Part shown: one piece after another, positions 1 to 64,000 of the stretch | Layout of the letters: every line of letters begins with the position of its first letter | Numbering within the stretch: the first letter of the stretch is position 1 | Assembly: GCF_030127105.1 (NCBI RefSeq) | Contig: NZ_CP126162.1 | Coordinates: 310,001-374,000, forward strand | Reading direction: 5' to 3' | DNA from: Haloarcula pelagica | Lineage (GTDB): Archaea > Halobacteriota > Halobacteria > Halobacteriales > Haloarculaceae | DNA: 64,000 bases | Position numbers and translations under genes: made by a program | Notes under the pieces: generated by a model | Told to the model about the DNA's origin: nothing | The model's database searches: none | What the model saw: only the letters and a program-made list of their open reading frames with translations

Positions 1-41
1 AACCCGGCAGATTTACCTGTCACACCGACACGGACACACGG

Positions 42-1190
42 ATGAAACTCGGCGGATTCCACGACGGGACGCTGTCGGTCAGCCAGAACCGGGCCGTCCT
101 CACCGAGACGACAGCGGGACTCACGCGAGTCGGGGAGCTCCCGGTCCCCGCCGGTGGTCGCGCCGGGCTCTCGTACAGGCTCACGACCGGCCGGGCGAAG
201 TCCCTCCTCGGCCGGTACGTCGGGCGAGTCGCGTCGGTCAACGTCTGGCCCGTCTCCGCGACGACACTGGTCGCGTCGGCCGATCGCTGGCTGTTCGTCT
301 CGCGGGACGGCGGTCGCACCTGGACGACGAGTCTCACGCTGCCGCAGTCTTCGGGCCCGATGGGCGTGCTCCCGAGCGCGTTCTGTGCGGCTAACGGGGC
401 GTGGTACGTCGGTGAGTACCCGCTCGACACGGACGCCACTCCCCGCGTCAGGCGGTCGACCGACGCCGGACGATCCTGGTCGACGGTCTGTTCGCTCCCG
501 TCCGTCCGACACGTCCATAGTGTCCAGACAGATCCCTACACCGGGGCCGTCTGGCTCACGACGGGCGACAGCGGCGACGGATGCGCGATCGGGCGCCTCC
601 GTGACGGCACCGTCGAGCGGCTCGGCAGCGGGGACCAGCGCTGGCGTGCCGTCGAGCTAGCGTTTACGCCTTCGGCCGTGTTCTGGGGCATGGACAGCGT
701 CTACGAGGCCGAGAAACCGATCTTCAGGGTCGACCGCTCGGCGTTCGGCGGGAGGCCCGAACCCAAGCGCGTCCACGATTTGGATAGCTCCGTCTACTAC
801 GCGACGACACTGGAGACGGGCGATGCCCACTGGATCGTCTTCTCGACCGCGATGGAGCCGGGCAGCGACAGCACCGCTCCGCAGGGAGCGCAAACGTCCT
901 ACTCGGAGCGAGCCCGCGTCGTGGCGGCGAGTTCGGCCACCGACTACTCGGAGTGGATCGAACTCGCGGCGTTCCAGAAGCGGCCCGTCCCGGCTGACAC
1001 GGTCGATCTGGGCGGTGTCGTCCCGTCGGCGAACGCCTACGTCTTCCTCGCCAGCGACCCCGACCGCGGGCTCGTCCTCAACCCGTACAACACGGCACAG
1101 TTCGACGGCGCGCTCCTCCGAGTCACGCCCTCGATGCTCGATCGAGCGAGCCCCACGGAACCGACCGATTTCACCGTCCAGTACCGGTAG
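42..1190 (+). CDS. BNR/Asp-box beta-propeller protein
   Basis: A 382-residue protein without a clear signal peptide. Two Asp-box motifs are visible (SRDGGRTWTT near residue 90 and STDAGRSWST near residue 140), the hallmark of sialidase-like beta-propellers (BNR repeats). I see no catalytic sialidase Arg triad that I could assign, so a sugar-binding or scaffold role fits as well as hydrolysis. It converges on the sulfatase gene at 1253-2623 and lies at the edge of the glycan locus, which suggests a role in recognising or trimming surface glycan. The fold is well supported by the repeats; the substrate is unknown. Confidence 0.75.
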   Translation: MKLGGFHDGTLSVSQNRAVLTETTAGLTRVGELPVPAGGRAGLSYRLTTGRAKSLLGRYVGRVASVNVWPVSATTLVASADRWLFVSRDGGRTWTTSLTLPQSSGPMGVLPSAFCAANGAWYVGEYPLDTDATPRVRRSTDAGRSWSTVCSLPSVRHVHSVQTDPYTGAVWLTTGDSGDGCAIGRLRDGTVERLGSGDQRWRAVELAFTPSAVFWGMDSVYEAEKPIFRVDRSAFGGRPEPKRVHDLDSSVYYATTLETGDAHWIVFSTAMEPGSDSTAPQGAQTSYSERARVVAASSATDYSEWIELAAFQKRPVPADTVDLGGVVPSANAYVFLASDPDRGLVLNPYNTAQFDGALLRVTPSMLDRASPTEPTDFTVQYR

Positions 1191-1252
1191 GGACCGACTT
1201 CACCGTCCGGAACCGCTACACACCGATTCCACCGTCCAGCGGTGCTGCCCGC

Positions 1253-2623
1253 TCACATGTAACCGAGATCCTGGAGCTGTGACTGAGTGCTCTTGCCGAT
1301 CGACCTGCTCTCTCCCGCCGCCGCCGTATCGAGGTCGGCGACGCGGTCGCGCAACGCTGTCCGGAACGATTCGAGGCGGTCGGGGCCGGGGTCTTTGAGC
1401 TGCTCGTCGCGGTCGGCCCGGACATCGAAGAGGAACTCCCTGTCACCGTCGGTGACGTACTTGTGGACCCCGTCGGCGAGGACACGCCACCGCTCGCGGT
1501 CGGCCGGCTCCTCGCCGCCGGTGTGGGGGAGGAAGTCCTCGACGAGTGCGGTTCCGGACGGGTCCGGCCGGAGCCCGTCCCCGTCCGCTTCGGTCCCGGC
1601 CCCGACGAGCAGGTCGAACACGTCCGCCAGCTCGACCGGCGCTTCGACCCGCTCGGACGAGGACTGGCCCGGTGCTTTGACCAACAACGGCACGGTGACG
1701 TTGAGCTGGCGCGTGTAGTGGGGCGGTGTCCCGTCACGGTCGTACTCGCCGAGGGTCTTTCCGTGATCGGCGCAGACGACGATCAGCGTCTCGTCGAACC
1801 GGCCCTGGTGTCGGAGTGCGGCCAGCAGCTCCTCGACGCGGCGGTCCTGGTATCGGAGACTCGCGTCGTAGTACTCCATGACGCGGCGCCGCTCGGCCGG
1901 CGCGAGGTCGCGCCTCCCGAGGACGTACGCCAGGAGCTTCGTGTTCAACAGCCGCGGCTCGACGACCGAGGGCGGATCGAGGTCGAGCGCCCGAAACGCC
2001 GACCGGGGCGGGAAGTACGGGCTGTGGGCCTCCATGAGGTTCAGGAAAGTAAACGTCGGCGCCGAGAGCGGTGCGGTCCGTGCGAACCACCGCTCGGCGC
2101 GGTCGACGAGCCGGTCGGTGAAAAACCGGCGTTTCAGGAGGAAGACTGGCTGTCGTGCGGCCTGTGCCAGCAGCCTGTGGGCCGCCGACAGCATCCGGTC
2201 GCGGCGCCTGTGGACTCCGAGTCCGCCACGGCTCGTGAGTTCCAGGTCCCACTCGACGAACTCCTCGAACCCGCGGTCGAGCCCCGACAGCGAGCCGACC
2301 CATGGGTTGTTCGAGAAGCCCGCCGTCCGGTAGCCGGCCTCGGACAGCCGTTCGGTGAGGGTCGGGGTCGCCTCCGGGAGCCGACTGGTCGAGTCCGCGA
2401 ACCCGCCGGTCACGCCGTGTTCGGACGGCGCCAGCCCGGTGAACATCGAGCAGTGCGAGGGAAGCGTCCAGGGGGCCGGCACGTACGCGCTGTCGTACCG
2501 GGTCGCCACGTCGGCGAGGGCGTCGAGGTTCGGTGTCGTCTCGCGGTCGTGTCCGTACGTCGAGGTCCGGTCCTTGCGGACCGAGTCGACGACGAGGAAC
2601 AGAACGTCCGGCCGGTCGGTCAT
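1253..2623 (-). CDS. Sulfatase-like alkaline-phosphatase-superfamily enzyme
   Basis: About 456 residues. The N-terminus has the metal-binding strand DVLFLVVDS, then a TTPNLDALA segment and the nucleophile region APWTLPSHCSMFTG; later VVCADHGK gives the metal-binding Asp-His pair. Classic sulfatases carry Cys or Ser in C-x-P-S-R; here the position is Thr, as in phosphoethanolamine-type transferases, so phosphoryl or phosphoglycerol transfer is as possible as sulfate hydrolysis. An in-frame ATG at 2650 gives nine more residues; I prefer 2623 because homologues begin shortly before the RPDVLF strand. The gene directly follows the glycosyltransferase at 2657-3898 and is probably co-transcribed. 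Confidence 0.87.
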   Translation of the reverse strand: MTDRPDVLFLVVDSVRKDRTSTYGHDRETTPNLDALADVATRYDSAYVPAPWTLPSHCSMFTGLAPSEHGVTGGFADSTSRLPEATPTLTERLSEAGYRTAGFSNNPWVGSLSGLDRGFEEFVEWDLELTSRGGLGVHRRRDRMLSAAHRLLAQAARQPVFLLKRRFFTDRLVDRAERWFARTAPLSAPTFTFLNLMEAHSPYFPPRSAFRALDLDPPSVVEPRLLNTKLLAYVLGRRDLAPAERRRVMEYYDASLRYQDRRVEELLAALRHQGRFDETLIVVCADHGKTLGEYDRDGTPPHYTRQLNVTVPLLVKAPGQSSSERVEAPVELADVFDLLVGAGTEADGDGLRPDPSGTALVEDFLPHTGGEEPADRERWRVLADGVHKYVTDGDREFLFDVRADRDEQLKDPGPDRLESFRTALRDRVADLDTAAAGESRSIGKSTQSQLQDLGYM

Positions 2624-2656
2624 GGCTCCGCGGTCGAAGACGGGGGACATTGTTAC

Positions 2657-3898
2657 TCACTCGCTAGTCGACACCCGCCGGGGCTGTCGGCGCTCGGTGC
2701 TGCCGCCGTCGGCCGGCCACAGCACGCGTTCGTGCTCGGCAGTGACCGCGTCCCAGTCGTACTGGAGCGCCGTCGCTCGGGCCGCCTGTCTGACCGCAGC
2801 GTGGCGGTCGGCGTCGGCGAGACACCGCGAGAGCCCTTCCTGGAGCCCCTCGCTCCCCGGAGCGTGAAGGTAGCCGTTCTCACCGTCCTCGATCAGCCGC
2901 CGATGTGGGTCGATATCCGTCGCGACGACGAGACAGCCGGCCGCCAGATATTCGAGCAGTTTCGCCGGGAAGCTGATCCGGTAGGACTCGATGTCCGAGA
3001 GCGGCGACAGCGCGACATCGGTCTCCGTGAGTAGCCCGGGGACCTCCTCGTGGGCGACGAACCCGTGCCAGACGACCCGGTCCTCGATCCCGAGTTCGCG
3101 CACTCGTGAGCGCAGGGCACGCACGTGGCTCTCGGGGCCGCTCCCGACGACGTGTAGCTCCAGGTCGAACGCCGATTCGGCGACGACTTCGAACACGCTG
3201 TCGAGCCCGCGGGTCAGGTGGACCGTCCCGACGTAGAGCAGTCGCCACGGCGCGTCCGGGTCCCGCTCGGCACGGGCCGGCGCTTCCATCGAGAACCGGT
3301 CGGTGTCGACCCCCATCGGGACGACCGCTGCGTCCGAGAGATCGATCCCGTACTGCCGTTCGGTGATCCGCTTGATCCCTTCGGTCAGACAGACTACGGC
3401 GTCGGCGTCGGCCAGGAGCCACCCGGTGACCGCTCCGTAGCCCCGGCGCACCGCCGCCGCGATCCTCGCTCCGATCGACTCGTCGGTCCCTGACTCGGCC
3501 GTCAGGTCGTCCGCCTGGCGGACGGGAACGGCCTGGAGCGAGACGACGAACCGTCCCCGACCGAGACGGGACGCGAGCCACCCCTGTGGCAGTTCGCTCT
3601 TGTAGCTGTACACCGCGTCGAAGCCTGTGAGAAGCGCTAGGACGGCGGCGTAGGCGGTCGATAGGAGGATAAACAGGGCTCCCGAGACGACCGGCACCTC
3701 TCCGGTGTCGAGCACGTGAAAGACGAGTCCGTCGGGGCCGCCGGGGTCGTCGCGGCCGCTCGGGCGCCGCCGACACACCACGTGGACGGTGTGTGACTCC
3801 GCGAGCGACCGAGACAGGTAGTACCCCTGTGTCGATCCGAACGGCGATGTCAGATCCCGCGACTGTACCATCAGTATCGACCGGTCGGACTGCCCCAT
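2657..3898 (-). CDS. Glycosyltransferase family 4 (GT-B fold)
   Basis: 413 residues from the ATG at 3898, which is the first start behind a GGCATAACAAA element 28 bases upstream. The N-terminal half begins with SILMVQSRD, followed by a hydrophobic stretch near residues 80-105 (LFILLSTAYAAVLALLTGF) that could touch the membrane. The C-terminal half has the GT4 pattern: LLYVGTVHLTRGLDS, then VVWHGFVAHEEVP, then the nucleotide-sugar site FPAKLLEYLAAGCLVVATD. It should move a sugar from an activated donor onto a lipid-linked or polymer acceptor at the cytoplasmic face. It forms an operon with the downstream sulfatase-like gene. Confidence 0.9.
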   Translation of the reverse strand: MGQSDRSILMVQSRDLTSPFGSTQGYYLSRSLAESHTVHVVCRRRPSGRDDPGGPDGLVFHVLDTGEVPVVSGALFILLSTAYAAVLALLTGFDAVYSYKSELPQGWLASRLGRGRFVVSLQAVPVRQADDLTAESGTDESIGARIAAAVRRGYGAVTGWLLADADAVVCLTEGIKRITERQYGIDLSDAAVVPMGVDTDRFSMEAPARAERDPDAPWRLLYVGTVHLTRGLDSVFEVVAESAFDLELHVVGSGPESHVRALRSRVRELGIEDRVVWHGFVAHEEVPGLLTETDVALSPLSDIESYRISFPAKLLEYLAAGCLVVATDIDPHRRLIEDGENGYLHAPGSEGLQEGLSRCLADADRHAAVRQAARATALQYDWDAVTAEHERVLWPADGGSTERRQPRRVSTSE

Positions 3899-3926
3899 CG
3901 GTGCCCGATAGTTCCCGTCCCGGCAG

Positions 3927-3937
3927 TTTGTTATGCC
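3927..3937 (-). promoter_or_regulatory. GGCATAACAAA element before GT4 gene
   Basis: GGCATAACAAA on the minus strand, 28 bases before the ATG at 3898. The same 11-mer occurs at 5174-5184 and 5270-5280 with nearly the same spacing. The spacing equals that of a TATA box in a leaderless haloarchaeal transcript. Confidence 0.6.
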
Positions 3938-3963
3938 ACACCTATCTCGGTTCGGAGCGCCGA

Positions 3964-5016
3964 TCAGTCGCTTCGATCCACCGTCGGCGTCGACTGGAAC
4001 CACGTCCGGACGTTCTTGAGGACGCTGTAGGCCGACTCGGAGGCCCACATCTGTACGCCACCGGAGTTGACGACGTAGTAGGGACGCAGTTCGGGGCCGA
4101 ACTTGGACTTGAACTTCGAGAGCCGATACTCCCCGGCACCCACCATGTCGTAGTTCGTGATCCCCGACAGCTCGGGGTCGTCGGCGATGTCCCGGATGAT
4201 CGCCCAGTGCAACAGGCTGTTGATCGAGATGTGCTGGTACTCCGCGCGCACGCCACCGAGCCAGAACGAAGCCGTATCCCCGGAGTAGAGGACGACGATA
4301 CCACTGAGAAACTCCCCGTCCGGGCGCCGTGCGACGTAGGTCCGGCTCTTGTCGTCGATGGCTTCGACCACGCCGCGAACGAACGGCCAGGTGAGCCCGT
4401 AGTACTCGTCCTGTTCGGCGAAGCGGGCTTTGGTCTGTTCGAACACACGCCGGGTGTCGGCCCTGTTGCCCTGCTCGACGATCACGTCGAGGTCGTTCCC
4501 CTTCCGGATCTCACGGCGACGGGACTTCGAGAACCGTTGCATGATCTCCTCGGCGGACCGCCCGTCGATCTGGAGGCGATAGGTGAACGACGTGTCGACC
4601 GAGAGGTCTTCCCACTCGTAGGGCCGCGGGTCAGTGTACTCCGGGCCGTTGACGAGGAAGACGAGGGTTCGGCTGTCGATCTCCAGATCGTCGAGGACAC
4701 CCCGGGTAAACCGCGTGTTGACGCGTTCGCACTTCCGCACTTTGGGGCTCGTCGGCTGCAAGACCACACCCAGGTACGGGACGTGCATCCCGGGTGGCGG
4801 TGACGAGATGGTCCGGATACCGAGCGGGTTGCGGTTGATAAACACCGGAAGCAGCCCGACCAGATGATCGCCCTTCCAGCCGGCGTAGAGTGTGAGTTCG
4901 TCGGTGCCGCTGTGTTCGGCCAGCAGTTCGAGCAGTTCGGGACGGTGAAACACCTGATGACCCGTCTCGGGCAGCTCCGCCGCCCAGTCCGAGAGCGAGA
5001 TGCGTTCGATGTTCAT
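3964..5016 (-). CDS. FemAB-like GNAT acyltransferase
   Basis: 350 residues with the Acetyltransf_6/FemAB organisation: an N-terminal GNAT-like half (HQVFHRPELLELL, then LLPVFINRN) and a second half with RFSKSRRREIRKGNDL followed by a core containing YVARRPDGEFLSGIVVLY and ASFWLGGV. Relatives transfer aminoacyl or acyl groups onto peptidoglycan precursors or exopolysaccharide sugars. In this locus it most likely decorates an amino sugar of the glycan. The ATG overlaps (ATGA) the stop of a 44-codon ORF at 5013-5147 that carries the promoter element, so translation is probably coupled. Confidence 0.87.
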   Translation of the reverse strand: MNIERISLSDWAAELPETGHQVFHRPELLELLAEHSGTDELTLYAGWKGDHLVGLLPVFINRNPLGIRTISSPPPGMHVPYLGVVLQPTSPKVRKCERVNTRFTRGVLDDLEIDSRTLVFLVNGPEYTDPRPYEWEDLSVDTSFTYRLQIDGRSAEEIMQRFSKSRRREIRKGNDLDVIVEQGNRADTRRVFEQTKARFAEQDEYYGLTWPFVRGVVEAIDDKSRTYVARRPDGEFLSGIVVLYSGDTASFWLGGVRAEYQHISINSLLHWAIIRDIADDPELSGITNYDMVGAGEYRLSKFKSKFGPELRPYYVVNSGGVQMWASESAYSVLKNVRTWFQSTPTVDRSD

Positions 5017-5147
5017 CTGCTCGGCGCCTCCGTCGGGCCTGCCCGCTCGGGTGCCACGTCCCGCCAGTACGCTCGGAAATCCACTCGATCAGCCACTGGA
5101 TGGCCCGTCTCGACGATCGTAGGCGGAGCGGTCCAGGCGTCTTTCAT
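5013..5147 (-). CDS. Candidate 44-aa leader ORF coupled to FemAB-like gene
   Basis: ATG at 5147 lies 26 bases behind a GGCATAACAAA element, the spacing seen for genes that start directly on this promoter. The ORF runs 44 codons (begins MKDAWTAPPTIVETG, ends PTEAPSR) and its TGA overlaps the ATG of the acyltransferase as ATGA. Third-position GC is about 70%, lower than in neighbouring genes, so it may be translated for coupling rather than for a conserved product. I recognise no family. Confidence 0.45.
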   Translation of the reverse strand: MKDAWTAPPTIVETGHPVADRVDFRAYWRDVAPERAGPTEAPSR

Positions 5148-5173
5148 CACTGGCTCAAATTTGTCTGATCTAC

Positions 5174-5184
5174 TTTGTTATGCC
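5174..5184 (-). promoter_or_regulatory. GGCATAACAAA element before 44-aa ORF/FemAB operon
   Basis: GGCATAACAAA on the minus strand, identical to the elements at 3927 and 5270. It is 26 bases from the small-ORF ATG but about 157 bases from the acyltransferase ATG, which argues that the small ORF is the first translated frame. Confidence 0.6.
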
Positions 5185-5269
5185 ACTTCATCCCGCGGTT
5201 ACGACGGTATACGGTGTTCGCCCGTTCGCTGAAACATACCCCCTCTGGCGGCTGTACTCCGGAAATCTG

Positions 5270-5280
5270 GGCATAACAAA
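5270..5280 (+). promoter_or_regulatory. GGCATAACAAA element before GT4 gene at 5308
   Basis: GGCATAACAAA on the plus strand, 27 bases before the ATG at 5308. Together with the element at 5174-5184 it makes a divergent pair. Confidence 0.6.
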
Positions 5281-5307
5281 ACAACGTGGTTCCCTCCCCT
5301 ACTCCTG

Positions 5308-6417
5308 ATGCGTCGCGAGCCGAGCACCGGACAGGCTGAGTCGGACGACAGGGCGGACGACCGCCCCGTCGAGTTGCTCGTCGTCGGCACGTTCGGCGGC
5401 GGCGGGATCCATCAGTACATCGACGAACAGGTCGACCGCTTCTCGGACGGGATCGCCGTCTCGACGTTCGACATGATCGCCGCGCCGACGGGGAGCGGTC
5501 CGGGTTGGTTTCTCACGTCGACGCTGCGTTCGCTCTCGGCGGCCCTTCGGTTCCCGTTCCGATCGCGACCCGACCTGGTCCACGTCCACGCGTCACACCG
5601 TTTCTCCTTCTACCGGGCCGCGTTCTACGTCCTGTTTGCCGCGTACGTGTGGCAGTGTCCGGTCGTCCTCCACATCCACGGCTCGTCGTTCGACGAGTTC
5701 GCACGGACCTCCGACCAAGGGGTCAGGCTGCTCCAGGACCTCGTCTTCGACGCCGCTGACAGGATCGTCGTCCTCTCGGAGTACTGGCGGGAGGTGTTGT
5801 CCCGCCGGACCGACCCCGAGAAACTCCGCGTGTATCCAAACGCCGTCGATCCCGACGAGTACACACCCGCCTACGAGGCCGACCGACCGCGGATCGTCTT
5901 CGTGTCGAACCTCTACGAACGCAAAGGCGTCGCGACGCTCGTCGAGGCGCTTGATGCCCTCGCCGACGACGACCCGCAGTTCCGGGCGGAGATCGCCGGC
6001 AAGGGACCGCTGGTCGACCAGGTCGAGGCCCTGGCCCAGCGCCACGACGCCGTCCGGTACCACGGCTACGTCTCCGAGCAGCGCAAGCGCGAACTGCTGG
6101 AGCAGGGAACGATCTACGTCCTCCCGACACACGCCGAAGGGTTACCGATCGCGATGCTGGAAGCGATGGCCGGCGGGAACGCGATCGTCTCCACGACGGT
6201 CGGTTCGATCCCGGAAGTGATCGGCGACGAGAACGGCCGACTCGTCGAACCCGGCGACACGGCCGCCCTGACCGAAGCTCTCTCGGAACTGATCGAGGCA
6301 CCCGAAGCCGTCGCCGAGATGGGGCGGCGCAACCGAACGCTCGTGGAAACGGAGTACGACTGGGATAGCATCCAGACTCGACTGGAGCGACTCTACGTCG
6401 AGGAACTCCTCGACTGA
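5308..6417 (+). CDS. Glycosyltransferase family 4
   Basis: 369 residues. The Rossmann entry VELLVVGTFGGGGIHQYID is near residue 25, DLVHVHASHRFSFYRAAFYVL near residue 90, and the C-terminal GT4 domain shows IVFVSNLYERKGVATLVEAL, VRYHGYVSEQRKRELLEQ and the donor-binding EGLPIAMLEAMAGGNAIVST. The acidic EGLP...E pair is intact, so it should be active. It is transcribed alone from the element at 5270. Probable role: adding one residue to the cell-surface polysaccharide or N-glycan. Confidence 0.92.
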   Translation: MRREPSTGQAESDDRADDRPVELLVVGTFGGGGIHQYIDEQVDRFSDGIAVSTFDMIAAPTGSGPGWFLTSTLRSLSAALRFPFRSRPDLVHVHASHRFSFYRAAFYVLFAAYVWQCPVVLHIHGSSFDEFARTSDQGVRLLQDLVFDAADRIVVLSEYWREVLSRRTDPEKLRVYPNAVDPDEYTPAYEADRPRIVFVSNLYERKGVATLVEALDALADDDPQFRAEIAGKGPLVDQVEALAQRHDAVRYHGYVSEQRKRELLEQGTIYVLPTHAEGLPIAMLEAMAGGNAIVSTTVGSIPEVIGDENGRLVEPGDTAALTEALSELIEAPEAVAEMGRRNRTLVETEYDWDSIQTRLERLYVEELLD

Positions 6418-6882
6418 GATCCGGCCGAATCGAGACCCCGGCGACTGCGGACGCCGTGCCCCGTCCCGATCGGCGGCGAACGAGCGGCCCACGGTGGCTC
6501 ATTTTCGCGACGGGACGTAGCACGTAGCGACTCGCTGACCGTCTCCCGATGGGTGGCGGTGACAGACTACGTCGTCGGCGAGGTACCCAGCGAGGCGACG
6601 ATCAGGACTCCGCCGGTGTCGATACCCTGGCCTGACCGCAGCGAGTTATTGATAGGTGTGTTACACTAACATCGCAGTCGCGAAGGCCTGCGCCGCCGAC
6701 GAACGTCGCAGGCAGTCCCTAACGACGGGATACGACCGTCTTACCAGTAGTAATTTCTACATATCGACCCGGGTGGATCAGTGTAGCTCGCCGTAAAGTG
6801 ATACGTAACAGGTATCCACTGAACTCAGAGTCGAATCCAACCTGTACATACGCTTAAGTTTTAGGTCTTTCCTACCCCTGGT
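6418..6882. other. 465-bp spacer upstream of large Tat protein gene
   Basis: No convincing gene. It becomes AT-richer toward the 3' half. A GCCTGCG/CGCAGGC stem (6686-6713, 14-nt loop) is present. A TATA-like CTTAAGTTTTAGG at 6853-6865 is centred about 25 bases before the ATG at 6883, fitting a leaderless transcript. The length suggests room for additional control of the downstream exported protein. Confidence 0.5.
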
Positions 6883-9282
6883 ATGGTCCGCATACCTGGC
6901 CGTGAGGACGTTAGTTCGGCTGACGACACAGGAGCTGATAGTCAGAGTAGTGACAGTAAGGACATCGAAACGGGGCGGTTGGCCGACGGGCTGGGTCGCC
7001 GCGGCTTCCTGAAGGGGACGGTGGCGGCGACGCTCGCCGGCCTGTACGGCACGGGCTCCGTCGCGGCGGCGACGGACTCACCGGTCGACGAGTCGGTGAT
7101 GTCCGAGACACAGGTCGATGTCTCCCAGGGTGAGGAAGTGTCCGGCATCGTCGAGAACGTCAGTAACGGCGAGATACTCGTGTTCCCGTCGGGGCGATTC
7201 CGGTGGTCCGACGAGGCACAGGTCTTCGCCGAGGACTGGGGGATCCGATGTCAGAGCGACACGGTGTTCGAAGTCCCGGCCGGCTACGGCGACGGCGACA
7301 AGGGGCTGGTCCTCCGGACGAAGTCCGGGAGCCTCTCCGCGGACAACTACTTCCTGGAGAACCTGACCTTCGACTCGTCGGGTCGTGCCGCACCGGGGAT
7401 GCGTCTGTCGACCCGGAAGGCTGCCCACATCCGCGGGCTCAACTACGCGATGAACGGGCCCAAGACCTTCCAGGAACACGGCAACGGGATCGCCGCGATG
7501 ACGCTCAACTCCGACGGGATCTTCCGCATCGACGACTACCGACAGTTCAACAACGGCGACATCGGCGGCTACGCCGGCGGGGACAGCCGTGTCGGTATCT
7601 TCGTCGGCGGCCAGAACGACGGGACGATCCACCTCAAGAACCCGGTCCTCCAGGGGTTCCCGAACAACGCCTGCTACGTCTCGCGCCAGCCCGGGACGGT
7701 AGTCGTCGAGGGCGGCCTGCTGATGAACAACAACGTCTCGGCGGTCCGTGTCGGGGGCGGTGTCGAAGTTCGCGACACGACCGTCGTCATCGATGTCGAC
7801 GACTACACCGACGGCGACGGAGTGCTGGATGCCTCGGTACACAACACCCGCGGACTCTGGGGAGACAGCCGTTCGTCCGGATCCAACGGCGGGGTCGCCC
7901 GGAACGTCTCGTTTATCATCCGGAGCTACCAGCGCAGTTCCGGACTCGCCGCGATGCTCGAAAACGACAGCATGACCGTCGAGGACAGCCAGTTCCTCCT
8001 CGAGACCGACATCACCGGCGTCCAGCCCGGTGACTACGAGATCGCGGTCCGCAACTCCGATTTCGCCGGCTCCGCATCGGGTGCAATCGCGGGTTCGGGG
8101 TCGATCCCCGGAGACAACAACCGGGTCGCGTCGAACATCGATCCCGGGTCGGTCTCGACCTCCGGGACGAACGCGACGTTCGACTGGTCACAGACCCACC
8201 CCGAGACGCCGAACCGGCAGTCGAACTCGACGGACGACACGTCGGACTCGACTGACGACACGTCCGACTCGACGGATGATACGTCGGATTCGACCGACGA
8301 CAACACGGACGATTCGACCGAGGAACCCTCAGACGACACCGACGCGACAGTTCGGACTCTGGAGATCCGCTCGGCCAACGGCACCGGCTGGTGGAACTAC
8401 ACGCTGACGACCAGCGGACAGCTGGAGAACACGTATTCGGGTGACGAAGAGGAGATCACGCAGGACGGCGACGGCAGCTACACCGCGCAGGGCGTCGTCG
8501 GCAACGGCGGCAGCGACTACTTCGACTTCACGGGTGAGATCACGGCCTTCTCCGCCGAAGTCGAGTCCAGCGACTACACGATCCTCGTCGACGGCGAGGA
8601 TGTCACCGACACCCTCACGACCGACAGCTCCGCTGGCGACGACACCGACGACAGCGACACGACCGACTCGACGACGGAACGGACCCTGGAGGTCCGTTCG
8701 GCCAACGGCACCGGCTGGTGGAGCTACTCGCTGACGACCGACGGCACCCTGGAGAACACGTACTCGGGCGACGAGGAACCGATCACGCAGAACGGCGACG
8801 GGAGCTACACCGCACAGGGCGTCGTCGGCAACGGCGGCAGCGACTACTTCGACTTCACGGGTGAGATCACGGCCTTCTCCGCGGAGGTCGACGCCGGCGA
8901 CTACACGATCCTCGTCGACGGCGAGGATGTCACCGACAGCGTTGGGACCGACAGTTCCTCCAGCGACACCGACACCAGCGACGACAGCGACACCACGCAG
9001 TACGAGAACCGAACCATCGAGGTCCGCTCGGCCAACGACACCGGCTGGTGGAGCTACGCGCTGACCACCGACGGGACCCTGGAGAACAAATACAGCGGCG
9101 ACAAGGAAGAGATCACGCAGAACGGCGATGGGAGCTACACCGCACAGGGCGTCGTCGGCAACGGCGGCAGCGACTACTTCGACTTCGACGGCGAGATCGT
9201 CGGCTTCTCCGCGGAGGTCGACGCCAGTGACTACGCGATCTTCGTCGACGGTGAGAACGTCACCACGTCCGTGACCAACTGA
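6883..9282 (+). CDS. Tat-exported beta-helix protein with three C-terminal WW repeats
   Basis: 799 residues. A Tat signal (LGRRGFLKGTVAATLAG) near residues 40-60 ends around SVAAATD. Residues ~90-440 form a right-handed beta-helix/pectate-lyase-like region rich in short GG.. turns. Residues ~447-487 are a Ser/Thr/Asp linker with tandem STDDTSD units. Three near-identical repeats of about 87-90 residues follow (starting near 491, 600 and 710), each beginning with RSAN.TGWW.Y and containing GVVGNGGSDYFDF and a closing DGE.VT. Such repeats look like carbohydrate-binding or adhesion modules. It sits among glycan genes, so it may bind or process the exopolysaccharide outside the cell. Confidence 0.85.
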   Translation: MVRIPGREDVSSADDTGADSQSSDSKDIETGRLADGLGRRGFLKGTVAATLAGLYGTGSVAAATDSPVDESVMSETQVDVSQGEEVSGIVENVSNGEILVFPSGRFRWSDEAQVFAEDWGIRCQSDTVFEVPAGYGDGDKGLVLRTKSGSLSADNYFLENLTFDSSGRAAPGMRLSTRKAAHIRGLNYAMNGPKTFQEHGNGIAAMTLNSDGIFRIDDYRQFNNGDIGGYAGGDSRVGIFVGGQNDGTIHLKNPVLQGFPNNACYVSRQPGTVVVEGGLLMNNNVSAVRVGGGVEVRDTTVVIDVDDYTDGDGVLDASVHNTRGLWGDSRSSGSNGGVARNVSFIIRSYQRSSGLAAMLENDSMTVEDSQFLLETDITGVQPGDYEIAVRNSDFAGSASGAIAGSGSIPGDNNRVASNIDPGSVSTSGTNATFDWSQTHPETPNRQSNSTDDTSDSTDDTSDSTDDTSDSTDDNTDDSTEEPSDDTDATVRTLEIRSANGTGWWNYTLTTSGQLENTYSGDEEEITQDGDGSYTAQGVVGNGGSDYFDFTGEITAFSAEVESSDYTILVDGEDVTDTLTTDSSAGDDTDDSDTTDSTTERTLEVRSANGTGWWSYSLTTDGTLENTYSGDEEPITQNGDGSYTAQGVVGNGGSDYFDFTGEITAFSAEVDAGDYTILVDGEDVTDSVGTDSSSSDTDTSDDSDTTQYENRTIEVRSANDTGWWSYALTTDGTLENKYSGDKEEITQNGDGSYTAQGVVGNGGSDYFDFDGEIVGFSAEVDASDYAIFVDGENVTTSVTN
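8221..8340 (+). repeat. STDDTSD-type tandem repeat linker
   Basis: In-frame tandem units encode STDDTSD, three in a row and then drifting (DNTDDSTEEPSDD). The codons of the copies differ at third positions, so the protein repeat is being kept rather than being a recent DNA slippage. Confidence 0.75.
8353..9279 (+). repeat. Three tandem ~330-nt repeat modules
   Basis: Modules begin near 8353, 8680 and 9010 (each at an Arg codon before TLE/TIE), separated by acidic Ser/Thr/Asp linkers. Long stretches such as the codons for GSYTAQGVVGNGGSDYF are almost identical in DNA, which points to recent duplication or ongoing gene conversion. Confidence 0.8.
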
Positions 9283-9309
9283 GCGGCCCCCTCGACGGGG
9301 TCGCCGCTC
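9281..9309. terminator. Hairpin between convergent genes
   Basis: A GAGCGGC/GCCGCTC stem extends inward to a CCCC/GGGG pair around a TCGAC loop. It lies exactly in the 30-bp gap between the convergent ends at 9282 and 9313, so it could act as a bidirectional terminator; archaeal terminators more often need only T-runs, so function is inferred. Confidence 0.45.
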
Positions 9310-9312
9310 GGA

Positions 9313-10755
9313 TCAGAGCAACGCGCGGATCTGTCTGATGTCCCGCCGCGTGAGACCGCCGACGGAGTAGACGACCGTGAAGTAGACGCTGGCACCGACG
9401 AGCGGGTAGACGACGAGCCGGAGAATCGCGCTGTCGGGCGTGACGACGAGATAGACGAGAACGACCGCCATGACGACCGAGCTAAAGGTGGACTTGGCGA
9501 TCCGTCGGGTCGGAATCGGGATCGCGATGTGCTGGCGTACGTAGTAGTAGATGTATCCCAGCCGGATGGCCATACTGACTGCCATCGCGATCGCCGCCCC
9601 CATGAGGCCGACCACCGGGATGAGCGCGACGTTCAGCCCGAAGTTCGTGAGGAACGCGATCATGGTGCCCTTGGCGACCTTGCCGGTCTCCTCGGCGGCG
9701 TTGAGGACGTAGGTCAGGACCGTCTCGAACCCCCGGAAAATGAACGAGACGGTCACGACCGGGACCAGCAGCCACCCCTCGGTCGCCACCGTCTCGGTAG
9801 CGAGCAGACGCAAGACGGGTTCGGCAAGCAGAGTCAATCCGAAGAGGATCGGGATGGTCAACAGGACGTACCCGATCAGGAAGTTGTAGTAGAACCGCCG
9901 GATGTCGGCGGTGTCGCCCTCGTCCCAAGCCGACGTGATCGTCGGGTACAGCGTGGAGTTGAACACGTTCGTGAGGTTCGGGAACAGCGCCGCCACGCCG
10001 TAGGCGACCGAGTAGATCCCGACCGCCGTCGGACCGAGCAAGAAGAGGACGATGAACCGGTCGGACTCGGAGAGCATCTTGTGCGAGAACTCCTTGAACA
10101 CCATCGGCGAGCAGTAGGAGAGATATCGTCTGACGTTCCCGACCTCCGGGAGGCGGAGCCGCTGTGGCAGATAGATGAGCGCGACGACCGCGTAGACCAC
10201 GACCATCGCGACGACGATCGACAGCAGTCCGGCGGCGATGTTGCGGGTGATCGTCAGCGTCGCCACGAGCGCCGCCGTCTGGAACGTCTGTGTCACCAGT
10301 GTGATGAGCTCGTACCGTTTCACCTGATTTTGCGCGCGCGGGATGTTTTTGACGATCTGGCCGAATATCTGTGCGACGACGAGCATCGCCGCGATGACGG
10401 GGATCGACAGCCCGACCACCGTCTCGCTGAGCTGGACGACATCCAGGAGATCGATCGTGACCGGCACCAACAGACCGACCAGCGCTGCCGTGACGACCGC
10501 CATCGCCAGCAGGTCCGAGACGGTCTGGCCGTCGGTCTCCTCGTTCGGGCCGTACCGGATCAGGGCGCCGTGGAGGTGGAGCCCCCCGACGCCGGCGTAG
10601 ATCGTGACGACGGAGAACACCAGCGTCCACACCCCGTAGGTGTCGACGCCGATCAGTTTCGTGATGATCGGGACGACGAGGATGCCCCTGGAGAGAGAGA
10701 CGATCTGCCGGAACAGGGAGACGCCCGAATCGGTGAGGACTTTTCTGAAATCCAT
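9313..10755 (-). CDS. Wzx-type polysaccharide flippase (MOP/MATE superfamily)
   Basis: 480 residues, almost entirely hydrophobic with roughly 12-14 membrane segments and the family start pattern (VLTDSGVSLFRQIVSLSRGILVVPIITKLIGVDTYG...). Such proteins flip lipid-linked sugar repeat units across the membrane. The gene follows the polymerase-like membrane protein at 10786 with a gap of 30 bases, so the two are probably co-transcribed. Typical family length is about 420-500, so it is full length. Confidence 0.92.
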   Translation of the reverse strand: MDFRKVLTDSGVSLFRQIVSLSRGILVVPIITKLIGVDTYGVWTLVFSVVTIYAGVGGLHLHGALIRYGPNEETDGQTVSDLLAMAVVTAALVGLLVPVTIDLLDVVQLSETVVGLSIPVIAAMLVVAQIFGQIVKNIPRAQNQVKRYELITLVTQTFQTAALVATLTITRNIAAGLLSIVVAMVVVYAVVALIYLPQRLRLPEVGNVRRYLSYCSPMVFKEFSHKMLSESDRFIVLFLLGPTAVGIYSVAYGVAALFPNLTNVFNSTLYPTITSAWDEGDTADIRRFYYNFLIGYVLLTIPILFGLTLLAEPVLRLLATETVATEGWLLVPVVTVSFIFRGFETVLTYVLNAAEETGKVAKGTMIAFLTNFGLNVALIPVVGLMGAAIAMAVSMAIRLGYIYYYVRQHIAIPIPTRRIAKSTFSSVVMAVVLVYLVVTPDSAILRLVVYPLVGASVYFTVVYSVGGLTRRDIRQIRALL

Positions 10756-10785
10756 CGGCTAGCTCGTGAACGCGTTCTGTGAGAG

Positions 10786-12552
10786 TTATACTGGCTGACA
10801 GTCGAGCAACGCTCGATCACCGGACTGCCAGACGACCTGTACCGTGTTGTCGTAGACGATATCTTCGTTTTCCGCCCGGATCGTACAGTCACGATTGCGA
10901 TACTGGATGTAGTACGCCAACCGTTCGGAGTGGATCATCAGCCCGGTGTCGGGTGCGGAGATATCCCCGTCGAGGATGAACTGGATGTCCGCCGCTCGGC
11001 GCTCGTCGAACGTGCCGACCGGATACGGGGTGTGTGGCGGGACGACCACGGCGTCCGCGTCCCGGTAGTGCTGGTCGATGGTCTGTCCGGCCCGTGTCTC
11101 GTGATAGCCGATGGTCGATCCGCCTGCGGTGATCGTGTTGTTCACGTGGTTGTTCGCCAGAAGAACCGGCGAGCACAGCGCCAGGAGGACCACCAGGACG
11201 ACGGCGTACTTTCGGTGTCTCTTCAGTCCGTAGAAAAACAGCGCGACGGGGAGGAACGCGACCTGTAACACCCGCGTCGAGTACGTCGACTGGATCCCCC
11301 AGCCGACGACGAACAGCGCGACACAGACGAGCAGGAGTTCCAGGCGATACTCGGCCAGCACCCGCGACTCTAGGTCGTTGAACAGCAACGAGACCACCAG
11401 GAGGCCGAGCATCGCGACGACGAGGCCCCGACTTCCCCACGTCACCGCGGCGTCGACCGACTGTGGCACGAGGTGATAGAGCAGCTGCGGGCCGGCGTCG
11501 GCTCCGCCGGAACCGCCGCCGGAGAGCAACGCGTTCGCGATATCGGCGAGCGGATTCCCGGTTGTCTCGACCCGGGGGCCGACCACCAGCGCGTAGAGAT
11601 CCGTCGGTGTCGTCCCGAGGAAGTACACCAACCAGAGCCCGCCGAGCCGGAGGTACATCCACCGGTCGTCGGGGAGCCAGGTCGACGGTGCCAGCGTCCG
11701 TCGCAGCAGGGTTATCGGGTGGAGCAACACTTCGTAGGCCGTCGTGAACGACTGATCGTCGGCGTAGCTGTCGACGAGCGACGTGACGGTCGGCCGAATC
11801 ATCAACGCGAGTGGATAGAACAGCGGGAAGACCGGATGCGAGAGCGAGAGACAGAGGAAGACGCCGAACTCGAACACCCGCCAGTGGCGACCGGTCCGGT
11901 CGATCTGGTAGAACAGGAAGACGAGGAAGACGAGCGCGAGCATCTGCGGGACGAACTGGTTGTTCAGCGGCACCAGCGAGACGACGAGATACGCCGCCGC
12001 GGTGAGAAAGGCGAAAAAGCCGTTCCCCAACCGGTAGGCGAACAGCCAGACGCCGACGGTCAACAGCAGGAAGTAGACGTGATACCCCACGTTCACCGTC
12101 GCCACCGCACCGTCGAGTTCGAACAGGCGCAACAGCGTCAGCGCGAAGGTGTAGTTCACCGACAGTCCCGGATCGACGTGGCTAAACCGTGAGAGGACGG
12201 TCAGATCGGCGATTTCGCCGGTCGTATCGCCGCCGACGACGCTGAAATACAGCACTTGGTTCATGTTGAGCGTCAGATAGAACAGGAGCGTCGCCAGGAA
12301 CCCGCTGATCGCTGTCTTCCCGTAGTACGCGATCAGCGTGGCCGAGACGATGAGCGACACCAGCAACAGCCAGTACTCGTACATCCACAGCAGGCCGGTA
12401 TCGAGATACGTCAGCGGGTAGAGCCGGTGAGCGAGGATCGCCAGCGCGGCGATCTGGACCCCCGCGAGCGCGTACAGCAGCTTCGAAACCCGGACCCGGT
12501 CGAGGTCCACGTTGACGACTGCACTGACGCGGCGCTGATAGCCACTACTCAT
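10786..12552 (-). CDS. Large multispanning membrane protein, polymerase-like
   Basis: 588 residues with about ten or more membrane helices up to residue ~450, then a soluble C-terminal tail of about 130 residues (around DADAVVVPPHTPYP and AADIQFILDGD). A conserved-looking loop VGGDTTGEIADLTVLSRF follows the third or fourth helix. Size, topology and position next to a flippase fit a Wzy-like polymerase or GT-C-type glycosyltransferase, but I see no diagnostic motif. The ATG is overlapped by the end of a 43-codon ORF at 12545-12676. Confidence 0.75.
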   Translation of the reverse strand: MSSGYQRRVSAVVNVDLDRVRVSKLLYALAGVQIAALAILAHRLYPLTYLDTGLLWMYEYWLLLVSLIVSATLIAYYGKTAISGFLATLLFYLTLNMNQVLYFSVVGGDTTGEIADLTVLSRFSHVDPGLSVNYTFALTLLRLFELDGAVATVNVGYHVYFLLLTVGVWLFAYRLGNGFFAFLTAAAYLVVSLVPLNNQFVPQMLALVFLVFLFYQIDRTGRHWRVFEFGVFLCLSLSHPVFPLFYPLALMIRPTVTSLVDSYADDQSFTTAYEVLLHPITLLRRTLAPSTWLPDDRWMYLRLGGLWLVYFLGTTPTDLYALVVGPRVETTGNPLADIANALLSGGGSGGADAGPQLLYHLVPQSVDAAVTWGSRGLVVAMLGLLVVSLLFNDLESRVLAEYRLELLLVCVALFVVGWGIQSTYSTRVLQVAFLPVALFFYGLKRHRKYAVVLVVLLALCSPVLLANNHVNNTITAGGSTIGYHETRAGQTIDQHYRDADAVVVPPHTPYPVGTFDERRAADIQFILDGDISAPDTGLMIHSERLAYYIQYRNRDCTIRAENEDIVYDNTVQVVWQSGDRALLDCQPV

Positions 12553-12676
12553 CCGTCCTCGACACCCGGTACGACTGGGCTATCGGCCCGGCCACTGACT
12601 GCTGTCGTCCTGTCGAACCAATACTGGCCGATATCGGTGGTTTCACGCCGTCTGTGGCTGTCTGGTGCTCCCTCAT
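12545..12676 (-). CDS. Candidate 43-aa leader ORF before polymerase-like gene
   Basis: ATG at 12676 is about 27 bases behind a CTAACTATA box (12703-12711 region, minus strand). The ORF encodes 43 residues (starts MREHQTATDGVK) and its TAG lies 8 bases inside the next gene. The same box precedes the DUF1616 and sulfatase genes directly at leaderless spacing, so the small ORF is probably the first frame on this message. No family recognised. Confidence 0.42.
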   Translation of the reverse strand: MREHQTATDGVKPPISASIGSTGRQQSVAGPIAQSYRVSRTDE

Positions 12677-12779
12677 TGTCCCGCAGTTGTAGCGACCGGT
12701 GTATAGTTAGTCACCGTGTATGTGCCGGCGAAACCGCCCGAAGCGCCGTGTACGACCGTTTGTCGGATGTTCACTGTTC

Positions 12780-13787
12780 TCATGCTTGGCCGGTCACGTT
12801 CACGCCGAGCTGGAGGCGGCGGTAGGGGTCCGTTCCGACCCCCGTCTCTGGCGGGTCCGCCCGATACAGCAGGAACGCGATCCGGATGTCGCCGGTCATC
12901 GTCGGCGCGATGTCGTAGGGGCGGGTGAACGTCTCGTTGTGTCCGAGTCGGGAGACCCGAACGCGGTCGAGTTCGCGTTGGTCGGCGACCGAGACCGAGC
13001 CGTTGTCCCTCCGGAGCCGCTGCTCGACGACGACGACCGTGTACCGCTGTGGTCGGTGTTCCCTGTTCCGGACGCGAAGTACGACCTGTTCGGACTGGCC
13101 TCCCTGGATCGTCGTCGGGTAGTCGTCGGCGACGAGCGTGCCGTCGTCCGCTTCGGTCAGGAGGTAGAACTCTGTGTAGTTCTCCCCTGACGACGGGACG
13201 CCGATGGCGTAGCCGACGCTCCCGACGGCGACCAGGAGGCTCACGACGACGAGCACGTTGAGGAGGACAGTAACGACCGAGTCCCGTCGGACCGCACTGC
13301 CGGCGATGGCAGCGAAGCGCCCGCGGACCGCCACGGTGAACCGGTCCGACGGGGGAAGCGCGGCCCTGCGAACGACCGCGAGCAGCGCCGCCAGCACGAC
13401 GAGGGCGTTGATCCCCACCAGGAGCGGCCGCCGTGCGATGCCCCAGCGCGTGAGGTTGAGCACGAACCCGAGCAGCAGAACCAGGGCGATACCGACCACG
13501 AACGAGAGCCCGAGCCGTTCTGGCAGGGTGATCCCGCCGGCGTGGTCGCTCTCCGCTCCCGTCGTCGCGGGTCGCCCGGCTGCCGGGAACAGGGCCGCTA
13601 CAGCCAGATACCCGGGACCGAACAGCACGACGGCGACCTCGAACGCGAGTCGCCCCGGCGATTCGACGCCGCCGGTGTACAGCAACGAGAAGTCCGCGAC
13701 GACCACCAGTCCGATGACGATTCCGATATCAGCGAGCCCCCCGAGCAACCGACGGAGCGAGTCCCCATCCAGGTACTCCCGTATCAT
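12780..13787 (-). CDS. DUF1616 family membrane protein
   Basis: 335 residues with about five helices in the first ~195 residues (VIGLVVVADFSLLY, FEVAVVLFGPGYLAVAALF, LSFVVGIALVLLLGFVLNL and others), then an extracellular domain containing the family signature ENYTEFYLL and an Ig-like segment VVLRVRNREHRPQRYTVVV. DUF1616 proteins are common in archaeal glycan and exopolysaccharide loci; function is not known. It is transcribed from a CTAACTATG box at 13812-13820, about 25 bases before the ATG. Confidence 0.82.
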   Translation of the reverse strand: MIREYLDGDSLRRLLGGLADIGIVIGLVVVADFSLLYTGGVESPGRLAFEVAVVLFGPGYLAVAALFPAAGRPATTGAESDHAGGITLPERLGLSFVVGIALVLLLGFVLNLTRWGIARRPLLVGINALVVLAALLAVVRRAALPPSDRFTVAVRGRFAAIAGSAVRRDSVVTVLLNVLVVVSLLVAVGSVGYAIGVPSSGENYTEFYLLTEADDGTLVADDYPTTIQGGQSEQVVLRVRNREHRPQRYTVVVVEQRLRRDNGSVSVADQRELDRVRVSRLGHNETFTRPYDIAPTMTGDIRIAFLLYRADPPETGVGTDPYRRLQLGVNVTGQA

Positions 13788-13811
13788 GCCCCCTCGTTTT
13801 TATACGACCGG

Positions 13812-13820
13812 CATAGTTAG
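13812..13820 (-). promoter_or_regulatory. CTAACTATG promoter box for DUF1616 gene
   Basis: On the minus strand GGTGGCTAACTATGCCGGTC (13807-13826) closely matches GGTGACTAACTATACACCGG at 12694-12713. The box-to-ATG distance of about 25 bases fits a leaderless TATA box. Confidence 0.45.
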
Positions 13821-13935
13821 CCACCCTGTACCATCGGACGCGCACAGACGGAGATCCGATCACAGCGGCGAGTAAGCTCGGCTTACCGCCCGGGACGCGT
13901 CGTGACCGCTCGCGGGCGATCGAGGCCGGCCCGAC

Positions 13936-15138
13936 TCACTCCAGATAGCCGAGCTGTCGGAGGTGCTCCCGGTCGGTCGCCGGCGCGGTCGTCGCCCCGT
14001 CGTTCTCGACGAAGGTCGTCACGAGCGCCTCCTCGATGCGCTCCCGGTCGGGCGCTTCGCCGTACGTGCGTTCGGTCCGGAGAAAACTCCCGGCCAGGGG
14101 GAGGTAGCCACGCGAGGGTCGCCGGACGATGTTCGCGTAGTCGGCGAGGTAGAACTTGGTCCCCAGGAGGTGTGCCAGCCGTCCGTGCAGCGGGTTGAGA
14201 TGGCGGACGTAGCCGCCGGTGTCCGTCCAGACGGATGTCGCCTTGTACTCGACGCCGTCGTAAGTCGTCTCCTTCCAGAGTTCCGCGCGGGCGAGGCGGC
14301 CCGGCGGTGGCGCCTGGTCCCAGAGGTCGAGCCCCTCCGTCCGCCCGTGGCCCACACCGGCCGCACCGAGCGCGGTCGGCGTGATGTCCGCCGTCGAGAG
14401 ACACCCGTTCAACCGAACCCCCTCCGGAAGACCCGCCCCGGTAAAGACGACGGGGACGGTCACGAGTTCCGGGACCAGCGGTGTGCCGTGGCCGTAGAGC
14501 CCGCCGTACTCCCCCAGCAACTCCCCGTGGTCGCTCGTGAAGACGACGAGCGTGCTCTCCAGCAGTCCCCGCGAGTCCAGCGCCGCGCGGATATCGAGGA
14601 ACCGTTCTACGGACTCCGCGACACCCTCCCCGTACAGTTCCCTGATCGCCGCCCGATCCCCGCCGAACTCGTCGAAGAACTCGCCGTGTGTCGCCCACTC
14701 GTCGGCCCGCTCGCGCCGCCCGTACAGCATGTGTCCCCCGCGGTCGTGGACGACCAGCGAGAACGGCGGATCGAGGTCCGAGAGGGTCGTCTCCGCGGAC
14801 TCGCCACAGATGCGCAGCGGGGGTTTCGTCGCCGGGTCGTCGACGTTGCTCCAGACGTGGGTCGCGTCGATGCCGGACTGCTCGAACGCCGCCAGCAGGG
14901 CCGGCCGGCGAGCCAGCGCGTCCTCGAACGACCAGACGGTGTGGGTCGCGGGGTAGGTCCCCGTGAGGATCGACGGGAAGCCCGAGGCAGTGAACGTGCT
15001 GGTCGCGATCCCGCGGCCGGTGACGCCGACCTCGGCGACCGACGCCGGCAGCGCGTCGAAGCGCAGACTGTCGCTGACGTAGACGAGGACGTTCTCGACC
15101 GAACCGCTGGCCATCGACGAGAGGGCCGCTCGAACCAT
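13936..15138 (-). CDS. Sulfatase-like alkaline-phosphatase-superfamily enzyme
   Basis: 400 residues. It has NVLVYVSDSLRFD at the N-terminus, a nucleophile region FTASGFPSILTGTYPATH, VVFTSDHGELLGEYG for the metal-binding Asp-His, and GHGTP. Aligned on the LTG end of the sulfatase signature, the nucleophile position is Thr, not Cys or Ser. It is therefore better described as a phospho- or sulfo-transfer enzyme of unknown specificity. It is shorter than the enzyme at 1253 and not closely similar. It is read divergently from the glycosyltransferase at 15286; a TAACTAAACC box at 15160-15172 sits at leaderless distance. Confidence 0.85.
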   Translation of the reverse strand: MVRAALSSMASGSVENVLVYVSDSLRFDALPASVAEVGVTGRGIATSTFTASGFPSILTGTYPATHTVWSFEDALARRPALLAAFEQSGIDATHVWSNVDDPATKPPLRICGESAETTLSDLDPPFSLVVHDRGGHMLYGRRERADEWATHGEFFDEFGGDRAAIRELYGEGVAESVERFLDIRAALDSRGLLESTLVVFTSDHGELLGEYGGLYGHGTPLVPELVTVPVVFTGAGLPEGVRLNGCLSTADITPTALGAAGVGHGRTEGLDLWDQAPPPGRLARAELWKETTYDGVEYKATSVWTDTGGYVRHLNPLHGRLAHLLGTKFYLADYANIVRRPSRGYLPLAGSFLRTERTYGEAPDRERIEEALVTTFVENDGATTAPATDREHLRQLGYLE

Positions 15139-15285
15139 GTGCCCGGTAATCGGGCGATCCCGGTTTAGTTACGACTCCGATACCTACGGCGCCGGCGGCG
15201 CGACTGGCCGCGTGACAGCCACTTGTGCCGATCGCCGCGTGTACGCCGACCATACTTTTATTCGGTGGCGGGCTACGCCCGGGAA

Positions 15286-16440
15286 ATGCACTTCTGTGCC
15301 GTCCTCGGGACACACCCGTCGGACACGCCGGGTGGGGCAGAGCTACAGGCGCAGTTGATCTGTGCCGAACTGGCGGATCGGGGCCACGAGAGCACCTACG
15401 TCGCGTTCGACGCCGACAGCCAGCGAGTGACCGACCACGACGGGGTGACCGTCCATCGGCTCGACACCGACGGCGGCCTCGACAGATGGGGACGGCTCCG
15501 GGAGACGGTCGATCGGATCGGGCCGGACGTGCTCTACCTGCGCAACCTCGGCGACATCCCGTTCTCGCTGCTGTTCCGCCTGGATACCGACGCCCACGTC
15601 GTCTACAACGTCTCCCACGACGCGCAGTGTCTCCCGCGGTTCGCCGGCTGGCCCGGCAAGCCCGACGAGACCATCGTCCACACCGCCTACCGGCGGGCCA
15701 AACTCGGCTTCCGGCGGAGTTTCCTCCCGGTGCCGGACACGCTGTTCGTCCAGACGCCGCGCCAGCAACGACTGTTGCGCGAGAACCGGGGACTCACCGG
15801 CGTGCTCACGGGCAACGGGCAGCCGGTCCCCGAGACGCCGCCGGAGAAACACGACCCCCCGGTGGTCCTCTGGCTGGCGAGCATCAAACCCTGGAAACAG
15901 CCCGAACGCTTCGTCGAGGTTGCACGCCGGTGTCGGGACCTCCCGTGTGAGTTCTGGCTCGTCGGCCGACCGGTCGAGCGCGCGCTCGCGGACCGCCTCA
16001 CCGAGCAGGCCGACCGGCTCCCGAACCTCCGCTATCTGGGCGGCTGTACCGTCGCCGAGAGCGACGACTACATCGAACAGGCGTCGGTGTTCGTCAACAC
16101 CAGCACACAGGAGGGGTTCCCCAACACCTTCATCCAGTCGTGGCTCCGTCGGACGCCGGTCGTGAGCCTCAACGTCGACCCCACGGACGACGCCGGCGAC
16201 CACCCCACCGGCTACTACGCGGTCGGTGACATCGAGACGCTGACCGACCGTGTCCGTGAGTTGATCACCGACCCACAGCGACGGCGCGCGCTCGGCGACA
16301 GCGCCTTCGAGTACGCCCGTGAACACAACGACATTCGCCGCGTCGTCGATCGGATCGAGGCGGGGCTACCGGACGCCGTCGTCGACGGCGGCGGGCGTGA
16401 CGCCGGCGACCGGGCGTCCCGCGTCACCCTCGACCAGTAG
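15286..16440 (+). CDS. Glycosyltransferase family 4
   Basis: 384 residues from ATG 15286; a TATA-like TACTTTTATT at 15253-15262 is about 27 bases upstream. MHFCAVLGTHPSDTPGGAELQAQLI is a typical GT4 opening with the GGAE loop. The C-terminal domain has VVLWLASIKPWKQPERFVEV, NLRYLGGC and the donor-site region SVFVNTSTQEGFPNTFIQSW with the EGFP pair. It should transfer a sugar to a lipid-linked or polymer acceptor. The last 75 bases overlap, tail to tail, the end of the deacetylase gene. Confidence 0.9.
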   Translation: MHFCAVLGTHPSDTPGGAELQAQLICAELADRGHESTYVAFDADSQRVTDHDGVTVHRLDTDGGLDRWGRLRETVDRIGPDVLYLRNLGDIPFSLLFRLDTDAHVVYNVSHDAQCLPRFAGWPGKPDETIVHTAYRRAKLGFRRSFLPVPDTLFVQTPRQQRLLRENRGLTGVLTGNGQPVPETPPEKHDPPVVLWLASIKPWKQPERFVEVARRCRDLPCEFWLVGRPVERALADRLTEQADRLPNLRYLGGCTVAESDDYIEQASVFVNTSTQEGFPNTFIQSWLRRTPVVSLNVDPTDDAGDHPTGYYAVGDIETLTDRVRELITDPQRRRALGDSAFEYAREHNDIRRVVDRIEAGLPDAVVDGGGRDAGDRASRVTLDQ

Positions 16441-17358
16441 CTCGTAGGCGTCCCCCGTCGGCCCGACCCAGGCACCCAACTCCAGCGCCCGTTCGACCAG
16501 ATACCGGTACACGTCGGCGTAGCCGGGGAAGTCGAGGTCGTCGAAGGTCCGCTGGTGCCAGTCGACGGTCACGACGGCGCCGGTCTCCCGGGCCGTGGTC
16601 AGGAGTCGGTCGACCGCGCCCTTCGCCGCGGCCACGGAGTCGGTCGACTCCATGAGGGCCTGGTCCATCACCGTCAGCGGGAAGACGGCGAAGTCGTCGC
16701 CGAACGGGTGGATCACGTCGTGGCCGTAGTCGAACCCGTACTCCGTCGCCGACCCCAAGGTCGTGTCGTAGACGAGCCCGATCGCTCGGTGGTGACGCCA
16801 GGTCTCGGGGAAACGGCCGTTTAGGTAGTGCTGGCGGCCACCACGGATCCGTGTGCCCGTTATCTCGCCCAGGACGGACTTCTCGTAGGCCAGCCTGACA
16901 CGGTCGTCGAACGACTCGTAGGAGCCTTGCAGCCCCACCTCCCACGCCGAATCGGCGAGAGTCTCGATGACCGCTCTGACGGCCGGCCGCTGGATGTCGT
17001 AGTAGGAGTACAGCGACCACGACTGTGGCCGGACCCAGTGGTTAGGCCTCTTGTCGGTGAACAGCGACTTCTCGTTGAGGAAGTAGAAGCTCGACCGCAC
17101 GCCGAGGTCCCGCTCTACGTCACGGATCGTCCCGAACTGCCAGTAGGGTGCGGTGTCACCGAGCAGTCGCCGGAGACGGCGAGCACTGGGGGCCTCGCGG
17201 AGTCGCGCGAGCGTGGGAAGTCTGTGGCTCAGCCGGTCAACGTCGTGGGTGAGACAGACGACGAAGGGCCACTCGGCGTCCGGCGCTAACTCGGTTCGCG
17301 TCCAGTCGTCGGTGTCGACACCGGTGAGTCCCCCGTTGGCTGATCCGTCCGGGCTCAT
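16366..17358 (-). CDS. Polysaccharide deacetylase family protein
   Basis: 330 residues from the ATG at 17358. PFVVCLTHDVDRLSHRLP carries the HD metal pair of NodB-like deacetylases; EVGLQGSYES and the later VVTVDWHQRTFDD supply further candidate metal or acid residues. Deacetylases of this kind remove N- or O-acetyl groups from sugars. The start overlaps (ATGA) the dehydrogenase at 17355-18704, so it is the last gene of the amino-sugar operon. The 3' end overlaps the convergent glycosyltransferase by 75 bases. Confidence 0.87.
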   Translation of the reverse strand: MSPDGSANGGLTGVDTDDWTRTELAPDAEWPFVVCLTHDVDRLSHRLPTLARLREAPSARRLRRLLGDTAPYWQFGTIRDVERDLGVRSSFYFLNEKSLFTDKRPNHWVRPQSWSLYSYYDIQRPAVRAVIETLADSAWEVGLQGSYESFDDRVRLAYEKSVLGEITGTRIRGGRQHYLNGRFPETWRHHRAIGLVYDTTLGSATEYGFDYGHDVIHPFGDDFAVFPLTVMDQALMESTDSVAAAKGAVDRLLTTARETGAVVTVDWHQRTFDDLDFPGYADVYRYLVERALELGAWVGPTGDAYELLVEGDAGRPVAGVTPAAVDDGVR

Positions 17359-18704
17359 GGTCGGCCCACGGTGAGTACGTCGTGGTGTGTCGAGTCGATG
17401 TCGAGCGTCCCGCGGCCGTCGAGGACGACCATCGGGGGAAGCCTGTCCCAGTCGATCCCGTCGAAGGTATCGTGGTGAGTCACGAGGACGGCCGCGTCCG
17501 GCGGCGACTCGCGGACCGAGTCGAGCGAGACGAGCGGGAAGGGGAGGTCGTCGCCGCCCTCGATCAGCGGGTCGACGGCCGCCACGTCCGCGCCGGCGGC
17601 GATGAGCCGCTCGCCGAGCGGGATGGCCGGCGACTTCCGCGTCTCGGCGACGCCGGCCCGGTACGTCACGCCCAGCAGGACGACCCTGATATCGTCCATC
17701 CCGCCGCTCCCGTCGAGACACTCGATTAGCCGGTCGGCGACGGCGACCGGCATCGCGTCGTTCACCTCGCGGGCGGCCTGCATGAGCGGGCCGTCGGTCT
17801 CGAACTCCGAGAGGAGGAAATAGGGGTAGTACGGGATGCAGTGGCCGCCGACGCCGACTCCGGGGTCGTGGATGTCACACATCGGGAGCGTGTTCGCGAC
17901 GGCGATGGCCTCCCGAACGTCGGCGTCGAGTTCGTCGGCGAACGTCGCCAGTTCGTTCGCCAGCGCGATGTTCACGTCCCGGTAGACCCCCTCGAAGACC
18001 TTCACGCACTCGGCGGTGGTCGCGTCGACTGGAACCACGTCGTTGTCGGTGATCTCCTCGTAGACGAGCCTCGCGGCACGGGTGGCCGCTTCGTCCGTAC
18101 CACCGACGACCTTCGGGTAGGCCCCACGGATGTCCCGCAGCGCCCGCCCGCTCGCGGTCCGTTCCGGACAGAACGCGACGCCGAACGCCTCGGGATCGAG
18201 CCCGCTCTCGACGGCCAGCAGCGGCGTGAGCACGTCCGCACAGCTCCGGGGCGGGACGGTCGACTCGACGACCACGAGGTCGCCCGCAGAGAGGCCGTCG
18301 CCGACCGTCTCGGCCGCGGCCCGCATCGCGGTGAGGTCGGCCCCCTGTTTCGCCCCGCTGGTCGTCGGGACGAGCAGGACGTGGATCGTGGCGTCCTCGG
18401 CCGCCGACACGCCGTCGGTGGTCGCCCTGAGAGCCCCGTCGGCGACGGTCCGCTCGACCAGGTCCGGCAACCCCGGCTCCCCGGTGACCGGCGTCCGGCC
18501 GTCGTTGATCGCGGCGACACGATCTCCGTCCCGGTCGACGCCGACGACGTTCCCGGTCACGTCGGCGTAGACCGCCGCGAGCGGCAGCCCCATCTTCCCG
18601 AGGCCGACGACGGCGACCGGGAACCGGCCGTCGGTAACCGCCGCCCGGAACTGGTCGGCGGAAAGCGTCGACTCGTACGGGCGCGGCAGCGTCGTTCGAC
18701 TCAC
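17355..18704 (-). CDS. UDP-sugar 6-dehydrogenase (WbpA/WecC type)
   Basis: 449 residues, start codon GTG overlapping the upstream stop. N-terminal Rossmann site VAVVGLGKMGLPLAAVYAD, then VVVESTVPPRSCADV, AFCPERTASGRAL, VFEGVYRDVNIALANEL and the catalytic-cysteine loop GVGVGGHCIPYYPYFL. This family oxidises the C6 hydroxyl of UDP-GlcNAc or UDP-ManNAc to a uronic acid with NAD+. Next to a WbpB/E/D set, UDP-GlcNAc 6-oxidation (WbpA) is the best reading, but WecC activity cannot be excluded from sequence. Confidence 0.9.
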   Translation of the reverse strand: MSRTTLPRPYESTLSADQFRAAVTDGRFPVAVVGLGKMGLPLAAVYADVTGNVVGVDRDGDRVAAINDGRTPVTGEPGLPDLVERTVADGALRATTDGVSAAEDATIHVLLVPTTSGAKQGADLTAMRAAAETVGDGLSAGDLVVVESTVPPRSCADVLTPLLAVESGLDPEAFGVAFCPERTASGRALRDIRGAYPKVVGGTDEAATRAARLVYEEITDNDVVPVDATTAECVKVFEGVYRDVNIALANELATFADELDADVREAIAVANTLPMCDIHDPGVGVGGHCIPYYPYFLLSEFETDGPLMQAAREVNDAMPVAVADRLIECLDGSGGMDDIRVVLLGVTYRAGVAETRKSPAIPLGERLIAAGADVAAVDPLIEGGDDLPFPLVSLDSVRESPPDAAVLVTHHDTFDGIDWDRLPPMVVLDGRGTLDIDSTHHDVLTVGRP

Positions 18705-19666
18705 AGGCTGGTCACCACCGTCTCCTCGTCCGTCGCGCTCTCCTCGATCGAGCGTGCGACCGCGAGCGCCCGCAGTCCGTCCTCGCCGGTGACGATCGGT
18801 TCCGTCCCCGACTCGATGGCCTCGACGAACGCCGCGAGTTCGGCCTTCAGCGGCTCCCCGTTCTCGACGACCGGGCGCTCGACGACCGACTCGTTGCGGT
18901 ATCTGACCTCGCCGTCCGTCTCGACGTACTCCGGGAGGGACTGCCGGTAGACCTCGATCGACCGCCGGAGGTAGTCGACCTCGACGACCGACTCGGGGGT
19001 CGTCACGGAGAGCGTTCTGACCCGTCGCTGTGAGGCCCGGCCGGCCGTCATCGTCGCGACCGTCCCGCTCTCGAACGTGAGGTTGGCGGTCACGTGCGGG
19101 TAGCTGTCGGCCCGGACGGCGGTGATCGACCCCGTCTCGCTGTCGACCAGCGACAGCGCGATGTCGATGTCGTGGATCATGAGGTCCAGGACGACGCTGT
19201 TGTCGATCGCCCGGTTCAGGGGCGGCCCGACACGCTGGGCGTCCAGGGCGACGATGTCCGTCTCTGCGACAACGTCCCGGAGGACCTCGACGGCAGGGTT
19301 GAACCGCTCGACGTGTCCGACCTGCAAGACGAGGTCGTTCGTCCTGGCCCGCTCGACGAGCTGTCGCCCCTGGTCGGGGTCGTCGACGAACGGTTTCTCG
19401 ACGAGGACGTGGACGCCCGCGCCCAGCGCCTCCCAGGCGATCTGGGCGTGATACGCCGTCGGCGTGGCGACCGAGACCGCGTCCGCGGCGTCGAGTAGCT
19501 CGTCGAACGACAACACTCGCGTGTTCCGCTTCGTGGCGATCTCCTGGGCTCGTTCCGTGTCCTGGTCGACGACACCGACGAGTTCGGTCGCCGGGTTCTC
19601 GGCGTAGATCCGGGCGTGGTGTCGCCCCATCGCCCCGACGCCGACGACGCCGACGGCGACGGTCAC
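18701..19666 (-). CDS. Gfo/Idh/MocA oxidoreductase (WbpB/WlbA-like)
   Basis: 321 residues, GTG start. The NAD-binding motif VGVVGVGAMGRHHARIY opens the protein and HVLVEKPFVDD carries the EKP motif of the family. In WbpB/WlbA-type enzymes the C3 hydroxyl of UDP-GlcNAcA is oxidised to a ketone that the partner aminotransferase then uses. Four-base overlaps link it to the aminotransferase upstream and the dehydrogenase downstream, so all should be made together. Confidence 0.88.
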   Translation of the reverse strand: MTVAVGVVGVGAMGRHHARIYAENPATELVGVVDQDTERAQEIATKRNTRVLSFDELLDAADAVSVATPTAYHAQIAWEALGAGVHVLVEKPFVDDPDQGRQLVERARTNDLVLQVGHVERFNPAVEVLRDVVAETDIVALDAQRVGPPLNRAIDNSVVLDLMIHDIDIALSLVDSETGSITAVRADSYPHVTANLTFESGTVATMTAGRASQRRVRTLSVTTPESVVEVDYLRRSIEVYRQSLPEYVETDGEVRYRNESVVERPVVENGEPLKAELAAFVEAIESGTEPIVTGEDGLRALAVARSIEESATDEETVVTSL

Positions 19667-20769
19667 GCGCTCACCTCCGTCGCCGAATCGAGCGCGTCTA
19701 GTGCCGCGGTGATCCGATCGATGTCCTCGTCCGAGAGCCCCGGGTGGACCGGGAGCGAGAGCACGTCTTCGGCGACCCGTTCGGCGACCGGCGCGTCGGC
19801 GTCGAACCCGTCGTAGGCGCCCAGCTTGTGGATCGGTGTCGGGTAGTACACGGCCGCGCCGACGCCGTGGTCCGCGAGGTGGTCACGGACGTGGTCCCGG
19901 GACTGCCCGGTACAGCGCACCGTGTACTGGTGGTACGCGTGGCGGCGGCCGGCCGGCTCGACCGGTGGCTCGATCCCTGGCACCGTCTCGACGCTGCGTG
20001 TCAACGCCGCCGCGGTGTCGCGTCTGGTCTCGACCCAGTCCGGGAGGTGTTGCAACTGGACGCGGCCGATCGCCGCCGCCAGACTGGTGAGCCGGTAGTT
20101 GTGACCCACCCGCTCGTGACTGTACCCGCCACCGTCGGTCCGGCCGTGGTTGACGTAGCTGGCGATCCGGTCGGCGATGCCCTCCTCGTCGGTGACGACC
20201 ATACCGCCCTCCCCGGTCGTCATGTTCTTGGTCGGGTAAAACGAGAAGGCCGTCGCGTCGGCCCGGCTTCCAACTGGGTCGCCCCGGTAGCGGGCGCCGT
20301 GAGCCTGTGCCGCGTCGACCAGCAGGCGAGCGTCTTCCGCGGCGGCGATCTCGGCCAGCGCGTCCATCGCCGCCGGCAGGCCGTACAGGTGGACGGCCAG
20401 GATCGCTTCGGCGTCGGTCTCGCGGACGACGCGCCGGGTGTCGTGGGGCTCCAGGGTGAAGCTCCTGGGATCGATGTCGGCAAACGCCGGTGTCGCCCCG
20501 GCGAGCCGGATCGCGTTCGCGCTGGCGACGAAGGAAAACGGCGTCGTGACCACCGTGTCCCCGGGGCCGATCCCGACCCCTTCGAGCATCGCGTGCAGGG
20601 CGGCGGTCCCGTTGGCCGTCGCGACCCCGTGGCTCGCGTCACAGTAGTCGGCGAACTCGGACTCGAACTGTCTGACTTCGGGCCCGTCTGCGACACGCCC
20701 GTCTCGGAGGACTTCACTGACCGCGTCGACCTCCTCGGCTCCGAACTGCGGGTCGGCGACGGGGATCAT
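19663..20769 (-). CDS. DegT/DnrJ/EryC1 aminotransferase (WbpE-like)
   Basis: 368 residues. IPVADPQFGAEEVDAVSEVLRDG is the family opening; GDTVVTTPFSFVASANAI and LLVDAAQAHGARY precede the PLP-lysine region FSFYPTKNMTTGEGGMVVTD. It should transaminate a 3-keto UDP-sugar to a 3-amino sugar using glutamate. It lies between the oxidoreductase that makes the ketone and the acetyltransferase that caps the amine, which is the WbpB-WbpE-WbpD order of logic. Confidence 0.9.
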   Translation of the reverse strand: MIPVADPQFGAEEVDAVSEVLRDGRVADGPEVRQFESEFADYCDASHGVATANGTAALHAMLEGVGIGPGDTVVTTPFSFVASANAIRLAGATPAFADIDPRSFTLEPHDTRRVVRETDAEAILAVHLYGLPAAMDALAEIAAAEDARLLVDAAQAHGARYRGDPVGSRADATAFSFYPTKNMTTGEGGMVVTDEEGIADRIASYVNHGRTDGGGYSHERVGHNYRLTSLAAAIGRVQLQHLPDWVETRRDTAAALTRSVETVPGIEPPVEPAGRRHAYHQYTVRCTGQSRDHVRDHLADHGVGAAVYYPTPIHKLGAYDGFDADAPVAERVAEDVLSLPVHPGLSDEDIDRITAALDALDSATEVSA

Positions 20770-21350
20770 GCCAGGACGTTCCCCCCGGTCAACGACTCTG
20801 GAAGGGGGCGGTGCTGGGCCGGGACGCCGATTGCGAGCGTCTCCGGAGGTACGTCGGTCGTGACGACTGCGCCCGCGGCGACGAACGCGCCGGCACCGAC
20901 GGTCACGCCGGGCAGCACCGTCGCGTTCCCGCCGATCGACGCGCCCGTTCGGATCGTCGGGCCGTCGAGCTCCCGATCGACCCGCAACGGGTACGGGTCG
21001 TTCGTCAGGACGGCGTGGGGACCGAGAAACACCCGGTCCTCGATCGTCGTCGCCGGCGGCACGTACACCCCGGTCTGGATGCTGACGGCGGAGCCGACCG
21101 AGACATCCCCGTCGAGGACGGCCTTCGTCCCGAGGACAACGTCCTCGCCGACGGTCGTGTCTTCCCTGACCAGGGCGTCGTGACCGGTCGTGAACCCGCG
21201 GCCGATCTCCGTGTCGGCGTAGACGATCGTCCCCGAGCGGATCGTCGAGTCGTCGCCGATCCGCGCGGGCTCGGGGTCGGCCCGGTGTTCGTAGCCGACG
21301 GTCGCGCCCGGATCGATCTCGACGTTCTCGCCGAGTCGGCGGTGTGTCAT
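20766..21350 (-). CDS. Hexapeptide-repeat acetyltransferase (WbpD/WlbB-like)
   Basis: 194 residues made almost wholly of left-handed beta-helix hexapeptides (IGDDSTIRSGTIVYADTEIG, ASIGGNATVLPGVTVGAGAFV). This matches sugar N-acetyltransferases that acetylate the 3-amino group of UDP-GlcNAc(3NH2)A. It is the first large gene of the operon. Its ATG is overlapped as ATGA by a 22-codon ORF. Confidence 0.88.
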   Translation of the reverse strand: MTHRRLGENVEIDPGATVGYEHRADPEPARIGDDSTIRSGTIVYADTEIGRGFTTGHDALVREDTTVGEDVVLGTKAVLDGDVSVGSAVSIQTGVYVPPATTIEDRVFLGPHAVLTNDPYPLRVDRELDGPTIRTGASIGGNATVLPGVTVGAGAFVAAGAVVTTDVPPETLAIGVPAQHRPLPESLTGGNVLA

Positions 21351-21415
21351 TCGCGCCCCCCGTCGGCGGTGGGTCGGTACCTCTGCTCTCGTCTGGGCGG
21401 TGAGTTCGGTGACAT
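21347..21415 (-). CDS. Candidate 22-aa leader ORF before WbpD-like gene
   Basis: ATG at 21415, 22 codons (MSPNSPPRREQRY...), TGA overlapping the next ATG. The ATAACAAAA element lies 55 bases upstream. It is short enough that chance cannot be excluded; it is listed because the same arrangement recurs in this locus. Confidence 0.3.
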   Translation of the reverse strand: MSPNSPPRREQRYRPTADGGRE

Positions 21416-21471
21416 CGGTAGCGTTCGGGGGTACACGCCCCTGAATCTGGTAGATGGTCGGTAGATCGTCG

Positions 21472-21482
21472 TTTTGTTATTC
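21472..21482 (-). promoter_or_regulatory. GAATAACAAAA element for amino-sugar operon
   Basis: Minus-strand GAATAACAAAA, a variant of the GGCATAACAAA element, 121 bases upstream of the acetyltransferase ATG and the only promoter-like signal in that gap. Confidence 0.5.
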
Positions 21483-21568
21483 GTCCCTTTCAGCCGCTAC
21501 GACGGCGGTAGGGGGTGTGATATCCCCTCGCGCAGCCGGTGGACCACTGCTGGTGACGGCAGCGGTGC

Positions 21569-22645
21569 CTACCTGTCCGACCCCGACAGGTCGTCGATCG
21601 CCTCGACGATCCGCTCGGCAGCCTGCCCGTTGCCGTAGAGGTCGGGTTTCGGCCCGCGTGGGCGCGACGCGGCGAGCGCGTCACGGATCGCCGCCCGGTC
21701 GGCACCGACCAGCACGTTCCAGCCACAGTCGACGGTCTCGGTCCACTCGGTCGTCTCTCTGAGCGTCACGCAGGGCGTTTCGAGATAGAACGCCTCCTTC
21801 TGGACGCCGCCGGAGTCGGTCGCGACCCTGGCTGCGCCGTCGAGCAGGCGGACGAAATCGAGGTACCCGACCGGATCGATCAGCTCCAGCCCTTCGCGTG
21901 CCTCGTCGTAGAGCCCGTACCGGTGGAGGGCGTCGACCGTCCGCGGGTGGGCCGGGAAGACGACCGGGATCCGACTGTCACACAGCCCCGAGACGATCCG
22001 CCCGAGCCGGTCACGGTCGTCTGTGTTCGCCGCCCGATGGACCGTCGCCAGGACGTACTCCGCCGGATCGAGCCCCAGTTCGGCAAGCACCGTCGAGTGC
22101 TCCGTGGCGACGGTCCGGGCGTACCGGATCGCGTCGTACATCACGTCCCCAGTCTCGTAGATCCCGCGGTCGATCCCCTCTCGTTCGAGCTGTGTCCGGG
22201 CACGAGCGCTGGGCACGCACAGGAGGTCGGAGACGTGATCGGTGAGCACGCGGTTGACCTCCTCGGGCATCGACCGGTCGCCGCTTCTGAGCCCGGCCTC
22301 GACGTGGATCAGTGCCGGGCGTCGCTTGGCGGCGACCAGCGCCCCCGCGAGCGTCGAGTTCGTGTCGCCGTAGACCAACACGGCGTCGGGGTCGGTGGTG
22401 TCCACGAGCGACTCCAGGCCCTGCATCATCGCCGCCGTCTGCTCGGCGTGGGAGCCCGACCCGACCCCGAGATTGTGGTCCGGCTCGGGGATCGGTAACT
22501 CCTCGAAGAAGACGCCGGAGAGCTCCTCGTCGTAGTGTTGCCCCGTGTGCACCAACAGCTCCGTGTGCTCCCGGCGGAGCGCCTCCGAGACGGGAAACGC
22601 CTTGACGAACTGCGGTCGAGCGCCAACGACGCTGAGGACCTTCAT
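21569..22645 (-). CDS. wecB: UDP-GlcNAc 2-epimerase family (WecB/WbpI)
   Basis: 358 residues from the ATG at 22645, where homologues begin: MKVLSVVGARPQFVKAFPVSEAL. Other family blocks: LVHTGQHYDEELSGVFFEEL, VLVYGDTNSTLAGALVAAK, HVEAGLRSGDRSMPEEVNR and RVATDSGGVQKEAFYLETPCVTLRETTEW. An in-frame ATG at 22744 gives 33 extra residues that look non-conserved. With the neighbouring dehydrogenase/aminotransferase operon it would act as WbpI, turning UDP-GlcNAc(3NAc)A into the manno form; plain WecB activity (UDP-GlcNAc to UDP-ManNAc) is the alternative. Confidence 0.93.
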   Translation of the reverse strand: MKVLSVVGARPQFVKAFPVSEALRREHTELLVHTGQHYDEELSGVFFEELPIPEPDHNLGVGSGSHAEQTAAMMQGLESLVDTTDPDAVLVYGDTNSTLAGALVAAKRRPALIHVEAGLRSGDRSMPEEVNRVLTDHVSDLLCVPSARARTQLEREGIDRGIYETGDVMYDAIRYARTVATEHSTVLAELGLDPAEYVLATVHRAANTDDRDRLGRIVSGLCDSRIPVVFPAHPRTVDALHRYGLYDEAREGLELIDPVGYLDFVRLLDGAARVATDSGGVQKEAFYLETPCVTLRETTEWTETVDCGWNVLVGADRAAIRDALAASRPRGPKPDLYGNGQAAERIVEAIDDLSGSDR

Positions 22646-22752
22646 CGTCGCTCCGCCGACGAACGGTGCGGTTCGGCCGGGGGCCGTGTTCGCGGGAACG
22701 GGCCGTCCCCTGACTGGCTGCTCGACACCGGCAAACGAGTCCATACTGACAT
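22642..22752 (-). CDS. Candidate 36-aa leader ORF before epimerase gene
   Basis: ATG at 22752 lies 38 bases behind a CGATAACAATA element; 36 codons (MSVWTRLPVSSSQSG...), TGA overlapping the conserved epimerase ATG. An N-terminally extended epimerase read from 22744 is also open, so the two readings compete. Confidence 0.28.
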   Translation of the reverse strand: MSVWTRLPVSSSQSGDGPFPRTRPPAEPHRSSAERR

Positions 22753-22789
22753 CTGTTACCCACTCGGCTGATGGGTGTCCGAGCGGGAG

Positions 22790-22800
22790 TATTGTTATCG
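22790..22800 (-). promoter_or_regulatory. CGATAACAATA element for epimerase gene
   Basis: Minus-strand member of the ATAACAA element family, paired divergently with the plus-strand copy at 22885-22895. Confidence 0.5.
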
Positions 22801-22884
22801 TCACCTTTCGAGGCTGCCCCGCTGTCGATCGGTGTCAACCCCCACCTCCGCCCGGTTCAGCCGCCCGATACCGACGGAAAGCTC

Positions 22885-22895
22885 GGTATAACAAA
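22885..22895 (+). promoter_or_regulatory. GGTATAACAAA element before Tat protein gene
   Basis: Plus-strand copy of the element, 48 bases before the ATG at 22944. A weaker GGTAACAAC follows at 22923-22931. Confidence 0.5.
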
Positions 22896-22943
22896 CGGGG
22901 CGCTTCCCCACGGTACAGACGGGGTAACAACAGATTAGTACCC

Positions 22944-23762
22944 ATGACAGACAAGGATACCGAGACCCGAGTAACGAGACGGAGTGTCCTCAGACAGGGG
23001 GCGTTCGCCGCCGGCGCCGTCGCGATCGGTACGGTCGGCCTGTCCGGGACAGCGGCGGCGACAATCTGTCCCCGGACGCCCGGCTTCTGGGCGAACCACG
23101 ACTGGTGTTCGGTCCCCAACGGCGGGGGATCGACCGTCGGCGAGAGCCTCTCCGGGATCGACTGCTCCGATCCCAGCAGCGAGTACACGCTTCCACAGAC
23201 CGGCGTCTCGAAGACGATGGAGGAGTGGCAGGCGTTCCTCCTCAAGCCCACCAGGGGCGACAAGGCGGTCAAGCTAGCCCAGACCCTGCTCGCGACCAAA
23301 CTGAACTTCGAACTACGATCGAGCAAGGACTCCGGGCCAGAAGACGAACAGGACTGTGTCTATCAGGCCACGGACTTCTCCGACTACGGCATCGACCTCA
23401 GGGACTACGGCTTCGACGAGAACAACGTCGCGAAAGTCAGCGCGCTCGCCGATAGCTGGCTCGAACACTCGAACTTCCCCGGGGAGCAACGCGACTGGAC
23501 CGTCGTCCGGGCCGGGAAACCCGTCGACGGCGAGGCTCTGAAAGACATACTCGACGATTTCAACAACGGAGCCCTGGGACTTGACTGTGAGTGTGGCGGC
23601 GAGACGGACTCCGACGACGAGAAGCGGGAGAAAGAAAACGGAAACGGCGGACCGCCCGGCCACGCCGGTCCACCTAACGACAAGGAGGGCGGACCGCCCG
23701 GCCACGCCGGTCCACCTGAGGACAAGGGCGAGGGACCACCAGTCCACGCCGGACCGAAGTGA
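22944..23762 (+). CDS. Tat-exported PGFWANH-motif protein with GPPGHAGPP repeats
   Basis: 272 residues. Tat signal TRRSVLRQGAFAAGAVAIG at residues ~10-35, cleaved near AAATICPRTPG. The mature protein opens with CPRTPGFWANHDWC, a version of the TPG(F/Y)WxNH motif found in many exported bacterial and archaeal proteins of unknown function. The middle is a compact acidic domain with several Cys. The tail (residues ~228-272) is an acidic stretch followed by three 13-14-residue units of the GGPPGHAGPP(N/E)DK type. The start is set by the Tat signal. Function unknown; placement suggests a surface or matrix protein. Confidence 0.8.
   Translation: MTDKDTETRVTRRSVLRQGAFAAGAVAIGTVGLSGTAAATICPRTPGFWANHDWCSVPNGGGSTVGESLSGIDCSDPSSEYTLPQTGVSKTMEEWQAFLLKPTRGDKAVKLAQTLLATKLNFELRSSKDSGPEDEQDCVYQATDFSDYGIDLRDYGFDENNVAKVSALADSWLEHSNFPGEQRDWTVVRAGKPVDGEALKDILDDFNNGALGLDCECGGETDSDDEKREKENGNGGPPGHAGPPNDKEGGPPGHAGPPEDKGEGPPVHAGPK
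23646..23759 (+). repeat. GGPPGHAGPP tandem repeats
   Basis: Three in-frame units at the 3' end of the exported-protein gene. The first two are near-identical in DNA over the GGPPGHAGPP codons, indicating recent duplication. The Gly-Pro-Pro content recalls collagen-like tails but the strict GXY period is broken. Confidence 0.75.
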
Positions 23763-23770
23763 CCGGCCGC

Positions 23771-24913
23771 TCAGTCCTCGCCCGAGGGGGTGCGCTCGCG
23801 GGCGGTGGGGGGCTGTTGTGCTGTGTGCCTGGTCGGCCGAGCGGCGCTGCGTGACCTGAGCCCCGGGACCGTCTCGATCGAGTCGTGCTTGGTGGCGACG
23901 GCGACGATCACGTCGGTGAGGTTCACCATGTCGGCGACGAACTCGTCGCGCCGTCGTGCCCACTCGGTGGCGGTCGACTCGTCGTTCAGTAACTCGGTGG
24001 CGGTCGACAGCACGGCCTCGAAGGAGTCGAGGTTCCGGAGCAGCCCCTGCCGTTCGAGTTCGAGGAAGTTCCCCATGTCGTCGTCCCCAACGAAGGAGTT
24101 CGACCGGATCGCGGGCGTCCCCAGCAGAGCCGCCTCGGTCGCGATCGTCTGTGTGTCGGCCACCAGGAGGTCGGCTTCGGCCAGTGCGTGATGCAGCGCC
24201 GCGGGGTGCACGTCGAAGCGCTTCGCCGGCAGCCCGTCCAGGTCCATCTGGCCGCCCTCGTCGGAGACGAAGACGGTCACCTCCTCGGCCAGTCGCGAGA
24301 CCAGCCGCCGGCGCTGGGCCGGGCTGAAGCCGCCGGCCCCGACATCGTGGTGGGAGCCGAAGGCGTTGAACCGGAGGATGGCGAACGGCTCCTGGGCACT
24401 GACGCCTAACTCCGAACGGATCGCGGGATACGGTTCGTGCACGTCGGGGTGGAGATACGCCGACTCTTTGAACCCGTCGAAGACGTAGTGTTTGGGGCCC
24501 AGATCCTTCCGGAACGCCGCCGGCGTCAGGACCGCGTCGGCCAGCGGCTTCGAGAGGGCGTGATCGAGCGTCGTCGGTTCCGAATCCAGGATGAGGACGA
24601 CTGGCGTGCGTGAGACGAGTCCTGCGGGAGCCGCGTAGCCGCCCATCCCGAAGATCAGGTCGGGGTCGTACCGCAGCGTCGCGGGGAGGAGGCTGGCGTA
24701 GTGTCGCGGGAGCTGTCTGAACAGCGAGCCTTTCGTCGTGTCACAGCGGCCGTAGACGCTGTACGGGAGGTCGTGCCACTCAAGCAGGTCGAGCGTACAG
24801 CCGTAGTCCCGGGCCAGGATGTGCACGTCGTGGCCCCGTCGGTCGAGGCGCTCGACGGCGTACTTGTAGAGATGTGCGTGGGCGGGCGTGTTGACGAAAA
24901 AGAGGAACCTCAC
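23771..24913 (-). CDS. DUF354 family GT-B-like protein
   Basis: 380 residues, GTG start overlapping the upstream stop. It begins MRFLFFVNTPAHAHLYKYAVERLDRRGHDV and contains YDPDLIFGMGGYAAPAGL, VVLILDSEPTT, VFVSDEGGQMDL and ADLLVADTQTIATEAALLGTPAIRSNSF. This is the DUF354 pattern, a glycosyltransferase-B-fold family related to UDP-GlcNAc 2-epimerases and MurG-like enzymes and frequent in archaeal glycan loci. The last ~30 residues are low-complexity and basic. Likely a sugar transferase; substrate unknown. Confidence 0.85.
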   Translation of the reverse strand: MRFLFFVNTPAHAHLYKYAVERLDRRGHDVHILARDYGCTLDLLEWHDLPYSVYGRCDTTKGSLFRQLPRHYASLLPATLRYDPDLIFGMGGYAAPAGLVSRTPVVLILDSEPTTLDHALSKPLADAVLTPAAFRKDLGPKHYVFDGFKESAYLHPDVHEPYPAIRSELGVSAQEPFAILRFNAFGSHHDVGAGGFSPAQRRRLVSRLAEEVTVFVSDEGGQMDLDGLPAKRFDVHPAALHHALAEADLLVADTQTIATEAALLGTPAIRSNSFVGDDDMGNFLELERQGLLRNLDSFEAVLSTATELLNDESTATEWARRRDEFVADMVNLTDVIVAVATKHDSIETVPGLRSRSAARPTRHTAQQPPTARERTPSGED

Positions 24914-25809
24914 GCCGACTCACCGCCCGGTTTGCGGATGTACGCCGTCCGGCACGGGATCGGTTCCTCCGTCTCGCGGTACCCGAGATAGTGAAAGGAG
25001 AGGTCGCCGTGCTCACACCGGTGTTCCTCGGCGAAGGTGTCGACGGCGTCGTTCCAGTCCGCGTGGTTCGACACGATGAGGCCGCCGGGTTCGAGCACGT
25101 CCCAGACACACTCGAACTCGAACAGCATGCGAGACAGCGTGTGGGCCGAATCGTGGAAGAACAGATCGATCGACGCGGTGTCGGCCACCACTGCCGGCAG
25201 TTCGGTCCGACTGCTCCCCTGGGTCAGCGTCCAGCGGTCACGGAGGTGATCGGGGATCAGCCAGCCCGGTTCCTTCCCCGGTGGGAGGATGTGACTGGTG
25301 GGTTCAGCACAGGAGGGCCGGTCCCTGCTGAACTGGCGCTGTCGGGCTCGGTGCTCCGGATCCGTCTCGCCCGCGCGTAACCCCGCCGAGCAGTCGATCG
25401 AGCGGAGGTGGCCGTGTCCGTTCTCGGCCAGCGCGGCCAGGATCGTCGTCGTCGAGACGCCGCTGTAGACGCCGGTCTCGACGATCGTCCCGGGCTGGAA
25501 CTTCCTGACGAGGGCGTAGTACTTCAGACACTCGTCCCTGTGGGCGTCGTAGACATCGTACTCGTCGTCGATGGCGTCGATCTCGCCGGTGATGTGTTCC
25601 GGCAACGAACTCTCGAAAAACTCCCGCTGGTACCGCTCGAACTCGGCTTCGTCGTCGAAGAAGCGGTCGACGAACGCGTCGTGGGCTGTCTCCGGTCTGA
25701 TGCGCTGTGCCCACGATCGGCGGGGATGTAACACGTAGAACCAGCGCTGGGCACTCGACTGCATCTCTTCGGGCATTCGGTCGTAGATTCGGTTGATATC
25801 GATGTCCAT
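24910..25809 (-). CDS. Class I SAM-dependent methyltransferase-like protein
   Basis: 299 residues from the ATG at 25809; a GTG at 25866 in frame gives 19 more residues and is nearer to the CTATAACTT box at 25901-25909. The core shows IVETGVYSGVSTTTILAAL and LRSIDCSAGL, then ELPAVVADTASIDLFFHDSAHTLSRMLFEFECVWDVLEPGGLIVSNHADW. This is the class I MTase layout of the TylF/cephalosporin-hydroxylase-like group, with the FHDSAH segment matching the usual IDG.H. It probably methylates a glycan sugar. It is operonic with the DUF354 gene. Confidence 0.78.
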   Translation of the reverse strand: MDIDINRIYDRMPEEMQSSAQRWFYVLHPRRSWAQRIRPETAHDAFVDRFFDDEAEFERYQREFFESSLPEHITGEIDAIDDEYDVYDAHRDECLKYYALVRKFQPGTIVETGVYSGVSTTTILAALAENGHGHLRSIDCSAGLRAGETDPEHRARQRQFSRDRPSCAEPTSHILPPGKEPGWLIPDHLRDRWTLTQGSSRTELPAVVADTASIDLFFHDSAHTLSRMLFEFECVWDVLEPGGLIVSNHADWNDAVDTFAEEHRCEHGDLSFHYLGYRETEEPIPCRTAYIRKPGGESA

Positions 25810-25931
25810 GGATTGTGAGTTCGTGGGTCGTGGTCGGTTCGTCTGTGACGCTTCCTCTCGTGTCACAGACAGTTGTGAGACGTGGCGATTCCGATCGGTA
25901 AAGTTATAGCGAACTTAGCGACGCCCGCCGA

Positions 25932-26651
25932 TCATCGCTCGGCGGCGAAGTACAGCATCGCCTCGAAGTACTTGCCCGGCCCGTCGCGTTTCCCGACGAG
26001 TTCCAGCGGATCGAACCCGCAGCGTCGGAGCTGACGGCGCTGTCTGATGGGGTTCGACATGTACGTGTGGAGATCGGCTTCGCCGGTGTCTTTCTTGTAC
26101 CGATCGAACAGCCTGGGAACGTTGGTCCGGTTGAGGTAGAACGTTCGCAGGAACTCCCTGTCCCGAACGATCGCCGGGAACCGGTACCAGGCGTTGTGGG
26201 TGCTGAACACGAGGATACCGCCGGGTTTGAGGACGCGCCGGAGCTCCCGGAACGCCTGCTCGCGTTTGGCCGTCGGGTGGATGTAGTCGATCCCGTTGTG
26301 CGAGAACAGCGCGTAGTCGAACGACGCCGTCTCGAACCCGAGATCGGTCGCGTCGTCGACGCTGAAGTCGATGTCGGGGGAGAGTCGTCGTGCCGCCTCG
26401 ATCATCTCCTGACTGAGGTCGATCCCGACGACATCGAAGCCCCGTTCTGCGAGGGGACGTGTCGTCCGGCCGACGCCACAGCCGACATCGAGGACTGCCC
26501 CGTCGTCGTCGAAGTAGCGGTCGATGGCGGCGCGTTCTTCGGGAAACAGGCCCGCTGTCGCCCGGTCCGTGTACTGTGAGAGCAGTTCGTCCGACGAGAA
26601 CCGATCGATGTTCGTCTCGAAGTGGTCTTCGGGGGGTGATTCGAGTGTCAT
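25932..26651 (-). CDS. Class I SAM-dependent methyltransferase
   Basis: 239 residues. Motif I is AVLDVGCGVGRTTRPLAERGFDVVGIDLSQEMI, followed by FDYALFSHNGIDYI and RELRRVLKPGGILVFSTHN, the standard methyltransferase-11/UbiE-like order. It should methylate a small molecule or a sugar. It is the last minus-strand gene of the glycan locus and is separated from the next gene by a gap of 122 bases. Confidence 0.88.
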   Translation of the reverse strand: MTLESPPEDHFETNIDRFSSDELLSQYTDRATAGLFPEERAAIDRYFDDDGAVLDVGCGVGRTTRPLAERGFDVVGIDLSQEMIEAARRLSPDIDFSVDDATDLGFETASFDYALFSHNGIDYIHPTAKREQAFRELRRVLKPGGILVFSTHNAWYRFPAIVRDREFLRTFYLNRTNVPRLFDRYKKDTGEADLHTYMSNPIRQRRQLRRCGFDPLELVGKRDGPGKYFEAMLYFAAER

Positions 26652-27128
26652 ACGCGGACGCTATCGCGTGGTTCGGCGCACCCGCACAAAGTAAATCCGA
26701 GGATACTCGGGCGAACTGTCGGGTCACGGTGGCGCTGTCGCGGCAGCACACACCCCTCTATCGAAGTGTATCTACGGCCCGTCCCGACGTGCCGTCGCTG
26801 CTACAGCGCATCTCGAACGAAATAAACGGTCGCCGCTCGCTGGCAGGGTGGTGCTGATCCCACGGTACGGAGCCAGCGGCGCCGCTTCGTGTGCCGAATA
26901 ACAATAGTACGATTGTGAGATTCGTGCCAGCTGCGTCCTGGATAGTTCAGGACTGTTTACACGATGGGGCTCGACGGTAAGGTGTTGTTACAGTGCTATA
27001 ATGAGGTGTTAACGGGACCGTCCATCCGCACTGTGTCTCCCGATCTACGGACCGGTAGCCACGAACAGACGGTCTCGACGGTGAAAATTGGCGGTACGTC
27101 CCTCCTGACCGCGGAAACCGATACCGGA
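26652..27128. other. 477-bp spacer with ATAACAAT element
   Basis: No supported gene. It holds a plus-strand CGAATAACAATAG (26896-26908) with no recognisable gene at proper distance, and a minus-strand GTAACAACACC near 26981. An ORF starting at ATG 26964 runs into the antisense of the next gene and does not look coding. Confidence 0.45.
26896..26908 (+). promoter_or_regulatory. CGAATAACAATAG element, target unknown
   Basis: A close match to the element at 28895-28907, but the first downstream ATG (26964) opens an unconvincing ORF. It could drive a non-coding RNA. Confidence 0.35.
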
Positions 27129-27731
27129 CTATTCGCTCGTCGCGCGATGAACCACGGCACAGCCGCCCACAGCACAGACCAGCGCGGTCGCCACGAGAAC
27201 GAGCACCCATCCGGGCGCTCCGAGCAGCGTCACCAGGCCGACCACTCCGGCACCGGACACGGCGAGACCGCCGTAGTACTGGTACCACGGTCGTGACTCC
27301 GCCTCCCCCGTGTAGTCAAGATACGGTTCGAAGTACTGCACCTGTTCGGTCAGGGTCACGTGACCGCGGTCCTGGTTGAAGTCGACGACACCGACATCGT
27401 CCATCTTCGGCAGGTGACACTGGTACAACCCCACGTAGACGCGCTTGCGCTGGCTGGAGGTCAGCTGTTTCGTCGTCGTGTCGTTCTCGATCGCCGCGAT
27501 GTGTTCGGCGAGTTCGCCGAGCGATACTCGTTGGTCCTGTTCTCGGAGGTACTGGATGGCCTCCCGTCGCCGACTGTTCTTCAACACCTCGAAGATCAGG
27601 TCGAGCGACGGTGTCTCCACACGTTCTGTCTGTGTGGTCTCCTGGCTCATCTCTGCCTCTTTCTGATCCGCTCCGTCGTGATCCGGTAGTTCGGATCCAG
27701 TGCTTGTGATCGGTGAGTCTTGTGCTTCCAT
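27129..27731 (-). CDS. DUF7344 winged-helix protein with C-terminal membrane pair
   Basis: 200 residues. After an acidic Ser/Thr-rich N-terminus, residues ~42-130 are the DUF7344 HTH domain (LIFEVLKNSRRREAIQYL, VSLGELAEHIAAIEN, SSQRKRVYVGLYQCHLPKMDDVGVVDF). Two hydrophobic helices close the protein (YYGGLAVSGAGVVGLVTLL and VLVLVATALVCAVGGCAVV). The layout suggests a membrane-tethered transcription factor. ATG 27650 is an alternative start that drops the first 27 residues. Two paralogues lie at 34398 and 35310. Confidence 0.82.
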   Translation of the reverse strand: MEAQDSPITSTGSELPDHDGADQKEAEMSQETTQTERVETPSLDLIFEVLKNSRRREAIQYLREQDQRVSLGELAEHIAAIENDTTTKQLTSSQRKRVYVGLYQCHLPKMDDVGVVDFNQDRGHVTLTEQVQYFEPYLDYTGEAESRPWYQYYGGLAVSGAGVVGLVTLLGAPGWVLVLVATALVCAVGGCAVVHRATSE

Positions 27732-28147
27732 ACTGGTACTCCGTGTTCCCCACGTCGTTTGCTGGTCACCGCCCGACCATCGTCGGTCGTCACGGTCCCC
27801 GTTGCCTAGTTACACTGACGTAACCGTGTGAGTGGACAACCCCTTGATACTTAATTGTTGGCTATGTTTGATGTGATTCATGTTACCAAAAACCGAGGGC
27901 GAGAATCGCCGGGAACTCTGATCCGGCCCGGGATCTCGCTTTGACCCGTCACACGGTCGAACACCGTGTGTTCCCGGTTTCCTCCCGCCAGACAACCGGT
28001 ACGTGACCAACAGACAGACGAGTGGAACCGTAGAGAGCGAAACCGTTAACCGACGACCAATGGAAACGTATACCAAGAAGGTCGACCGTCCGATTCCGAG
28101 TCGACGGACTCCCGGCGACAGCGGATGGATCGACCGGAGACAGTACT
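27732..28147. other. 416-bp divergent spacer
   Basis: Separates the DUF7344 gene from the small repressor gene. An AT-rich patch around 27840-27895 may hold the promoter; I find no convincing small gene in it. Confidence 0.4.
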
Positions 28148-28429
28148 ATGGTAGACTTCGACCAATGGGACGAGGTGAGTTTCGTGATCAGTTCGCGGTA
28201 CAGAGTCGAGACCATCCGTCGCCTCTCGGAGGGCCCGGCGACACCGTCGCTGATCGCCGACGATATGGATCTCAGTATCGCACACGTCTCCCGTGCGCTC
28301 CAGGAACTGCGCGAGGCCGAGCTCGTCCATCTGCTGGTGTCGGAAGACCGGAAGAAAGGGCGCGTCTACGGGGTGACCGACAAAGGCGTCGAGGTCTGGA
28401 ACACGATCACCCGGAAGAACATGGCGTGA
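28148..28429 (+). CDS. Small winged-helix transcriptional regulator
   Basis: 93 residues that are essentially one wHTH domain: SSRYRVETIRRLSEGPATPSLIADDMDLSIAHVSRALQELREAELVHLL followed by a wing (EDRKKGRVYGVTDKG). It is a MarR/ArsR/PadR-like single-domain DNA-binding protein typical of haloarchaea. No ligand or metal site is visible. It is followed by a convergent HalOD1 gene. Confidence 0.85.
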   Translation: MVDFDQWDEVSFVISSRYRVETIRRLSEGPATPSLIADDMDLSIAHVSRALQELREAELVHLLVSEDRKKGRVYGVTDKGVEVWNTITRKNMA

Positions 28430-28477
28430 CCGGCAGTTCGGCGGTCGAGCGACACCCGCCGACAGTCTGCGTGGCCG

Positions 28478-28756
28478 TTATACCCGTGGCGGCGTCTCGG
28501 GTCGGGACACCGAGATTTTCGTTGGGGAAACTGTCACCGCACAGCCCGCGTGCGTGAACGAGATCGAGGTCCCCTGCGCGCCCGATTCGACGAGCCGGTC
28601 GATAGCGTCCGGATCGATCGTCCTCGCCAGCGGCGGAATTTCGTCTACCTCACGATCGAGCGTGTGCATGAGTTCGAGCACGATCGCAGTGCTCGGTGTC
28701 TCCGCGAGTTCGTTCCAAAGCCGACCCTCTTCGGGTGTCTGCGTGGCTTGAACCAT
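28478..28756 (-). CDS. HalOD1 output-domain protein
   Basis: 92 residues from ATG 28756. The pattern STAIVLELMHTLDREVDEIPPLARTIDPDAIDRLVE followed by ISFTHAGCAVTVSPTKISV is the HalOD1 domain, a small haloarchaeal output module often fused to or encoded near signalling proteins. A second copy is at 33150-33458. Function not known. Confidence 0.78.
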   Translation of the reverse strand: MVQATQTPEEGRLWNELAETPSTAIVLELMHTLDREVDEIPPLARTIDPDAIDRLVESGAQGTSISFTHAGCAVTVSPTKISVSRPETPPRV

Positions 28757-28894
28757 ATCCTGAGCGACGGCTAAGTGAGGTATATATCTGTTGGTATTCA
28801 CGAGGAAAAATAGAATCAACGACAGGATTTCTGGATGATCGATGTTGATGGACGGCCACTCGCGGGAACGATCCGCCTACCTGTTGAAAGTATG

Positions 28895-28905
28895 GAATAA
28901 CAATA
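28895..28905 (+). promoter_or_regulatory. GGAATAACAAT element before small ORF/GT2 operon
   Basis: Plus-strand member of the ATAACAA family; 29 bases separate ATAACAAT from the ATG of the 61-codon ORF at 28934, the leaderless spacing, whereas the GT2 start is over 200 bases away. Confidence 0.5.
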
Positions 28906-28933
28906 GCGCGATGGATGGTAGCACGCGAAGAGT

Positions 28934-29119
28934 ATGCGGCACACGACGCTGATCAGACACCTGTTCCGTCTCACAGCGGTCCACTCGGCAGCAGGTGACC
29001 AGGACGAGACGGGTACCGGACGACGCGGCCGGTCCGAGCGACGATGGTCGGTCGAAACAGCGTCGCCACGTCGGGCGTGGCGACTGATCGATGGGGTCGA
29101 AACGGTGGGACGGTCGTAA
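28934..29119 (+). CDS. Candidate 61-aa ORF immediately before GT2 gene
   Basis: 61 codons, Arg-rich (starts MRHTTLIRHLFRL), unlike the acidic norm of haloarchaeal proteins. The TAA ends one base before the GT2 ATG. Its start is at leaderless distance from a GGAATAACAAT element. It could be a coupling leader rather than a folded protein. Confidence 0.4.
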   Translation: MRHTTLIRHLFRLTAVHSAAGDQDETGTGRRGRSERRWSVETASPRRAWRLIDGVETVGRS

Positions 29120-29120
29120 G

Positions 29121-29969
29121 ATGTACGACGACTCGTCCGTCGGTGTGGTCGTCCCGGCCTACAACGAGGAACCGTTCATCGAAGCCGTCCTGACGACGAT
29201 TCCGGAGTTCGTCGATCGGACGTTCGTCGTCGACGACTGTTCGACCGATGGAACCTGGGAGATCGTCTCCTCGCTCGCCGACCGGACAGCGGCGCAACGG
29301 GTCACGGACGGGGGGACCGTCGAACCCGACCAGGCGGCGACGACGCTCGCGTCGGCGATTCCGGACCAGGACATCGTTCCCGTTCGACACGAGTCCAACG
29401 GCGGGCGGGGAGCGGCCGTCAAGACCGGGTACGAACTCGCGCTGGTCGACGGCCACGACATCGTCGCGGTGATGGACGGCGACGGACAGATGGACCCGAC
29501 ACAACTGGAGCGGATCGTCGAGCCAGTCGCGGCCGGTCGCGTCGAGTACGCGAAGGGGAACCGCCTCGCGTCGCCCGACCACTGGGCGGGCATGTCCCGC
29601 TGGCGCCTGTTCGGCAACACCGTTCTGACCGCTCTCACGAAAGTCGCGAGCGGCTACTGGGGGATGCGCGACCCGCAGAACGGGTACACTGCGATCTCGG
29701 CCGACGCGCTTCGCCAACTCGATCTCGACTCGATCTACGACGACTATGGCTTTCTCAACGACCTGTTGATCCGCCTCGACGCACGCGGGATGCGACTGGC
29801 CGATGTCCCGATCACCGCCGTCTACGGCGACGAATCCAGCGGGATCGAGTACTCCACGTTCGTCCCCCGTCTCTCATGGCTCCTCCTGACGGGGTTTCTC
29901 TGGCGACTCTGGACGAAGTACTTCCGTCGGGCGACGGCCAGCCGCGACGACAGCACGAACTCCCCATAA
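29121..29969 (+). CDS. Glycosyltransferase family 2 (DPM1-like)
   Basis: 282 residues. GT-A opening VGVVVPAYNEEPFIEAVL, then RTFVVDDCSTDGTWEI, the metal/donor site IVAVMDGDGQMDPTQLERI and NTVLTALTKVASGYWGMRDPQNGYTAIS, the usual DPM/undecaprenyl-type order. One hydrophobic segment near the C-terminus (LSWLLLTGFLWRLW) may anchor it. It probably transfers a sugar to a polyprenyl phosphate or glycan lipid at the cytoplasmic face. A 61-codon ORF abuts its start. Confidence 0.9.
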   Translation: MYDDSSVGVVVPAYNEEPFIEAVLTTIPEFVDRTFVVDDCSTDGTWEIVSSLADRTAAQRVTDGGTVEPDQAATTLASAIPDQDIVPVRHESNGGRGAAVKTGYELALVDGHDIVAVMDGDGQMDPTQLERIVEPVAAGRVEYAKGNRLASPDHWAGMSRWRLFGNTVLTALTKVASGYWGMRDPQNGYTAISADALRQLDLDSIYDDYGFLNDLLIRLDARGMRLADVPITAVYGDESSGIEYSTFVPRLSWLLLTGFLWRLWTKYFRRATASRDDSTNSP

Positions 29970-30159
29970 CGGCCGCCGTCATCGGCTCGTCTCTCCGGGC
30001 CGTACGTGTGTCTCTCTGCCACAGCTCCGCTCCGGAAATTCAACTTAGCCATTAATTCTCTCTTCTTGCCAGTTATCGCTGGAAACCCGGTTAATCGCCG
30101 CTTAACACACACGAAAACCGACGACGGGTCGCGACACCTGGGGAACACGGGTGTCTGGA

Positions 30160-31020
30160 CTACACCTCGACGTTCGACTGTATCTCCGGAAGTGATAACA
30201 TCTCGACAACGTCTTCCGGAGCGGCAAACGTACGGCGCGAGTGGCGAACTACGTCGCTGACTCGGCCGACGAGTTGACTGTTCCGGTGGACCGGCGAGTC
30301 GATGTCGAGATAGAGGTTATCGCCCATTCCCGTTCGGACGTGGGCGCCCAGCAGCACGGCCATCGTCGTGAGCGGGAACTGGTTCGGACCTGTGGCGCCG
30401 ACAAACACCGTCGCATCGGCGGGGATGGCGTCGAGCAGTGCGAGCAACTGGCCCGGGGTGGCGACGGTCCCGTCAGCCGGCCCGAGCCGTACGGTCACCA
30501 TCGGTGGCGTCGAGAGCAGGCCCGACTGGCGTAGGCGACCGAGTTCGTTGATGTCACGGCCGTTCAACACCACGAAGTTGGGCTTGATGCCGCGCTCGAC
30601 GAGGTGTTCGACGAACCTGTCTACGTCCCGCCGGCTGATCGATGCGACCTCTCGACGACCGTGTTGAACCGGCCCGAGGAAGACCTGTGCGATATCCGGG
30701 ACCGGCCCTTCGTCGATGACATCGAGGTAGTCACCGAGCTGTGCTGCCGGACTGACCGCGTACTCGATCAGGATGTCGTCGGTCACGTCCGTGACTGCAG
30801 TACTGATCGCCGGCAACCGCGACGGTGCGGGCGTTCCGTCGTCGGTCCGTCCGTGCAGTTGGGCGATCGTCGCCCCCAGCAGCTGACACTCCTCGATGTC
30901 GTCGGCGACAGCGTCCGGTTCGATCGGGACGTTCGTGCCGTGGCCGTCCAGTGATTGATACCCTGTCGGGGCCACACTACAGCTGACTGGGGCGCCGTTC
31001 ATGTACTCTCGGTAGGTCAT
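30160..31020 (-). CDS. BKACE-family beta-keto acid cleavage enzyme (DUF849)
   Basis: 286 residues. Family features: EPDAVADDIEECQLLGATIAQLHGR near the N-terminus (metal-site His region), a central RGIKPNFVVLNGRDINEL, VTVRLGPADGTVATPGQLLALLDAIP, and HVRTGMGDNLYL, the counterpart of the family's G.EDN segment. BKACE enzymes condense a beta-keto acid with acetyl-CoA to give acetoacetate and a new CoA ester. Substrate is unclear and no pathway partner is adjacent. A TATAACAAT element is 53 bases upstream. Confidence 0.8.
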   Translation of the reverse strand: MTYREYMNGAPVSCSVAPTGYQSLDGHGTNVPIEPDAVADDIEECQLLGATIAQLHGRTDDGTPAPSRLPAISTAVTDVTDDILIEYAVSPAAQLGDYLDVIDEGPVPDIAQVFLGPVQHGRREVASISRRDVDRFVEHLVERGIKPNFVVLNGRDINELGRLRQSGLLSTPPMVTVRLGPADGTVATPGQLLALLDAIPADATVFVGATGPNQFPLTTMAVLLGAHVRTGMGDNLYLDIDSPVHRNSQLVGRVSDVVRHSRRTFAAPEDVVEMLSLPEIQSNVEV

Positions 31021-31072
31021 CGATTCTCGCCCGGTCGTGCCGGGCTGTTACTGACCCACTCGCCGAGAGCGG

Positions 31073-31083
31073 TATTGTTATAC
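31073..31083 (-). promoter_or_regulatory. TGTATAACAAT element before BKACE gene
   Basis: Minus-strand member of the ATAACAA family in the 76-bp gap between the small acidic gene and the BKACE gene. Confidence 0.45.
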
Positions 31084-31096
31084 AGTGTGTAGGTGC

Positions 31097-31306
31097 TCAG
31101 GGATCGAGCGATCGCAGCGACTGCTCGCTGACGACGATGAACTCCTCGGACCGGAACTGCGAGTCGTGTTCCGGGAGGAAGATGAGCTGTGAATCCGCCG
31201 AGGACTCGATGACCGTCAGCTCCTCCATCTCGTAGCCGAGGTCCTGGTTTGGGTCCGGGTCTTCCGGAATCTCCTGCCAGTCGATCTCTCCGTCGTGCCG
31301 GCTCAT
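31097..31306 (-). CDS. Small acidic haloarchaeal protein
   Basis: 69 residues, very acidic, with GYEMEELTVIESSADSQLIFLPEH and a C-terminal FIVVSEQSLRSLDP. It resembles short conserved haloarchaeal proteins of unknown function but I cannot name the family. It precedes the BKACE gene in the same direction. Confidence 0.6.
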   Translation of the reverse strand: MSRHDGEIDWQEIPEDPDPNQDLGYEMEELTVIESSADSQLIFLPEHDSQFRSEEFIVVSEQSLRSLDP

Positions 31307-31713
31307 CAGTACCGCTGTGTCCAGGTGGTCCCGGCTCCGGTGGCCACACCGGACCCGTCACTCGGTGACTCGAATCGTCGTCCTCGCTGCATCGGACGAG
31401 TAATGGCCGCTTTCCACGTCGTCCGCCCGTCGGTATGCCCGATCATACATCCGAAACCAGTGGCTACCGGATTAACGGTTGTGGCCAGTACGTGAGTAAG
31501 ATCGCCTTATTACTGACCGAATACACACCTGTTATGTTCATATTTACGTCCGTGTACGTACCACTCCTGTTCGATCACGGGTATGAGAAGCTTACTCCGC
31601 ACCGACCCCGGCAGGGTCGACCGCTCCACCGAGTATCACCACTCTATCCCTGCGGTTCGGACACTATCGGTACCGCTGGTCTTGCGCAGGGAACCGCCCT
31701 GGCGGTGACTGTT

Positions 31714-31763
31714 CGACCGAGGATCGGTGTCGCGTTCACGCCGGTCGCGGCGGCCGCCGGTGG
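31714..31763 (-). pseudogene. Remnant of DUF5658 gene 3' end
   Basis: The minus strand encodes AAATGVNATPIL, close to AATGVNATLIL at the end of the intact gene at 32650-33030. About 85% of bases match over ~50 positions by eye; similarity stops on both sides. It is either a duplicate fragment or what remains of a lost paralogue. Confidence 0.55.
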
Positions 31764-31857
31764 CTGACCAGGGCTCGCCGGTGTGCACGGACCGTCGGCA
31801 AGCACTGGTTGTCACGAACATAACCGCCATATAACTACACCGGCCCGGCGTCTCCGT

Positions 31858-32040
31858 TCAGTCGGAGAGAGCGTCTCCCCCCTCACCACCGAACCGGTTC
31901 ATCGATTGCCGAACCCCACCGGGGTCGTCCCCCGTACCGGCACTCACTGACCCGAATGCTCTCTCCACGGTCTGCGGGGTGTTCTGGCTCCCACCCACCC
32001 AGCTACCCCGTCTGTACCACTTTTCGGCCGACCGATCCAT
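31858..32040 (-). CDS. Possible 60-aa protein
   Basis: ATG at 32040 with a GTTTAGTC box about 31 bases upstream on the minus strand. The product (starts MDRSAEKWYRRGSWVGG) is Gly/Ser-rich with an acidic end. No family recognised; coding potential is modest. Confidence 0.35.
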   Translation of the reverse strand: MDRSAEKWYRRGSWVGGSQNTPQTVERAFGSVSAGTGDDPGGVRQSMNRFGGEGGDALSD

Positions 32041-32121
32041 GGTTACTTCTGGAAAACACCGTCCTACTGACTAAACGGTCTAACCCTTTTAAACCGATCT
32101 CGATAGAGAAGACAGACAGTC

Positions 32122-32643
32122 ATGCCGGGTCACGACGCTACCGACCGGAACCTGCCGTCGAACCAACTACCCACAACGGAGCCGATCGTCCGCGCCACGG
32201 TGTATCTTCAGTCGCTGGCGCCGACCAGCTCCTACTCCTCGCAGGAACGGCTCGTCGAACGGTTGCAATCGCTCGTCGACGCCGGCTATATCGACGAACT
32301 GACCGTGACGGTGTGGGGCGAACAGGTCTGTACCGAGGGTGCGCTCTCGACTGTCACCGATTGCTCACAGATCATCCAGGCCATCGGCGATTTCTTCGCG
32401 CTGGCCGCCGACTCCTCGGTGGAGGTCGCTCCGTTCTTTCGGGTCAAGGAAATCTCCTCCTCGCTCTCCGGCGAGGAGTTCAACTGTATCTCCACGCCCG
32501 CGCGGTGTGTCGCGTTCTACACCGCCGAGTCACTGCTCGGTGTCTACCCTTGCAAGGTCGACGGCGTCGTCTACACGCCCGAGGACGCCCTCACACAGCT
32601 CGAGCGGCTCACCGACGAGGAACACCAACAGGCACGGGCCTGA
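32122..32643 (+). CDS. Conserved-looking haloarchaeal protein, function unknown
   Basis: 173 residues. An N-terminal alpha/beta part (IVRATVYLQSLAPTSSYSSQERLVERLQSLVDAGYIDELTVTVWGEQV) is followed by a Cys-containing stretch (DCSQIIQ, FNCISTPARCVAFY) and a helical end. The type is frequent in haloarchaea but I cannot name it. A TTTTAAACC box near 32087 gives leaderless spacing. It converges on the DUF5658 gene. Confidence 0.72.
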   Translation: MPGHDATDRNLPSNQLPTTEPIVRATVYLQSLAPTSSYSSQERLVERLQSLVDAGYIDELTVTVWGEQVCTEGALSTVTDCSQIIQAIGDFFALAADSSVEVAPFFRVKEISSSLSGEEFNCISTPARCVAFYTAESLLGVYPCKVDGVVYTPEDALTQLERLTDEEHQQARA

Positions 32644-32649
32644 AATCGC

Positions 32650-33030
32650 TCAAAGGCCGGCGATCGTCCCCGTCTGACTGAGGATCAGTGTCGCGTTCAC
32701 ACCGGTCGCGGCGGCCTGTGGTAGACAGAACCCGAGCAGTGCGGCCGGTTCGAACCGACCCGGCACCGTTCGGACGATCACCGCGAGGAGGCCAAGGGAG
32801 AAGCCCTTGAGCAACACCAGTCCGGCCGGGCCGAGCAGCGACAACGCCGACCTGGCGACGGGATTGGCCTCCGACAGGCCCAGTTCCAGCCCGATCACGG
32901 TGAGCACCGTGTCCGCCAGTGCGAACCCGACGACGAGCGCCCACAGCACCGGGCCGTGCCGGCCGCTCTCCAGCGCGGTGAGGGGGCGGACGACCCCGGG
33001 AGTAGGAAGGCGGGGCGAACGGTCTGACAT
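32650..33030 (-). CDS. DUF5658 family small membrane protein
   Basis: 126 residues with three to four helices (VLWALVVGFALADTVLTVIGL, GPAGLVLLKGFSLGLLAVI, LLGFCLPQAAATGVNATLIL). The ADTVLT...EANPVAR pattern fits DUF5658. Function unknown. Part of its 3' end is duplicated at 31714. Confidence 0.78.
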   Translation of the reverse strand: MSDRSPRLPTPGVVRPLTALESGRHGPVLWALVVGFALADTVLTVIGLELGLSEANPVARSALSLLGPAGLVLLKGFSLGLLAVIVRTVPGRFEPAALLGFCLPQAAATGVNATLILSQTGTIAGL

Positions 33031-33149
33031 CTAGGTGTGTCCTCGGCAACCATCGGCATGGTAACGGACAGCGTACTACGCCCTAACGCCGGGTTACTCG
33101 TCGCAGTTCGGAGACACGGACACACCCCACCCCTGGGCTATCCCCCGTC

Positions 33150-33458
33150 TCAGGTCGGCGGGACGATCTCGACCGTGTTGTCGCCGACGACGGTCACTTC
33201 GAACCCGTCGATCAGGAACTCGACCCGAACGGCTGCCTCGTCTGCAGTGGAGATGAGTCGGTCGAGCGCGTCGGTATCGACGGACTCGTACAGCGGCGAA
33301 ATATCCGTCACGTCACAGTGCCGGACCCTCGCCAGGGTCCGTACGACCGCCGTCGTCGCCGGTTCTCCGTCCGAGAACGACGCTCGATAGGTGTCCGAAT
33401 CCGGGTGATAGGTCACTCCACCGTGTACCGTTCCCACTGGTTCGTTACGTTTTGACAT
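33150..33458 (-). CDS. HalOD1 output-domain protein
   Basis: 102 residues. TAVVRTLARVRHCDVTDISPLYESVDTDALDRLIS followed by VRVEFLIDGFEVTVVGDNTVEI is a clear HalOD1 domain occupying residues ~30-100; the first 30 residues have a short beta-like piece (VTYHPDSDTYRASF). It is likely a signalling output module working with an unlinked sensor. Confidence 0.8.
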   Translation of the reverse strand: MSKRNEPVGTVHGGVTYHPDSDTYRASFSDGEPATTAVVRTLARVRHCDVTDISPLYESVDTDALDRLISTADEAAVRVEFLIDGFEVTVVGDNTVEIVPPT

Positions 33459-33550
33459 CAGTGATGCTTAACCGATTGTTACGCTCCTCTCGGATAAATA
33501 TTCTCCCTGTCATCTCTTCGCATGAGGGCTGTCAACAGGGCTCGGCTCGA

Positions 33551-34105
33551 CTATCGAACTCGACGCGGGATGCCGGGCGCGCCGTCCAGAGACCACAGCA
33601 GCACCGCAGTCCCCAGCAGGAGGCCTTCCACGAGTAGATACCCCGCACCGGCGGGCCCGGCGAGCGCGACACTGAACTCCGCCCAGAGGGCTCCGGTCCG
33701 GGCGAGCAACGCCGTCGTCGGCTCGGGGGCCCTGGGGATCACCGGCCACAGCAGGAACTCGGCTGTCGCGGTCCCGCCGAGCAACACCGCGTAACAGGCG
33801 TCAGCCGGGAGATGCAACAGGTAGCCGATGCCGAAGACGATCCCCAGATGATCCCGTCCCACGCGCCGCGCCAGGAGGTCGGCACCGACGACGACCGGAA
33901 TCGTGATCAACAGCGAGTGTGCCAGCGACGTTCCCGAGGGGAGTAGCGTCGTCCCCCACCCGAGCGGCTTGTCGACGAGGTCGGGGAACTGGGTCCCGAT
34001 TGCGAGGACGGCCACCTCCTCGACCGTCGGCCGCGACCGCCCGGCCCCGCGTCGCCAGAGTGCATAGCAGATGTACCCGATCGCGAGGTGTTCCCAGGGC
34101 CACAT
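33551..34105 (-). CDS. YdjM/DUF457-like membrane metal-dependent hydrolase
   Basis: 184 residues from ATG 34105 (MWPWEHLAIGYICYALW). Features: H in the first helix, IGTQFPDLVDKPLGWG with the Asp-Leu-Asp metal pair, SLAHSLLITIPVV with the second His, and FGIGYLLHLPADA with the third His/Asp set. This is the layout of LexA-regulated inner-membrane hydrolases related to DUF457. Substrate unknown. Confidence 0.78.
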   Translation of the reverse strand: MWPWEHLAIGYICYALWRRGAGRSRPTVEEVAVLAIGTQFPDLVDKPLGWGTTLLPSGTSLAHSLLITIPVVVGADLLARRVGRDHLGIVFGIGYLLHLPADACYAVLLGGTATAEFLLWPVIPRAPEPTTALLARTGALWAEFSVALAGPAGAGYLLVEGLLLGTAVLLWSLDGAPGIPRRVR

Positions 34106-34257
34106 CAGCGGCCCCTCCGCCGGCCGGGCCAGTCTCCCACTACCACCCGGTGGAGACACCGCGTCGATCCCCAGGATCGGCCTACCAGATGGGGTATATC
34201 CCCGCTACTCGACCTATGAACTGTATTACTAACCGTCCGTCCGTGGACTGTCAGACG

Positions 34258-34371
34258 ATGCCAGAACATCTCTCAGAGGACGAATTGGAGCGTATCGCCG
34301 AGTTCGCGGCCACACCGGTGTACAAACGGTCGCCGGAGCAGTTGCTCCCCGACGACGCCGACGAAGAGTGA
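34258..34371 (+). CDS. 37-aa microprotein
   Basis: MPEHLSEDELERIAEF...EQLLPDDADEE: an acidic, helix-forming protein of 37 residues with codon usage like real genes. An in-frame ATG at 34216 would give 51 residues. Similar short acidic proteins occur in haloarchaea; no function can be given. It lies just before the end of the convergent DUF7344 gene. Confidence 0.55.
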   Translation: MPEHLSEDELERIAEFAATPVYKRSPEQLLPDDADEE

Positions 34372-34397
34372 ACGTTTCTCGGGGCCGACACGTCCAG

Positions 34398-34940
34398 TCA
34401 CGGTTCACCGAATCCTGGTGGGGTCGTCGGCCCGCGCCGTCGTCGTGAGAGGTAGTGCACTGCCGTCAACAGCAGGAAGCTACTCGCGACGACGATCCCG
34501 ACACCCGTTCCGCCCAGTGCCGACAGCACCGGCACCCCGGCGACGACCCCGAGCACGAGGACGACGTTTGCCGCTGCCAGTAGCAGGTAGTACAGATACC
34601 AGGGCCGCTCCGTCTCCTCGTCCATGATGTACGGGTCGAGTTCCGAGGACTTGTTCGCGAGCGAGACATCGCCCGAATCGCTGTCGTAGGTCACCAGACC
34701 CGCCTCAGCGAGCTTCGGGATGTGGGTCTGATACAGCGAGACGTACACCCGTTTTCTGTCCTGCGAGGACAGCTCTTCGACCGTCGTCTCGTTTTCCCAC
34801 GCTGCGACCTCTTCGGCGAGATCGGTCATCTGGATCGGGCTCTGCTCGGTCCGGAGGTAGTGGAGGACGTACCGGCGTCTGGGGCTACTGAGGATGTCGA
34901 AGATCCGATCGCGTGAGAGCTCTGATGTTTGTTCTGCCAT
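34398..34940 (-). CDS. DUF7344 winged-helix protein with C-terminal membrane pair
   Basis: 180 residues. DRIFDILSSPRRRYVLHYL, MTDLAEEVAAWEN and SSQDRKRVYVSLYQTHIPKLAEAGLVTY form the wHTH domain; WYLYYLLLAAANVVLVLGVVAG and GIVVASSFLLLTAVHYL form two helices. It is paralogous to 27129 and 35310. A GTAACAAAA sequence lies at 35024-35032, about 83 bases upstream. Confidence 0.85.
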   Translation of the reverse strand: MAEQTSELSRDRIFDILSSPRRRYVLHYLRTEQSPIQMTDLAEEVAAWENETTVEELSSQDRKRVYVSLYQTHIPKLAEAGLVTYDSDSGDVSLANKSSELDPYIMDEETERPWYLYYLLLAAANVVLVLGVVAGVPVLSALGGTGVGIVVASSFLLLTAVHYLSRRRRGPTTPPGFGEP

Positions 34941-35309
34941 TGGAACGCTCTGTCTGTTAGGTGGGGTACCGTCGCGGTCCGCCCCTCTCGGGAGGCCACT
35001 ACCTAACGGTTCCGTGGGTAACCTTTTGTTACAGTCTCGTTACCGACCGTTGTACAGTGGCTTCGGCAGATCGACTATCCGGTACAGACAGCCGCAGTAA
35101 CGGCTACAACACCCGTAGCCACGAGCGGACGGGACCGACGGAACGGTCGGACCGTGCCGGTTGTCATCGCTCACGAGCCGTCCGGGACAGGCCCGGTCGT
35201 GACGTTCGAGAATCAATTGTTGAAATAGCAATCAAACTATAAGTACCCCGCTCTCAAACGGATAGCGTAGCTTACCACGTCCAACTGCGCCACGTGTGGC
35301 TCGATCAGG
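34941..35309. other. 369-bp divergent spacer between DUF7344 genes
   Basis: It contains TTTTGTTACAG at 35024-35034 on the left and a TATA-like AACTATAAGTAC around 35234-35245, about 65 bases before the ATG at 35310. No small gene is evident. Confidence 0.4.
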
Positions 35310-35900
35310 ATGTCACGAATAACCAGCTCGACCGACGAAGCCGACGGGACTCGCCCCAATACCACAGTTGATGGCGGGGCCGACGAGGAAGCGTCCAGCC
35401 AGCCTCCCGACTCGCCGGCAGAAGCCGACCCCGGGATCGCACCGGAGACTGCGTTCGACATCCTCCGGAACAGCCGGCGGCGCCTCGCGATCGTGTACCT
35501 CCTCGAAACCGAGGGCGGCGCCGTCTCTCTCGGCGACCTCGCCGAACACGTCGCGGCGATCGAGAACGGTGTCTCCCGCGAGGAACTGTCCTCGGCACAG
35601 CGAAAACGGGTGTACGTCTCCCTCTACCAGAGCCATCTCCCACGGATGGAAGAGGCCGGAATCGTGCGCTTCGACCAGGACCGCGGACTGGTCTCACCCG
35701 GCCCCCAGGCCGCCGCCGTCGAAGCGTATCTTGACCCAACAGGGCGCCGCGACTCCCGCCGTTGCTACGTGGCCATCACGGTCGCCGGGACGGCACTGCT
35801 CGCGGTCAGTTTCCTGACCGGCACGATCCCCGGTTCCGCCGTCGCCCTCGCGGTCCTGCTCGCCGTCGGTATCTGTACGCTCGTCGACCGACTGCGGTGA
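35310..35900 (+). CDS. DUF7344 winged-helix protein with C-terminal membrane pair
   Basis: 196 residues. After a ~45-residue acidic N-terminus come AFDILRNSRRRLAIVYLLE, VSLGDLAEHVAAIEN and SSAQRKRVYVSLYQSHLPRMEEAGIVRF, then two membrane helices (CYVAITVAGTALLAVSFLTG, SAVALAVLLAVGICTLV). It is divergent from the paralogue at 34398 across a 369-bp spacer, which suggests cross-regulation. Confidence 0.85.
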   Translation: MSRITSSTDEADGTRPNTTVDGGADEEASSQPPDSPAEADPGIAPETAFDILRNSRRRLAIVYLLETEGGAVSLGDLAEHVAAIENGVSREELSSAQRKRVYVSLYQSHLPRMEEAGIVRFDQDRGLVSPGPQAAAVEAYLDPTGRRDSRRCYVAITVAGTALLAVSFLTGTIPGSAVALAVLLAVGICTLVDRLR

Positions 35901-35939
35901 CCGGCCGACGAGGGCACGGCTCGATAGATCGACGCCCGG

Positions 35940-36572
35940 TCACTGGTCGGACTGCCGGAGACGCGACAGCGCGATCTTGACCGCCAGGAACCGCCCGGCG
36001 TAGAACACGAGCACACTCGCACCGAACGCCAGCAGCGAGACGGTACTGACCGAGATGCCAAAGCCCGACGGCGCAAACGGGTTCCGGCCCATCGTCGCCA
36101 CGTAGGCCTCGATCGCACCGGCACCGCCGAGGCCGAGCGCAAAGAGCAGCACCGACACCAGAATCCCGACCCCGCCGGTCCCGAGCGCGACGTAGCGCGC
36201 GAAGTCCTCGACGTTGAGGACCGCGTGGGCTTGCTCCTCGGTCAGGGGTGTTCGAGACACTCGGTACAGGACGGCCCCGACGAGCAACACGGCGCTCAGC
36301 AACTGGAAGGCACCGCCGAACAGGCCCATCAGCAGGACCTTCGGAGACGCGACCGCGGGATCGACTGCCGGGAGGTACTGAGCCGTCCCGGCGGGATAGA
36401 GCCCGTACATCGGGAGGATCAGGGCCAGTAGTCCCAGCAGCGCACTCTGGAGCGCCAGTGTGCGAGGAACTGTCTGTCGGAAGTAAGCGTATCGCTCGTA
36501 GCGCACACGCTCGTAGGCCGACCCGGAGAGCAACGCGTCGGTGATGTCGTCGTCGTGCGTATCGGCGGACAT
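35940..36572 (-). CDS. Four-helix haloarchaeal membrane protein
   Basis: 210 residues from ATG 36572. An N-terminal soluble part (YERVRYERYAYFRQTVPR) leads into four helices: LALQSALLGLLALILPMYGLY, VLLMGLFGGAFQLLSAVLLVG, YVALGTGGVGILVSVLLFAL and VSTVSLLAFGASVLVFYAG. A TATATAATTC box lies about 40 bases upstream. No family known to me. Confidence 0.68.
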   Translation of the reverse strand: MSADTHDDDITDALLSGSAYERVRYERYAYFRQTVPRTLALQSALLGLLALILPMYGLYPAGTAQYLPAVDPAVASPKVLLMGLFGGAFQLLSAVLLVGAVLYRVSRTPLTEEQAHAVLNVEDFARYVALGTGGVGILVSVLLFALGLGGAGAIEAYVATMGRNPFAPSGFGISVSTVSLLAFGASVLVFYAGRFLAVKIALSRLRQSDQ

Positions 36573-36734
36573 AGTCAGATCGAAACTTCGTGAACGTGGT
36601 ATGCTGAATCTTCTATATAATTCTTTCCCGTCACGCCCGGTCGACGGGGCGGTCACCGTCAGCCGCTCCGCAGATCCCCCGAAGTACCCCTAACCCGTGT
36701 AAACGGACATATGTATGGGGAGTAATACCACGAT

Positions 36735-37595
36735 ATGAACTGGAAACGCCTCGCTATCGCCGTCGTCGTCGGTTTCGTGCTGGTGGTCGCAGCGGTGATC
36801 GGCGGCGCCTGGCTGTTCGTCACCGACGACAGCCCGCTGTTGTTCTACGACGCCCGACCGGCGACAGTCGAGGAACCCGCCCGCTCCGAAGCGGGGTATA
36901 CGCCCGTGAACACGACCTCGTTCAACGTGAGTTACCGTCCGGTCCCCGGAATCGCCCGCAACGTGAGCCTCAGGGTCTGGGCGAGTACGTACGTCAGCGG
37001 CGTCTCGGCGGCGACCGATCAGCCTCCGGCGGCGACATCGGCCAGTGGCGACACGACGGTCGACGTGGCAAACGCCTCCGTGGTGACTGTCTTCTCCATG
37101 TCGTCGCTGGAACTCGGACCCGTCGCGTTCAATCCACTGGTGTACGCCTCCGACCCTGGCGTCTTGAATCAGTCCGGGTTCCTCGTCGACCAGGGAGAGG
37201 CGTACCTGCCGTCGAACGTGACGAACGTCACCGACCTCACGGTCCGCAGCGACCGGCCCGTCCGGATGCTGGGCCAGGACACGCAGCTGACGCGGCTTGG
37301 TGGCTCGGTGGCTGTCTCACCCACGTCCGACCCCGTCAACGTCACCGTCTATGTCGCCAGGGTGACCCACGAGGGAAACGTCGTCATAGTCGTCGGCGTC
37401 GCACCCATCTCGGGGGACACTAGTGAGGAGTTCGCGACGCTCGTCGAGGGTGTCCGTCACTGGGAGCGCGGTGCGGGGACGCCACCGACTCGGCAACGGA
37501 CCGGACAGCAGGAACGCGTCGCTACCGTGTCCCCCGGACCGCTGGACGGTGATCTCGTCGACGACCGATCCGCCGACGGTGTCGTCACTCACTGA
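36735..37595 (+). CDS. Exported haloarchaeal protein (DUF6517-like)
   Basis: 286 residues. One N-terminal helix (LAIAVVVGFVLVVAAVIGGAWLF) acts as signal anchor; the rest is an extracellular beta-rich domain with several N-glycosylation sequons (NTT, NVS, NAS, NVT). The layout and the VFSMSSLELGPVAFNPL region resemble DUF6517-type proteins, though I am not certain of the family. The last ~40 residues are unstructured. Confidence 0.65.
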   Translation: MNWKRLAIAVVVGFVLVVAAVIGGAWLFVTDDSPLLFYDARPATVEEPARSEAGYTPVNTTSFNVSYRPVPGIARNVSLRVWASTYVSGVSAATDQPPAATSASGDTTVDVANASVVTVFSMSSLELGPVAFNPLVYASDPGVLNQSGFLVDQGEAYLPSNVTNVTDLTVRSDRPVRMLGQDTQLTRLGGSVAVSPTSDPVNVTVYVARVTHEGNVVIVVGVAPISGDTSEEFATLVEGVRHWERGAGTPPTRQRTGQQERVATVSPGPLDGDLVDDRSADGVVTH

Positions 37596-38043
37596 CGGTG
37601 CATTCGCCGTCAAAAATTCGTGTGGTGACCGTCTGTCGTCACGCGACGACGGTCGCAGCCGCGATGAACGACCACTTCGTTCCGCTGCGGGTCTCTGTCT
37701 GTTTCTGTGCTGCCTTGTTTCGGTTGCGGCGGTGCTTCCAATTCATCGTATTACACTCAACGCCCCCCGTGCATAAATACCTTTTCAATTTCTGATATGT
37801 TGTGGCTGAACGACGATTACAGTTTAGCGTGCTGAATTACGCATGATAACGCACGATCGACAACGTAATCAAATGTTCATTATACAATTTCAGACATGTT
37901 TGTGGGCGCTAGCACGCACCAGTGGCCGGCGGCGCGGCTGGGGCTGTGGCAGTGCCGTCCGAACGCGGCTGTAGGGAGGGACGGGCCGCTCTGTTTCCGC
38001 CGGGGACAGCAGAGATATGTCGCCCCAGTACGAACAGTAACGC
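37596..38043. other. 448-bp AT-rich spacer with direct repeat
   Basis: The GC content drops sharply between about 37740 and 37900. A ~20-bp direct repeat (37786-37805 and 37885-37905) brackets the AT-rich core. No gene supported. The promoter of the universal stress gene must lie at its right end. Confidence 0.5.
37786..37905. repeat. Direct repeat pair CAATTTC(T/A)GA(T/C)ATGTT
   Basis: Copies at 37786-37805 and 37885-37905 share CAATTTC, GA, ATGTT and GTGG with two substitutions and one single-base indel. They flank ~80 bp of AT-rich DNA with no ORF. Confidence 0.55.
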
Positions 38044-38454
38044 ATGACCATCCTCGTGGCAATCGCCGACGACGCCGCGCGCGATCGGGTCCTGGATACG
38101 GCGACAGAGCTGGGCACGGGATTGGATCGGGACCTCTACATCGTCCACCTCGTCGAACAACAGACCGCCAACCCGAAAGCCCGACGGATCCGCGAGGAGA
38201 TCCGGGAGCGGACCAGCGATGCGGCCGTCGTCTCGACCATCTCGGTGGAGTACATCACCCACCAGGGGAGCCGTAGCGCGACCCGGACGGCCAGGGAACT
38301 GCTCGATATCGCGGCCGATGTCGACATCACCCACATCGTCATGGGCCACCTCTCGAAAGGCGTCGTCGAGAACATCACGCAGGGGAACACGGCCTTCGCC
38401 GTCGTCGACGAGTCGACCGTCCCCGTCACGATCGTCCCTGTCGGCGGCGAGTGA
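38044..38454 (+). CDS. Universal stress protein (UspA family)
   Basis: 136 residues with the Usp fold: MTILVAIADDAARDRVLDTA, ARELLDIAADVDITHIVMGHLSKG and a final strand VPVTIVPVG. The nucleotide-binding loop is a variant (GHLSKGVVENITQGNTAFAVV), so ATP binding is plausible but not certain. Single-gene unit converging on the DUF2617 gene. Confidence 0.9.
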   Translation: MTILVAIADDAARDRVLDTATELGTGLDRDLYIVHLVEQQTANPKARRIREEIRERTSDAAVVSTISVEYITHQGSRSATRTARELLDIAADVDITHIVMGHLSKGVVENITQGNTAFAVVDESTVPVTIVPVGGE

Positions 38455-38468
38455 CCGCTCCGCGGTCC

Positions 38469-38972
38469 TCACTCGGACTCGCCGACGATCTCGCTCCGGC
38501 CGGTGCCGATCGGGTCCTGGTCCGGCAGTCGCGTGAACCGCGTTCGACTGTACAGCGTGAGGTCGTACTCGGGATACGTGTGGTACGTCTCGTACCCGTC
38601 CTTGTCGAGCGCGATCGCCGTGACGGCGTCCTGGCCGAACCAGTACGACAGGTCGAACGACTCTCCGGCCGGGAACGACGCGAGCGGCCGGTGTTCGAGC
38701 ACCGTCTCGCACCGAATACCGTCCGTCTCGTGGTCGAGCCGTCGCCGCTCGCCCCCGTCTTTCAGCGGGATCGTCGCTCCGGTACTCTCGACGGGGTCAC
38801 ACGACGAGAGCTCGTAGAAGTCGTACTCGGGCGCGCTCACGTAGTGTGAACTCCCGATGACACGGAACCGGAACTCGGTGCCCAGGAAGGGCTGCGTGAG
38901 TTCGTCGAACACGGTGACCTCGTCGGTCGGCGGGGTCGAACTGTGGACGAACGTCAGTGTCTCTCTGGTCAT
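38469..38972 (-). CDS. DUF2617 family protein
   Basis: 167 residues from ATG 38972. TEFRFRVIGSSHYVSAP, RCETVLEHRPLASF, DAVTAIALDKDGYETYHTYPEYDLTLYSRTRF match the actinobacterial DUF2617 pattern (shape, GASH and YHTYP blocks). Function unknown. It overlaps the spermidine-synthase-like gene by four bases (ATGA), so the two are translated together. Confidence 0.72.
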   Translation of the reverse strand: MTRETLTFVHSSTPPTDEVTVFDELTQPFLGTEFRFRVIGSSHYVSAPEYDFYELSSCDPVESTGATIPLKDGGERRRLDHETDGIRCETVLEHRPLASFPAGESFDLSYWFGQDAVTAIALDKDGYETYHTYPEYDLTLYSRTRFTRLPDQDPIGTGRSEIVGESE

Positions 38973-40738
38973 GTGTAGCCGACGATGATGTCGTAGTTCG
39001 GATCGAAGACGCTGTTCGGTTTGACGCCGCGATACGTCGCCAGCCGCTCCCACTCGAACGGTCCCAGTCGGTCGCCAGTCCGCCTGACGTACTCCCCGCG
39101 AGCCCGTTCCAGGGACGGCTCCGGCGTCGGCCCGTGAGAGAGGACGTAGAACCGCTCGCCGCGTTCGTACTCCCCGTCGCCGTCCAGGTCGTCGACCACG
39201 GAGTAGGAAAGGTGACGGTCGAAGCCGGCGGCGGCGACGGTGTTGTGGTAGGCCTTGTTGTGCTGGGGGTAGTTGTACCGGGAGTACACCCAGGAGACGA
39301 CGACCCCGCGGTCGGTGAGATGTCGGCCCAGGAGGGTGTAAAACTCCTGGGAGTACAGCGGGAGCGCGTCGTCGCTACGGGCGCCCGGCACGTCGAGCAG
39401 TATCAGGTCGTACCGCTTGTCCGTCCCCCGCAGGTACGTGTAGGCGTCACCGACGGTGGTGTTCAGCCGGTCGTACCTGTAGGCGTTGTCGTGGAACTGC
39501 TCGAAGTAGCTCCGGTTTTTCGTGTACTCTAAGAACTCCCCGTCGATGTCGACCTGGTCGACGGAGACGTTGTACTCCCGGAGGTGGTTCACCGCGACGT
39601 AGTCGCCCCCGCCGACGAGCAGGACATCGACGGACGACTGGTTCTCGTACATCGACATCGGGATGTCGACGAGCCCGCTGTGGTAGGAGTCGACCCAGCT
39701 ATCACACAACTGTAACGCGCTGTCCAGACGGAGACACCGCTCGGGGCCGGCGTGTGCCTCGACACGGCGCTCGTACAGCGTGAGCCGCTGGTAGGCCGTC
39801 GTGCGGTAGGTCTGTACGTCGATCTCGACCGCGCCCGGGCGGTACTCGTCGGCGATCCGATCGCCCATGTACGCCCCGGTGACCGTCCGATCGACGCGCT
39901 CGCCGTTCGCGACCAGTCCGCCGTAGGTCCCCGTCAACAGCAGGCCCACGACGAGCACCGCACGCCAGTTCCCGACCGTCGGCCGCGAGAGGCTCTCGGA
40001 GACCCCGGTCAGCGTCCAGGCCGCGAACGCGAGCGCCGCCAGCGCGTTGAGCAGCCCCAGGACGAGCACCGTCACCACGAGTCCCAGCCGCGGGTACAAC
40101 ACGAGCGCGTAGACGACGGTGCCGAGGAGACTCCCGATGTAGTCCGCGCCGAGTACCTCAGAGAGCGACCGTCCATCGGAGTCCGAGACGCTGAAGAACA
40201 CGCCCATCACACGGCGGACGACCCGGCGGGGGTAGAGACTCCCCATGGCCGAGAACAGCGAGTCTTCCCGGTCCTCGACCAGATCGTCCAGCAGCGGGAG
40301 CTCGAACCCCGAGAGGACGCCGACGACGACGATCGGCAGGTGCGCGAGCACGAGCGTGACGGTGTATTTCCCCGGGAACGCCACGTTCGGGAACGAGTTC
40401 AGGGCGACGATGAACCCGGCGCCGACCGGGCCCGCGAGCGAGAGATACACCTCGGTCCGTAGCAGGTTCGACTCGGGGTCGTCGAGCTGGCCCGACAGCA
40501 AGGCGCCGACACCGAGCGAGAACATGTACAGACCGATCGTGATCGAGTACCGGACGACCGTCCCGCCGTAGAAGACCGTCAGGAACTGCGAGTACACGAG
40601 TTCGTACGCGATCGAACAGAACGCGACGACGACGGTCAGTCCCAGTTTGAACCGGCGGTCGGTCACCGACCCCCATCGGGCGGAGTCGGGACTATCCATG
40701 CCGCTCCCGCCGGTCGCATCGGACGCGGACTGGGACAT
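38969..40738 (-). CDS. Membrane-anchored spermidine-synthase-like protein
   Basis: 589 residues. The first ~285 residues hold about seven to eight membrane helices in two groups (VVVAFCSIAYELVYSQFLTVF... and VLVLGLLNALAALAFAAWT...). The C-terminal part has the aminopropyltransferase fold: VDVLLVGGGDYVAVNHLREY, VDQVDIDGEFLEY, YDLILLDVPGARSDDALPLYSQEFYTLL. The same two-part build occurs in bacterial membrane spermidine synthases. Polyamine synthesis is not proven; it could be a related transferase. It is flanked by a Tat lipoprotein upstream and DUF2617 downstream. Confidence 0.85.
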   Translation of the reverse strand: MSQSASDATGGSGMDSPDSARWGSVTDRRFKLGLTVVVAFCSIAYELVYSQFLTVFYGGTVVRYSITIGLYMFSLGVGALLSGQLDDPESNLLRTEVYLSLAGPVGAGFIVALNSFPNVAFPGKYTVTLVLAHLPIVVVGVLSGFELPLLDDLVEDREDSLFSAMGSLYPRRVVRRVMGVFFSVSDSDGRSLSEVLGADYIGSLLGTVVYALVLYPRLGLVVTVLVLGLLNALAALAFAAWTLTGVSESLSRPTVGNWRAVLVVGLLLTGTYGGLVANGERVDRTVTGAYMGDRIADEYRPGAVEIDVQTYRTTAYQRLTLYERRVEAHAGPERCLRLDSALQLCDSWVDSYHSGLVDIPMSMYENQSSVDVLLVGGGDYVAVNHLREYNVSVDQVDIDGEFLEYTKNRSYFEQFHDNAYRYDRLNTTVGDAYTYLRGTDKRYDLILLDVPGARSDDALPLYSQEFYTLLGRHLTDRGVVVSWVYSRYNYPQHNKAYHNTVAAAGFDRHLSYSVVDDLDGDGEYERGERFYVLSHGPTPEPSLERARGEYVRRTGDRLGPFEWERLATYRGVKPNSVFDPNYDIIVGYT

Positions 40739-40750
40739 CCGGTGGTGGAC

Positions 40751-41452
40751 TCACACGCGGGGACGGACGTGCCAGGACTTGTCGATCTGCCAGGAGCCGT
40801 TGTTGTCGATCTCGAAGTCCGCACCTTGCCACCCGAAGTCGGCGTTCGACTCCTCGCCGACGAGTTTCGTTCCGACGCGATACCACCCCTCCTGTGGGCT
40901 GCTGGACGGGGCCGCCTCCGAGAGCGCGACCGTGTGTGACGCCCCGTTCTGTGCGCTGGACCACTGTGTGTCCCAGGGGACCGGTCCCGCATCGGGCGGG
41001 TCGTTCTCGTAGCGCTGGTCGCTGCCGAGGTAGGCGACGCCGGCCGCACTGATCGCCGCCGGGTACATCCGCAGTTCGTCGTCGTGTTCCTCCCGCCAGT
41101 CGTCGTAGTCGCCGCCGTGCCAGACGGCCCACCCGTGTCGGCCGCGGGGCGCGTTGCTGTAGGCGCCGGAGCCACGTGTCGCACCGCGTGCGCCTTTCTG
41201 AGCGCTGGCGACGCCGACTGGGGAGAGCTGTCCGAGCGCCAGCGAGCCGTCGACGGTTTCGACACGCGACTCGACTCTGGGGTTCGAGACGAACTGGATC
41301 TGCAACTGCGTCCCGCTCAGCGAGACACCTTCGAACACCTGTGCTCTGCGGGGTGGAGGGGAACTGCTCCCGCCGGAACAGCCGGCGAGCGCGCTCAGGG
41401 CGGTCCCTCCGATCAGCGCCGACCCGCTGCGGAGGAACGATCGTCGATCCAT
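40751..41452 (-). CDS. Tat lipoprotein, function unknown
   Basis: 233 residues. DRRSFLRSGSALIGGTALSALAGCSGG is a Tat signal with a lipobox (LAGC), so the mature protein is probably lipid-anchored outside the cell. The body has HGWAVWHGGDYDDWREEHDDE and ends in FEIDNNGSWQIDKSWHVRPRV. The gap to the spermidine-synthase-like gene is 12 bases, indicating one operon. It occupies the place of the small exported protein in actinobacterial DUF2617 loci, but I cannot show homology. Confidence 0.75.
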   Translation of the reverse strand: MDRRSFLRSGSALIGGTALSALAGCSGGSSSPPPRRAQVFEGVSLSGTQLQIQFVSNPRVESRVETVDGSLALGQLSPVGVASAQKGARGATRGSGAYSNAPRGRHGWAVWHGGDYDDWREEHDDELRMYPAAISAAGVAYLGSDQRYENDPPDAGPVPWDTQWSSAQNGASHTVALSEAAPSSSPQEGWYRVGTKLVGEESNADFGWQGADFEIDNNGSWQIDKSWHVRPRV

Positions 41453-41554
41453 ATTGCGTCCACGTATTTGCAGCGGTAAATAACTTCCGCTTACCTCGGC
41501 GTTCGACCCCCTTCCCACTGTTTGAAGTGTGCTCGTTCGGTAGGTAGGGCAAGC

Positions 41555-42520
41555 ATGGGAGACGACTGGACCGCCCCGACAGACGAGTTCTCGGGCGACG
41601 TGCGCCTCCAACACCGCGAGGAGACGATGGGACTTCGGGGGGCCGAAGACGTGTACGTCAGTGGCGAGGCCGTCGCTGGTGAACTGGCCTTCCTCGACGC
41701 GGAGTACGTCTTTACCGACGTGGCAGTCGACGGCTCGCCGTCGCTGGACGGGGGCGATGTCGACACCGCGGTCAGCGGCGACCTGGACGACGGCTACGTC
41801 GACGATGTCGCCGACGACGTGGTCGTCACGGAGATCGAAGACGCGTTCGTCCAGTACGGCGGGGCCGAGCGGGTCACCGTCGGCGGCGTCGAACAGGTCT
41901 TCCACGACGACTCCGCCGCACCGACGAAATCACCCGAACAGTACGAGGTCACGGTCAACGGCTGGAACCACTCCCGGAAGGTGACCGACCCACGGGACGG
42001 CGTCGCAGTCGTCGGCGCGAAAAACGAGGTCCGGGTCACGGAGGCCGCCCACGACCTGACGGTGTACGTCGTCGGGTGGGACAACGAGGTCCGCGTCGAG
42101 GGCCGGAACGCGGACGTGACGGTGTTTTTCGTCGGCCGCGACAACACCGTCAGCACCGGCCCGTACCTCTCCCAGTCGCTGGCAGCCGAGAGCGGGTTCG
42201 ACAACACGGTCGACGCCGATCCGCTCCCGCCCGATGCCGTCATCCAGACCTCGAAGTCCGAGGCCCACGGCGACGCCGTCTTCGGCCGGCACAAACTCAC
42301 CTGGCAGGAGCCGGCCGCCGACAAGGACTGGTGTCCCAACTGCGGCAGCAACGCCGACGCCGTCATCGCCCGGAAACAGCGGGACGCGCTGTTCCTGTTC
42401 AAACTCCCGGTCCGGACCTACGACGACGGCGGCGTCTCCTACGAGTGTGAACACTGTAGCCGCCACGCGCCCGACCACGTCTCGCTGTCCGAAGCCGAAC
42501 GCCGCGACGCCTTGGAGTGA
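41555..42520 (+). CDS. Beta-repeat protein with C-terminal zinc ribbon
   Basis: 321 residues. Residues ~130-215 hold three similar beta repeats (EYEVTVNGWNHSRKV, LTVYVVGWDNEVRV, VTVFFVGRDNTVS). The C-terminal ~70 residues contain CPNCG and, 32 residues further on, CEHC, a four-Cys zinc ribbon. No signal peptide. Divergent from the Tat lipoprotein gene and upstream of the channel gene by 97 bases in the same direction. Confidence 0.7.
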   Translation: MGDDWTAPTDEFSGDVRLQHREETMGLRGAEDVYVSGEAVAGELAFLDAEYVFTDVAVDGSPSLDGGDVDTAVSGDLDDGYVDDVADDVVVTEIEDAFVQYGGAERVTVGGVEQVFHDDSAAPTKSPEQYEVTVNGWNHSRKVTDPRDGVAVVGAKNEVRVTEAAHDLTVYVVGWDNEVRVEGRNADVTVFFVGRDNTVSTGPYLSQSLAAESGFDNTVDADPLPPDAVIQTSKSEAHGDAVFGRHKLTWQEPAADKDWCPNCGSNADAVIARKQRDALFLFKLPVRTYDDGGVSYECEHCSRHAPDHVSLSEAERRDALE

Positions 42521-42617
42521 CCGGCCGCGCCTGCGGCGAACAGATTCCGTCGACAGCCTGCAAAATCTATCGGCTGCCGGATAAACACTTTTGACGGTCG
42601 TCCTGAACTATAGGGCA

Positions 42618-44756
42618 ATGTCAGACTCCGAAATACCACAGACACCCTCCGACGTGTCACAGGCCCGCGCCGTCCTCACGCGCTCGCCTGCGGAACGCGA
42701 GGCCGAGGGCATCGGGGCCGACGAGGTCGAGGCCGCGCTGGAGACGGTGCTCCGGGACGGGACCGCGGACGAGAAGACATTCGAGGGGTGTACGTTTCCG
42801 ACGCTGACCCTGGACTACGAGGTCATCCAGGGCGCCGACAACCACCCCGCGGTCTTCGAGAACTGTACCTTCGACGGCGGGATCAGTGCCGAAAAGGCCG
42901 ATATCGACATGCCGTTGCGGTTCCACGACTGTACGATCGGCGACCTGTTTCTCTACCACGCGCGTTTCGAGTACGACGTGGAGTTCGACGGCTCGACGTT
43001 CACGGGGACCGTCCAGGCAGACGAGACGCGGTTCGAACAGGACGCGGAGTTCGACGACGCCGTCTTCGAGGACCGGGTCGAACTCGTCGAGACCGACTTC
43101 TACGACGATACGAGCTTCGCCGGCGCGCAGTTCGAGGCCACGGCGTCGTTCCGGGGTTCGCAGTTCGAGGGCGAATCCAACGAACTCGACGACAACGTGA
43201 CCTTCGCGGGGGCCGTCTTCGAGGCCGAAGCGACCTTCGAGCAGGCCCACTTCGAGGCCAACCGGTTCGACGGCGCGACGTTCCAGGCCCCGGTGAACTT
43301 CACCGAGGTCCTGTTCGACCACGACACCGAGTTCGAGAACGTCACCTTCGAGGCCGACGCCACCTTCGACGAGATGGAGTGCAACGAGGACGCCGACTTC
43401 AGCGGGACCCACTGGGGCGGGACGGCGCAGTTCCGCGGTGCCGTGTTCAACGGCGGCGCTCGGACGATGGAGGACGACGCCTCGTTCGAAGGTGCCACCT
43501 TCGACGGCGACGCCCGGTTCGAGGAGGCCCAGTTCCGGTACAGCAACTTCACACAGGCCACGTTCGGGGCGGACGTGACGTTTCAGGAGACGCGGTTCCT
43601 CGGCGACGCCGACTTCAGGCAGGCCCGGTTCTCGGGACTGGCGGACTTCGACGAGACGCGGTTCCACCAGGAGGCGATCTTCACGGACAGTTCCTTCGAC
43701 GGCAGCGCACACTTCCGCGGCGCCGAGTTCGAGGGCCACGCGAACCAGCTCGAACAGAACGTCTCCTTCGACCGGGCCAGGTTCGGCGCTCCGGCCGATT
43801 TCAGCGGGGCGAAGTTCAGGTCGGTCTCGTTCGACGACACCGAGTTCGCGGCCGCGATGGACTTCTCGAACACCGAGTTCGCGGACGACGCGCGGTTCCT
43901 GTTGCGCGCCGTCGGCGACGACTCCTACGTCGACTTCACCGGCGCCTCGATCGAGGGCGGTTCGATCACCCAGCCCACAGAGGGGTGGGTCAGATACGAC
44001 TTCACCCGGGTGAGTCTCGGGGACATCGACCTCTCGGCCGAACGGGAGCGGGACCACCGCGAACTGTTCGATTACTTCCGGTTCTGTGAGACGGTCTTCG
44101 ACGAGTTCGACGGCAACGAGTTCGACTTCGAGGCCCACACCGACTACCTCGACCGCAACGGCTGGGACATCCACACCTTCAGCGACCCCGTCGACCGAGC
44201 CTACGCCATCGCTATGACTCCCGAAGCGATCGAGGCGACGTACCTCCGGGCGAAAAACAGCGCCTCTGCCGCCGGCGACATGAAAGCCGCGGGGGAGTTC
44301 CGCGTCAAGCGCCAGCAGTATGCCAGGAAAAAACACGTCAACATCGCGCTCGACGGCGGTGCGGGCGCCACCGCACGGGCGAAGAACGGAATCAGAGCCG
44401 TCGAGAACGCGTTCCTGGGTATCTCCTGTGGCTACGGAATGCGCATCTTCCGGATCTTCGGAGTGTTCGCCGTCGTCCCGGCGCTGTTCTCGCTGCTGTA
44501 CGCCTTCGGCGGGAAGGTGTTCGCGACGAGTGCGGCACAGCCGGCCTCTGTCACCGCGGCGCTGACCACGCCGGAGGGCCAAGCCGCGTTCTACAAACTC
44601 GTCTCGTTCAGTTACATCACGTTCCTGACCATCGGCTACGGGAACATCGGGCCGGTCGGCTGGGGTGCCCGGATCCTGGTCGCTCTGGAGGTGTACCTGA
44701 GTGTCATCCTCAGTGGCCTGGTCCTGTACGCGCTCATCAAGCGCTCGGAGATGTGA
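42618..44756 (+). CDS. Pentapeptide-repeat protein fused to K+-channel pore
   Basis: 712 residues. Residues ~60-450 are dozens of A(D/N)LXX-like repeats of the A.F(E/D).(A/T)F type, predicting a right-handed quadrilateral helix. After a helical linker (~residues 480-590) the C-terminus has one membrane helix (IFGVFAVVPALFSLLYAFG), a pore loop with SFSYITFLTIGYGNIGPVGW, and a second helix (ILVALEVYLSVILSGLVLYALI). TIGYGN is a K+-type selectivity filter. The build suggests a channel gated by, or anchoring, a cytosolic repeat domain. ATG 42618 is used since the earlier start adds only a few residues. Confidence 0.88.
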   Translation: MSDSEIPQTPSDVSQARAVLTRSPAEREAEGIGADEVEAALETVLRDGTADEKTFEGCTFPTLTLDYEVIQGADNHPAVFENCTFDGGISAEKADIDMPLRFHDCTIGDLFLYHARFEYDVEFDGSTFTGTVQADETRFEQDAEFDDAVFEDRVELVETDFYDDTSFAGAQFEATASFRGSQFEGESNELDDNVTFAGAVFEAEATFEQAHFEANRFDGATFQAPVNFTEVLFDHDTEFENVTFEADATFDEMECNEDADFSGTHWGGTAQFRGAVFNGGARTMEDDASFEGATFDGDARFEEAQFRYSNFTQATFGADVTFQETRFLGDADFRQARFSGLADFDETRFHQEAIFTDSSFDGSAHFRGAEFEGHANQLEQNVSFDRARFGAPADFSGAKFRSVSFDDTEFAAAMDFSNTEFADDARFLLRAVGDDSYVDFTGASIEGGSITQPTEGWVRYDFTRVSLGDIDLSAERERDHRELFDYFRFCETVFDEFDGNEFDFEAHTDYLDRNGWDIHTFSDPVDRAYAIAMTPEAIEATYLRAKNSASAAGDMKAAGEFRVKRQQYARKKHVNIALDGGAGATARAKNGIRAVENAFLGISCGYGMRIFRIFGVFAVVPALFSLLYAFGGKVFATSAAQPASVTAALTTPEGQAAFYKLVSFSYITFLTIGYGNIGPVGWGARILVALEVYLSVILSGLVLYALIKRSEM

Positions 44757-44785
44757 GACGCCGCGGTCCGACAGATCCCGTCGAA

Positions 44786-44807
44786 GTTCCACGGTGGCCC
44801 GTGGAAC
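44786..44807. repeat. Perfect hairpin GTTCCACGG-TGGC-CCGTGGAAC
   Basis: Nine-bp stem, 4-nt loop, 29 bases after the stop of the channel gene; could act as a terminator or RNA stabiliser. Confidence 0.7.
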
Positions 44808-44823
44808 GGAGTACACACACGCT

Positions 44824-44842
44824 GACAGACGGTTCGTCTGTC
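44824..44842. repeat. Perfect hairpin GACAGACG-GTT-CGTCTGTC
   Basis: Eight-bp stem with a 3-nt loop, 16 bases after the previous hairpin. Confidence 0.7.
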
Positions 44843-44852
44843 GGTGCAATTG

Positions 44853-44870
44853 TTACTACAGAAGTAGTAA
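44853..44870. repeat. Perfect hairpin TTACTAC-AGAA-GTAGTAA
   Basis: Seven-bp AT-rich stem with a 4-nt loop, followed by ATAAAACC; the palindrome plus AT-rich flank could equally be an operator. Confidence 0.65.
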
Positions 44871-45066
44871 ATAAAACCTTGCCGGTTCGGTGGCAGGTGC
44901 AACTCTGTCCGCGGATGCCCGTGGCCCTGACACGTCTCTATCAGCTCGAAACCCATATCCGGACTTTTCGGATCGATATACTCGGTAAAGAGCCTGCAAA
45001 CGACACGAAATGGTCTGAGATTACTTTCGAGAGGACTAGGAGGCCGACAAAAGCGGTTCAGGCGCG

Positions 45067-45085
45067 CTCGAATCCGCGATTCGAG
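45067..45085. repeat. Perfect hairpin CTCGAATC-CGC-GATTCGAG
   Basis: Eight-bp stem with a 3-nt loop in the middle of the spacer, far from either gene end. Confidence 0.65.
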
Positions 45086-45228
45086 TCTATACGCTCAGTC
45101 AGATCGGTGGGGCGGTCGACGAGTCACTCTCTGCGATGATTGCTCGGGCTGGCAGTCACACGGAACTGTGATGGCACGTCGGGTACGGACCGACGGCGGC
45201 TGTCACACTGTCTGTCTGGTCTGTTTGG

Positions 45229-46296
45229 TCACTTCGCGGCGACCTGTCGGCTCCAGTCCTCCCGCCAGGTGTCGAGGTTCTCGGCCAGCGCGTCGTAGCC
45301 GAACTGGACCGGCTCCTCGGGGACGTGGGCGTACTGTGCGAACTCCTCGGGGAGCGAGGCGTTCGAGACGGTCGGCAGGCCGACGTTCTTGACTGCGACC
45401 TCCTGCTGGACGGCGGGGTCGAGCATGAACGAAGTGAACGTGTCGACCAGTTCGTCGCGGTCCGTCGCCGCGAACTTCGCGGTCCCGTCGACGTAGGCGT
45501 ACCCCTGGTCGTTGGGGAAGGCGATCTGGTGGCGGGCCATGTCCTGATTCTCGGCGGCGGCGTACACCTGGTCGGTGGAGTAGGAGACGACCATCGGCTT
45601 TTCTTCTTCGGAGTACGCGGCGTAGGCGTCGCCCCACGAACCGAGGATAGTGACGTTGTTGTCCATGAGGTCGGCCCAGTAGTCGAGGTAGCTGTCCGCT
45701 CCGACCGTGTTGATCGTCCACAGCAGAAAGAGGAGGCCGGTCGTCGTGCTCTGTGGGTTCGCCAGCAGCAGGGTGTCGGCGTACTCCTCGGTGGTCAGCG
45801 CGTCGAGGGTCTCGGGGGGCGAGACGACCCCTTCGTCGTAGACGAAACTGACGTAGGAGGCCCCCGTCGGGATGACGCGGTCCTGCGGGTCGAACTGGTA
45901 GGCGTCGACGACGTTGTCGCTGTTCTCGACAGCGCTCGTGTCGTAGGAGGTAAAGAGCGGGTCGTCGAGTTCCTGGTCGGCGTTGACCAGATCCGGTGCC
46001 GTGACCCCGACGAAGGCGTCGGCGCCCAGGTCCGCGCCCTGTTGTTGGCGCTGGAAGAAGTGCTGGAGGCCGCCGTCGGGGACGACCCACTCAAGCGTGA
46101 GGTCGTGGCGGGACTCGAACTCCTCTTTGACCCAGTCGCCGGCGCTGGTGCTCGGTGCGTCGATGAAGGAGTTGTACGTCGCCACCCGGACGGTGTCGTA
46201 CGAACTCGACGAGGAGGACGAGGCCCCCATACAGCCGGCGGTCCCCAGCGCCGCTGCGCCGCCGACGGCCTTCAGGAACGAACGGCGCCGTGTCAT
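45229..46296 (-). CDS. thiB: Thiamine ABC transporter substrate-binding protein
   Basis: 355 residues. Tat/lipobox signal (RRRSFLKAVGGAAALGTAGCMG), a Ser-rich spacer, then the ThiB pattern: TVRVATYNSFIDAPSTSAGDWVKEEFE, LQHFFQRQQQGADLGADAFVGV and WREDW near the end. It should capture thiamine outside the cell. No permease or ATPase gene follows, since the next gene downstream is on the other strand, so transport must use components encoded elsewhere. It overlaps the thiamine-binding MTH1187-like gene by four bases. Confidence 0.82.
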   Translation of the reverse strand: MTRRRSFLKAVGGAAALGTAGCMGASSSSSSSYDTVRVATYNSFIDAPSTSAGDWVKEEFESRHDLTLEWVVPDGGLQHFFQRQQQGADLGADAFVGVTAPDLVNADQELDDPLFTSYDTSAVENSDNVVDAYQFDPQDRVIPTGASYVSFVYDEGVVSPPETLDALTTEEYADTLLLANPQSTTTGLLFLLWTINTVGADSYLDYWADLMDNNVTILGSWGDAYAAYSEEEKPMVVSYSTDQVYAAAENQDMARHQIAFPNDQGYAYVDGTAKFAATDRDELVDTFTSFMLDPAVQQEVAVKNVGLPTVSNASLPEEFAQYAHVPEEPVQFGYDALAENLDTWREDWSRQVAAK

Positions 46297-46613
46297 CGCT
46301 GACTCCGTGCCGTCCGGCCCAGGTGTGTCTCGACCCGCTCGACTTTCTCCTCGACATCGAGCGACTCCTCCCGGAAGTGGTCGATCTTGAGGTTCGTGAT
46401 CGTCCGCGAGGCGTCGACCGCCTCCGTGGCGGCCTGTGCCGCGGCGAACACTTCGCTCAGTTCCTCGGCCTGGATCGTCGTCTCCATCGGATTCGTCTCG
46501 TACTCGACATCGAACGCCTCCAGCGCGTCGATGGCGTTGGCGATCTCGGCGTCGAAGTCCGCGTCCGCGTCGTCCAGCGGCGCGACCGACAACATCGCAG
46601 TGACAGTCATCAT
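46293..46613 (-). CDS. MTH1187/YkoF-like thiamine-binding protein
   Basis: 106 residues from ATG 46613 (an ATG at 46610 is equivalent). VTAMLSVAPLDDADADFDAEIANAIDALEAFDVEYETNPMETTIQAE matches the DUF77/thiamine-binding protein family, which forms small ferredoxin-like dimers. Overlap with thiB supports a thiamine role, perhaps as a cytosolic carrier or sensor. Confidence 0.78.
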   Translation of the reverse strand: MMTVTAMLSVAPLDDADADFDAEIANAIDALEAFDVEYETNPMETTIQAEELSEVFAAAQAATEAVDASRTITNLKIDHFREESLDVEEKVERVETHLGRTARSQR

Positions 46614-46734
46614 CGGATACTGGGGACACTGGGTGATATAAGCCAGTGGTTCGAGGAACGGACAGAACTTCGACACGATCGCCGGGGCGGACGAGACACA
46701 GGACACTTGTCGCCGTCACGCGGAGAGGAGGCCG

Positions 46735-47754
46735 ATGACTGATCGCGGGAAAATCGACAGTCGGGTCTTCGAGGAGGTTATCGCACCGAAACTGGGGGCC
46801 GACCGGGACGATGTCGCGCTCGGGCCGCGCCACGGTGTCGACTTCGGTGTGCTCTCGATCGGCGACCGGGCCGTCGCTGTCGCGACCGACCCCGTCTCGA
46901 TCCTGCCGGCCCTGGGTTTCGAGCGCTCCGGCCGTCTGGCGCTCGACATCGTCCTCACCGATGTCGCGGTCTCCGGGCTGGCTCCGACCCATTTCGCCAT
47001 CACGCTGACGCTCCCGACGGAGATGACCGACGCGCAACTGGCCGCGACCTGGGACGGCATCCACCAGCACGCACGCGAGTTGGGTGTGAGTATCGTCGGC
47101 GGCCACACGGCCAGATACGAGGGGGTCGACTACTCCTGGGTCGGCGGCGGGACGGCGCTAGGCGTCGGCGCACACGAGGACGTGATCCGGCCCGACGGCG
47201 CCCGCCCGGGCGACGACATCGTGCTCTCGACGGGACCGGCCGCGGAGGTCGCCGGCCTGTTCGCGACCCTGTTCCCCGAGGCGCTCGATCTGCCCGCGGA
47301 GACGGTCGCGACGGCCCAGGAGCGCGTCGACGACATCCTCGCCGTCGCCGACGCCCGCACGATCACCGATGCCTGTACTCCCACGGCGCTACACGACGCC
47401 ACCGAGGGCGGGGTGGTCGGGGGCCTCACGGAGATGGCGACCGGCGCGGGCGTCGTCTTCGATGTCGAGCGCGGGGCCGCACCCGTCCGACCGGGCGTCG
47501 AAGCCGTCTGTCGCGCCGCGGGGGTCGACCCCTGGCTGGTCACGAGCGCGGGGACGCTCCTGGTGACCGCCCCGCCGGAACAGGCTCGCCAAGCAGTCGA
47601 GGCCCTGGACGCCACTGGGACACCGGCGTCGGTCGTCGGTACCGTCCGCGACGCCGCCGGGGACGAACCCGGACTGGTCCTCGACGGTGACCGGGTCGAG
47701 CAGCCGGCGTCCGACCCCTCGTGGGACGCGATGGCGGCTCTCGGGGAGCGGTGA
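46735..47754 (+). CDS. AIR synthase-related (PurM/HypE/ThiL superfamily) protein
   Basis: 339 residues with the two-domain PurM fold: VAVATDPVSILPALGFERSGRLALDIVLTDVAVSGLAPTHF, VSIVGGHTARYEGVDYSWVGGGTALG, and in domain 2 DACTPTALHDATEGGVVGGLTEMA. The ATP-site Asp and GGHT blocks are present. Members include HypE (hydrogenase maturation), ThiL (thiamine-phosphate kinase) and SelD. HypE-like annotation is usual, yet no hydrogenase genes are near, while a thiamine-binding pair is divergent from it. Exact reaction unknown. Confidence 0.8.
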   Translation: MTDRGKIDSRVFEEVIAPKLGADRDDVALGPRHGVDFGVLSIGDRAVAVATDPVSILPALGFERSGRLALDIVLTDVAVSGLAPTHFAITLTLPTEMTDAQLAATWDGIHQHARELGVSIVGGHTARYEGVDYSWVGGGTALGVGAHEDVIRPDGARPGDDIVLSTGPAAEVAGLFATLFPEALDLPAETVATAQERVDDILAVADARTITDACTPTALHDATEGGVVGGLTEMATGAGVVFDVERGAAPVRPGVEAVCRAAGVDPWLVTSAGTLLVTAPPEQARQAVEALDATGTPASVVGTVRDAAGDEPGLVLDGDRVEQPASDPSWDAMAALGER

Positions 47755-48280
47755 CGACGGCTCACGCCCGCTGTGCTGACGGGCTGTTGCTCGGCCGCGG
47801 AACCACCATACGCCACGCCGGTCCGCTGGAAGTACAGAAAGCTTATGGCCGTTCTTTCGGTACGTCCGGATCGGGTCCCGGTTCCCGCTCCCTACGTCGA
47901 ACACACGCTCCTCCACCCCCTCGGCATCCGGGACCCGCCCGGCTGGGGACACGTGCGGCAGGTGGACTGCGAGGGTGTCATGTCCCTCGGACGGCCGACA
48001 ACGGCCGCCGAGTCCGATCTGGGTGCCCATCGGGGTACAACAGCCGAGTGGATCGGTGGGTGATCCCTTTCTTTCCCGGTGGCGCGGTCACCGCGTGGGC
48101 GAAACTCCCGAAGTGGTGCCAGCCGACGCTGCCCGGTCAGCATACCCAACTACGTCAGTCCGGCAGCTCCGCACTCGTCCGCATTCCAGTGCCGAGGGCG
48201 AGTAGCCGTTCTACCCGTCGTCGATCAGTCCCGGAGAGCACCGGCCCCGAAGCGGGCCTCCCGGACCATCGCGTCGCCGA
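47755..48280. other. 526-bp spacer, no supported gene
   Basis: Lies between the PurM-like gene and the end of katG. A 72-codon ORF from ATG 47845 is open but shows no recognisable domain, and its codon pattern is weak. It may hold a lost gene or the termination region of both neighbours. Confidence 0.4.
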
Positions 48281-50488
<2,208 letters not shown>

Positions 50489-50633
50489 TTATGCGACTAG
50501 CGAAGTCGACGCCGGAAACGTCGCCCTGTCGCGGGGGGCGTGCCCCGTCGAGCCGACCGGGCCAGCCGTCACGGCTCTCGGTGTGTGGGATCGGTCCACT
50601 CCATATATGTAAGTCCAGACTCACGTTCGCAGT

Positions 50634-51323
50634 ATGTCCTCGTCGACTCGTGATGACCGAGCGGGCTCGCGTCGGGACAGCGTCGCCGTCGTCGTGGGGC
50701 TGCTCGTCTCCCTGTTCGGGGCGCCGTTGCTCGGACTGCTCGACCTGCCACGGTGGGCCGACGCGACGGCGACGCGGTCGTTTCTGGCGAACTCGCTGTC
50801 GAGCTGGGTCCTGGTCGGTCTGGTCTTCGTGATCGTCCTGTACGGCGAGAGGCGTCGATTGCGTTCGATCGGGCTCCGGTTCCCGACACGCGGGGAGGCA
50901 GCCGTCGGACTCGGCGCTGGCTTCGCCGGTGTCGTCCTCGGGCTGATCACGACCGGCGTCGCTGTCGTGACGTTACAGCTGGAGCAACCGGAGACGCTGT
51001 CGGTCCTCGGCCAGCTCTCGGTCCCGGTGCAGCTAGCCATCGTCGGGACGGCCGTCGTCACAGAGGAGATCCTCTGGCGTGGCTACCCTATCGAACGCCT
51101 GACCGAGGTGACCGGTACGGTCTGGATCGGCGCCGCTGTCAGCGGAGTAATCTTCCTCGCCGTCCACGTCCCCGCCTGGGGCCTCGTCGGGGCGATTCCG
51201 CAGACGGTTTTCACACTCGTCCTCGTGGCCGTGTACGTCTGGTCACGGAACGTCGTGGCGTGTATGCTCACCCACGGCGTCATCAACGGCCTCATGATTC
51301 TCGTGTTACCCGCGGTCCTCTGA
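50634..51323 (+). CDS. CPBP intramembrane metalloprotease
   Basis: 229 residues with about six to seven helices. VVTEEILWRGYPIERL holds the EExxxR-type motif 1, VIFLAVHVPAWG motif 2 with His, and ACMLTHGVINGLMI motif 3 with His/Asn. This is the Abi/CAAX-protease family; archaeal substrates are mostly unknown. A CCATATATG box at 50601-50609 about 27 bases upstream suggests a leaderless transcript divergent from katG. Confidence 0.9.
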   Translation: MSSSTRDDRAGSRRDSVAVVVGLLVSLFGAPLLGLLDLPRWADATATRSFLANSLSSWVLVGLVFVIVLYGERRRLRSIGLRFPTRGEAAVGLGAGFAGVVLGLITTGVAVVTLQLEQPETLSVLGQLSVPVQLAIVGTAVVTEEILWRGYPIERLTEVTGTVWIGAAVSGVIFLAVHVPAWGLVGAIPQTVFTLVLVAVYVWSRNVVACMLTHGVINGLMILVLPAVL

Positions 51324-51396
51324 CCGACCACCCGCTCGGTCGAACCCCGTGCCGCACCGAGTACACGTCCACGCGAGGCCTTCTTCGCCGCGTCGG

Positions 51397-52590
51397 TTAT
51401 CCTTCGACCCCGTCGGTGATGACCCGCGCGAGATGGTCCCGGTCGAACAGTTCGGCTTCGCTGAACCGTTCCGGGAAGTACCCCTTCGCGTAGCGCTCGA
51501 TCATGAACAGGTTGTGCAGTGGACCGCTGTAGATCGGGCCGCCACGGAACACGCGGTCGTTCTCGACGGCCGTCAACTGGCTCCCGAGTTCGTGGTCGCG
51601 CAGGTGCGAGACGACGGCGTCCTCGAACTCCGCGCGGGTCAGCCCCTGCTTGTGGTACCGCACAAGCAGTGAATCCGGATCGACTTCCAGGAGCGCCTCG
51701 TAGTCGATGGTCCCCGTATCGCTGGTCGACAGCCCGTCGATGTCCGTCCCGGCGAAGGCGTCGGAGAGTCCCAGCGTGTGGAAGTGTTCCTTGTTGGCGC
51801 CGTTGCCCGCGAGCCGGTATGGCGTGAACTCCTCCGGTTCCTGCCCGCCGAACACCAGCGCCGCGTCGGGGCGGTCGTCCGGTGCGGGCAGCCGGGACTG
51901 GACCGTCGCCACGAGGTCCTCGTGGATCGCGTTGATCGCCTCGAAACGTGCCTGCGCTTGAAAGACGGCCGCGACCTTCTCGAAGGCTTCGTACAGTGAG
52001 TAGTACCGATAGTCGTGCCAGGAGTCCGTCCGGCGGAAGATGACGTTCCCCAGGAACGGGGCGACGTTGTCCCTGATCTCGCCGAGATCCGTCCGGTCCC
52101 AGGCCTGGAACCAGTCGGTCAGCGCGTGGGGGTCGATCAGATGCAGGTCCGCGTCGATCTCGTAGAACAGCTCCTTCGAAATCCCGTCGTTCCACAACTG
52201 CGTGAGCCCGTCGAGATCGATCGAGACGCCGTCCAGTTGATCGTAGTGCAGCGTCTTGTACCGGCCGCGATACCAGATCGATTCGGCGGCGTCGGCCTCC
52301 CCCAGTGCGACCAGCATGTCGATGTAGTCTGCGGTGAAGGGTGCGACAGACTGGGGGACGCTATCGAACTCGACGGCCCCGACGGGGTCCATCGTCACCG
52401 AGTAGCTGTCGTCGTCGGTGCCGGTCGTCGTCGGGGTAGTGGTGTCGGTCACCTGCTCTCCGGTGGGCGTCGACTCGGAGCCGCTGGTACCGGTACAGCC
52501 GGCCAGCAAGCCGCCGCCGACGATTGCGCCGCCGTATTTGACGTACTCTCGCCGCGTCGGACCCGTTCGGTCGGGTTCATTCTCTGTCAT
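51397..52590 (-). CDS. ABC importer substrate-binding protein (iron-siderophore/cobalamin type)
   Basis: 397 residues. Tat/lipobox signal RREYVKYGGAIVGGGLLAGCTG. A BtuF/FepB-type body contains FDSVPQSVAPFTADYIDMLVALG, VFGGQEPEEFTPY and EALLEVDPDSLLVRYHK. It captures a ferric siderophore, haem or cobalamin outside the cell. It is the last gene of the importer set, 56 bases after the ATPase, and has its own DtxR-like palindrome between box and start. Closely paralogous to 54645-55886. Confidence 0.88.
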   Translation of the reverse strand: MTENEPDRTGPTRREYVKYGGAIVGGGLLAGCTGTSGSESTPTGEQVTDTTTPTTTGTDDDSYSVTMDPVGAVEFDSVPQSVAPFTADYIDMLVALGEADAAESIWYRGRYKTLHYDQLDGVSIDLDGLTQLWNDGISKELFYEIDADLHLIDPHALTDWFQAWDRTDLGEIRDNVAPFLGNVIFRRTDSWHDYRYYSLYEAFEKVAAVFQAQARFEAINAIHEDLVATVQSRLPAPDDRPDAALVFGGQEPEEFTPYRLAGNGANKEHFHTLGLSDAFAGTDIDGLSTSDTGTIDYEALLEVDPDSLLVRYHKQGLTRAEFEDAVVSHLRDHELGSQLTAVENDRVFRGGPIYSGPLHNLFMIERYAKGYFPERFSEAELFDRDHLARVITDGVEG

Positions 52591-52595
52591 AGTTT

Positions 52596-52609
52596 TTAGG
52601 CCAACCTAA
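52596..52609. promoter_or_regulatory. DtxR/IdeR-like operator TTAGGCCAACCTAA
   Basis: A palindrome with arms TTAGG/CCTAA, five bases before the ATG at 52590, matching the core of the DtxR/IdeR consensus. The position at the start of a probably leaderless message implies repression when iron is plentiful. Confidence 0.72.
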
Positions 52610-52645
52610 AATCAGTAAAGTCCATCGGTATCCGACGACCGTGTG

Positions 52646-53527
52646 TCAGTGGTCGGACTCGTCGTCGTGGCGCGCTCGGAGCGGTTCGATCCGTGGGCCG
52701 CGCGGTGTCTGCTCGACTTCGGCCTCGATCTCGAACACCTCCGCGAGCAGGTCCTCGGTGACGACTTCCGCCGGTGTCCCGCGGGCTTGGATCTCGCCGT
52801 CGCCGAGCGCGACCATCTCGTCGGCGAGCCGGGCCGCCTGCTCGATGTCGTGCAGGACGACCACCACCGTAATCTCGCTCTCCTCGCGCAGCGTCTCGAT
52901 GATCTCCATGACCTCAAGTTGGTGATGGAGGTCCAGAAACGTCGTCGGCTCGTCCAGTAGCAGCACGTCGGTGTCCTGAGCCAGTACCATCGCGATCCAG
53001 GCGAGCTGTTTCTGGCCGCCGCTCAACTGCCCGACCTCCCGATCACGCAGGTGGCCGCAGCCGGCGAGGTCGATCGCCCGTTCGACCGCGCGCTGGTCGG
53101 CCTCGGTGGTGCCCTCGAAGAACCCACGGTGTGGATAGCGACCGTGATACACCAGTTCCTCGACGGTGATGCTGTCGGGCGAAGTGCTCTCCTGGGAGAG
53201 CAGCCCCAGCGTCCGTGCGAACTCCTTCTTGTCGAACGACTGGAGCGCCTGGCCGTCGATTCGGACGGTTCCAGCGTCGGGCGACAGCTGGTCGGCCAGC
53301 CCCTTCAACAGCGTACTCTTCCCCGAGCCGTTCGGGCCGACCAGCGCCGTCACCGCGCCGGGCGTGGCCGTGACCGACTCGCCGTCGATCACCGGGCTGT
53401 CGCTGCCCGGGTACGAGAGGACGAGCTCCTCCCCGTCGACTCTCCCATCAGTGGCACTGTCGCCACTGGCTGTCGCCGTCGCGTCGGTCGGTTCTACCCG
53501 GTTCGTTCGTTGTTGTCTCGGTGGCAT
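52646..53527 (-). CDS. ABC importer ATP-binding protein (FecE/FepC type)
   Basis: 293 residues. Walker A GPNGSGKSTLLKG, Q-loop around LGLLSQESTSP, signature LSGGQKQLAWIAM, Walker B DVLLLDEPT and a switch His in VVVVLHDIEQ. It powers import of iron complexes or cobalamin. The ATG shares a base with the permease stop (TGATG), so translation is coupled. An acidic N-terminal extension of ~30 residues is haloarchaeal in style. Confidence 0.95.
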   Translation of the reverse strand: MPPRQQRTNRVEPTDATATASGDSATDGRVDGEELVLSYPGSDSPVIDGESVTATPGAVTALVGPNGSGKSTLLKGLADQLSPDAGTVRIDGQALQSFDKKEFARTLGLLSQESTSPDSITVEELVYHGRYPHRGFFEGTTEADQRAVERAIDLAGCGHLRDREVGQLSGGQKQLAWIAMVLAQDTDVLLLDEPTTFLDLHHQLEVMEIIETLREESEITVVVVLHDIEQAARLADEMVALGDGEIQARGTPAEVVTEDLLAEVFEIEAEVEQTPRGPRIEPLRARHDDESDH

Positions 53528-54642
53528 CAGATCTCACCCATCCGTTGTTGCTTGCGCATCAGATAGAGGAAGTACGGGCCGCCGACCAGCCCAGTCACGA
53601 TCCCGACGGGAATCTGGACGGGGTTCAGCGCCAGCCGTGCGCCCACGTCGGCGCCGACCAGCAGCGCCGGTCCGACGAACACACAGCCGACGACGAGTTT
53701 CCGGTAGTCGCTGCCGACGATGTTGCGGACCACGTGCGGGACGATGAGACCGACGAAGCCGACGATCCCCGCCACGGCGATGCTGGCCGCGGCCGCCAGA
53801 ACGGCGACCCCAGAGAGGGCAAACCGCACCCGCTCGACGCTCATGCCGAGCGATTCGGCCGTGCTCTCCCCGAGCAACAGCAGGTTCAACTGACGGGCAC
53901 TGACCAGCGCCAGCAGCATGGCTACGGCGCTCCAGGGAAGCGCCATCCGCACTTGCTCCCAGCCGGTCCCCGTCAGTGATCCGGTCGTCCAGGCGATGGC
54001 CGACTGGACGACGCCGATGTCGTCGGCGAAGAAGAAAACGGCCGTCTGGAGGCTCCCGAAGACGGTCCCGACGATCACGCCGGCGAGCACCAGTCGGACC
54101 GGACTGGTCCCGTTCTTCCAGGCGATCGCGTAGACGACGAGGAAGGCGACGGCGCCACCGGCCGAGGCGATCAGCGGCAGGAACGCGCTCAACCCGGAGA
54201 AGACCACGAGCGTCAGCAGGATCGACAGCCCAGCACCCGAGGAGACGCCGAGGATGTACGGGCTCGCGAGTTCGTTCCGGGTGACCGCCTGGAATATCGC
54301 CCCCGAGACCGCGAGGTTCATCCCGACCAGTACGCCGACGAACACGCGGGGGAGCCGGATGTTCCAGACGACCAGGCTCCGCCTGCTCATCTCCGGCACT
54401 TCGCTGCCCAGCAGGAACGCCGCCCAGGCGTCCGCGTCGAAGAGCACGTTCGGGTTGAAGACGGCCTGCCAGGCGTCGAGAACCGTCATCGAGAACGCGC
54501 CGAAGCTCACCTGAACGAGCCCGCCGGCGACGACGACGGCGAGGCTGCCCAGACAGAGGCCGATCAGGGAGCCGTCGAACCAGCCCGACAGCTGTTCGCG
54601 CCGGCCGCTCGCGTCCGGACCGGACGCCGCTTCCGTCGCCAT
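53527..54642 (-). CDS. FecCD/BtuC-type ABC permease
   Basis: 371 residues from ATG 54642. About nine to ten helices; family blocks include IRLPRVFVGVLVGMNLAVSGAIFQAVTRNELASPYILGVSSGAGL near the middle and GIVGFVGLIVPHVVRNIVGSDYRKLV near the end. It is the membrane channel for siderophore, haem or cobalamin uptake, likely as a homodimer with the ATPase. The start is two bases after the stop of the upstream binding-protein gene. Confidence 0.94.
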   Translation of the reverse strand: MATEAASGPDASGRREQLSGWFDGSLIGLCLGSLAVVVAGGLVQVSFGAFSMTVLDAWQAVFNPNVLFDADAWAAFLLGSEVPEMSRRSLVVWNIRLPRVFVGVLVGMNLAVSGAIFQAVTRNELASPYILGVSSGAGLSILLTLVVFSGLSAFLPLIASAGGAVAFLVVYAIAWKNGTSPVRLVLAGVIVGTVFGSLQTAVFFFADDIGVVQSAIAWTTGSLTGTGWEQVRMALPWSAVAMLLALVSARQLNLLLLGESTAESLGMSVERVRFALSGVAVLAAAASIAVAGIVGFVGLIVPHVVRNIVGSDYRKLVVGCVFVGPALLVGADVGARLALNPVQIPVGIVTGLVGGPYFLYLMRKQQRMGEI

Positions 54643-54644
54643 TC

Positions 54645-55886
54645 CTAGAACGCCCCGGCGACGATGTCGGCGACCCGCTGGCGGTCGAACAGCCGCTCGG
54701 CCTCCGGAATCTCCGGATACGGCTCTCCCTGGGTGTAGCCCGGCCACTCGCCGAACCGGTCGGGGTACAGTTGCTTGGCGGTCATCTCGAGCTGGAAGAG
54801 GTTCATCAGCGGTCCCTGGACTGGCGTCCCCGATGGATAGAACCGGTCGGTCGTGACCGCGGTCAGGTCGCCGCCGACGGGGTCGGCCGCGACCGTCTCG
54901 CGGATGTCGGCCACGTCGTAGTAGGCGGCGATGCCGTACTGATGGAGGAACACGTCGGGATCGACCTCGAGCAGGGTCTCGTAGTCGTAGGTCGTCCCGA
55001 AGCCCGCGTCGGTCCCCGCGAAAGCGTCGGTCGCCCCCAGCGGCCGGGTGTGTGCGTTCCCGAAGCCCGGCGAGTTGAGTTTCGACGGGTAGAAGCTCCC
55101 CTCGACGAAGATACCCGAGGCGACCGTCGGTCGCTCGGACTCGGGCGGGAGCGACGACTGGATCTCGCCCACTAGCTCTTCCCGGACGGCGGCGAGTCGC
55201 TCGTAGCGGTCCGTCGCGCGAAACACTTCGGCCACCTTCTCCACGATCTCCCAGAGCGTGTAGTACTCGTAAGACCCGCGCCAGCCCTCCGGCGGGGCGC
55301 CGTGCGTTCGGCTGAACGTGTTTCCGAAGAACGGCGCGACGCCGTCGGTGATGTCCTCGATGTCCGATCGGTCCCACCCGTCGAAGGAGTCGAGCAGCGC
55401 CGGGTCCAGCAGATGCAGGTCGGAGTCGAGTTCGTACAGCAGTTCCTTGTCGACCTGAACGTCCCCCGAACCGGCGTTGAGCTGGGTCAGTTCAGTCGAG
55501 TCGAACGAGACGCCGTCGAGCCGCTCGTAGTACGCATCGAGGGTGTTTCCCCCGGTCTCGGCGTCGAACCCCAGCGAGTTCACGGCCCCGCTGTGCCCGT
55601 ATGCGACCGCTGCGTCGGCGTAGAGGAGACTGTACACCGCTACGTCCGTGGGGACCGATCCGAACTCGACGGTCCCGACCGGCGACATCGTTACGGCGTA
55701 GCCCTGTTCCGTCGACGCGGCCGACGCCGTCGCAGCCGCCGTCTCGTCGTCGGTCGACGCTGAGCCGTCCGGCGAGCCACTGCCACTCGAACAGCCCGCC
55801 ACCAGGCCCCCACCGATGAGTGCACCGCCGTATTTCACGTACTCTCTGCGCGTCGGAGTGGTCGATCCGTCCGGCTCTCGTTCCAT
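54645..55886 (-). CDS. ABC importer substrate-binding protein (iron-siderophore/cobalamin type)
   Basis: 413 residues. Signal RREYVKYGGALIGGGLVAGCSSG is nearly the same as in the paralogue at 51397, and the bodies share VEFGSVP, LLYELDSDLHLLDP and YETLLEVDPDVFLHQY. It is the first gene of the importer operon. The ATG follows a DtxR-like palindrome and a TTTTTATACC box, so it is expected to be strongly iron-regulated. Having two divergent binding proteins for one permease may widen the range of siderophores used. Confidence 0.9.
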   Translation of the reverse strand: MEREPDGSTTPTRREYVKYGGALIGGGLVAGCSSGSGSPDGSASTDDETAAATASAASTEQGYAVTMSPVGTVEFGSVPTDVAVYSLLYADAAVAYGHSGAVNSLGFDAETGGNTLDAYYERLDGVSFDSTELTQLNAGSGDVQVDKELLYELDSDLHLLDPALLDSFDGWDRSDIEDITDGVAPFFGNTFSRTHGAPPEGWRGSYEYYTLWEIVEKVAEVFRATDRYERLAAVREELVGEIQSSLPPESERPTVASGIFVEGSFYPSKLNSPGFGNAHTRPLGATDAFAGTDAGFGTTYDYETLLEVDPDVFLHQYGIAAYYDVADIRETVAADPVGGDLTAVTTDRFYPSGTPVQGPLMNLFQLEMTAKQLYPDRFGEWPGYTQGEPYPEIPEAERLFDRQRVADIVAGAF

Positions 55887-55890
55887 GGGT

Positions 55891-55904
55891 TTAGGCTAGC
55901 CTAA
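55891..55904. promoter_or_regulatory. DtxR/IdeR-like operator TTAGGCTAGCCTAA
   Basis: A perfect palindrome four bases before the ATG at 55886 and directly downstream (minus strand) of a TTTTTATACC TATA box at 55909-55918. Placement between box and start is what is expected for a repressor site. Confidence 0.8.
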
Positions 55905-55927
55905 TTGGTATAAAAACCTCTCGAACT

Positions 55928-55941
55928 TTAGGCCGACCGAA
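55928..55941. promoter_or_regulatory. Second DtxR-like site TTAGGCCGACCGAA
   Basis: One mismatch from the TTAGG/CCTAA arms, on the other side of the TATA box. It could be a second, weaker operator flanking the promoter. Confidence 0.45.
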
Positions 55942-56062
55942 TACGTGCTGGACGATCCCGAGGCCCCACACTCGGGACACATCCGCGGGCCGTCCGCGGG
56001 CGTTCGAGCGCGGCGCGGATCACACGTCCTCGCTGTCGACCGACCCGAGTCCCGGCGACGGC

Positions 56063-57184
56063 TCAGCGACCGGCCAGGCGGTCGTCGACTGCGGTGCGGA
56101 TTCGCTCGTGGAACCGGTCCACGGCGAACCGATCCGGGGGAAGCCGGGGTCGGGCGTCCGCTTCGATCGCCGCGACGAGTCGCTCTGTGGCCTCTGTGAC
56201 GGTCCCGAACAGGCGGTCCTCGGCGCCGTCGACCACGTCGCGTTGCCCGCCCGAGTCGTGGGCGAACGGTACCATACCCGCCGCGACGTACTCCGCCAGC
56301 GCCATCCCGAAGTGTTCGCCGCGCTTCGGGTTCAGCCCGTAGCGGTGGCTCCCCAGCAGCGCCTCCAGTCGAGTCCGCGGGACGGATCGCTCCAGGGTGA
56401 CGTGCTCGCGGGCCGCGACGGCGGCCTCGACGCGGTCGACGTATGACCGGTAGGCTTCGGCGGCCGACCCGACCAGGTGGAGGTGGAGGTCGTACCCGCG
56501 TTCCCTGACGCCGTCGACGGCCCGGATCGCGTCTAGCGTGCGGTTGTCCGGCGCGATGCGGCCGACGGTCACCACGCCACGCTCGCGGTCGGCCCAGGGC
56601 TCGCCGGGGATCGGATCGACCGGTGGATGGACGACGCTCGCGCCGCGGCCGTACCTGGCGACGACGTGGTCTGCCGTGTACGTCGAGTTCGCGAGCAGCG
56701 TCGCGTCCGCCGGGAGCCGCCGGTCGTCGAGGCCTGCCATCCGTGTCCAGACCCGATCGGCCACCCCGCCGCCGTGGACGCCGTCGGGGCCGGCCACGTG
56801 ACCGTTGAACTGGGGGAAGTGGACGTACTGCACCGACGGGACGGGGAGCGCGAACTCGTTTGCGGTGCTGACCGCGAGGTCGAACGCTGCGGCCCGCCGG
56901 CGGAACCACCGATCGAGCAGGACGCTCCGGAACGCCAGTTGGGGGCCGCGCCAGTCGTCCACCCGCGCGAGGAGCCGTGCCAGCGGACCGGTGCCGGGCA
57001 GCGTCTCGACGGTTACGGCCGCGTCGGTCCCGAACAGCTCGTTCAACGCCGACAGCGACGTTTCCGAGATCGTGAACAGCGTCACGTCGTGAGCGGCCTG
57101 GAGCGCCTCACAGACGTGGAGGCAGACGGCGTCCGCGCCGCCGTTGAAGTCGAGCGTGTTGTGCAGGACCGCCACCCGTGCCAT
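56063..57184 (-). CDS. Glycosyltransferase family 4
   Basis: 373 residues. RVAVLHNTLDFNGGADAVCLHVCEAL opens the protein with the GT4 GG loop. Then VQYVHFPQFN, LLANSTYTADHVVARYG, VVTVGRIAPDNRTLDAIRAVDG, and the donor site KRGEHFGMALAEYVAAGMVPFAHD with the EHFG...E pair. It is transcribed from a TTTTAGGCC box about 23 bases upstream, divergent from the pterin-like operon with only 73 bases between start codons. Confidence 0.9.
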   Translation of the reverse strand: MARVAVLHNTLDFNGGADAVCLHVCEALQAAHDVTLFTISETSLSALNELFGTDAAVTVETLPGTGPLARLLARVDDWRGPQLAFRSVLLDRWFRRRAAAFDLAVSTANEFALPVPSVQYVHFPQFNGHVAGPDGVHGGGVADRVWTRMAGLDDRRLPADATLLANSTYTADHVVARYGRGASVVHPPVDPIPGEPWADRERGVVTVGRIAPDNRTLDAIRAVDGVRERGYDLHLHLVGSAAEAYRSYVDRVEAAVAAREHVTLERSVPRTRLEALLGSHRYGLNPKRGEHFGMALAEYVAAGMVPFAHDSGGQRDVVDGAEDRLFGTVTEATERLVAAIEADARPRLPPDRFAVDRFHERIRTAVDDRLAGR

Positions 57185-57257
57185 ACTACGGTCTCGGAGC
57201 GAGCCGGCCTAAAACTGTAGGGACTGCGCTTTTTTGCTCGACGGCCCTGCAGTAGGT

Positions 57258-59002
57258 ATGGAATGTCTCGTCGTGGGCGCGGGATCGGTCGCCGGGAACT
57301 ACCTGCCCGAGTTGACCGACCGACCCGAACTCGCCGTCGCCGCCGTCTGTGACCGCGACGAGGACCGCGCACGGAAAGCCGCGGCGACTGTGGGGGGGCG
57401 AGCCTACGCCGACATCGAGACGGCGCTGGCCGCGGAGGCGGCACCGCTGGTCGTCAACCTCACCAGCCACGCCGCACACGCGCCGGTGACGCGGCAGGCG
57501 CTCGACGCGGGCCGTCACGTCTTCACGGAGAAGCCCTCGCGCTCGACGCCGCGACGGCCGACGCGCTCGTCGCGCTCGCGGCCGAGCGAGGCCTCGGGCT
57601 GGGGTGTGCGCCGACGAATCCGGGGAACCCGGGCCAACGGCGGGCCGCACAGTTGCTCGCGGACGGTCGGGCGGGTCGGGTCCGGGTCGCCGACGCGACG
57701 GCGCACGTCGGCCGCGTCACCGAGTGGCACGACCGGCCAGCGTCGTTTCTCGCGGTCGGTCCGCTGTACGACGGCGCGGTCTACCCGCTGACCCTGTTGG
57801 TCGCCTGGTTCGGCCCGTTCGAGACAATCGTCAGTGCCGACACGTCCCGGCCATGGCCCGACCGCGAGCGGCAGCGACCGGACGCGCCGACCCACGTCGA
57901 GGCCGTCCTCGAACACCGCGACGGGCCGCGGGTCCAGTTGACGGCGAGCCTCTACGCGCCACACCGGGCGCGGGAGTTCTACGGCCTCGAACTCCACGGC
58001 GACGACGGCTCGCTGTACGTCGACGACACCGGCGCGCAGGCCGACGGCGACGACCGGGTCCAGTTCGGTCGCGTCGGCCGGGAGTACACACCCGTCCCGC
58101 CGACGACCCCGGCGCCGTCCGGCACGTACGCCGACGGTCCGGCCGACCTCGCCGGCTCGATCCGCCGCGGCGAGGCCGACCGGAGTACCGCCCGGCGCGG
58201 CGCCCACGTCGTCGCCGTCTGTGAGGCCATCGAGCGCGTCGCCGAGACGGGGGACGCGGTCCACCTCGACGGCGGTGGCGTCGACCGCGACCGGCCGGCG
58301 CCACCCACGTTTCGGCTCTCAGACACGCCGACCGGGCGGGCCAGCCTCCGACTGCCGCCCGTCGGCGCACTCGTCCGCGACCGGACGGCGGCCGACCCCG
58401 CCGCGCTACTGGACAGCGGCTCTCGACTGCTCGTCGTCGAGCCGTCGGGTGCGGCGGCCGCCGGGTCGGCACTGACCGCGCCCGGGACGGCCGACTGGGA
58501 CTCGCTCCATCTCGCCGGCCTCGTCCCCGCCCAGCGAGCGGTCGACCGCAGTATCGACCGCCTCACCACTGCGCTCGGCGACCCGCTCGACTCCGTGCTG
58601 GTCCGGAAGCCGACGGCCGACCGGCTGGCAGCCGCGACGAGGCTGTGTGACGACGGACGGGTCCGTGCCGTCGGCCCCGTCCTGGCGTCGCCGTCCGACA
58701 CCGCCGACGACGAATCCCTCGTGGGAGTGACCGAGCCGCCGGATTCGACGGCGCTGTCGGCCCACCACCGATCCGGGACCCGGGTCATGGCGGTGCTCGA
58801 CGACCCGACCGACCTCGTCGACGACCGCGCCCGTGCGCTTGCGGATCGGCTCGACTGCGCACCGCTGCGAGCGGCGGTCGCCCAGGCGGTCGAGCGGGGC
58901 GTCGTCCCGGTCGTCGGGACCGACTTCGAGACGGCGCTCGCCGGTGCTGGGACGACGCTGCTGGCCGGCGACGAGCGGGCGAGGGAGGCGACATCGGAAT
59001 GA
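57258..59002 (+). pseudogene. Gfo/Idh/MocA oxidoreductase with -1 frameshift, extra C-terminal domain
   Basis: The N-terminal frame encodes MECLVVGAGSVAGNYLPEL through HVFTEKP, the Rossmann site and EKP motif. The reading then breaks at the CCC at 57534-57536; inserting one C restores EKP followed by LALDAATADALVALAAERGL, and the rest is open to 59002. The repaired protein would be about 581 residues, roughly 350 of Gfo/Idh/MocA fold plus ~230 of unknown type ending at ERAREATSE. It could be a sequencing error, a recent loss or a phase-variable gene. Its 3' end overlaps the next start (ATGA), which suggests the operon is still used. Confidence 0.8.
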
Positions 59003-59772
59003 GTCACGACGGCGGAACTGCGATCGGCGAACGGCGGCGGGCTATCGAGGGGCTCGCACTCGGCGCCGTCGCGCTGGCCGCCGTCGGATCGGGTTACCGG
59101 TGGGTCGCCGGCGCGACGATGCCCGAGACGGCGCGGCTGTGGCTCGGGCCGACGGCCGTCGTCGTCGCCTTCCTCGCCGCCTTCCTCTGGCGCCACCGCG
59201 ACGAAACACGGACCGCCGACGGGATGGCGATGGAGTCGTTCGGAGTCGCAAACGCCGTCACCGTCGCTCGCGGCGTCCTGATCGGCGGTGTCGCCGGCTT
59301 CCTCCTCCTCGACCCGCGAGGGCCGTACGTCTGGCTCCCTGCGGTCGGGTACGGCGTCGCGGTCGTCCTCGACAGCGTGGACGGGGCGGTCGCACGCTCG
59401 CTGGGCACCGAGTCGCGCCTGGGCGCCCGACTCGACATGGCGGTCGACACCACCGGCTTCCTCGTGGCCCCGCTCGTCGCCGTCGCCTGGGGCTGGCTGC
59501 CGGTCTGGTACCTCTCGCTGTCGGCCGCCCGGTACTGCTACCGCGCGGGCTGTCGGCTGTATCGCGCTCGCGGCGGGACGGTCGGCTCGCTCCCGCCGAG
59601 CCGGCTCCGCCGGCCGCTGTCGGGGCTCCAGATGGGCTTTCTCACACTCGCGCTCGTCCCCGTCGTCCCGACCGGGGTCGTCGCCGCCGCCGCGCCGTTC
59701 GTCCTCGTCCCGTCCCTGGCCGTGTTCGCCCGGGACTTCCTCGCGGTCACCGTCCTGGCAACCGAAGAATGA
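58999..59772 (+). CDS. CDP-alcohol phosphatidyltransferase family protein
   Basis: 257 residues with six or so helices. The diagnostic CDP-alcohol motif is VLDSVDGAVARSLGTESRLGARLDMAVDTTGF (D-x2-DG-x2-AR-x8-G-x3-D-x3-D). It should move a phosphoalcohol from a CDP carrier onto an acceptor in the membrane, as in phospholipid or inositol-lipid synthesis. In this operon it may load a polar head group that the neighbouring enzymes modify. Confidence 0.9.
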   Translation: MSHDGGTAIGERRRAIEGLALGAVALAAVGSGYRWVAGATMPETARLWLGPTAVVVAFLAAFLWRHRDETRTADGMAMESFGVANAVTVARGVLIGGVAGFLLLDPRGPYVWLPAVGYGVAVVLDSVDGAVARSLGTESRLGARLDMAVDTTGFLVAPLVAVAWGWLPVWYLSLSAARYCYRAGCRLYRARGGTVGSLPPSRLRRPLSGLQMGFLTLALVPVVPTGVVAAAAPFVLVPSLAVFARDFLAVTVLATEE

Positions 59773-59797
59773 AACGGCTGGGAGCCAACAGTACCAT

Positions 59798-60580
59798 GTG
59801 ACAGAGCGTCCAGACCCCGTCGTACAGTTCTCGCTCGTGCAGTTGGACGACTACGGGCCGTGGACCGTGACACCGGAGCCACGCCCCGAGCCCGCGTTGC
59901 AGGCGTTGCAGTCCCGCCTCTATGCCGACCTCGCCGACTTCGTCGGCAGCCGCGAGGGCTACGTGTTCCCGGGCAGGTACGACAACCTGCTCGCCGTGAC
60001 CAACCACGTCACGCCCGATGAACACCGGCGGTTCCAGGAACGTGTGCGGAACCGCTACCCCGTGACGGCGAGCGTCGGGATCGGGACGGGGGAGACGCCG
60101 ATCGACGCGCTCGGCGCCGCGAGCGACGCCTTGCAGGACACCGGGAGCGCACAGGACGCCGACCGGACCGAGCAACTGGCGGTCGCCAGGGGGGGCACGC
60201 CGACCGGTCCGATCACCGTCGCACACTTCGATGTCGTCGACGCGACCGGCCGCTACACGGACGACGAACACGCCTTCGACACCGAGCGCCGGATCCGCCG
60301 GGCGGCGCTCGCACTCGGGGACGAACTCCGTCCCCACGGCGGCGTCACGGCCTTCGTCGGCGGCGACAACGCTATCTCGGTCTGTCCGGCCCTCCCGATG
60401 GACACCTACGACGACGTGCTCGCGGCCGTCCGGGAGGCGACCGGCGTCGAGATGCGCGTCGGCGTCGGGACCGGTGGGACGGCACAGGTGGCCGGTCAGG
60501 GGGCAAAGGAAGCGCTCGAAAGCGGCCGGGCGACGGGCGAGTGGGTGACGACCGCGGCCGACGCAAACGCCGATGACTGA
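59798..60580 (+). CDS. arfA: GTP cyclohydrolase III (ArfA)
   Basis: 260 residues from GTG 59798, 25 bases after the upstream stop. It starts TERPDPVVQFSLVQLDDYGPWTVTPEPRPE, the typical GCH III opening, with YVFPGRYDNLLAVTN and VTASVGIGTGETPIDAL as the first ferredoxin-like half and VTAFVGGDNAISVCPALP and MRVGVGTGGTAQVAGQGAKEAL as the second. The enzyme converts GTP to the formamidopyrimidine FAPy product that starts archaeal riboflavin and F420 synthesis. Confidence 0.9.
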   Translation: MTERPDPVVQFSLVQLDDYGPWTVTPEPRPEPALQALQSRLYADLADFVGSREGYVFPGRYDNLLAVTNHVTPDEHRRFQERVRNRYPVTASVGIGTGETPIDALGAASDALQDTGSAQDADRTEQLAVARGGTPTGPITVAHFDVVDATGRYTDDEHAFDTERRIRRAALALGDELRPHGGVTAFVGGDNAISVCPALPMDTYDDVLAAVREATGVEMRVGVGTGGTAQVAGQGAKEALESGRATGEWVTTAADANADD

Positions 60581-61601
60581 CACCGCCCGGACACTCTACT
60601 TCGACCGCCCCGGCTCCGTCAGCGTCCGCGAGCGGCGCCGACCGGCCCCCGACGCCGACGAGGTACTGGTCGAGACGACCGTCTCTGGGGTGAGTCCCGG
60701 CACCGAACTCCTTGTGTACAACGGCGAGGTCCCCGAGGAGATGGCCGTCGACGAGACGATAGATACCTTCGAAGGTACTTTCGAGTACCCGATCACGTAC
60801 GGCTACGCTGCCGTCGGACGTGTCGTCGAAACCGGAGCCGAGATCGACCCGTCGTGGCGGGGACGGACCGTCTTCGCGTTTAACCCCCACGAGAGCCACT
60901 TCTGTGCCCCGCCCGACGCCCTCTACGAGGTCCCGGCGGGGATGGAGCCGGCGACCGCGACGCTGTTCCCGACGGCCGAGACGGCCGTGAACTTCGTCCT
61001 CGACGGTGCTCCACGCGTCGGCGAGCGCGCCGTCGTCTTCGGTGCCGGCCCCATCGGGCTCGCGACGACTGCGGTCCTGTCGTCGTTCCCGCTTTCCTCC
61101 CTGACCGTCGTCGACCCCGTGGAGGCGCGCCGCGACCTCGCGTCGGCGCTGGGTGCGACCGAGACCGCCACGCCGGAGGGGATCGAGGAGACGACCGGTC
61201 CCGCGGGACCGGGTCCTGCGGGGTTCGATCTCGCGGTCGAGGCGTCGGGCAACCCCGTGGCGCTCGACGCGGCCATCGAACAGGTGGGGTACGACGGCCG
61301 CGTCGTCGTCGGCTCCTGGTACGGAACGAAACCGGCGGAACTGGACCTCGGCGGTCACTTCCACCGCGGCCGCGTCGACCTGCTGTCGAGCCAGGTGAGC
61401 ACGCTCTCGCCGGAGCTGCGGGGCCGCTGGAGCAAAGCCCGCCGGATGGATCGGGCCGTCGAGACCGTGCGACACCACGACCTCGATCGGTTGATCTCCC
61501 ACCGGATCCCGTTCGCGGACGCACCGATCGCCTACGAGATGCTGGCCGCCGAACGGGACGTGTTGAGTACCGTCTTCACCTACGGCGAACAGGGGAATTA
61601 A
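60573..61601 (+). CDS. Medium-chain zinc-type dehydrogenase
   Basis: 342 residues. PDADEVLVETTVSGVSPGTELLVYNG and ITYGYAAVGRVVETG come first, then the Rossmann site AVVFGAGPIGLATTAVL and the C-terminal VVVGSWYGTKPAELDLGGHFHRGRVDLLSSQ. The catalytic Cys-His-Glu set of classical alcohol dehydrogenases is not obvious, so it may be a zinc-poor MDR reductase of the BchC-like kind. It overlaps arfA by eight bases, so it probably acts on a product of the same pathway. Confidence 0.85.
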   Translation: MTDTARTLYFDRPGSVSVRERRRPAPDADEVLVETTVSGVSPGTELLVYNGEVPEEMAVDETIDTFEGTFEYPITYGYAAVGRVVETGAEIDPSWRGRTVFAFNPHESHFCAPPDALYEVPAGMEPATATLFPTAETAVNFVLDGAPRVGERAVVFGAGPIGLATTAVLSSFPLSSLTVVDPVEARRDLASALGATETATPEGIEETTGPAGPGPAGFDLAVEASGNPVALDAAIEQVGYDGRVVVGSWYGTKPAELDLGGHFHRGRVDLLSSQVSTLSPELRGRWSKARRMDRAVETVRHHDLDRLISHRIPFADAPIAYEMLAAERDVLSTVFTYGEQGN

Positions 61602-61626
61602 GCCGGTCCCTCCCTACCCGACGGCT

Positions 61627-62001
61627 ATGTACGAACTGTCCGTCTCCCGCGATTTCGTGGCCCAGCACTTCCTGACGGTGCCGGACCCCGGGCCGGAGGG
61701 GGAAGTCCACAGCCACCACTACGAGGCCGACGTGCGCTTCGCCGGCCCGGAACTGGGTCAGTACGGCTACCTCCTCGACATCGACGACGTTGAGGCGGTC
61801 CTCGACGGCCTCGCCGACCGGTACCGGGACGAACTGCTGAACGATATCCCTGCCTTCGAAGGCAACCCGAGCGTCGAGCGGTTCGCACGCGTGTTCGCCG
61901 ACGAGGTCGCCGCCCGCCTCGACACCACGACACCGGAACGGCTCACGGTCCGGATGTGGGAGGACGACGTGGCCTGGGCCAGCTACGAACGGTCGCTGTG
62001 A
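61627..62001 (+). CDS. 6-pyruvoyl-tetrahydropterin synthase (PTPS/QueD) homologue
   Basis: 124 residues, the family size. Zinc ligands are visible as FVAQHF near residue 15 and VHSHHYEADV near residue 30; LNDIPAFEGNPSVERFARV corresponds to the pterin-binding segment with its Asn-Pro-Thr/Ser-Glu core; RMWEDDVAWASYE gives the C-terminal Glu. PTPS acts on dihydroneopterin triphosphate, which GCH III does not make, so either a pterin is supplied from elsewhere or this homologue uses a new substrate. Confidence 0.88.
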   Translation: MYELSVSRDFVAQHFLTVPDPGPEGEVHSHHYEADVRFAGPELGQYGYLLDIDDVEAVLDGLADRYRDELLNDIPAFEGNPSVERFARVFADEVAARLDTTTPERLTVRMWEDDVAWASYERSL

Positions 62002-62003
62002 CG

Positions 62004-62849
62004 ATGGACCACGCACAGGCCCGCTATCTCGAAGCCAAGCGGACCGTCGACGAGCGCGCGCTCGACCGGCTGGTCCGGGACGAACTGCTCGACCGGCTCC
62101 CGCCTTCACCGTCGGTCGTGGAGTTCGCTGCCGGGACCGGCGTGACGGTCCCGCGCCTGCTGGAGTGGGGCGTCGAGCCGTCCTCCTACGTCGGTATCGA
62201 GCAGGACGCCGACCTCGTCGACTACGCCTGCGAGACCCGCGCCCTGGACCTCGACGAGCGCGGCTATCCGGTCACAGGGACCGACGAGGGGTTCTCGGTC
62301 GGAGCCGACGAAGCCGTCGACGTGCGGTTCGTCGCCGGCGACGCGACCGCCGTCGCGGACGGGGACGCCGACCTCGTGGTCGCCCAGGCGTTCGCCGACC
62401 TTGTCGACCACGGAACCCTGCTGGACGCGCTCGACCGCGCCGTCGGGGACGACGGGCTGGCCTATCTCCCGATCACTTTCGACGGCGGGACGCTGTTCCA
62501 GCCCGACCACCCCGCCGACGACCGGATCGAGCGGGCGTATCACGACAGTATCGCCGAGCGGCCGGGCCGGGACCCACGGACCGGTCGCCACCTGCTGGAC
62601 CGGTTCCGAACGGCGACGGGGGAGTTACTCGCCGTCGGGGGTTCGGACTGGATCGTTCGCCCCCGCGACGACGGCTACCCGGCCGACGAGCGGTACTTCC
62701 TGAGCTGTCTCCTCGATTTCGTCGCCGACGCTCTCGACGGGCGCTCCGTCGACGGAACCGGAGACTGGCTCTCGAGCCGCCGACAGCAACTCGCCGACGG
62801 GAAGCTCACGTACGTCGCTCACCAGTACGACCTGCTGTACGCACCGTAG
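62004..62849 (+). CDS. Class I SAM-dependent methyltransferase
   Basis: 281 residues from ATG 62004, two bases after the PTPS stop. VVEFAAGTGVTVPRLLEWGVEPSSYVGIEQDADLV is a motif I variant and ADLVVAQAFADLVDHGTLLDAL follows; the end YPADERYFLSCLLDF and YVAHQYDLLY is unusual. It should methylate the product of the operon. It closes the operon. Confidence 0.85.
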   Translation: MDHAQARYLEAKRTVDERALDRLVRDELLDRLPPSPSVVEFAAGTGVTVPRLLEWGVEPSSYVGIEQDADLVDYACETRALDLDERGYPVTGTDEGFSVGADEAVDVRFVAGDATAVADGDADLVVAQAFADLVDHGTLLDALDRAVGDDGLAYLPITFDGGTLFQPDHPADDRIERAYHDSIAERPGRDPRTGRHLLDRFRTATGELLAVGGSDWIVRPRDDGYPADERYFLSCLLDFVADALDGRSVDGTGDWLSSRRQQLADGKLTYVAHQYDLLYAP

Positions 62850-62891
62850 CACAGGAAGAACCGGGCAGTCACGGCTTGGGCCGCGGGCACC

Positions 62892-63278
62892 TCACTCGCG
62901 CCGGATGAGCAGGACCAACACGCCCAGCAAGAGGACCTGCGCGATCTTGTCGATCGCACCGAGCGTCCCCACGTCCGCCGGGAACGCCTTCGGCCCCGCG
63001 ACGAAGTTCACGTAGTACCAGAGGACGATCTGGCCGGCGGTAAACGGGAGCCCCAGCCGGTAGACGAGCCCGCGGCGGACGTTCGCGACCACCGCGACGC
63101 TGGCGAGGACGAACACCACTCCGGCGAACAGGAAGGACAGCCCCAGCGGACTCGGCGCGAAGGAGACACCGAGTTGGAGGTGGATGAGTCCGCTGACGAG
63201 CGCGAGGGCGATTCCCAGGTAGTGCAGCGGCTCCAGCGTGTCGAGATCGACCAGTCCGGACTCCGTCGCCGTACTCAT
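62892..63278 (-). CDS. Four-helix haloarchaeal membrane protein
   Basis: 128 residues. Four helices: YLGIALALVSGLIHLQLGVSF, LGLSFLFAGVVFVLASVAVVANV, LGLPFTAGQIVLWYYVNFVAG, IDKIAQVLLLGVLVLLIRR. It resembles the DUF7475 group of haloarchaea, though the name is uncertain. Converges on the methyltransferase gene; function unknown. Confidence 0.72.
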   Translation of the reverse strand: MSTATESGLVDLDTLEPLHYLGIALALVSGLIHLQLGVSFAPSPLGLSFLFAGVVFVLASVAVVANVRRGLVYRLGLPFTAGQIVLWYYVNFVAGPKAFPADVGTLGAIDKIAQVLLLGVLVLLIRRE

Positions 63279-63487
63279 ATCCGGTGATGGAACCGGACGA
63301 GAATAAATGGTCGGCCGGGATCGCTCCGCCCGTCGGCCGCGAGCGCCGCTGGTGCACGCGGGATATGTCGAAAATGTAATGATAGGGGGAGTTACACGAG
63401 GGAAACAGCATCGAATCGGCTCCTATTCTATCACGTGGCAGTCACGGAACATGAGGATTCATTGTGCTTCATAGAAACATCCCGCGC

Positions 63488-64000
63488 ATGGGTGAGACAG
63501 AGCGTGCGGAGGACCCAGCGCGTCGTACGCTCGATCGAGTGGTGGACCCGGTGATCGGATTCGACGCCGATCTACGGTGTTCGTACGTGAACAGGGCGTC
63601 GGCGGTCGCGGCTGTCGACGAGACCGATCTCCGGGGGACGCCCCTCGGAGAGCTGTTCCTCACGCCCGCGGGTGTCGAGGCGGTCAGAACGGCCGCCGAG
63701 ACCGGGCAGCCTCAGACCTTCCAGTGGCACCGCGAGGAGACCGCGACGGAGTACACCGCTCGGGTCCACCCCGGTCCCGACGGCGTCTCCGTCGTCTTCA
63801 CGCCAACCTCGGCCGCCGTTCCCGACGAGAGCGACGTGGAACCGGCACCATCCGGGGACGGGAACGCCGAGCACGGTTACACGGAGACGGATCGGACGAA
63901 ACAGCGACTCGAACGGAACCAGCGCCGGTTCGAGGCGGTGTTGAACGACCCGCAGTTGCTGGTCGGGATCGTCGAGCCCGACGGGACGACCGACCACGTC
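63488..64000 (+). CDS. PAS-domain sensor protein, partial
   Basis: 171 residues to the window edge, no stop. Residues ~15-110 form a PAS domain (RTLDRVVDPVIGFDADLRCSYVNRASAVAAV, LFLTPAGVEAVRTAAETGQPQTFQWHRE). A second PAS begins at RRFEAVLNDPQLLVGIVEPDG. In haloarchaea such proteins usually end in a histidine kinase or bacterio-opsin-activator domain, which would lie beyond the window. No membrane helix is seen so far. Confidence 0.82.
   Translation, partial: MGETERAEDPARRTLDRVVDPVIGFDADLRCSYVNRASAVAAVDETDLRGTPLGELFLTPAGVEAVRTAAETGQPQTFQWHREETATEYTARVHPGPDGVSVVFTPTSAAVPDESDVEPAPSGDGNAEHGYTETDRTKQRLERNQRRFEAVLNDPQLLVGIVEPDGTTDHV

Follow-up and report, generated by a model that had tools for sequence, protein, structure and literature searches.

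Polyamine genes have been described in a type of operon that also encodes a K+ channel, one variant of which carries DUF2617 (CCP45394.1) together with DUF4247, a secreted protein or lipoprotein (Ravi et al. 2024, PMC11237479). In halophiles, AdoMet decarboxylase (AdoMetDC) has been reported as missing, traces of spermidine or spermine were found in only 20 of 117 strains, and Hfx. volcanii, which makes agmatine and cadaverine, was found to be without spermidine (PMC5178350). Additionally, the SpeE homologue of this organism, HVO_B0357, has seven TM segments and putrescine-binding residues that are not conserved, and its deletion was without phenotype under the conditions tested (PMC5178350). 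A clearly identifiable AdoMetDC is also missing from M. tuberculosis according to PMC1282579. In SpeD, residues S63, H68 and C83 are essential, and the second half-unit of SpeD1-SpeD2 fusions does not undergo self-cleavage (PMC10407285).

The haloarchaeal cassette

The DNA analysed, called the window below, is a stretch of 64,000 nucleotides from Haloarcula pelagica (contig NZ_CP126162.1, positions 310,001 to 374,000). A first-pass annotation had described one operon formed by a lipoprotein, a SpeE-like protein and DUF2617, with a divergent zinc-ribbon gene, and all four genes are indeed present (Table 1). The gap between the lipoprotein and SpeE genes is 12 bases, and DUF2617 probably starts not at 39053, where the ORF begins, but at an ATG at 38972 that shares bases with the stop codon of SpeE (ATGA). 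The unit is, however, larger than first noted, as a gene for a pentapeptide-repeat K+ channel adjoins the zinc-ribbon gene.

Table 1. Position of the cassette genes and of their relevant parts in the window
Feature	Coordinates	Strand	Remarks
Tat lipoprotein (P0003), 233 aa	40751..41452	-	ATG at 41452
SpeE-like protein (P0002), 7-TM part fused to spermidine-synthase-like domain, 589 aa	38969..40738	-	
P0002 spermidine-synthase-like domain, residues 278-589	38972..39907	-	
DUF2617 protein (P0001), 167 aa, possible relative of AdoMet decarboxylase	38469..38972	-	
DUF2617 repeat 1, residues 18-66	38775..38921	-	G40-x-S42-H43 ... E54 ... C58
DUF2617 repeat 2, residues 70-150	38523..38765	-	F112..A116..T118..T129-Y-H131-T-Y-P-E135
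Zinc-ribbon protein (P0004), 321 aa	41555..42520	+	DUF3060-like stretch
Pentapeptide-repeat protein, C-terminal K+ channel	42618..44756	+	Filter TIGYG; start uncertain (42591, 42618 or 42654)

Together, these genes make up a membrane cassette of five members that is conserved in haloarchaea (lipoprotein, 7TM-SpeE, DUF2617, zinc-ribbon protein and pentapeptide-repeat K+ channel). Among 57 haloarchaeal loci collected with the SpeE-like query, the lipoprotein is found in 57, DUF2617 in 56, the zinc-ribbon protein in 53 and the channel in 44, and part of the missing members correspond to contig ends; in the only locus without DUF2617, the contig stops 28 bases past SpeE. The proposed linkage exceeds chance, as DUF2617 lies directly downstream of SpeE and on the same strand in all 56 loci that have it. 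The DUF2617 gene of one of these loci (L096) is broken across two frames. The zinc-ribbon gene, divergent in the window, is co-directional in many relatives, and a scan of the divergent region for sigma-70 promoters and terminators, which does not cover archaeal promoters, found nothing. In 12 bacterial loci with SpeE relatives (L134-L145), the other four cassette families are absent from all; one of them, L137, carries DUF4178, PspA, DUF4247 and DUF350, and no match to DUF350, DUF4178 or PspA was observed among the 8 window proteins scanned.

The lipoprotein carries a twin-arginine signal (Pfam TAT_signal E 0.014, under the cut-off) and a lipobox (...LAGC) followed by a PPPR motif. Its AF2 model is a beta-sandwich (mean pLDDT 79.1), for which Foldseek returned no match at E<=0.001 and structural comparison gave mixed matches, many of them Ig/FN3-like, with a best Z of 5.8 and ties within 1. 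Profile searches against PDB sequences retrieved no relative of the lipoprotein at E<=1 and none of the zinc-ribbon protein at E<=0.1, the latter showing sub-threshold Pfam matches to DUF3060, DUF7351 and zinc-ribbon. The channel protein of the window matches Pentapeptide_3 (E 5.2e-55) and Ion_trans_2 (E 5.8e-6, over the cut-off), and the selectivity filter T[IV]GYG is present in 44 of 44 channel relatives.

DUF2617 and AdoMet decarboxylase

The window protein falls just under the cut-off of Pfam PF10936 (E 3.1e-4, 21.3 bits against 22.3). The assignment to DUF2617, whose failure in a profile search would have refuted the first-pass annotation, is nevertheless upheld, as each of the 33 haloarchaeal members scanned, that of the window among them, has a PF10936 match with E<=0.01 (8.5e-11 for the best). 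Across the class, this family is over the cut-off in 19 of 194 genomes, with the best match in G168. A scan of viral contigs for DUF2617 relatives gave 20 stretches by pattern, none of which was confirmed, while a tblastn search of plasmids, made with the DUF2617 of the haloarchaeal locus L094, retrieved 11 records from haloarchaea and two from Proteus, the latter at E 3; a plasmid search with a Bacillota SpeE gave no actinobacterium among the 55 records listed.

DUF2617 is very probably a remote homologue of AdoMetDC, with no single result being decisive. In hhalign comparisons with 13 SpeD sequences, DUF2617 scored 75% (E 2.5e-5), or 83% (E 8.7e-6) with trimmed columns, and 87 and 83% were obtained with two non-overlapping subsets of 21 and 33 sequences. 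As decoys, three unrelated cassette families reached 0.07-0.37% in the trimmed-column comparison and 0.05-0.15% against SpeD, and 200 column shuffles yielded a maximum of 18.8 versus the real 37.5. Repeat 2 matched SpeD at 89.6% (E 1.9e-6), its residues aligning with FxPxGxTG...IHTWPE at equal spacing. The match of repeat 1 was weak (16%, E 1.6e-3), 2 of 600 shuffles being as good and the top score in a previous set of 200 exceeding it (28.5 versus 20.5), and the two halves gave no profile alignment to each other. A PDB profile search with DUF2617 gave two matches at E<=10; the first, SpeD (2iii_A, E 0.51, HTYPE aligned with HTWPE), is non-significant and nearly tied with the second, CETP (E 0.54). 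When 33 members were scanned with hmmscan against 24,736 Pfam models (E<=10), DUF2617 was matched by 33, AdoMet_dc by three (best 0.028) and one other family by one, AdoMet_dc thus being, weakly, the only other family to match more than one member; PF01536 was not among the families matched. As none of the 33 reached the PF02675 gathering cut-off, DUF2617 is considered here a distant relative and not a PF02675 member.

The AF2 model of DUF2617 has a pLDDT of 91.9 and a pTM of 0.83. When it was compared with 997 chains by VIA-align, the top four entries were AdoMetDC, with a Z of 7.8 for human 1msv (137 residues aligned), of 5.8 and 5.6 for T. brucei and of 5.0 for T. maritima, followed by a lipid-transfer protein at 5.0 and others at 4.2 or less, although a Z below 8 can reflect a common arrangement and ranks 2 to 5 are tied within 1. 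By contrast, Foldseek found nothing at E<=0.001 and no AdoMetDC among its best 50, and the model has no helix of at least four residues, versus the alpha/beta/beta/alpha sandwich of AdoMetDC. The missing helices, the weak Foldseek scores and the lack of a Pfam-level AdoMet_dc match would be expected if DUF2617 were an unrelated beta-sandwich enzyme with two His, Asp and Glu, as Ravi et al. predicted (PMC11237479), its likeness to AdoMetDC a convergence of short motifs and the cassette an envelope-stress system. H43, H131, E54 and E135, present in 54 of 54 sequences, fit the two-His and acidic pattern of that paper and are probably the residues meant there. An unrelated beta-sandwich enzyme is nevertheless improbable, as both repeats match SpeD, the second one at equal spacing, while decoys do not and shuffles do so rarely or never, and AdoMetDC heads the structural comparison.

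In addition to those four residues, S42, C58, F112, A116, T118, T129 and Y133 are invariant in the 54 haloarchaeal DUF2617 sequences. According to hhalign and PMC1282579, S42 (Ser), C58 (Cys), H131 (His) and E135 (ribose-binding Glu) occupy AdoMetDC-equivalent positions. S42 (codon 38847-38849) is a candidate pyruvoyl Ser and C58 a candidate proton-donor Cys. T118 presumably takes the role of the Ser/Thr of the AdoMetDC site. Decarboxylase activity appears likely, and AdoMet is somewhat favoured as the substrate.

Position 41, which would correspond to the base-contacting Glu site of AdoMetDC, is Ser in 26 sequences, Glu in 20, Asn in 4, Asp in 2, Gln in 1 and Ala in 1 (n=54), whereas the SpeD set nearly always has Glu before the pyruvoyl Ser. 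The lack of conservation of this Glu would agree with a protein of AdoMetDC ancestry but without activity, serving as an AdoMet/polyamine sensor or, like a prozyme, as a regulatory partner of SpeE or of the K+ channel. The T. brucei prozyme is a dead AdoMetDC paralogue, AdoMetDC/prozyme entries are among the structural matches, and the cassette offers the channel and the zinc-ribbon protein as possible outputs; the reported lack of spermidine in Hfx. volcanii (PMC5178350) would also be in line with this role. We consider it rather unlikely, however, as the invariance of Ser, Cys, His and the ribose-site Glu in 54 of 54 sequences goes beyond what a dead enzyme needs. Less likely still is a pyruvoyl decarboxylase acting on arginine, ornithine or another amino acid, even though SpeD-derived arginine/ornithine decarboxylases are widespread (PMC10407285) and Hfx. 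volcanii produces agmatine and cadaverine (PMC5178350): in all 56 loci, DUF2617 comes directly after a SpeE-like gene, SpeE-type enzymes need dcAdoMet, and the invariant ribose-site Glu would have no obvious use with arginine or ornithine.

The genomes also show the gap that an AdoMetDC-like DUF2617 could fill. Of the 194 class genomes, two have PF02675, and neither of these belongs to the 19 that carry DUF2617; a recognisable AdoMetDC (PF02675 over the cut-off) was found in none of 32 cassette genomes. These 32 contain eight sub-threshold matches, one in the DUF2617 gene of G168 and seven elsewhere, and the genome of the window has no PF02675 match, even sub-threshold. PF01536 (SAM_decarbox) was likewise found in 0 of 32, a result that is uninformative because control genomes gave no match either. 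With a candidate of about 167 residues and a named cleavage site, the question of the missing AdoMetDC becomes testable.

Predicted SpeE topology and proposed aminopropyl transfer

The SpeE-like protein of the window has seven hydrophobic segments and matches Spermine_synth (PF01564, E 3.9e-16), and 24 of the 25 distinct sequences that it matched among solved structures are named aminopropyltransferase or spermidine/thermospermine synthase. Its donor-site residues (GGGD379, D397, D431 and D449) are invariant in 54 of 54 sequences. In all 54, on the other hand, G452 replaces the second Asp of the D-x-x-D of solved aminopropyltransferases, a gate-loop residue involved in acceptor binding, and consequently we call the protein spermidine-synthase-like only.

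It is probable that the synthase domain lies outside the membrane. K+R counts (2.2 for the N-terminus and 0.0, 1.93, 0.47, 4.67, 0.33 and 2.47 for the loops) predict an N-terminus inside and a synthase domain outside. NxS/T sequons number 50 versus 24.2 expected, and the mirror motif 14 (15 representatives, <60% identity), but sequons alone are weak evidence of topology, since the exported lipoprotein is not enriched (ratio 0.98) while the N-terminal 550 residues of the channel somewhat are (1.46). No cysteines other than C335 and C345 occur in more than 30% of sequences. A plain cytosolic spermidine synthase was set aside on the K+R counts, the sequons and these two invariant Cys.

We lean slightly towards an explanation in which a miniaturised two-half relative of AdoMetDC feeds SpeE within the five-gene cassette. 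DUF2617 would consist of two fused half-units, built like eukaryotic (class 2) AdoMetDC, with the self-processing S42 and the catalytic C58 retained in repeat 1 and H131, T118 and the ribose-binding E135 in repeat 2. Self-cleavage before S42 would generate the pyruvoyl cofactor, and DUF2617 would then decarboxylate AdoMet to dcAdoMet for the SpeE-like aminopropyltransferase, to which it is translationally coupled. Cytosolic putrescine is an unlikely acceptor, because in SpeE the second Asp of the acceptor site is lost and the synthase domain is predicted to be outside. The product, or the surface component that had been modified, would work alongside the lipoprotein and set the K+ channel; a functional link between cassette and channel is conceivable, if short of probable. 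The predicted outside location of the SpeE domain is at odds with dcAdoMet being made in the cytosol, unless this donor crosses the membrane. In a bolder version, which we consider doubtful, DUF2617 would be a new architectural class of AdoMetDC in haloarchaea and actinobacteria, the 7-TM SpeE would pass dcAdoMet outward, and exterior aminopropylation of a surface component or external amine would tune the channel (vectorial aminopropylation).

The first-pass annotation had suggested that the function may concern the envelope rather than polyamines. This opposition finds no support here: DUF2617 itself resembles AdoMetDC, the maker of the aminopropyl donor of SpeE, which suggests that aminopropyl chemistry is what the cassette is about. 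A role at the envelope may still apply, because the SpeE domain is predicted outside and the lipoprotein gene is adjacent in 57 of 57 loci.

Comparison with known systems

Linkage shared across domains is supported in part by print, where the variant with DUF2617 and an exported partner appears, SpeE and actinobacteria going unnamed in the accessible text (PMC11237479). The function was also thought to be undescribed; the bacterial version and the haloarchaeal SpeE are in print (PMC11237479, PMC5178350, PMC6267482), while the five-gene cassette and the DUF2617-AdoMetDC link were not found in the open-access literature searched.

The SpeE-like protein resembles HVO_B0357, a membrane protein that has a GGGD(W/Y) motif and in which the active-site residues are conserved (PMC6267482); neither PMC6267482 nor PMC5178350 is among the three papers in which the word DUF2617 was found. 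The bacterial DUF2617/DUF4247 variant resembles the cassette in that DUF2617 is accompanied by a protein that is secreted or a lipoprotein, within a polyamine operon type with a K+ channel (PMC11237479). The haloarchaeal cassette differs from it by a Tat lipoprotein family of its own, by the pentapeptide repeats of its channel and by the presence of a zinc-ribbon protein. We take the CCP prefix of CCP45394.1 to denote M. tuberculosis.

As for the decarboxylase, class 1b SpeD (PF02675; T. maritima, archaea) shares FxPxGxTG...HTWPE with repeat 2 and ESH...C with repeat 1, but is a single half-unit, whereas DUF2617 consists of two fused halves, each of which has lost part of the site. Bacterial SpeD1-SpeD2 fusions (e.g., the 271-aa protein of Victivallis vadensis, whose C-terminal domain is degraded) also hold two SpeD-type half-units in one chain. 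They are, however, recognisable SpeD of 271-318 aa with proven AdoMetDC activity, while DUF2617, at about 167 aa, is far diverged and neither of its halves retains the full site. In layout, DUF2617 resembles class 2 AdoMetDC (human, potato), as residues 1-150 of the DUF2617 model align with human 1msv_A and both have Ser and Cys in the N half and His and the ribose Glu in the C half (PMC1282579). Nevertheless, DUF2617 is about half as long (167 aa versus a 1msv_A chain of 319), its model has no helix of four residues or more, and it is without a Pfam-level sequence match. If our reading is true, the fusion of half-units from which eukaryotic AdoMetDC arose would have had a second and far-diverged outcome in DUF2617.

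Gene layout and conservation of the cassette

The first-pass annotation had described an operon of a Tat lipoprotein, a membrane-fused spermidine-synthase-like protein (SpeE) and DUF2617 (PF10936), with a divergent zinc-ribbon gene, and all four genes are found where it had placed them. The SpeE stop codon is overlapped by the DUF2617 start codon, and a pentapeptide-repeat protein with a K+ channel at its end adjoins the zinc-ribbon gene, completing what we call the cassette. The window is of haloarchaeal origin. The closest relatives of the window SpeE-like protein in the plasmid collection, from Haloarcula halophila (90.0% identity) and Haloarcula sp. GH36 (89.5%), are both plasmid-borne, and the gene order on the H. 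halophila plasmid is that of the window.

Coordinates of the cassette genes and of other features in the window
Feature	Position	Strand	Remark
Lipoprotein	40751-41452	-	First gene of the minus-strand operon
SpeE-like protein	38969-40738	-	Second gene of the minus-strand operon
DUF2617	38469-38972	-	Third gene of the minus-strand operon
Zinc-ribbon gene	41555-42520		Divergent from the minus-strand operon
DUF7344 protein	35310-35900		Near the cassette; on the opposite strand to the other DUF7344 protein
DUF7344 protein	34398-34940		Near the cassette; on the opposite strand to the other DUF7344 protein
Peroxidase-family protein	48281-50413		710 aa, two PF00141 stretches

The assignment to DUF2617, for which a profile search had been proposed in that annotation, stands for the family, although the window protein alone, at 21.3 bits, would be missed because it falls narrowly under the curated Pfam cut-off of 22.3. 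A DUF2617 family search of its own genome returned nothing at E≤0.001. However, its relatives include genes above the cut-off (for instance, one in genome G005, 59% identical), and the profile was matched by 33/33 members scanned at E≤0.01.

DUF2617 is found above the Pfam cut-off in 19/194 genomes of the class, and the window protein is matched in 22/195 genomes of the order, its own included. The unity of the cassette was tested from two queries, DUF2617 and SpeE, with concordant results, the organisms of both sets overlapping. Among 32 DUF2617 neighbourhoods from 31 genomes other than its own, the SpeE-like gene and the lipoprotein were each present in 31, and the zinc-ribbon gene and the channel in 30; the one neighbourhood lacking both SpeE and lipoprotein (L067) sits at a contig end. 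The SpeE query gave 69 loci from named genome records (57 haloarchaeal and 12 bacterial). The haloarchaeal loci contain the lipoprotein in 57/57 cases, DUF2617 in 56/57 (on the same strand and downstream of SpeE in 56/56), the zinc-ribbon gene in 53/57 and the channel in 44/57. In 5 of the 13 channel-less loci, the sequence on the right-hand side of SpeE is shorter than 3 kb; the other 8 have full flanks, with the channel absent within about 10 kb. None of the 12 bacterial loci has any of the other four cassette families.

Some variants were also observed. The lipoprotein is doubled in tandem at three loci (L069, L070 and L125, the last from Halorussus aquaticus), and genome G235 carries two cassette copies on one contig (L072 and L073), the SpeE match of L072 being split into two separate pieces. 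In Cloacimonadota, the gene ahead of the SpeE-like one (L134:9089-9955 and L135:9042-9923) encodes a product of roughly 290 aa whose N-terminus resembles a Tat signal; this product matches no Pfam family above its cut-off and is possibly a parallel to the haloarchaeal lipoprotein. A Thalassobacillus operon (L137:7435-11500) comprising DUF4178, PspA, DUF4247, DUF350 and SpeE represents the bacterial PspA-type version.

DUF2617 and the missing AdoMet decarboxylase

The substrate of SpeE-type enzymes is decarboxylated AdoMet (dcAdoMet), the product of AdoMet decarboxylase (AdoMetDC, SpeD; PF02675). PF02675 was detected in 2/194 class genomes, neither among the 19 with DUF2617, and above its cut-off in 0/32 cassette genomes, compared with 8/14 control genomes. 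In the phylum sample, it occurs in 55/148 genomes and DUF2617 above its cut-off in 2/148, no genome having both. The DUF2617-positive controls, Corynebacterium glutamicum and Haloferax volcanii, are both AdoMetDC-negative at the normal threshold; at E≤10, these two and Methanosarcina acetivorans match AdoMetDC below the cut-off. The absence of AdoMetDC has already been reported for halophiles (PMC5178350) and for Mycobacterium tuberculosis (PMC1282579). The two PF02675 genes above the cut-off (L146 in genome G139 and L147 in genome G090) run counter to the claim in print that AdoMetDC homologues are lacking from all sequenced halophiles.

When a DUF2617 profile of 32 sequences was searched against all PDB sequences, only two matches were obtained at E≤10, an AdoMet decarboxylase (0.51), with an alignment spanning F-x-P...HTYPE, and cholesteryl ester transfer protein (0.54). 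As an E value of 0.51 is non-significant, profile-profile tests were run. Compared with 13 archaeal SpeD sequences, DUF2617 reached 75%, or 83% with trimmed columns (E 8.7e-6), against 0.07 to 0.37% for three unrelated cassette families, and the maximum of 200 column shuffles was 18.8, compared with a real value of 37.5. Two disjoint DUF2617 subsets gave 87 and 83%. The C-terminal repeat (half 2) alone reached 89.6%. The N-terminal repeat (half 1), compared separately, aligned to the same part of SpeD at E-S-H...C; identity was 41% across 27 columns, but the probability was only 16% (E 1.6e-3), and this score was reached by 2/600 shuffles and surpassed by the top-scoring one in a previous set of 200. 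Additionally, in a Pfam scan of 33 members at E≤10, AdoMet_dc was the only family besides DUF2617 to match more than one, with three members and a best value of 0.028.

The AF2 model of DUF2617 is confident (pLDDT 91.9). In structural alignments against 997 PDB chains, the top four entries were AdoMet decarboxylases (human, T. brucei twice and T. maritima), the human enzyme with Z 7.8 over 137 residues, where caution is needed as for any Z below 8. The fifth entry, a lipid-transfer protein, tied with the T. maritima enzyme at Z 5.0, and the next scored 4.2. In a Foldseek search with the same model, AdoMetDC was absent from the top 50.

The SpeE-like protein and the proposed role of the cassette

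The donor-site residues of SpeE (GGGD379, D397, D431 and D449) are kept in 54/54 sequences, and in its gate loop Gly replaces the second Asp in 54/54; the Thalassobacillus SpeE retains a D-x-x-D-P gate loop. The protein has seven hydrophobic segments, and from these and the distribution of lysine and arginine the N-terminus is predicted to be inside and the synthase domain outside; for the Hfx. volcanii homologues, PMC5178350 had already described seven TM segments. C335 and C345 are invariant and are the sole SpeE-domain cysteines in >30% of sequences. NxS/T sequons are 2.3 times as frequent as expected in 54 sequences (163 vs 71.9), and 15 representatives have 50 vs 24.2 expected, with 14 of the mirror motif; such an excess is absent from the lipoprotein, which is surely exported.

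In our view, DUF2617, as a candidate decarboxylase, would supply SpeE with dcAdoMet, and the cassette would modify an amine located either at the membrane or outside it, with the K+ channel controlling the cassette or being controlled by it. Of these two parts, the enzymatic one has the stronger support; only the gene neighbourhood suggests a link to the channel. What fits a simple pathway least well is that the decarboxylase would be cytosolic and the SpeE transferase is predicted to be external, an arrangement that would need donor transfer or a different acceptor logic.

Comparison with known AdoMet decarboxylases

Ravi et al. describe the bacterial DUF2617 operon variant and predict a beta-sandwich enzyme (PMC11237479), and DUF2617 is also named in a Streptomyces synteny study (PMC13118837) and in an elephant serum proteomics paper (PMC9505326). 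In the open-access literature searched, we found no link between DUF2617 and AdoMetDC.

According to PMC1282579, eukaryotic AdoMetDC consists of two fused half-units, the N half providing the pyruvoyl Ser and the adjacent proton-donating Cys, and the C half contributing a His together with a Glu by which the ribose is held. DUF2617 has a similar layout: half 1 contains S42 and C58, half 2 contains T118, H131 and E135, and each of the five is kept in 54/54 sequences. Position 41, just ahead of where cleavage would be expected, is occupied by Glu in 20/54 and by Ser in 26/54. The same paper states that the C halves of the eukaryotic enzymes align directly to the prokaryotic ones, whereas the N halves need structure and a few residues (PMC1282579), and in DUF2617 it is likewise half 2 that is easier to align. 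In T. maritima, S63, H68 and C83 are described in PMC10407285 as essential for processing, and their counterparts in DUF2617 would be S42, H131 and C58, respectively.
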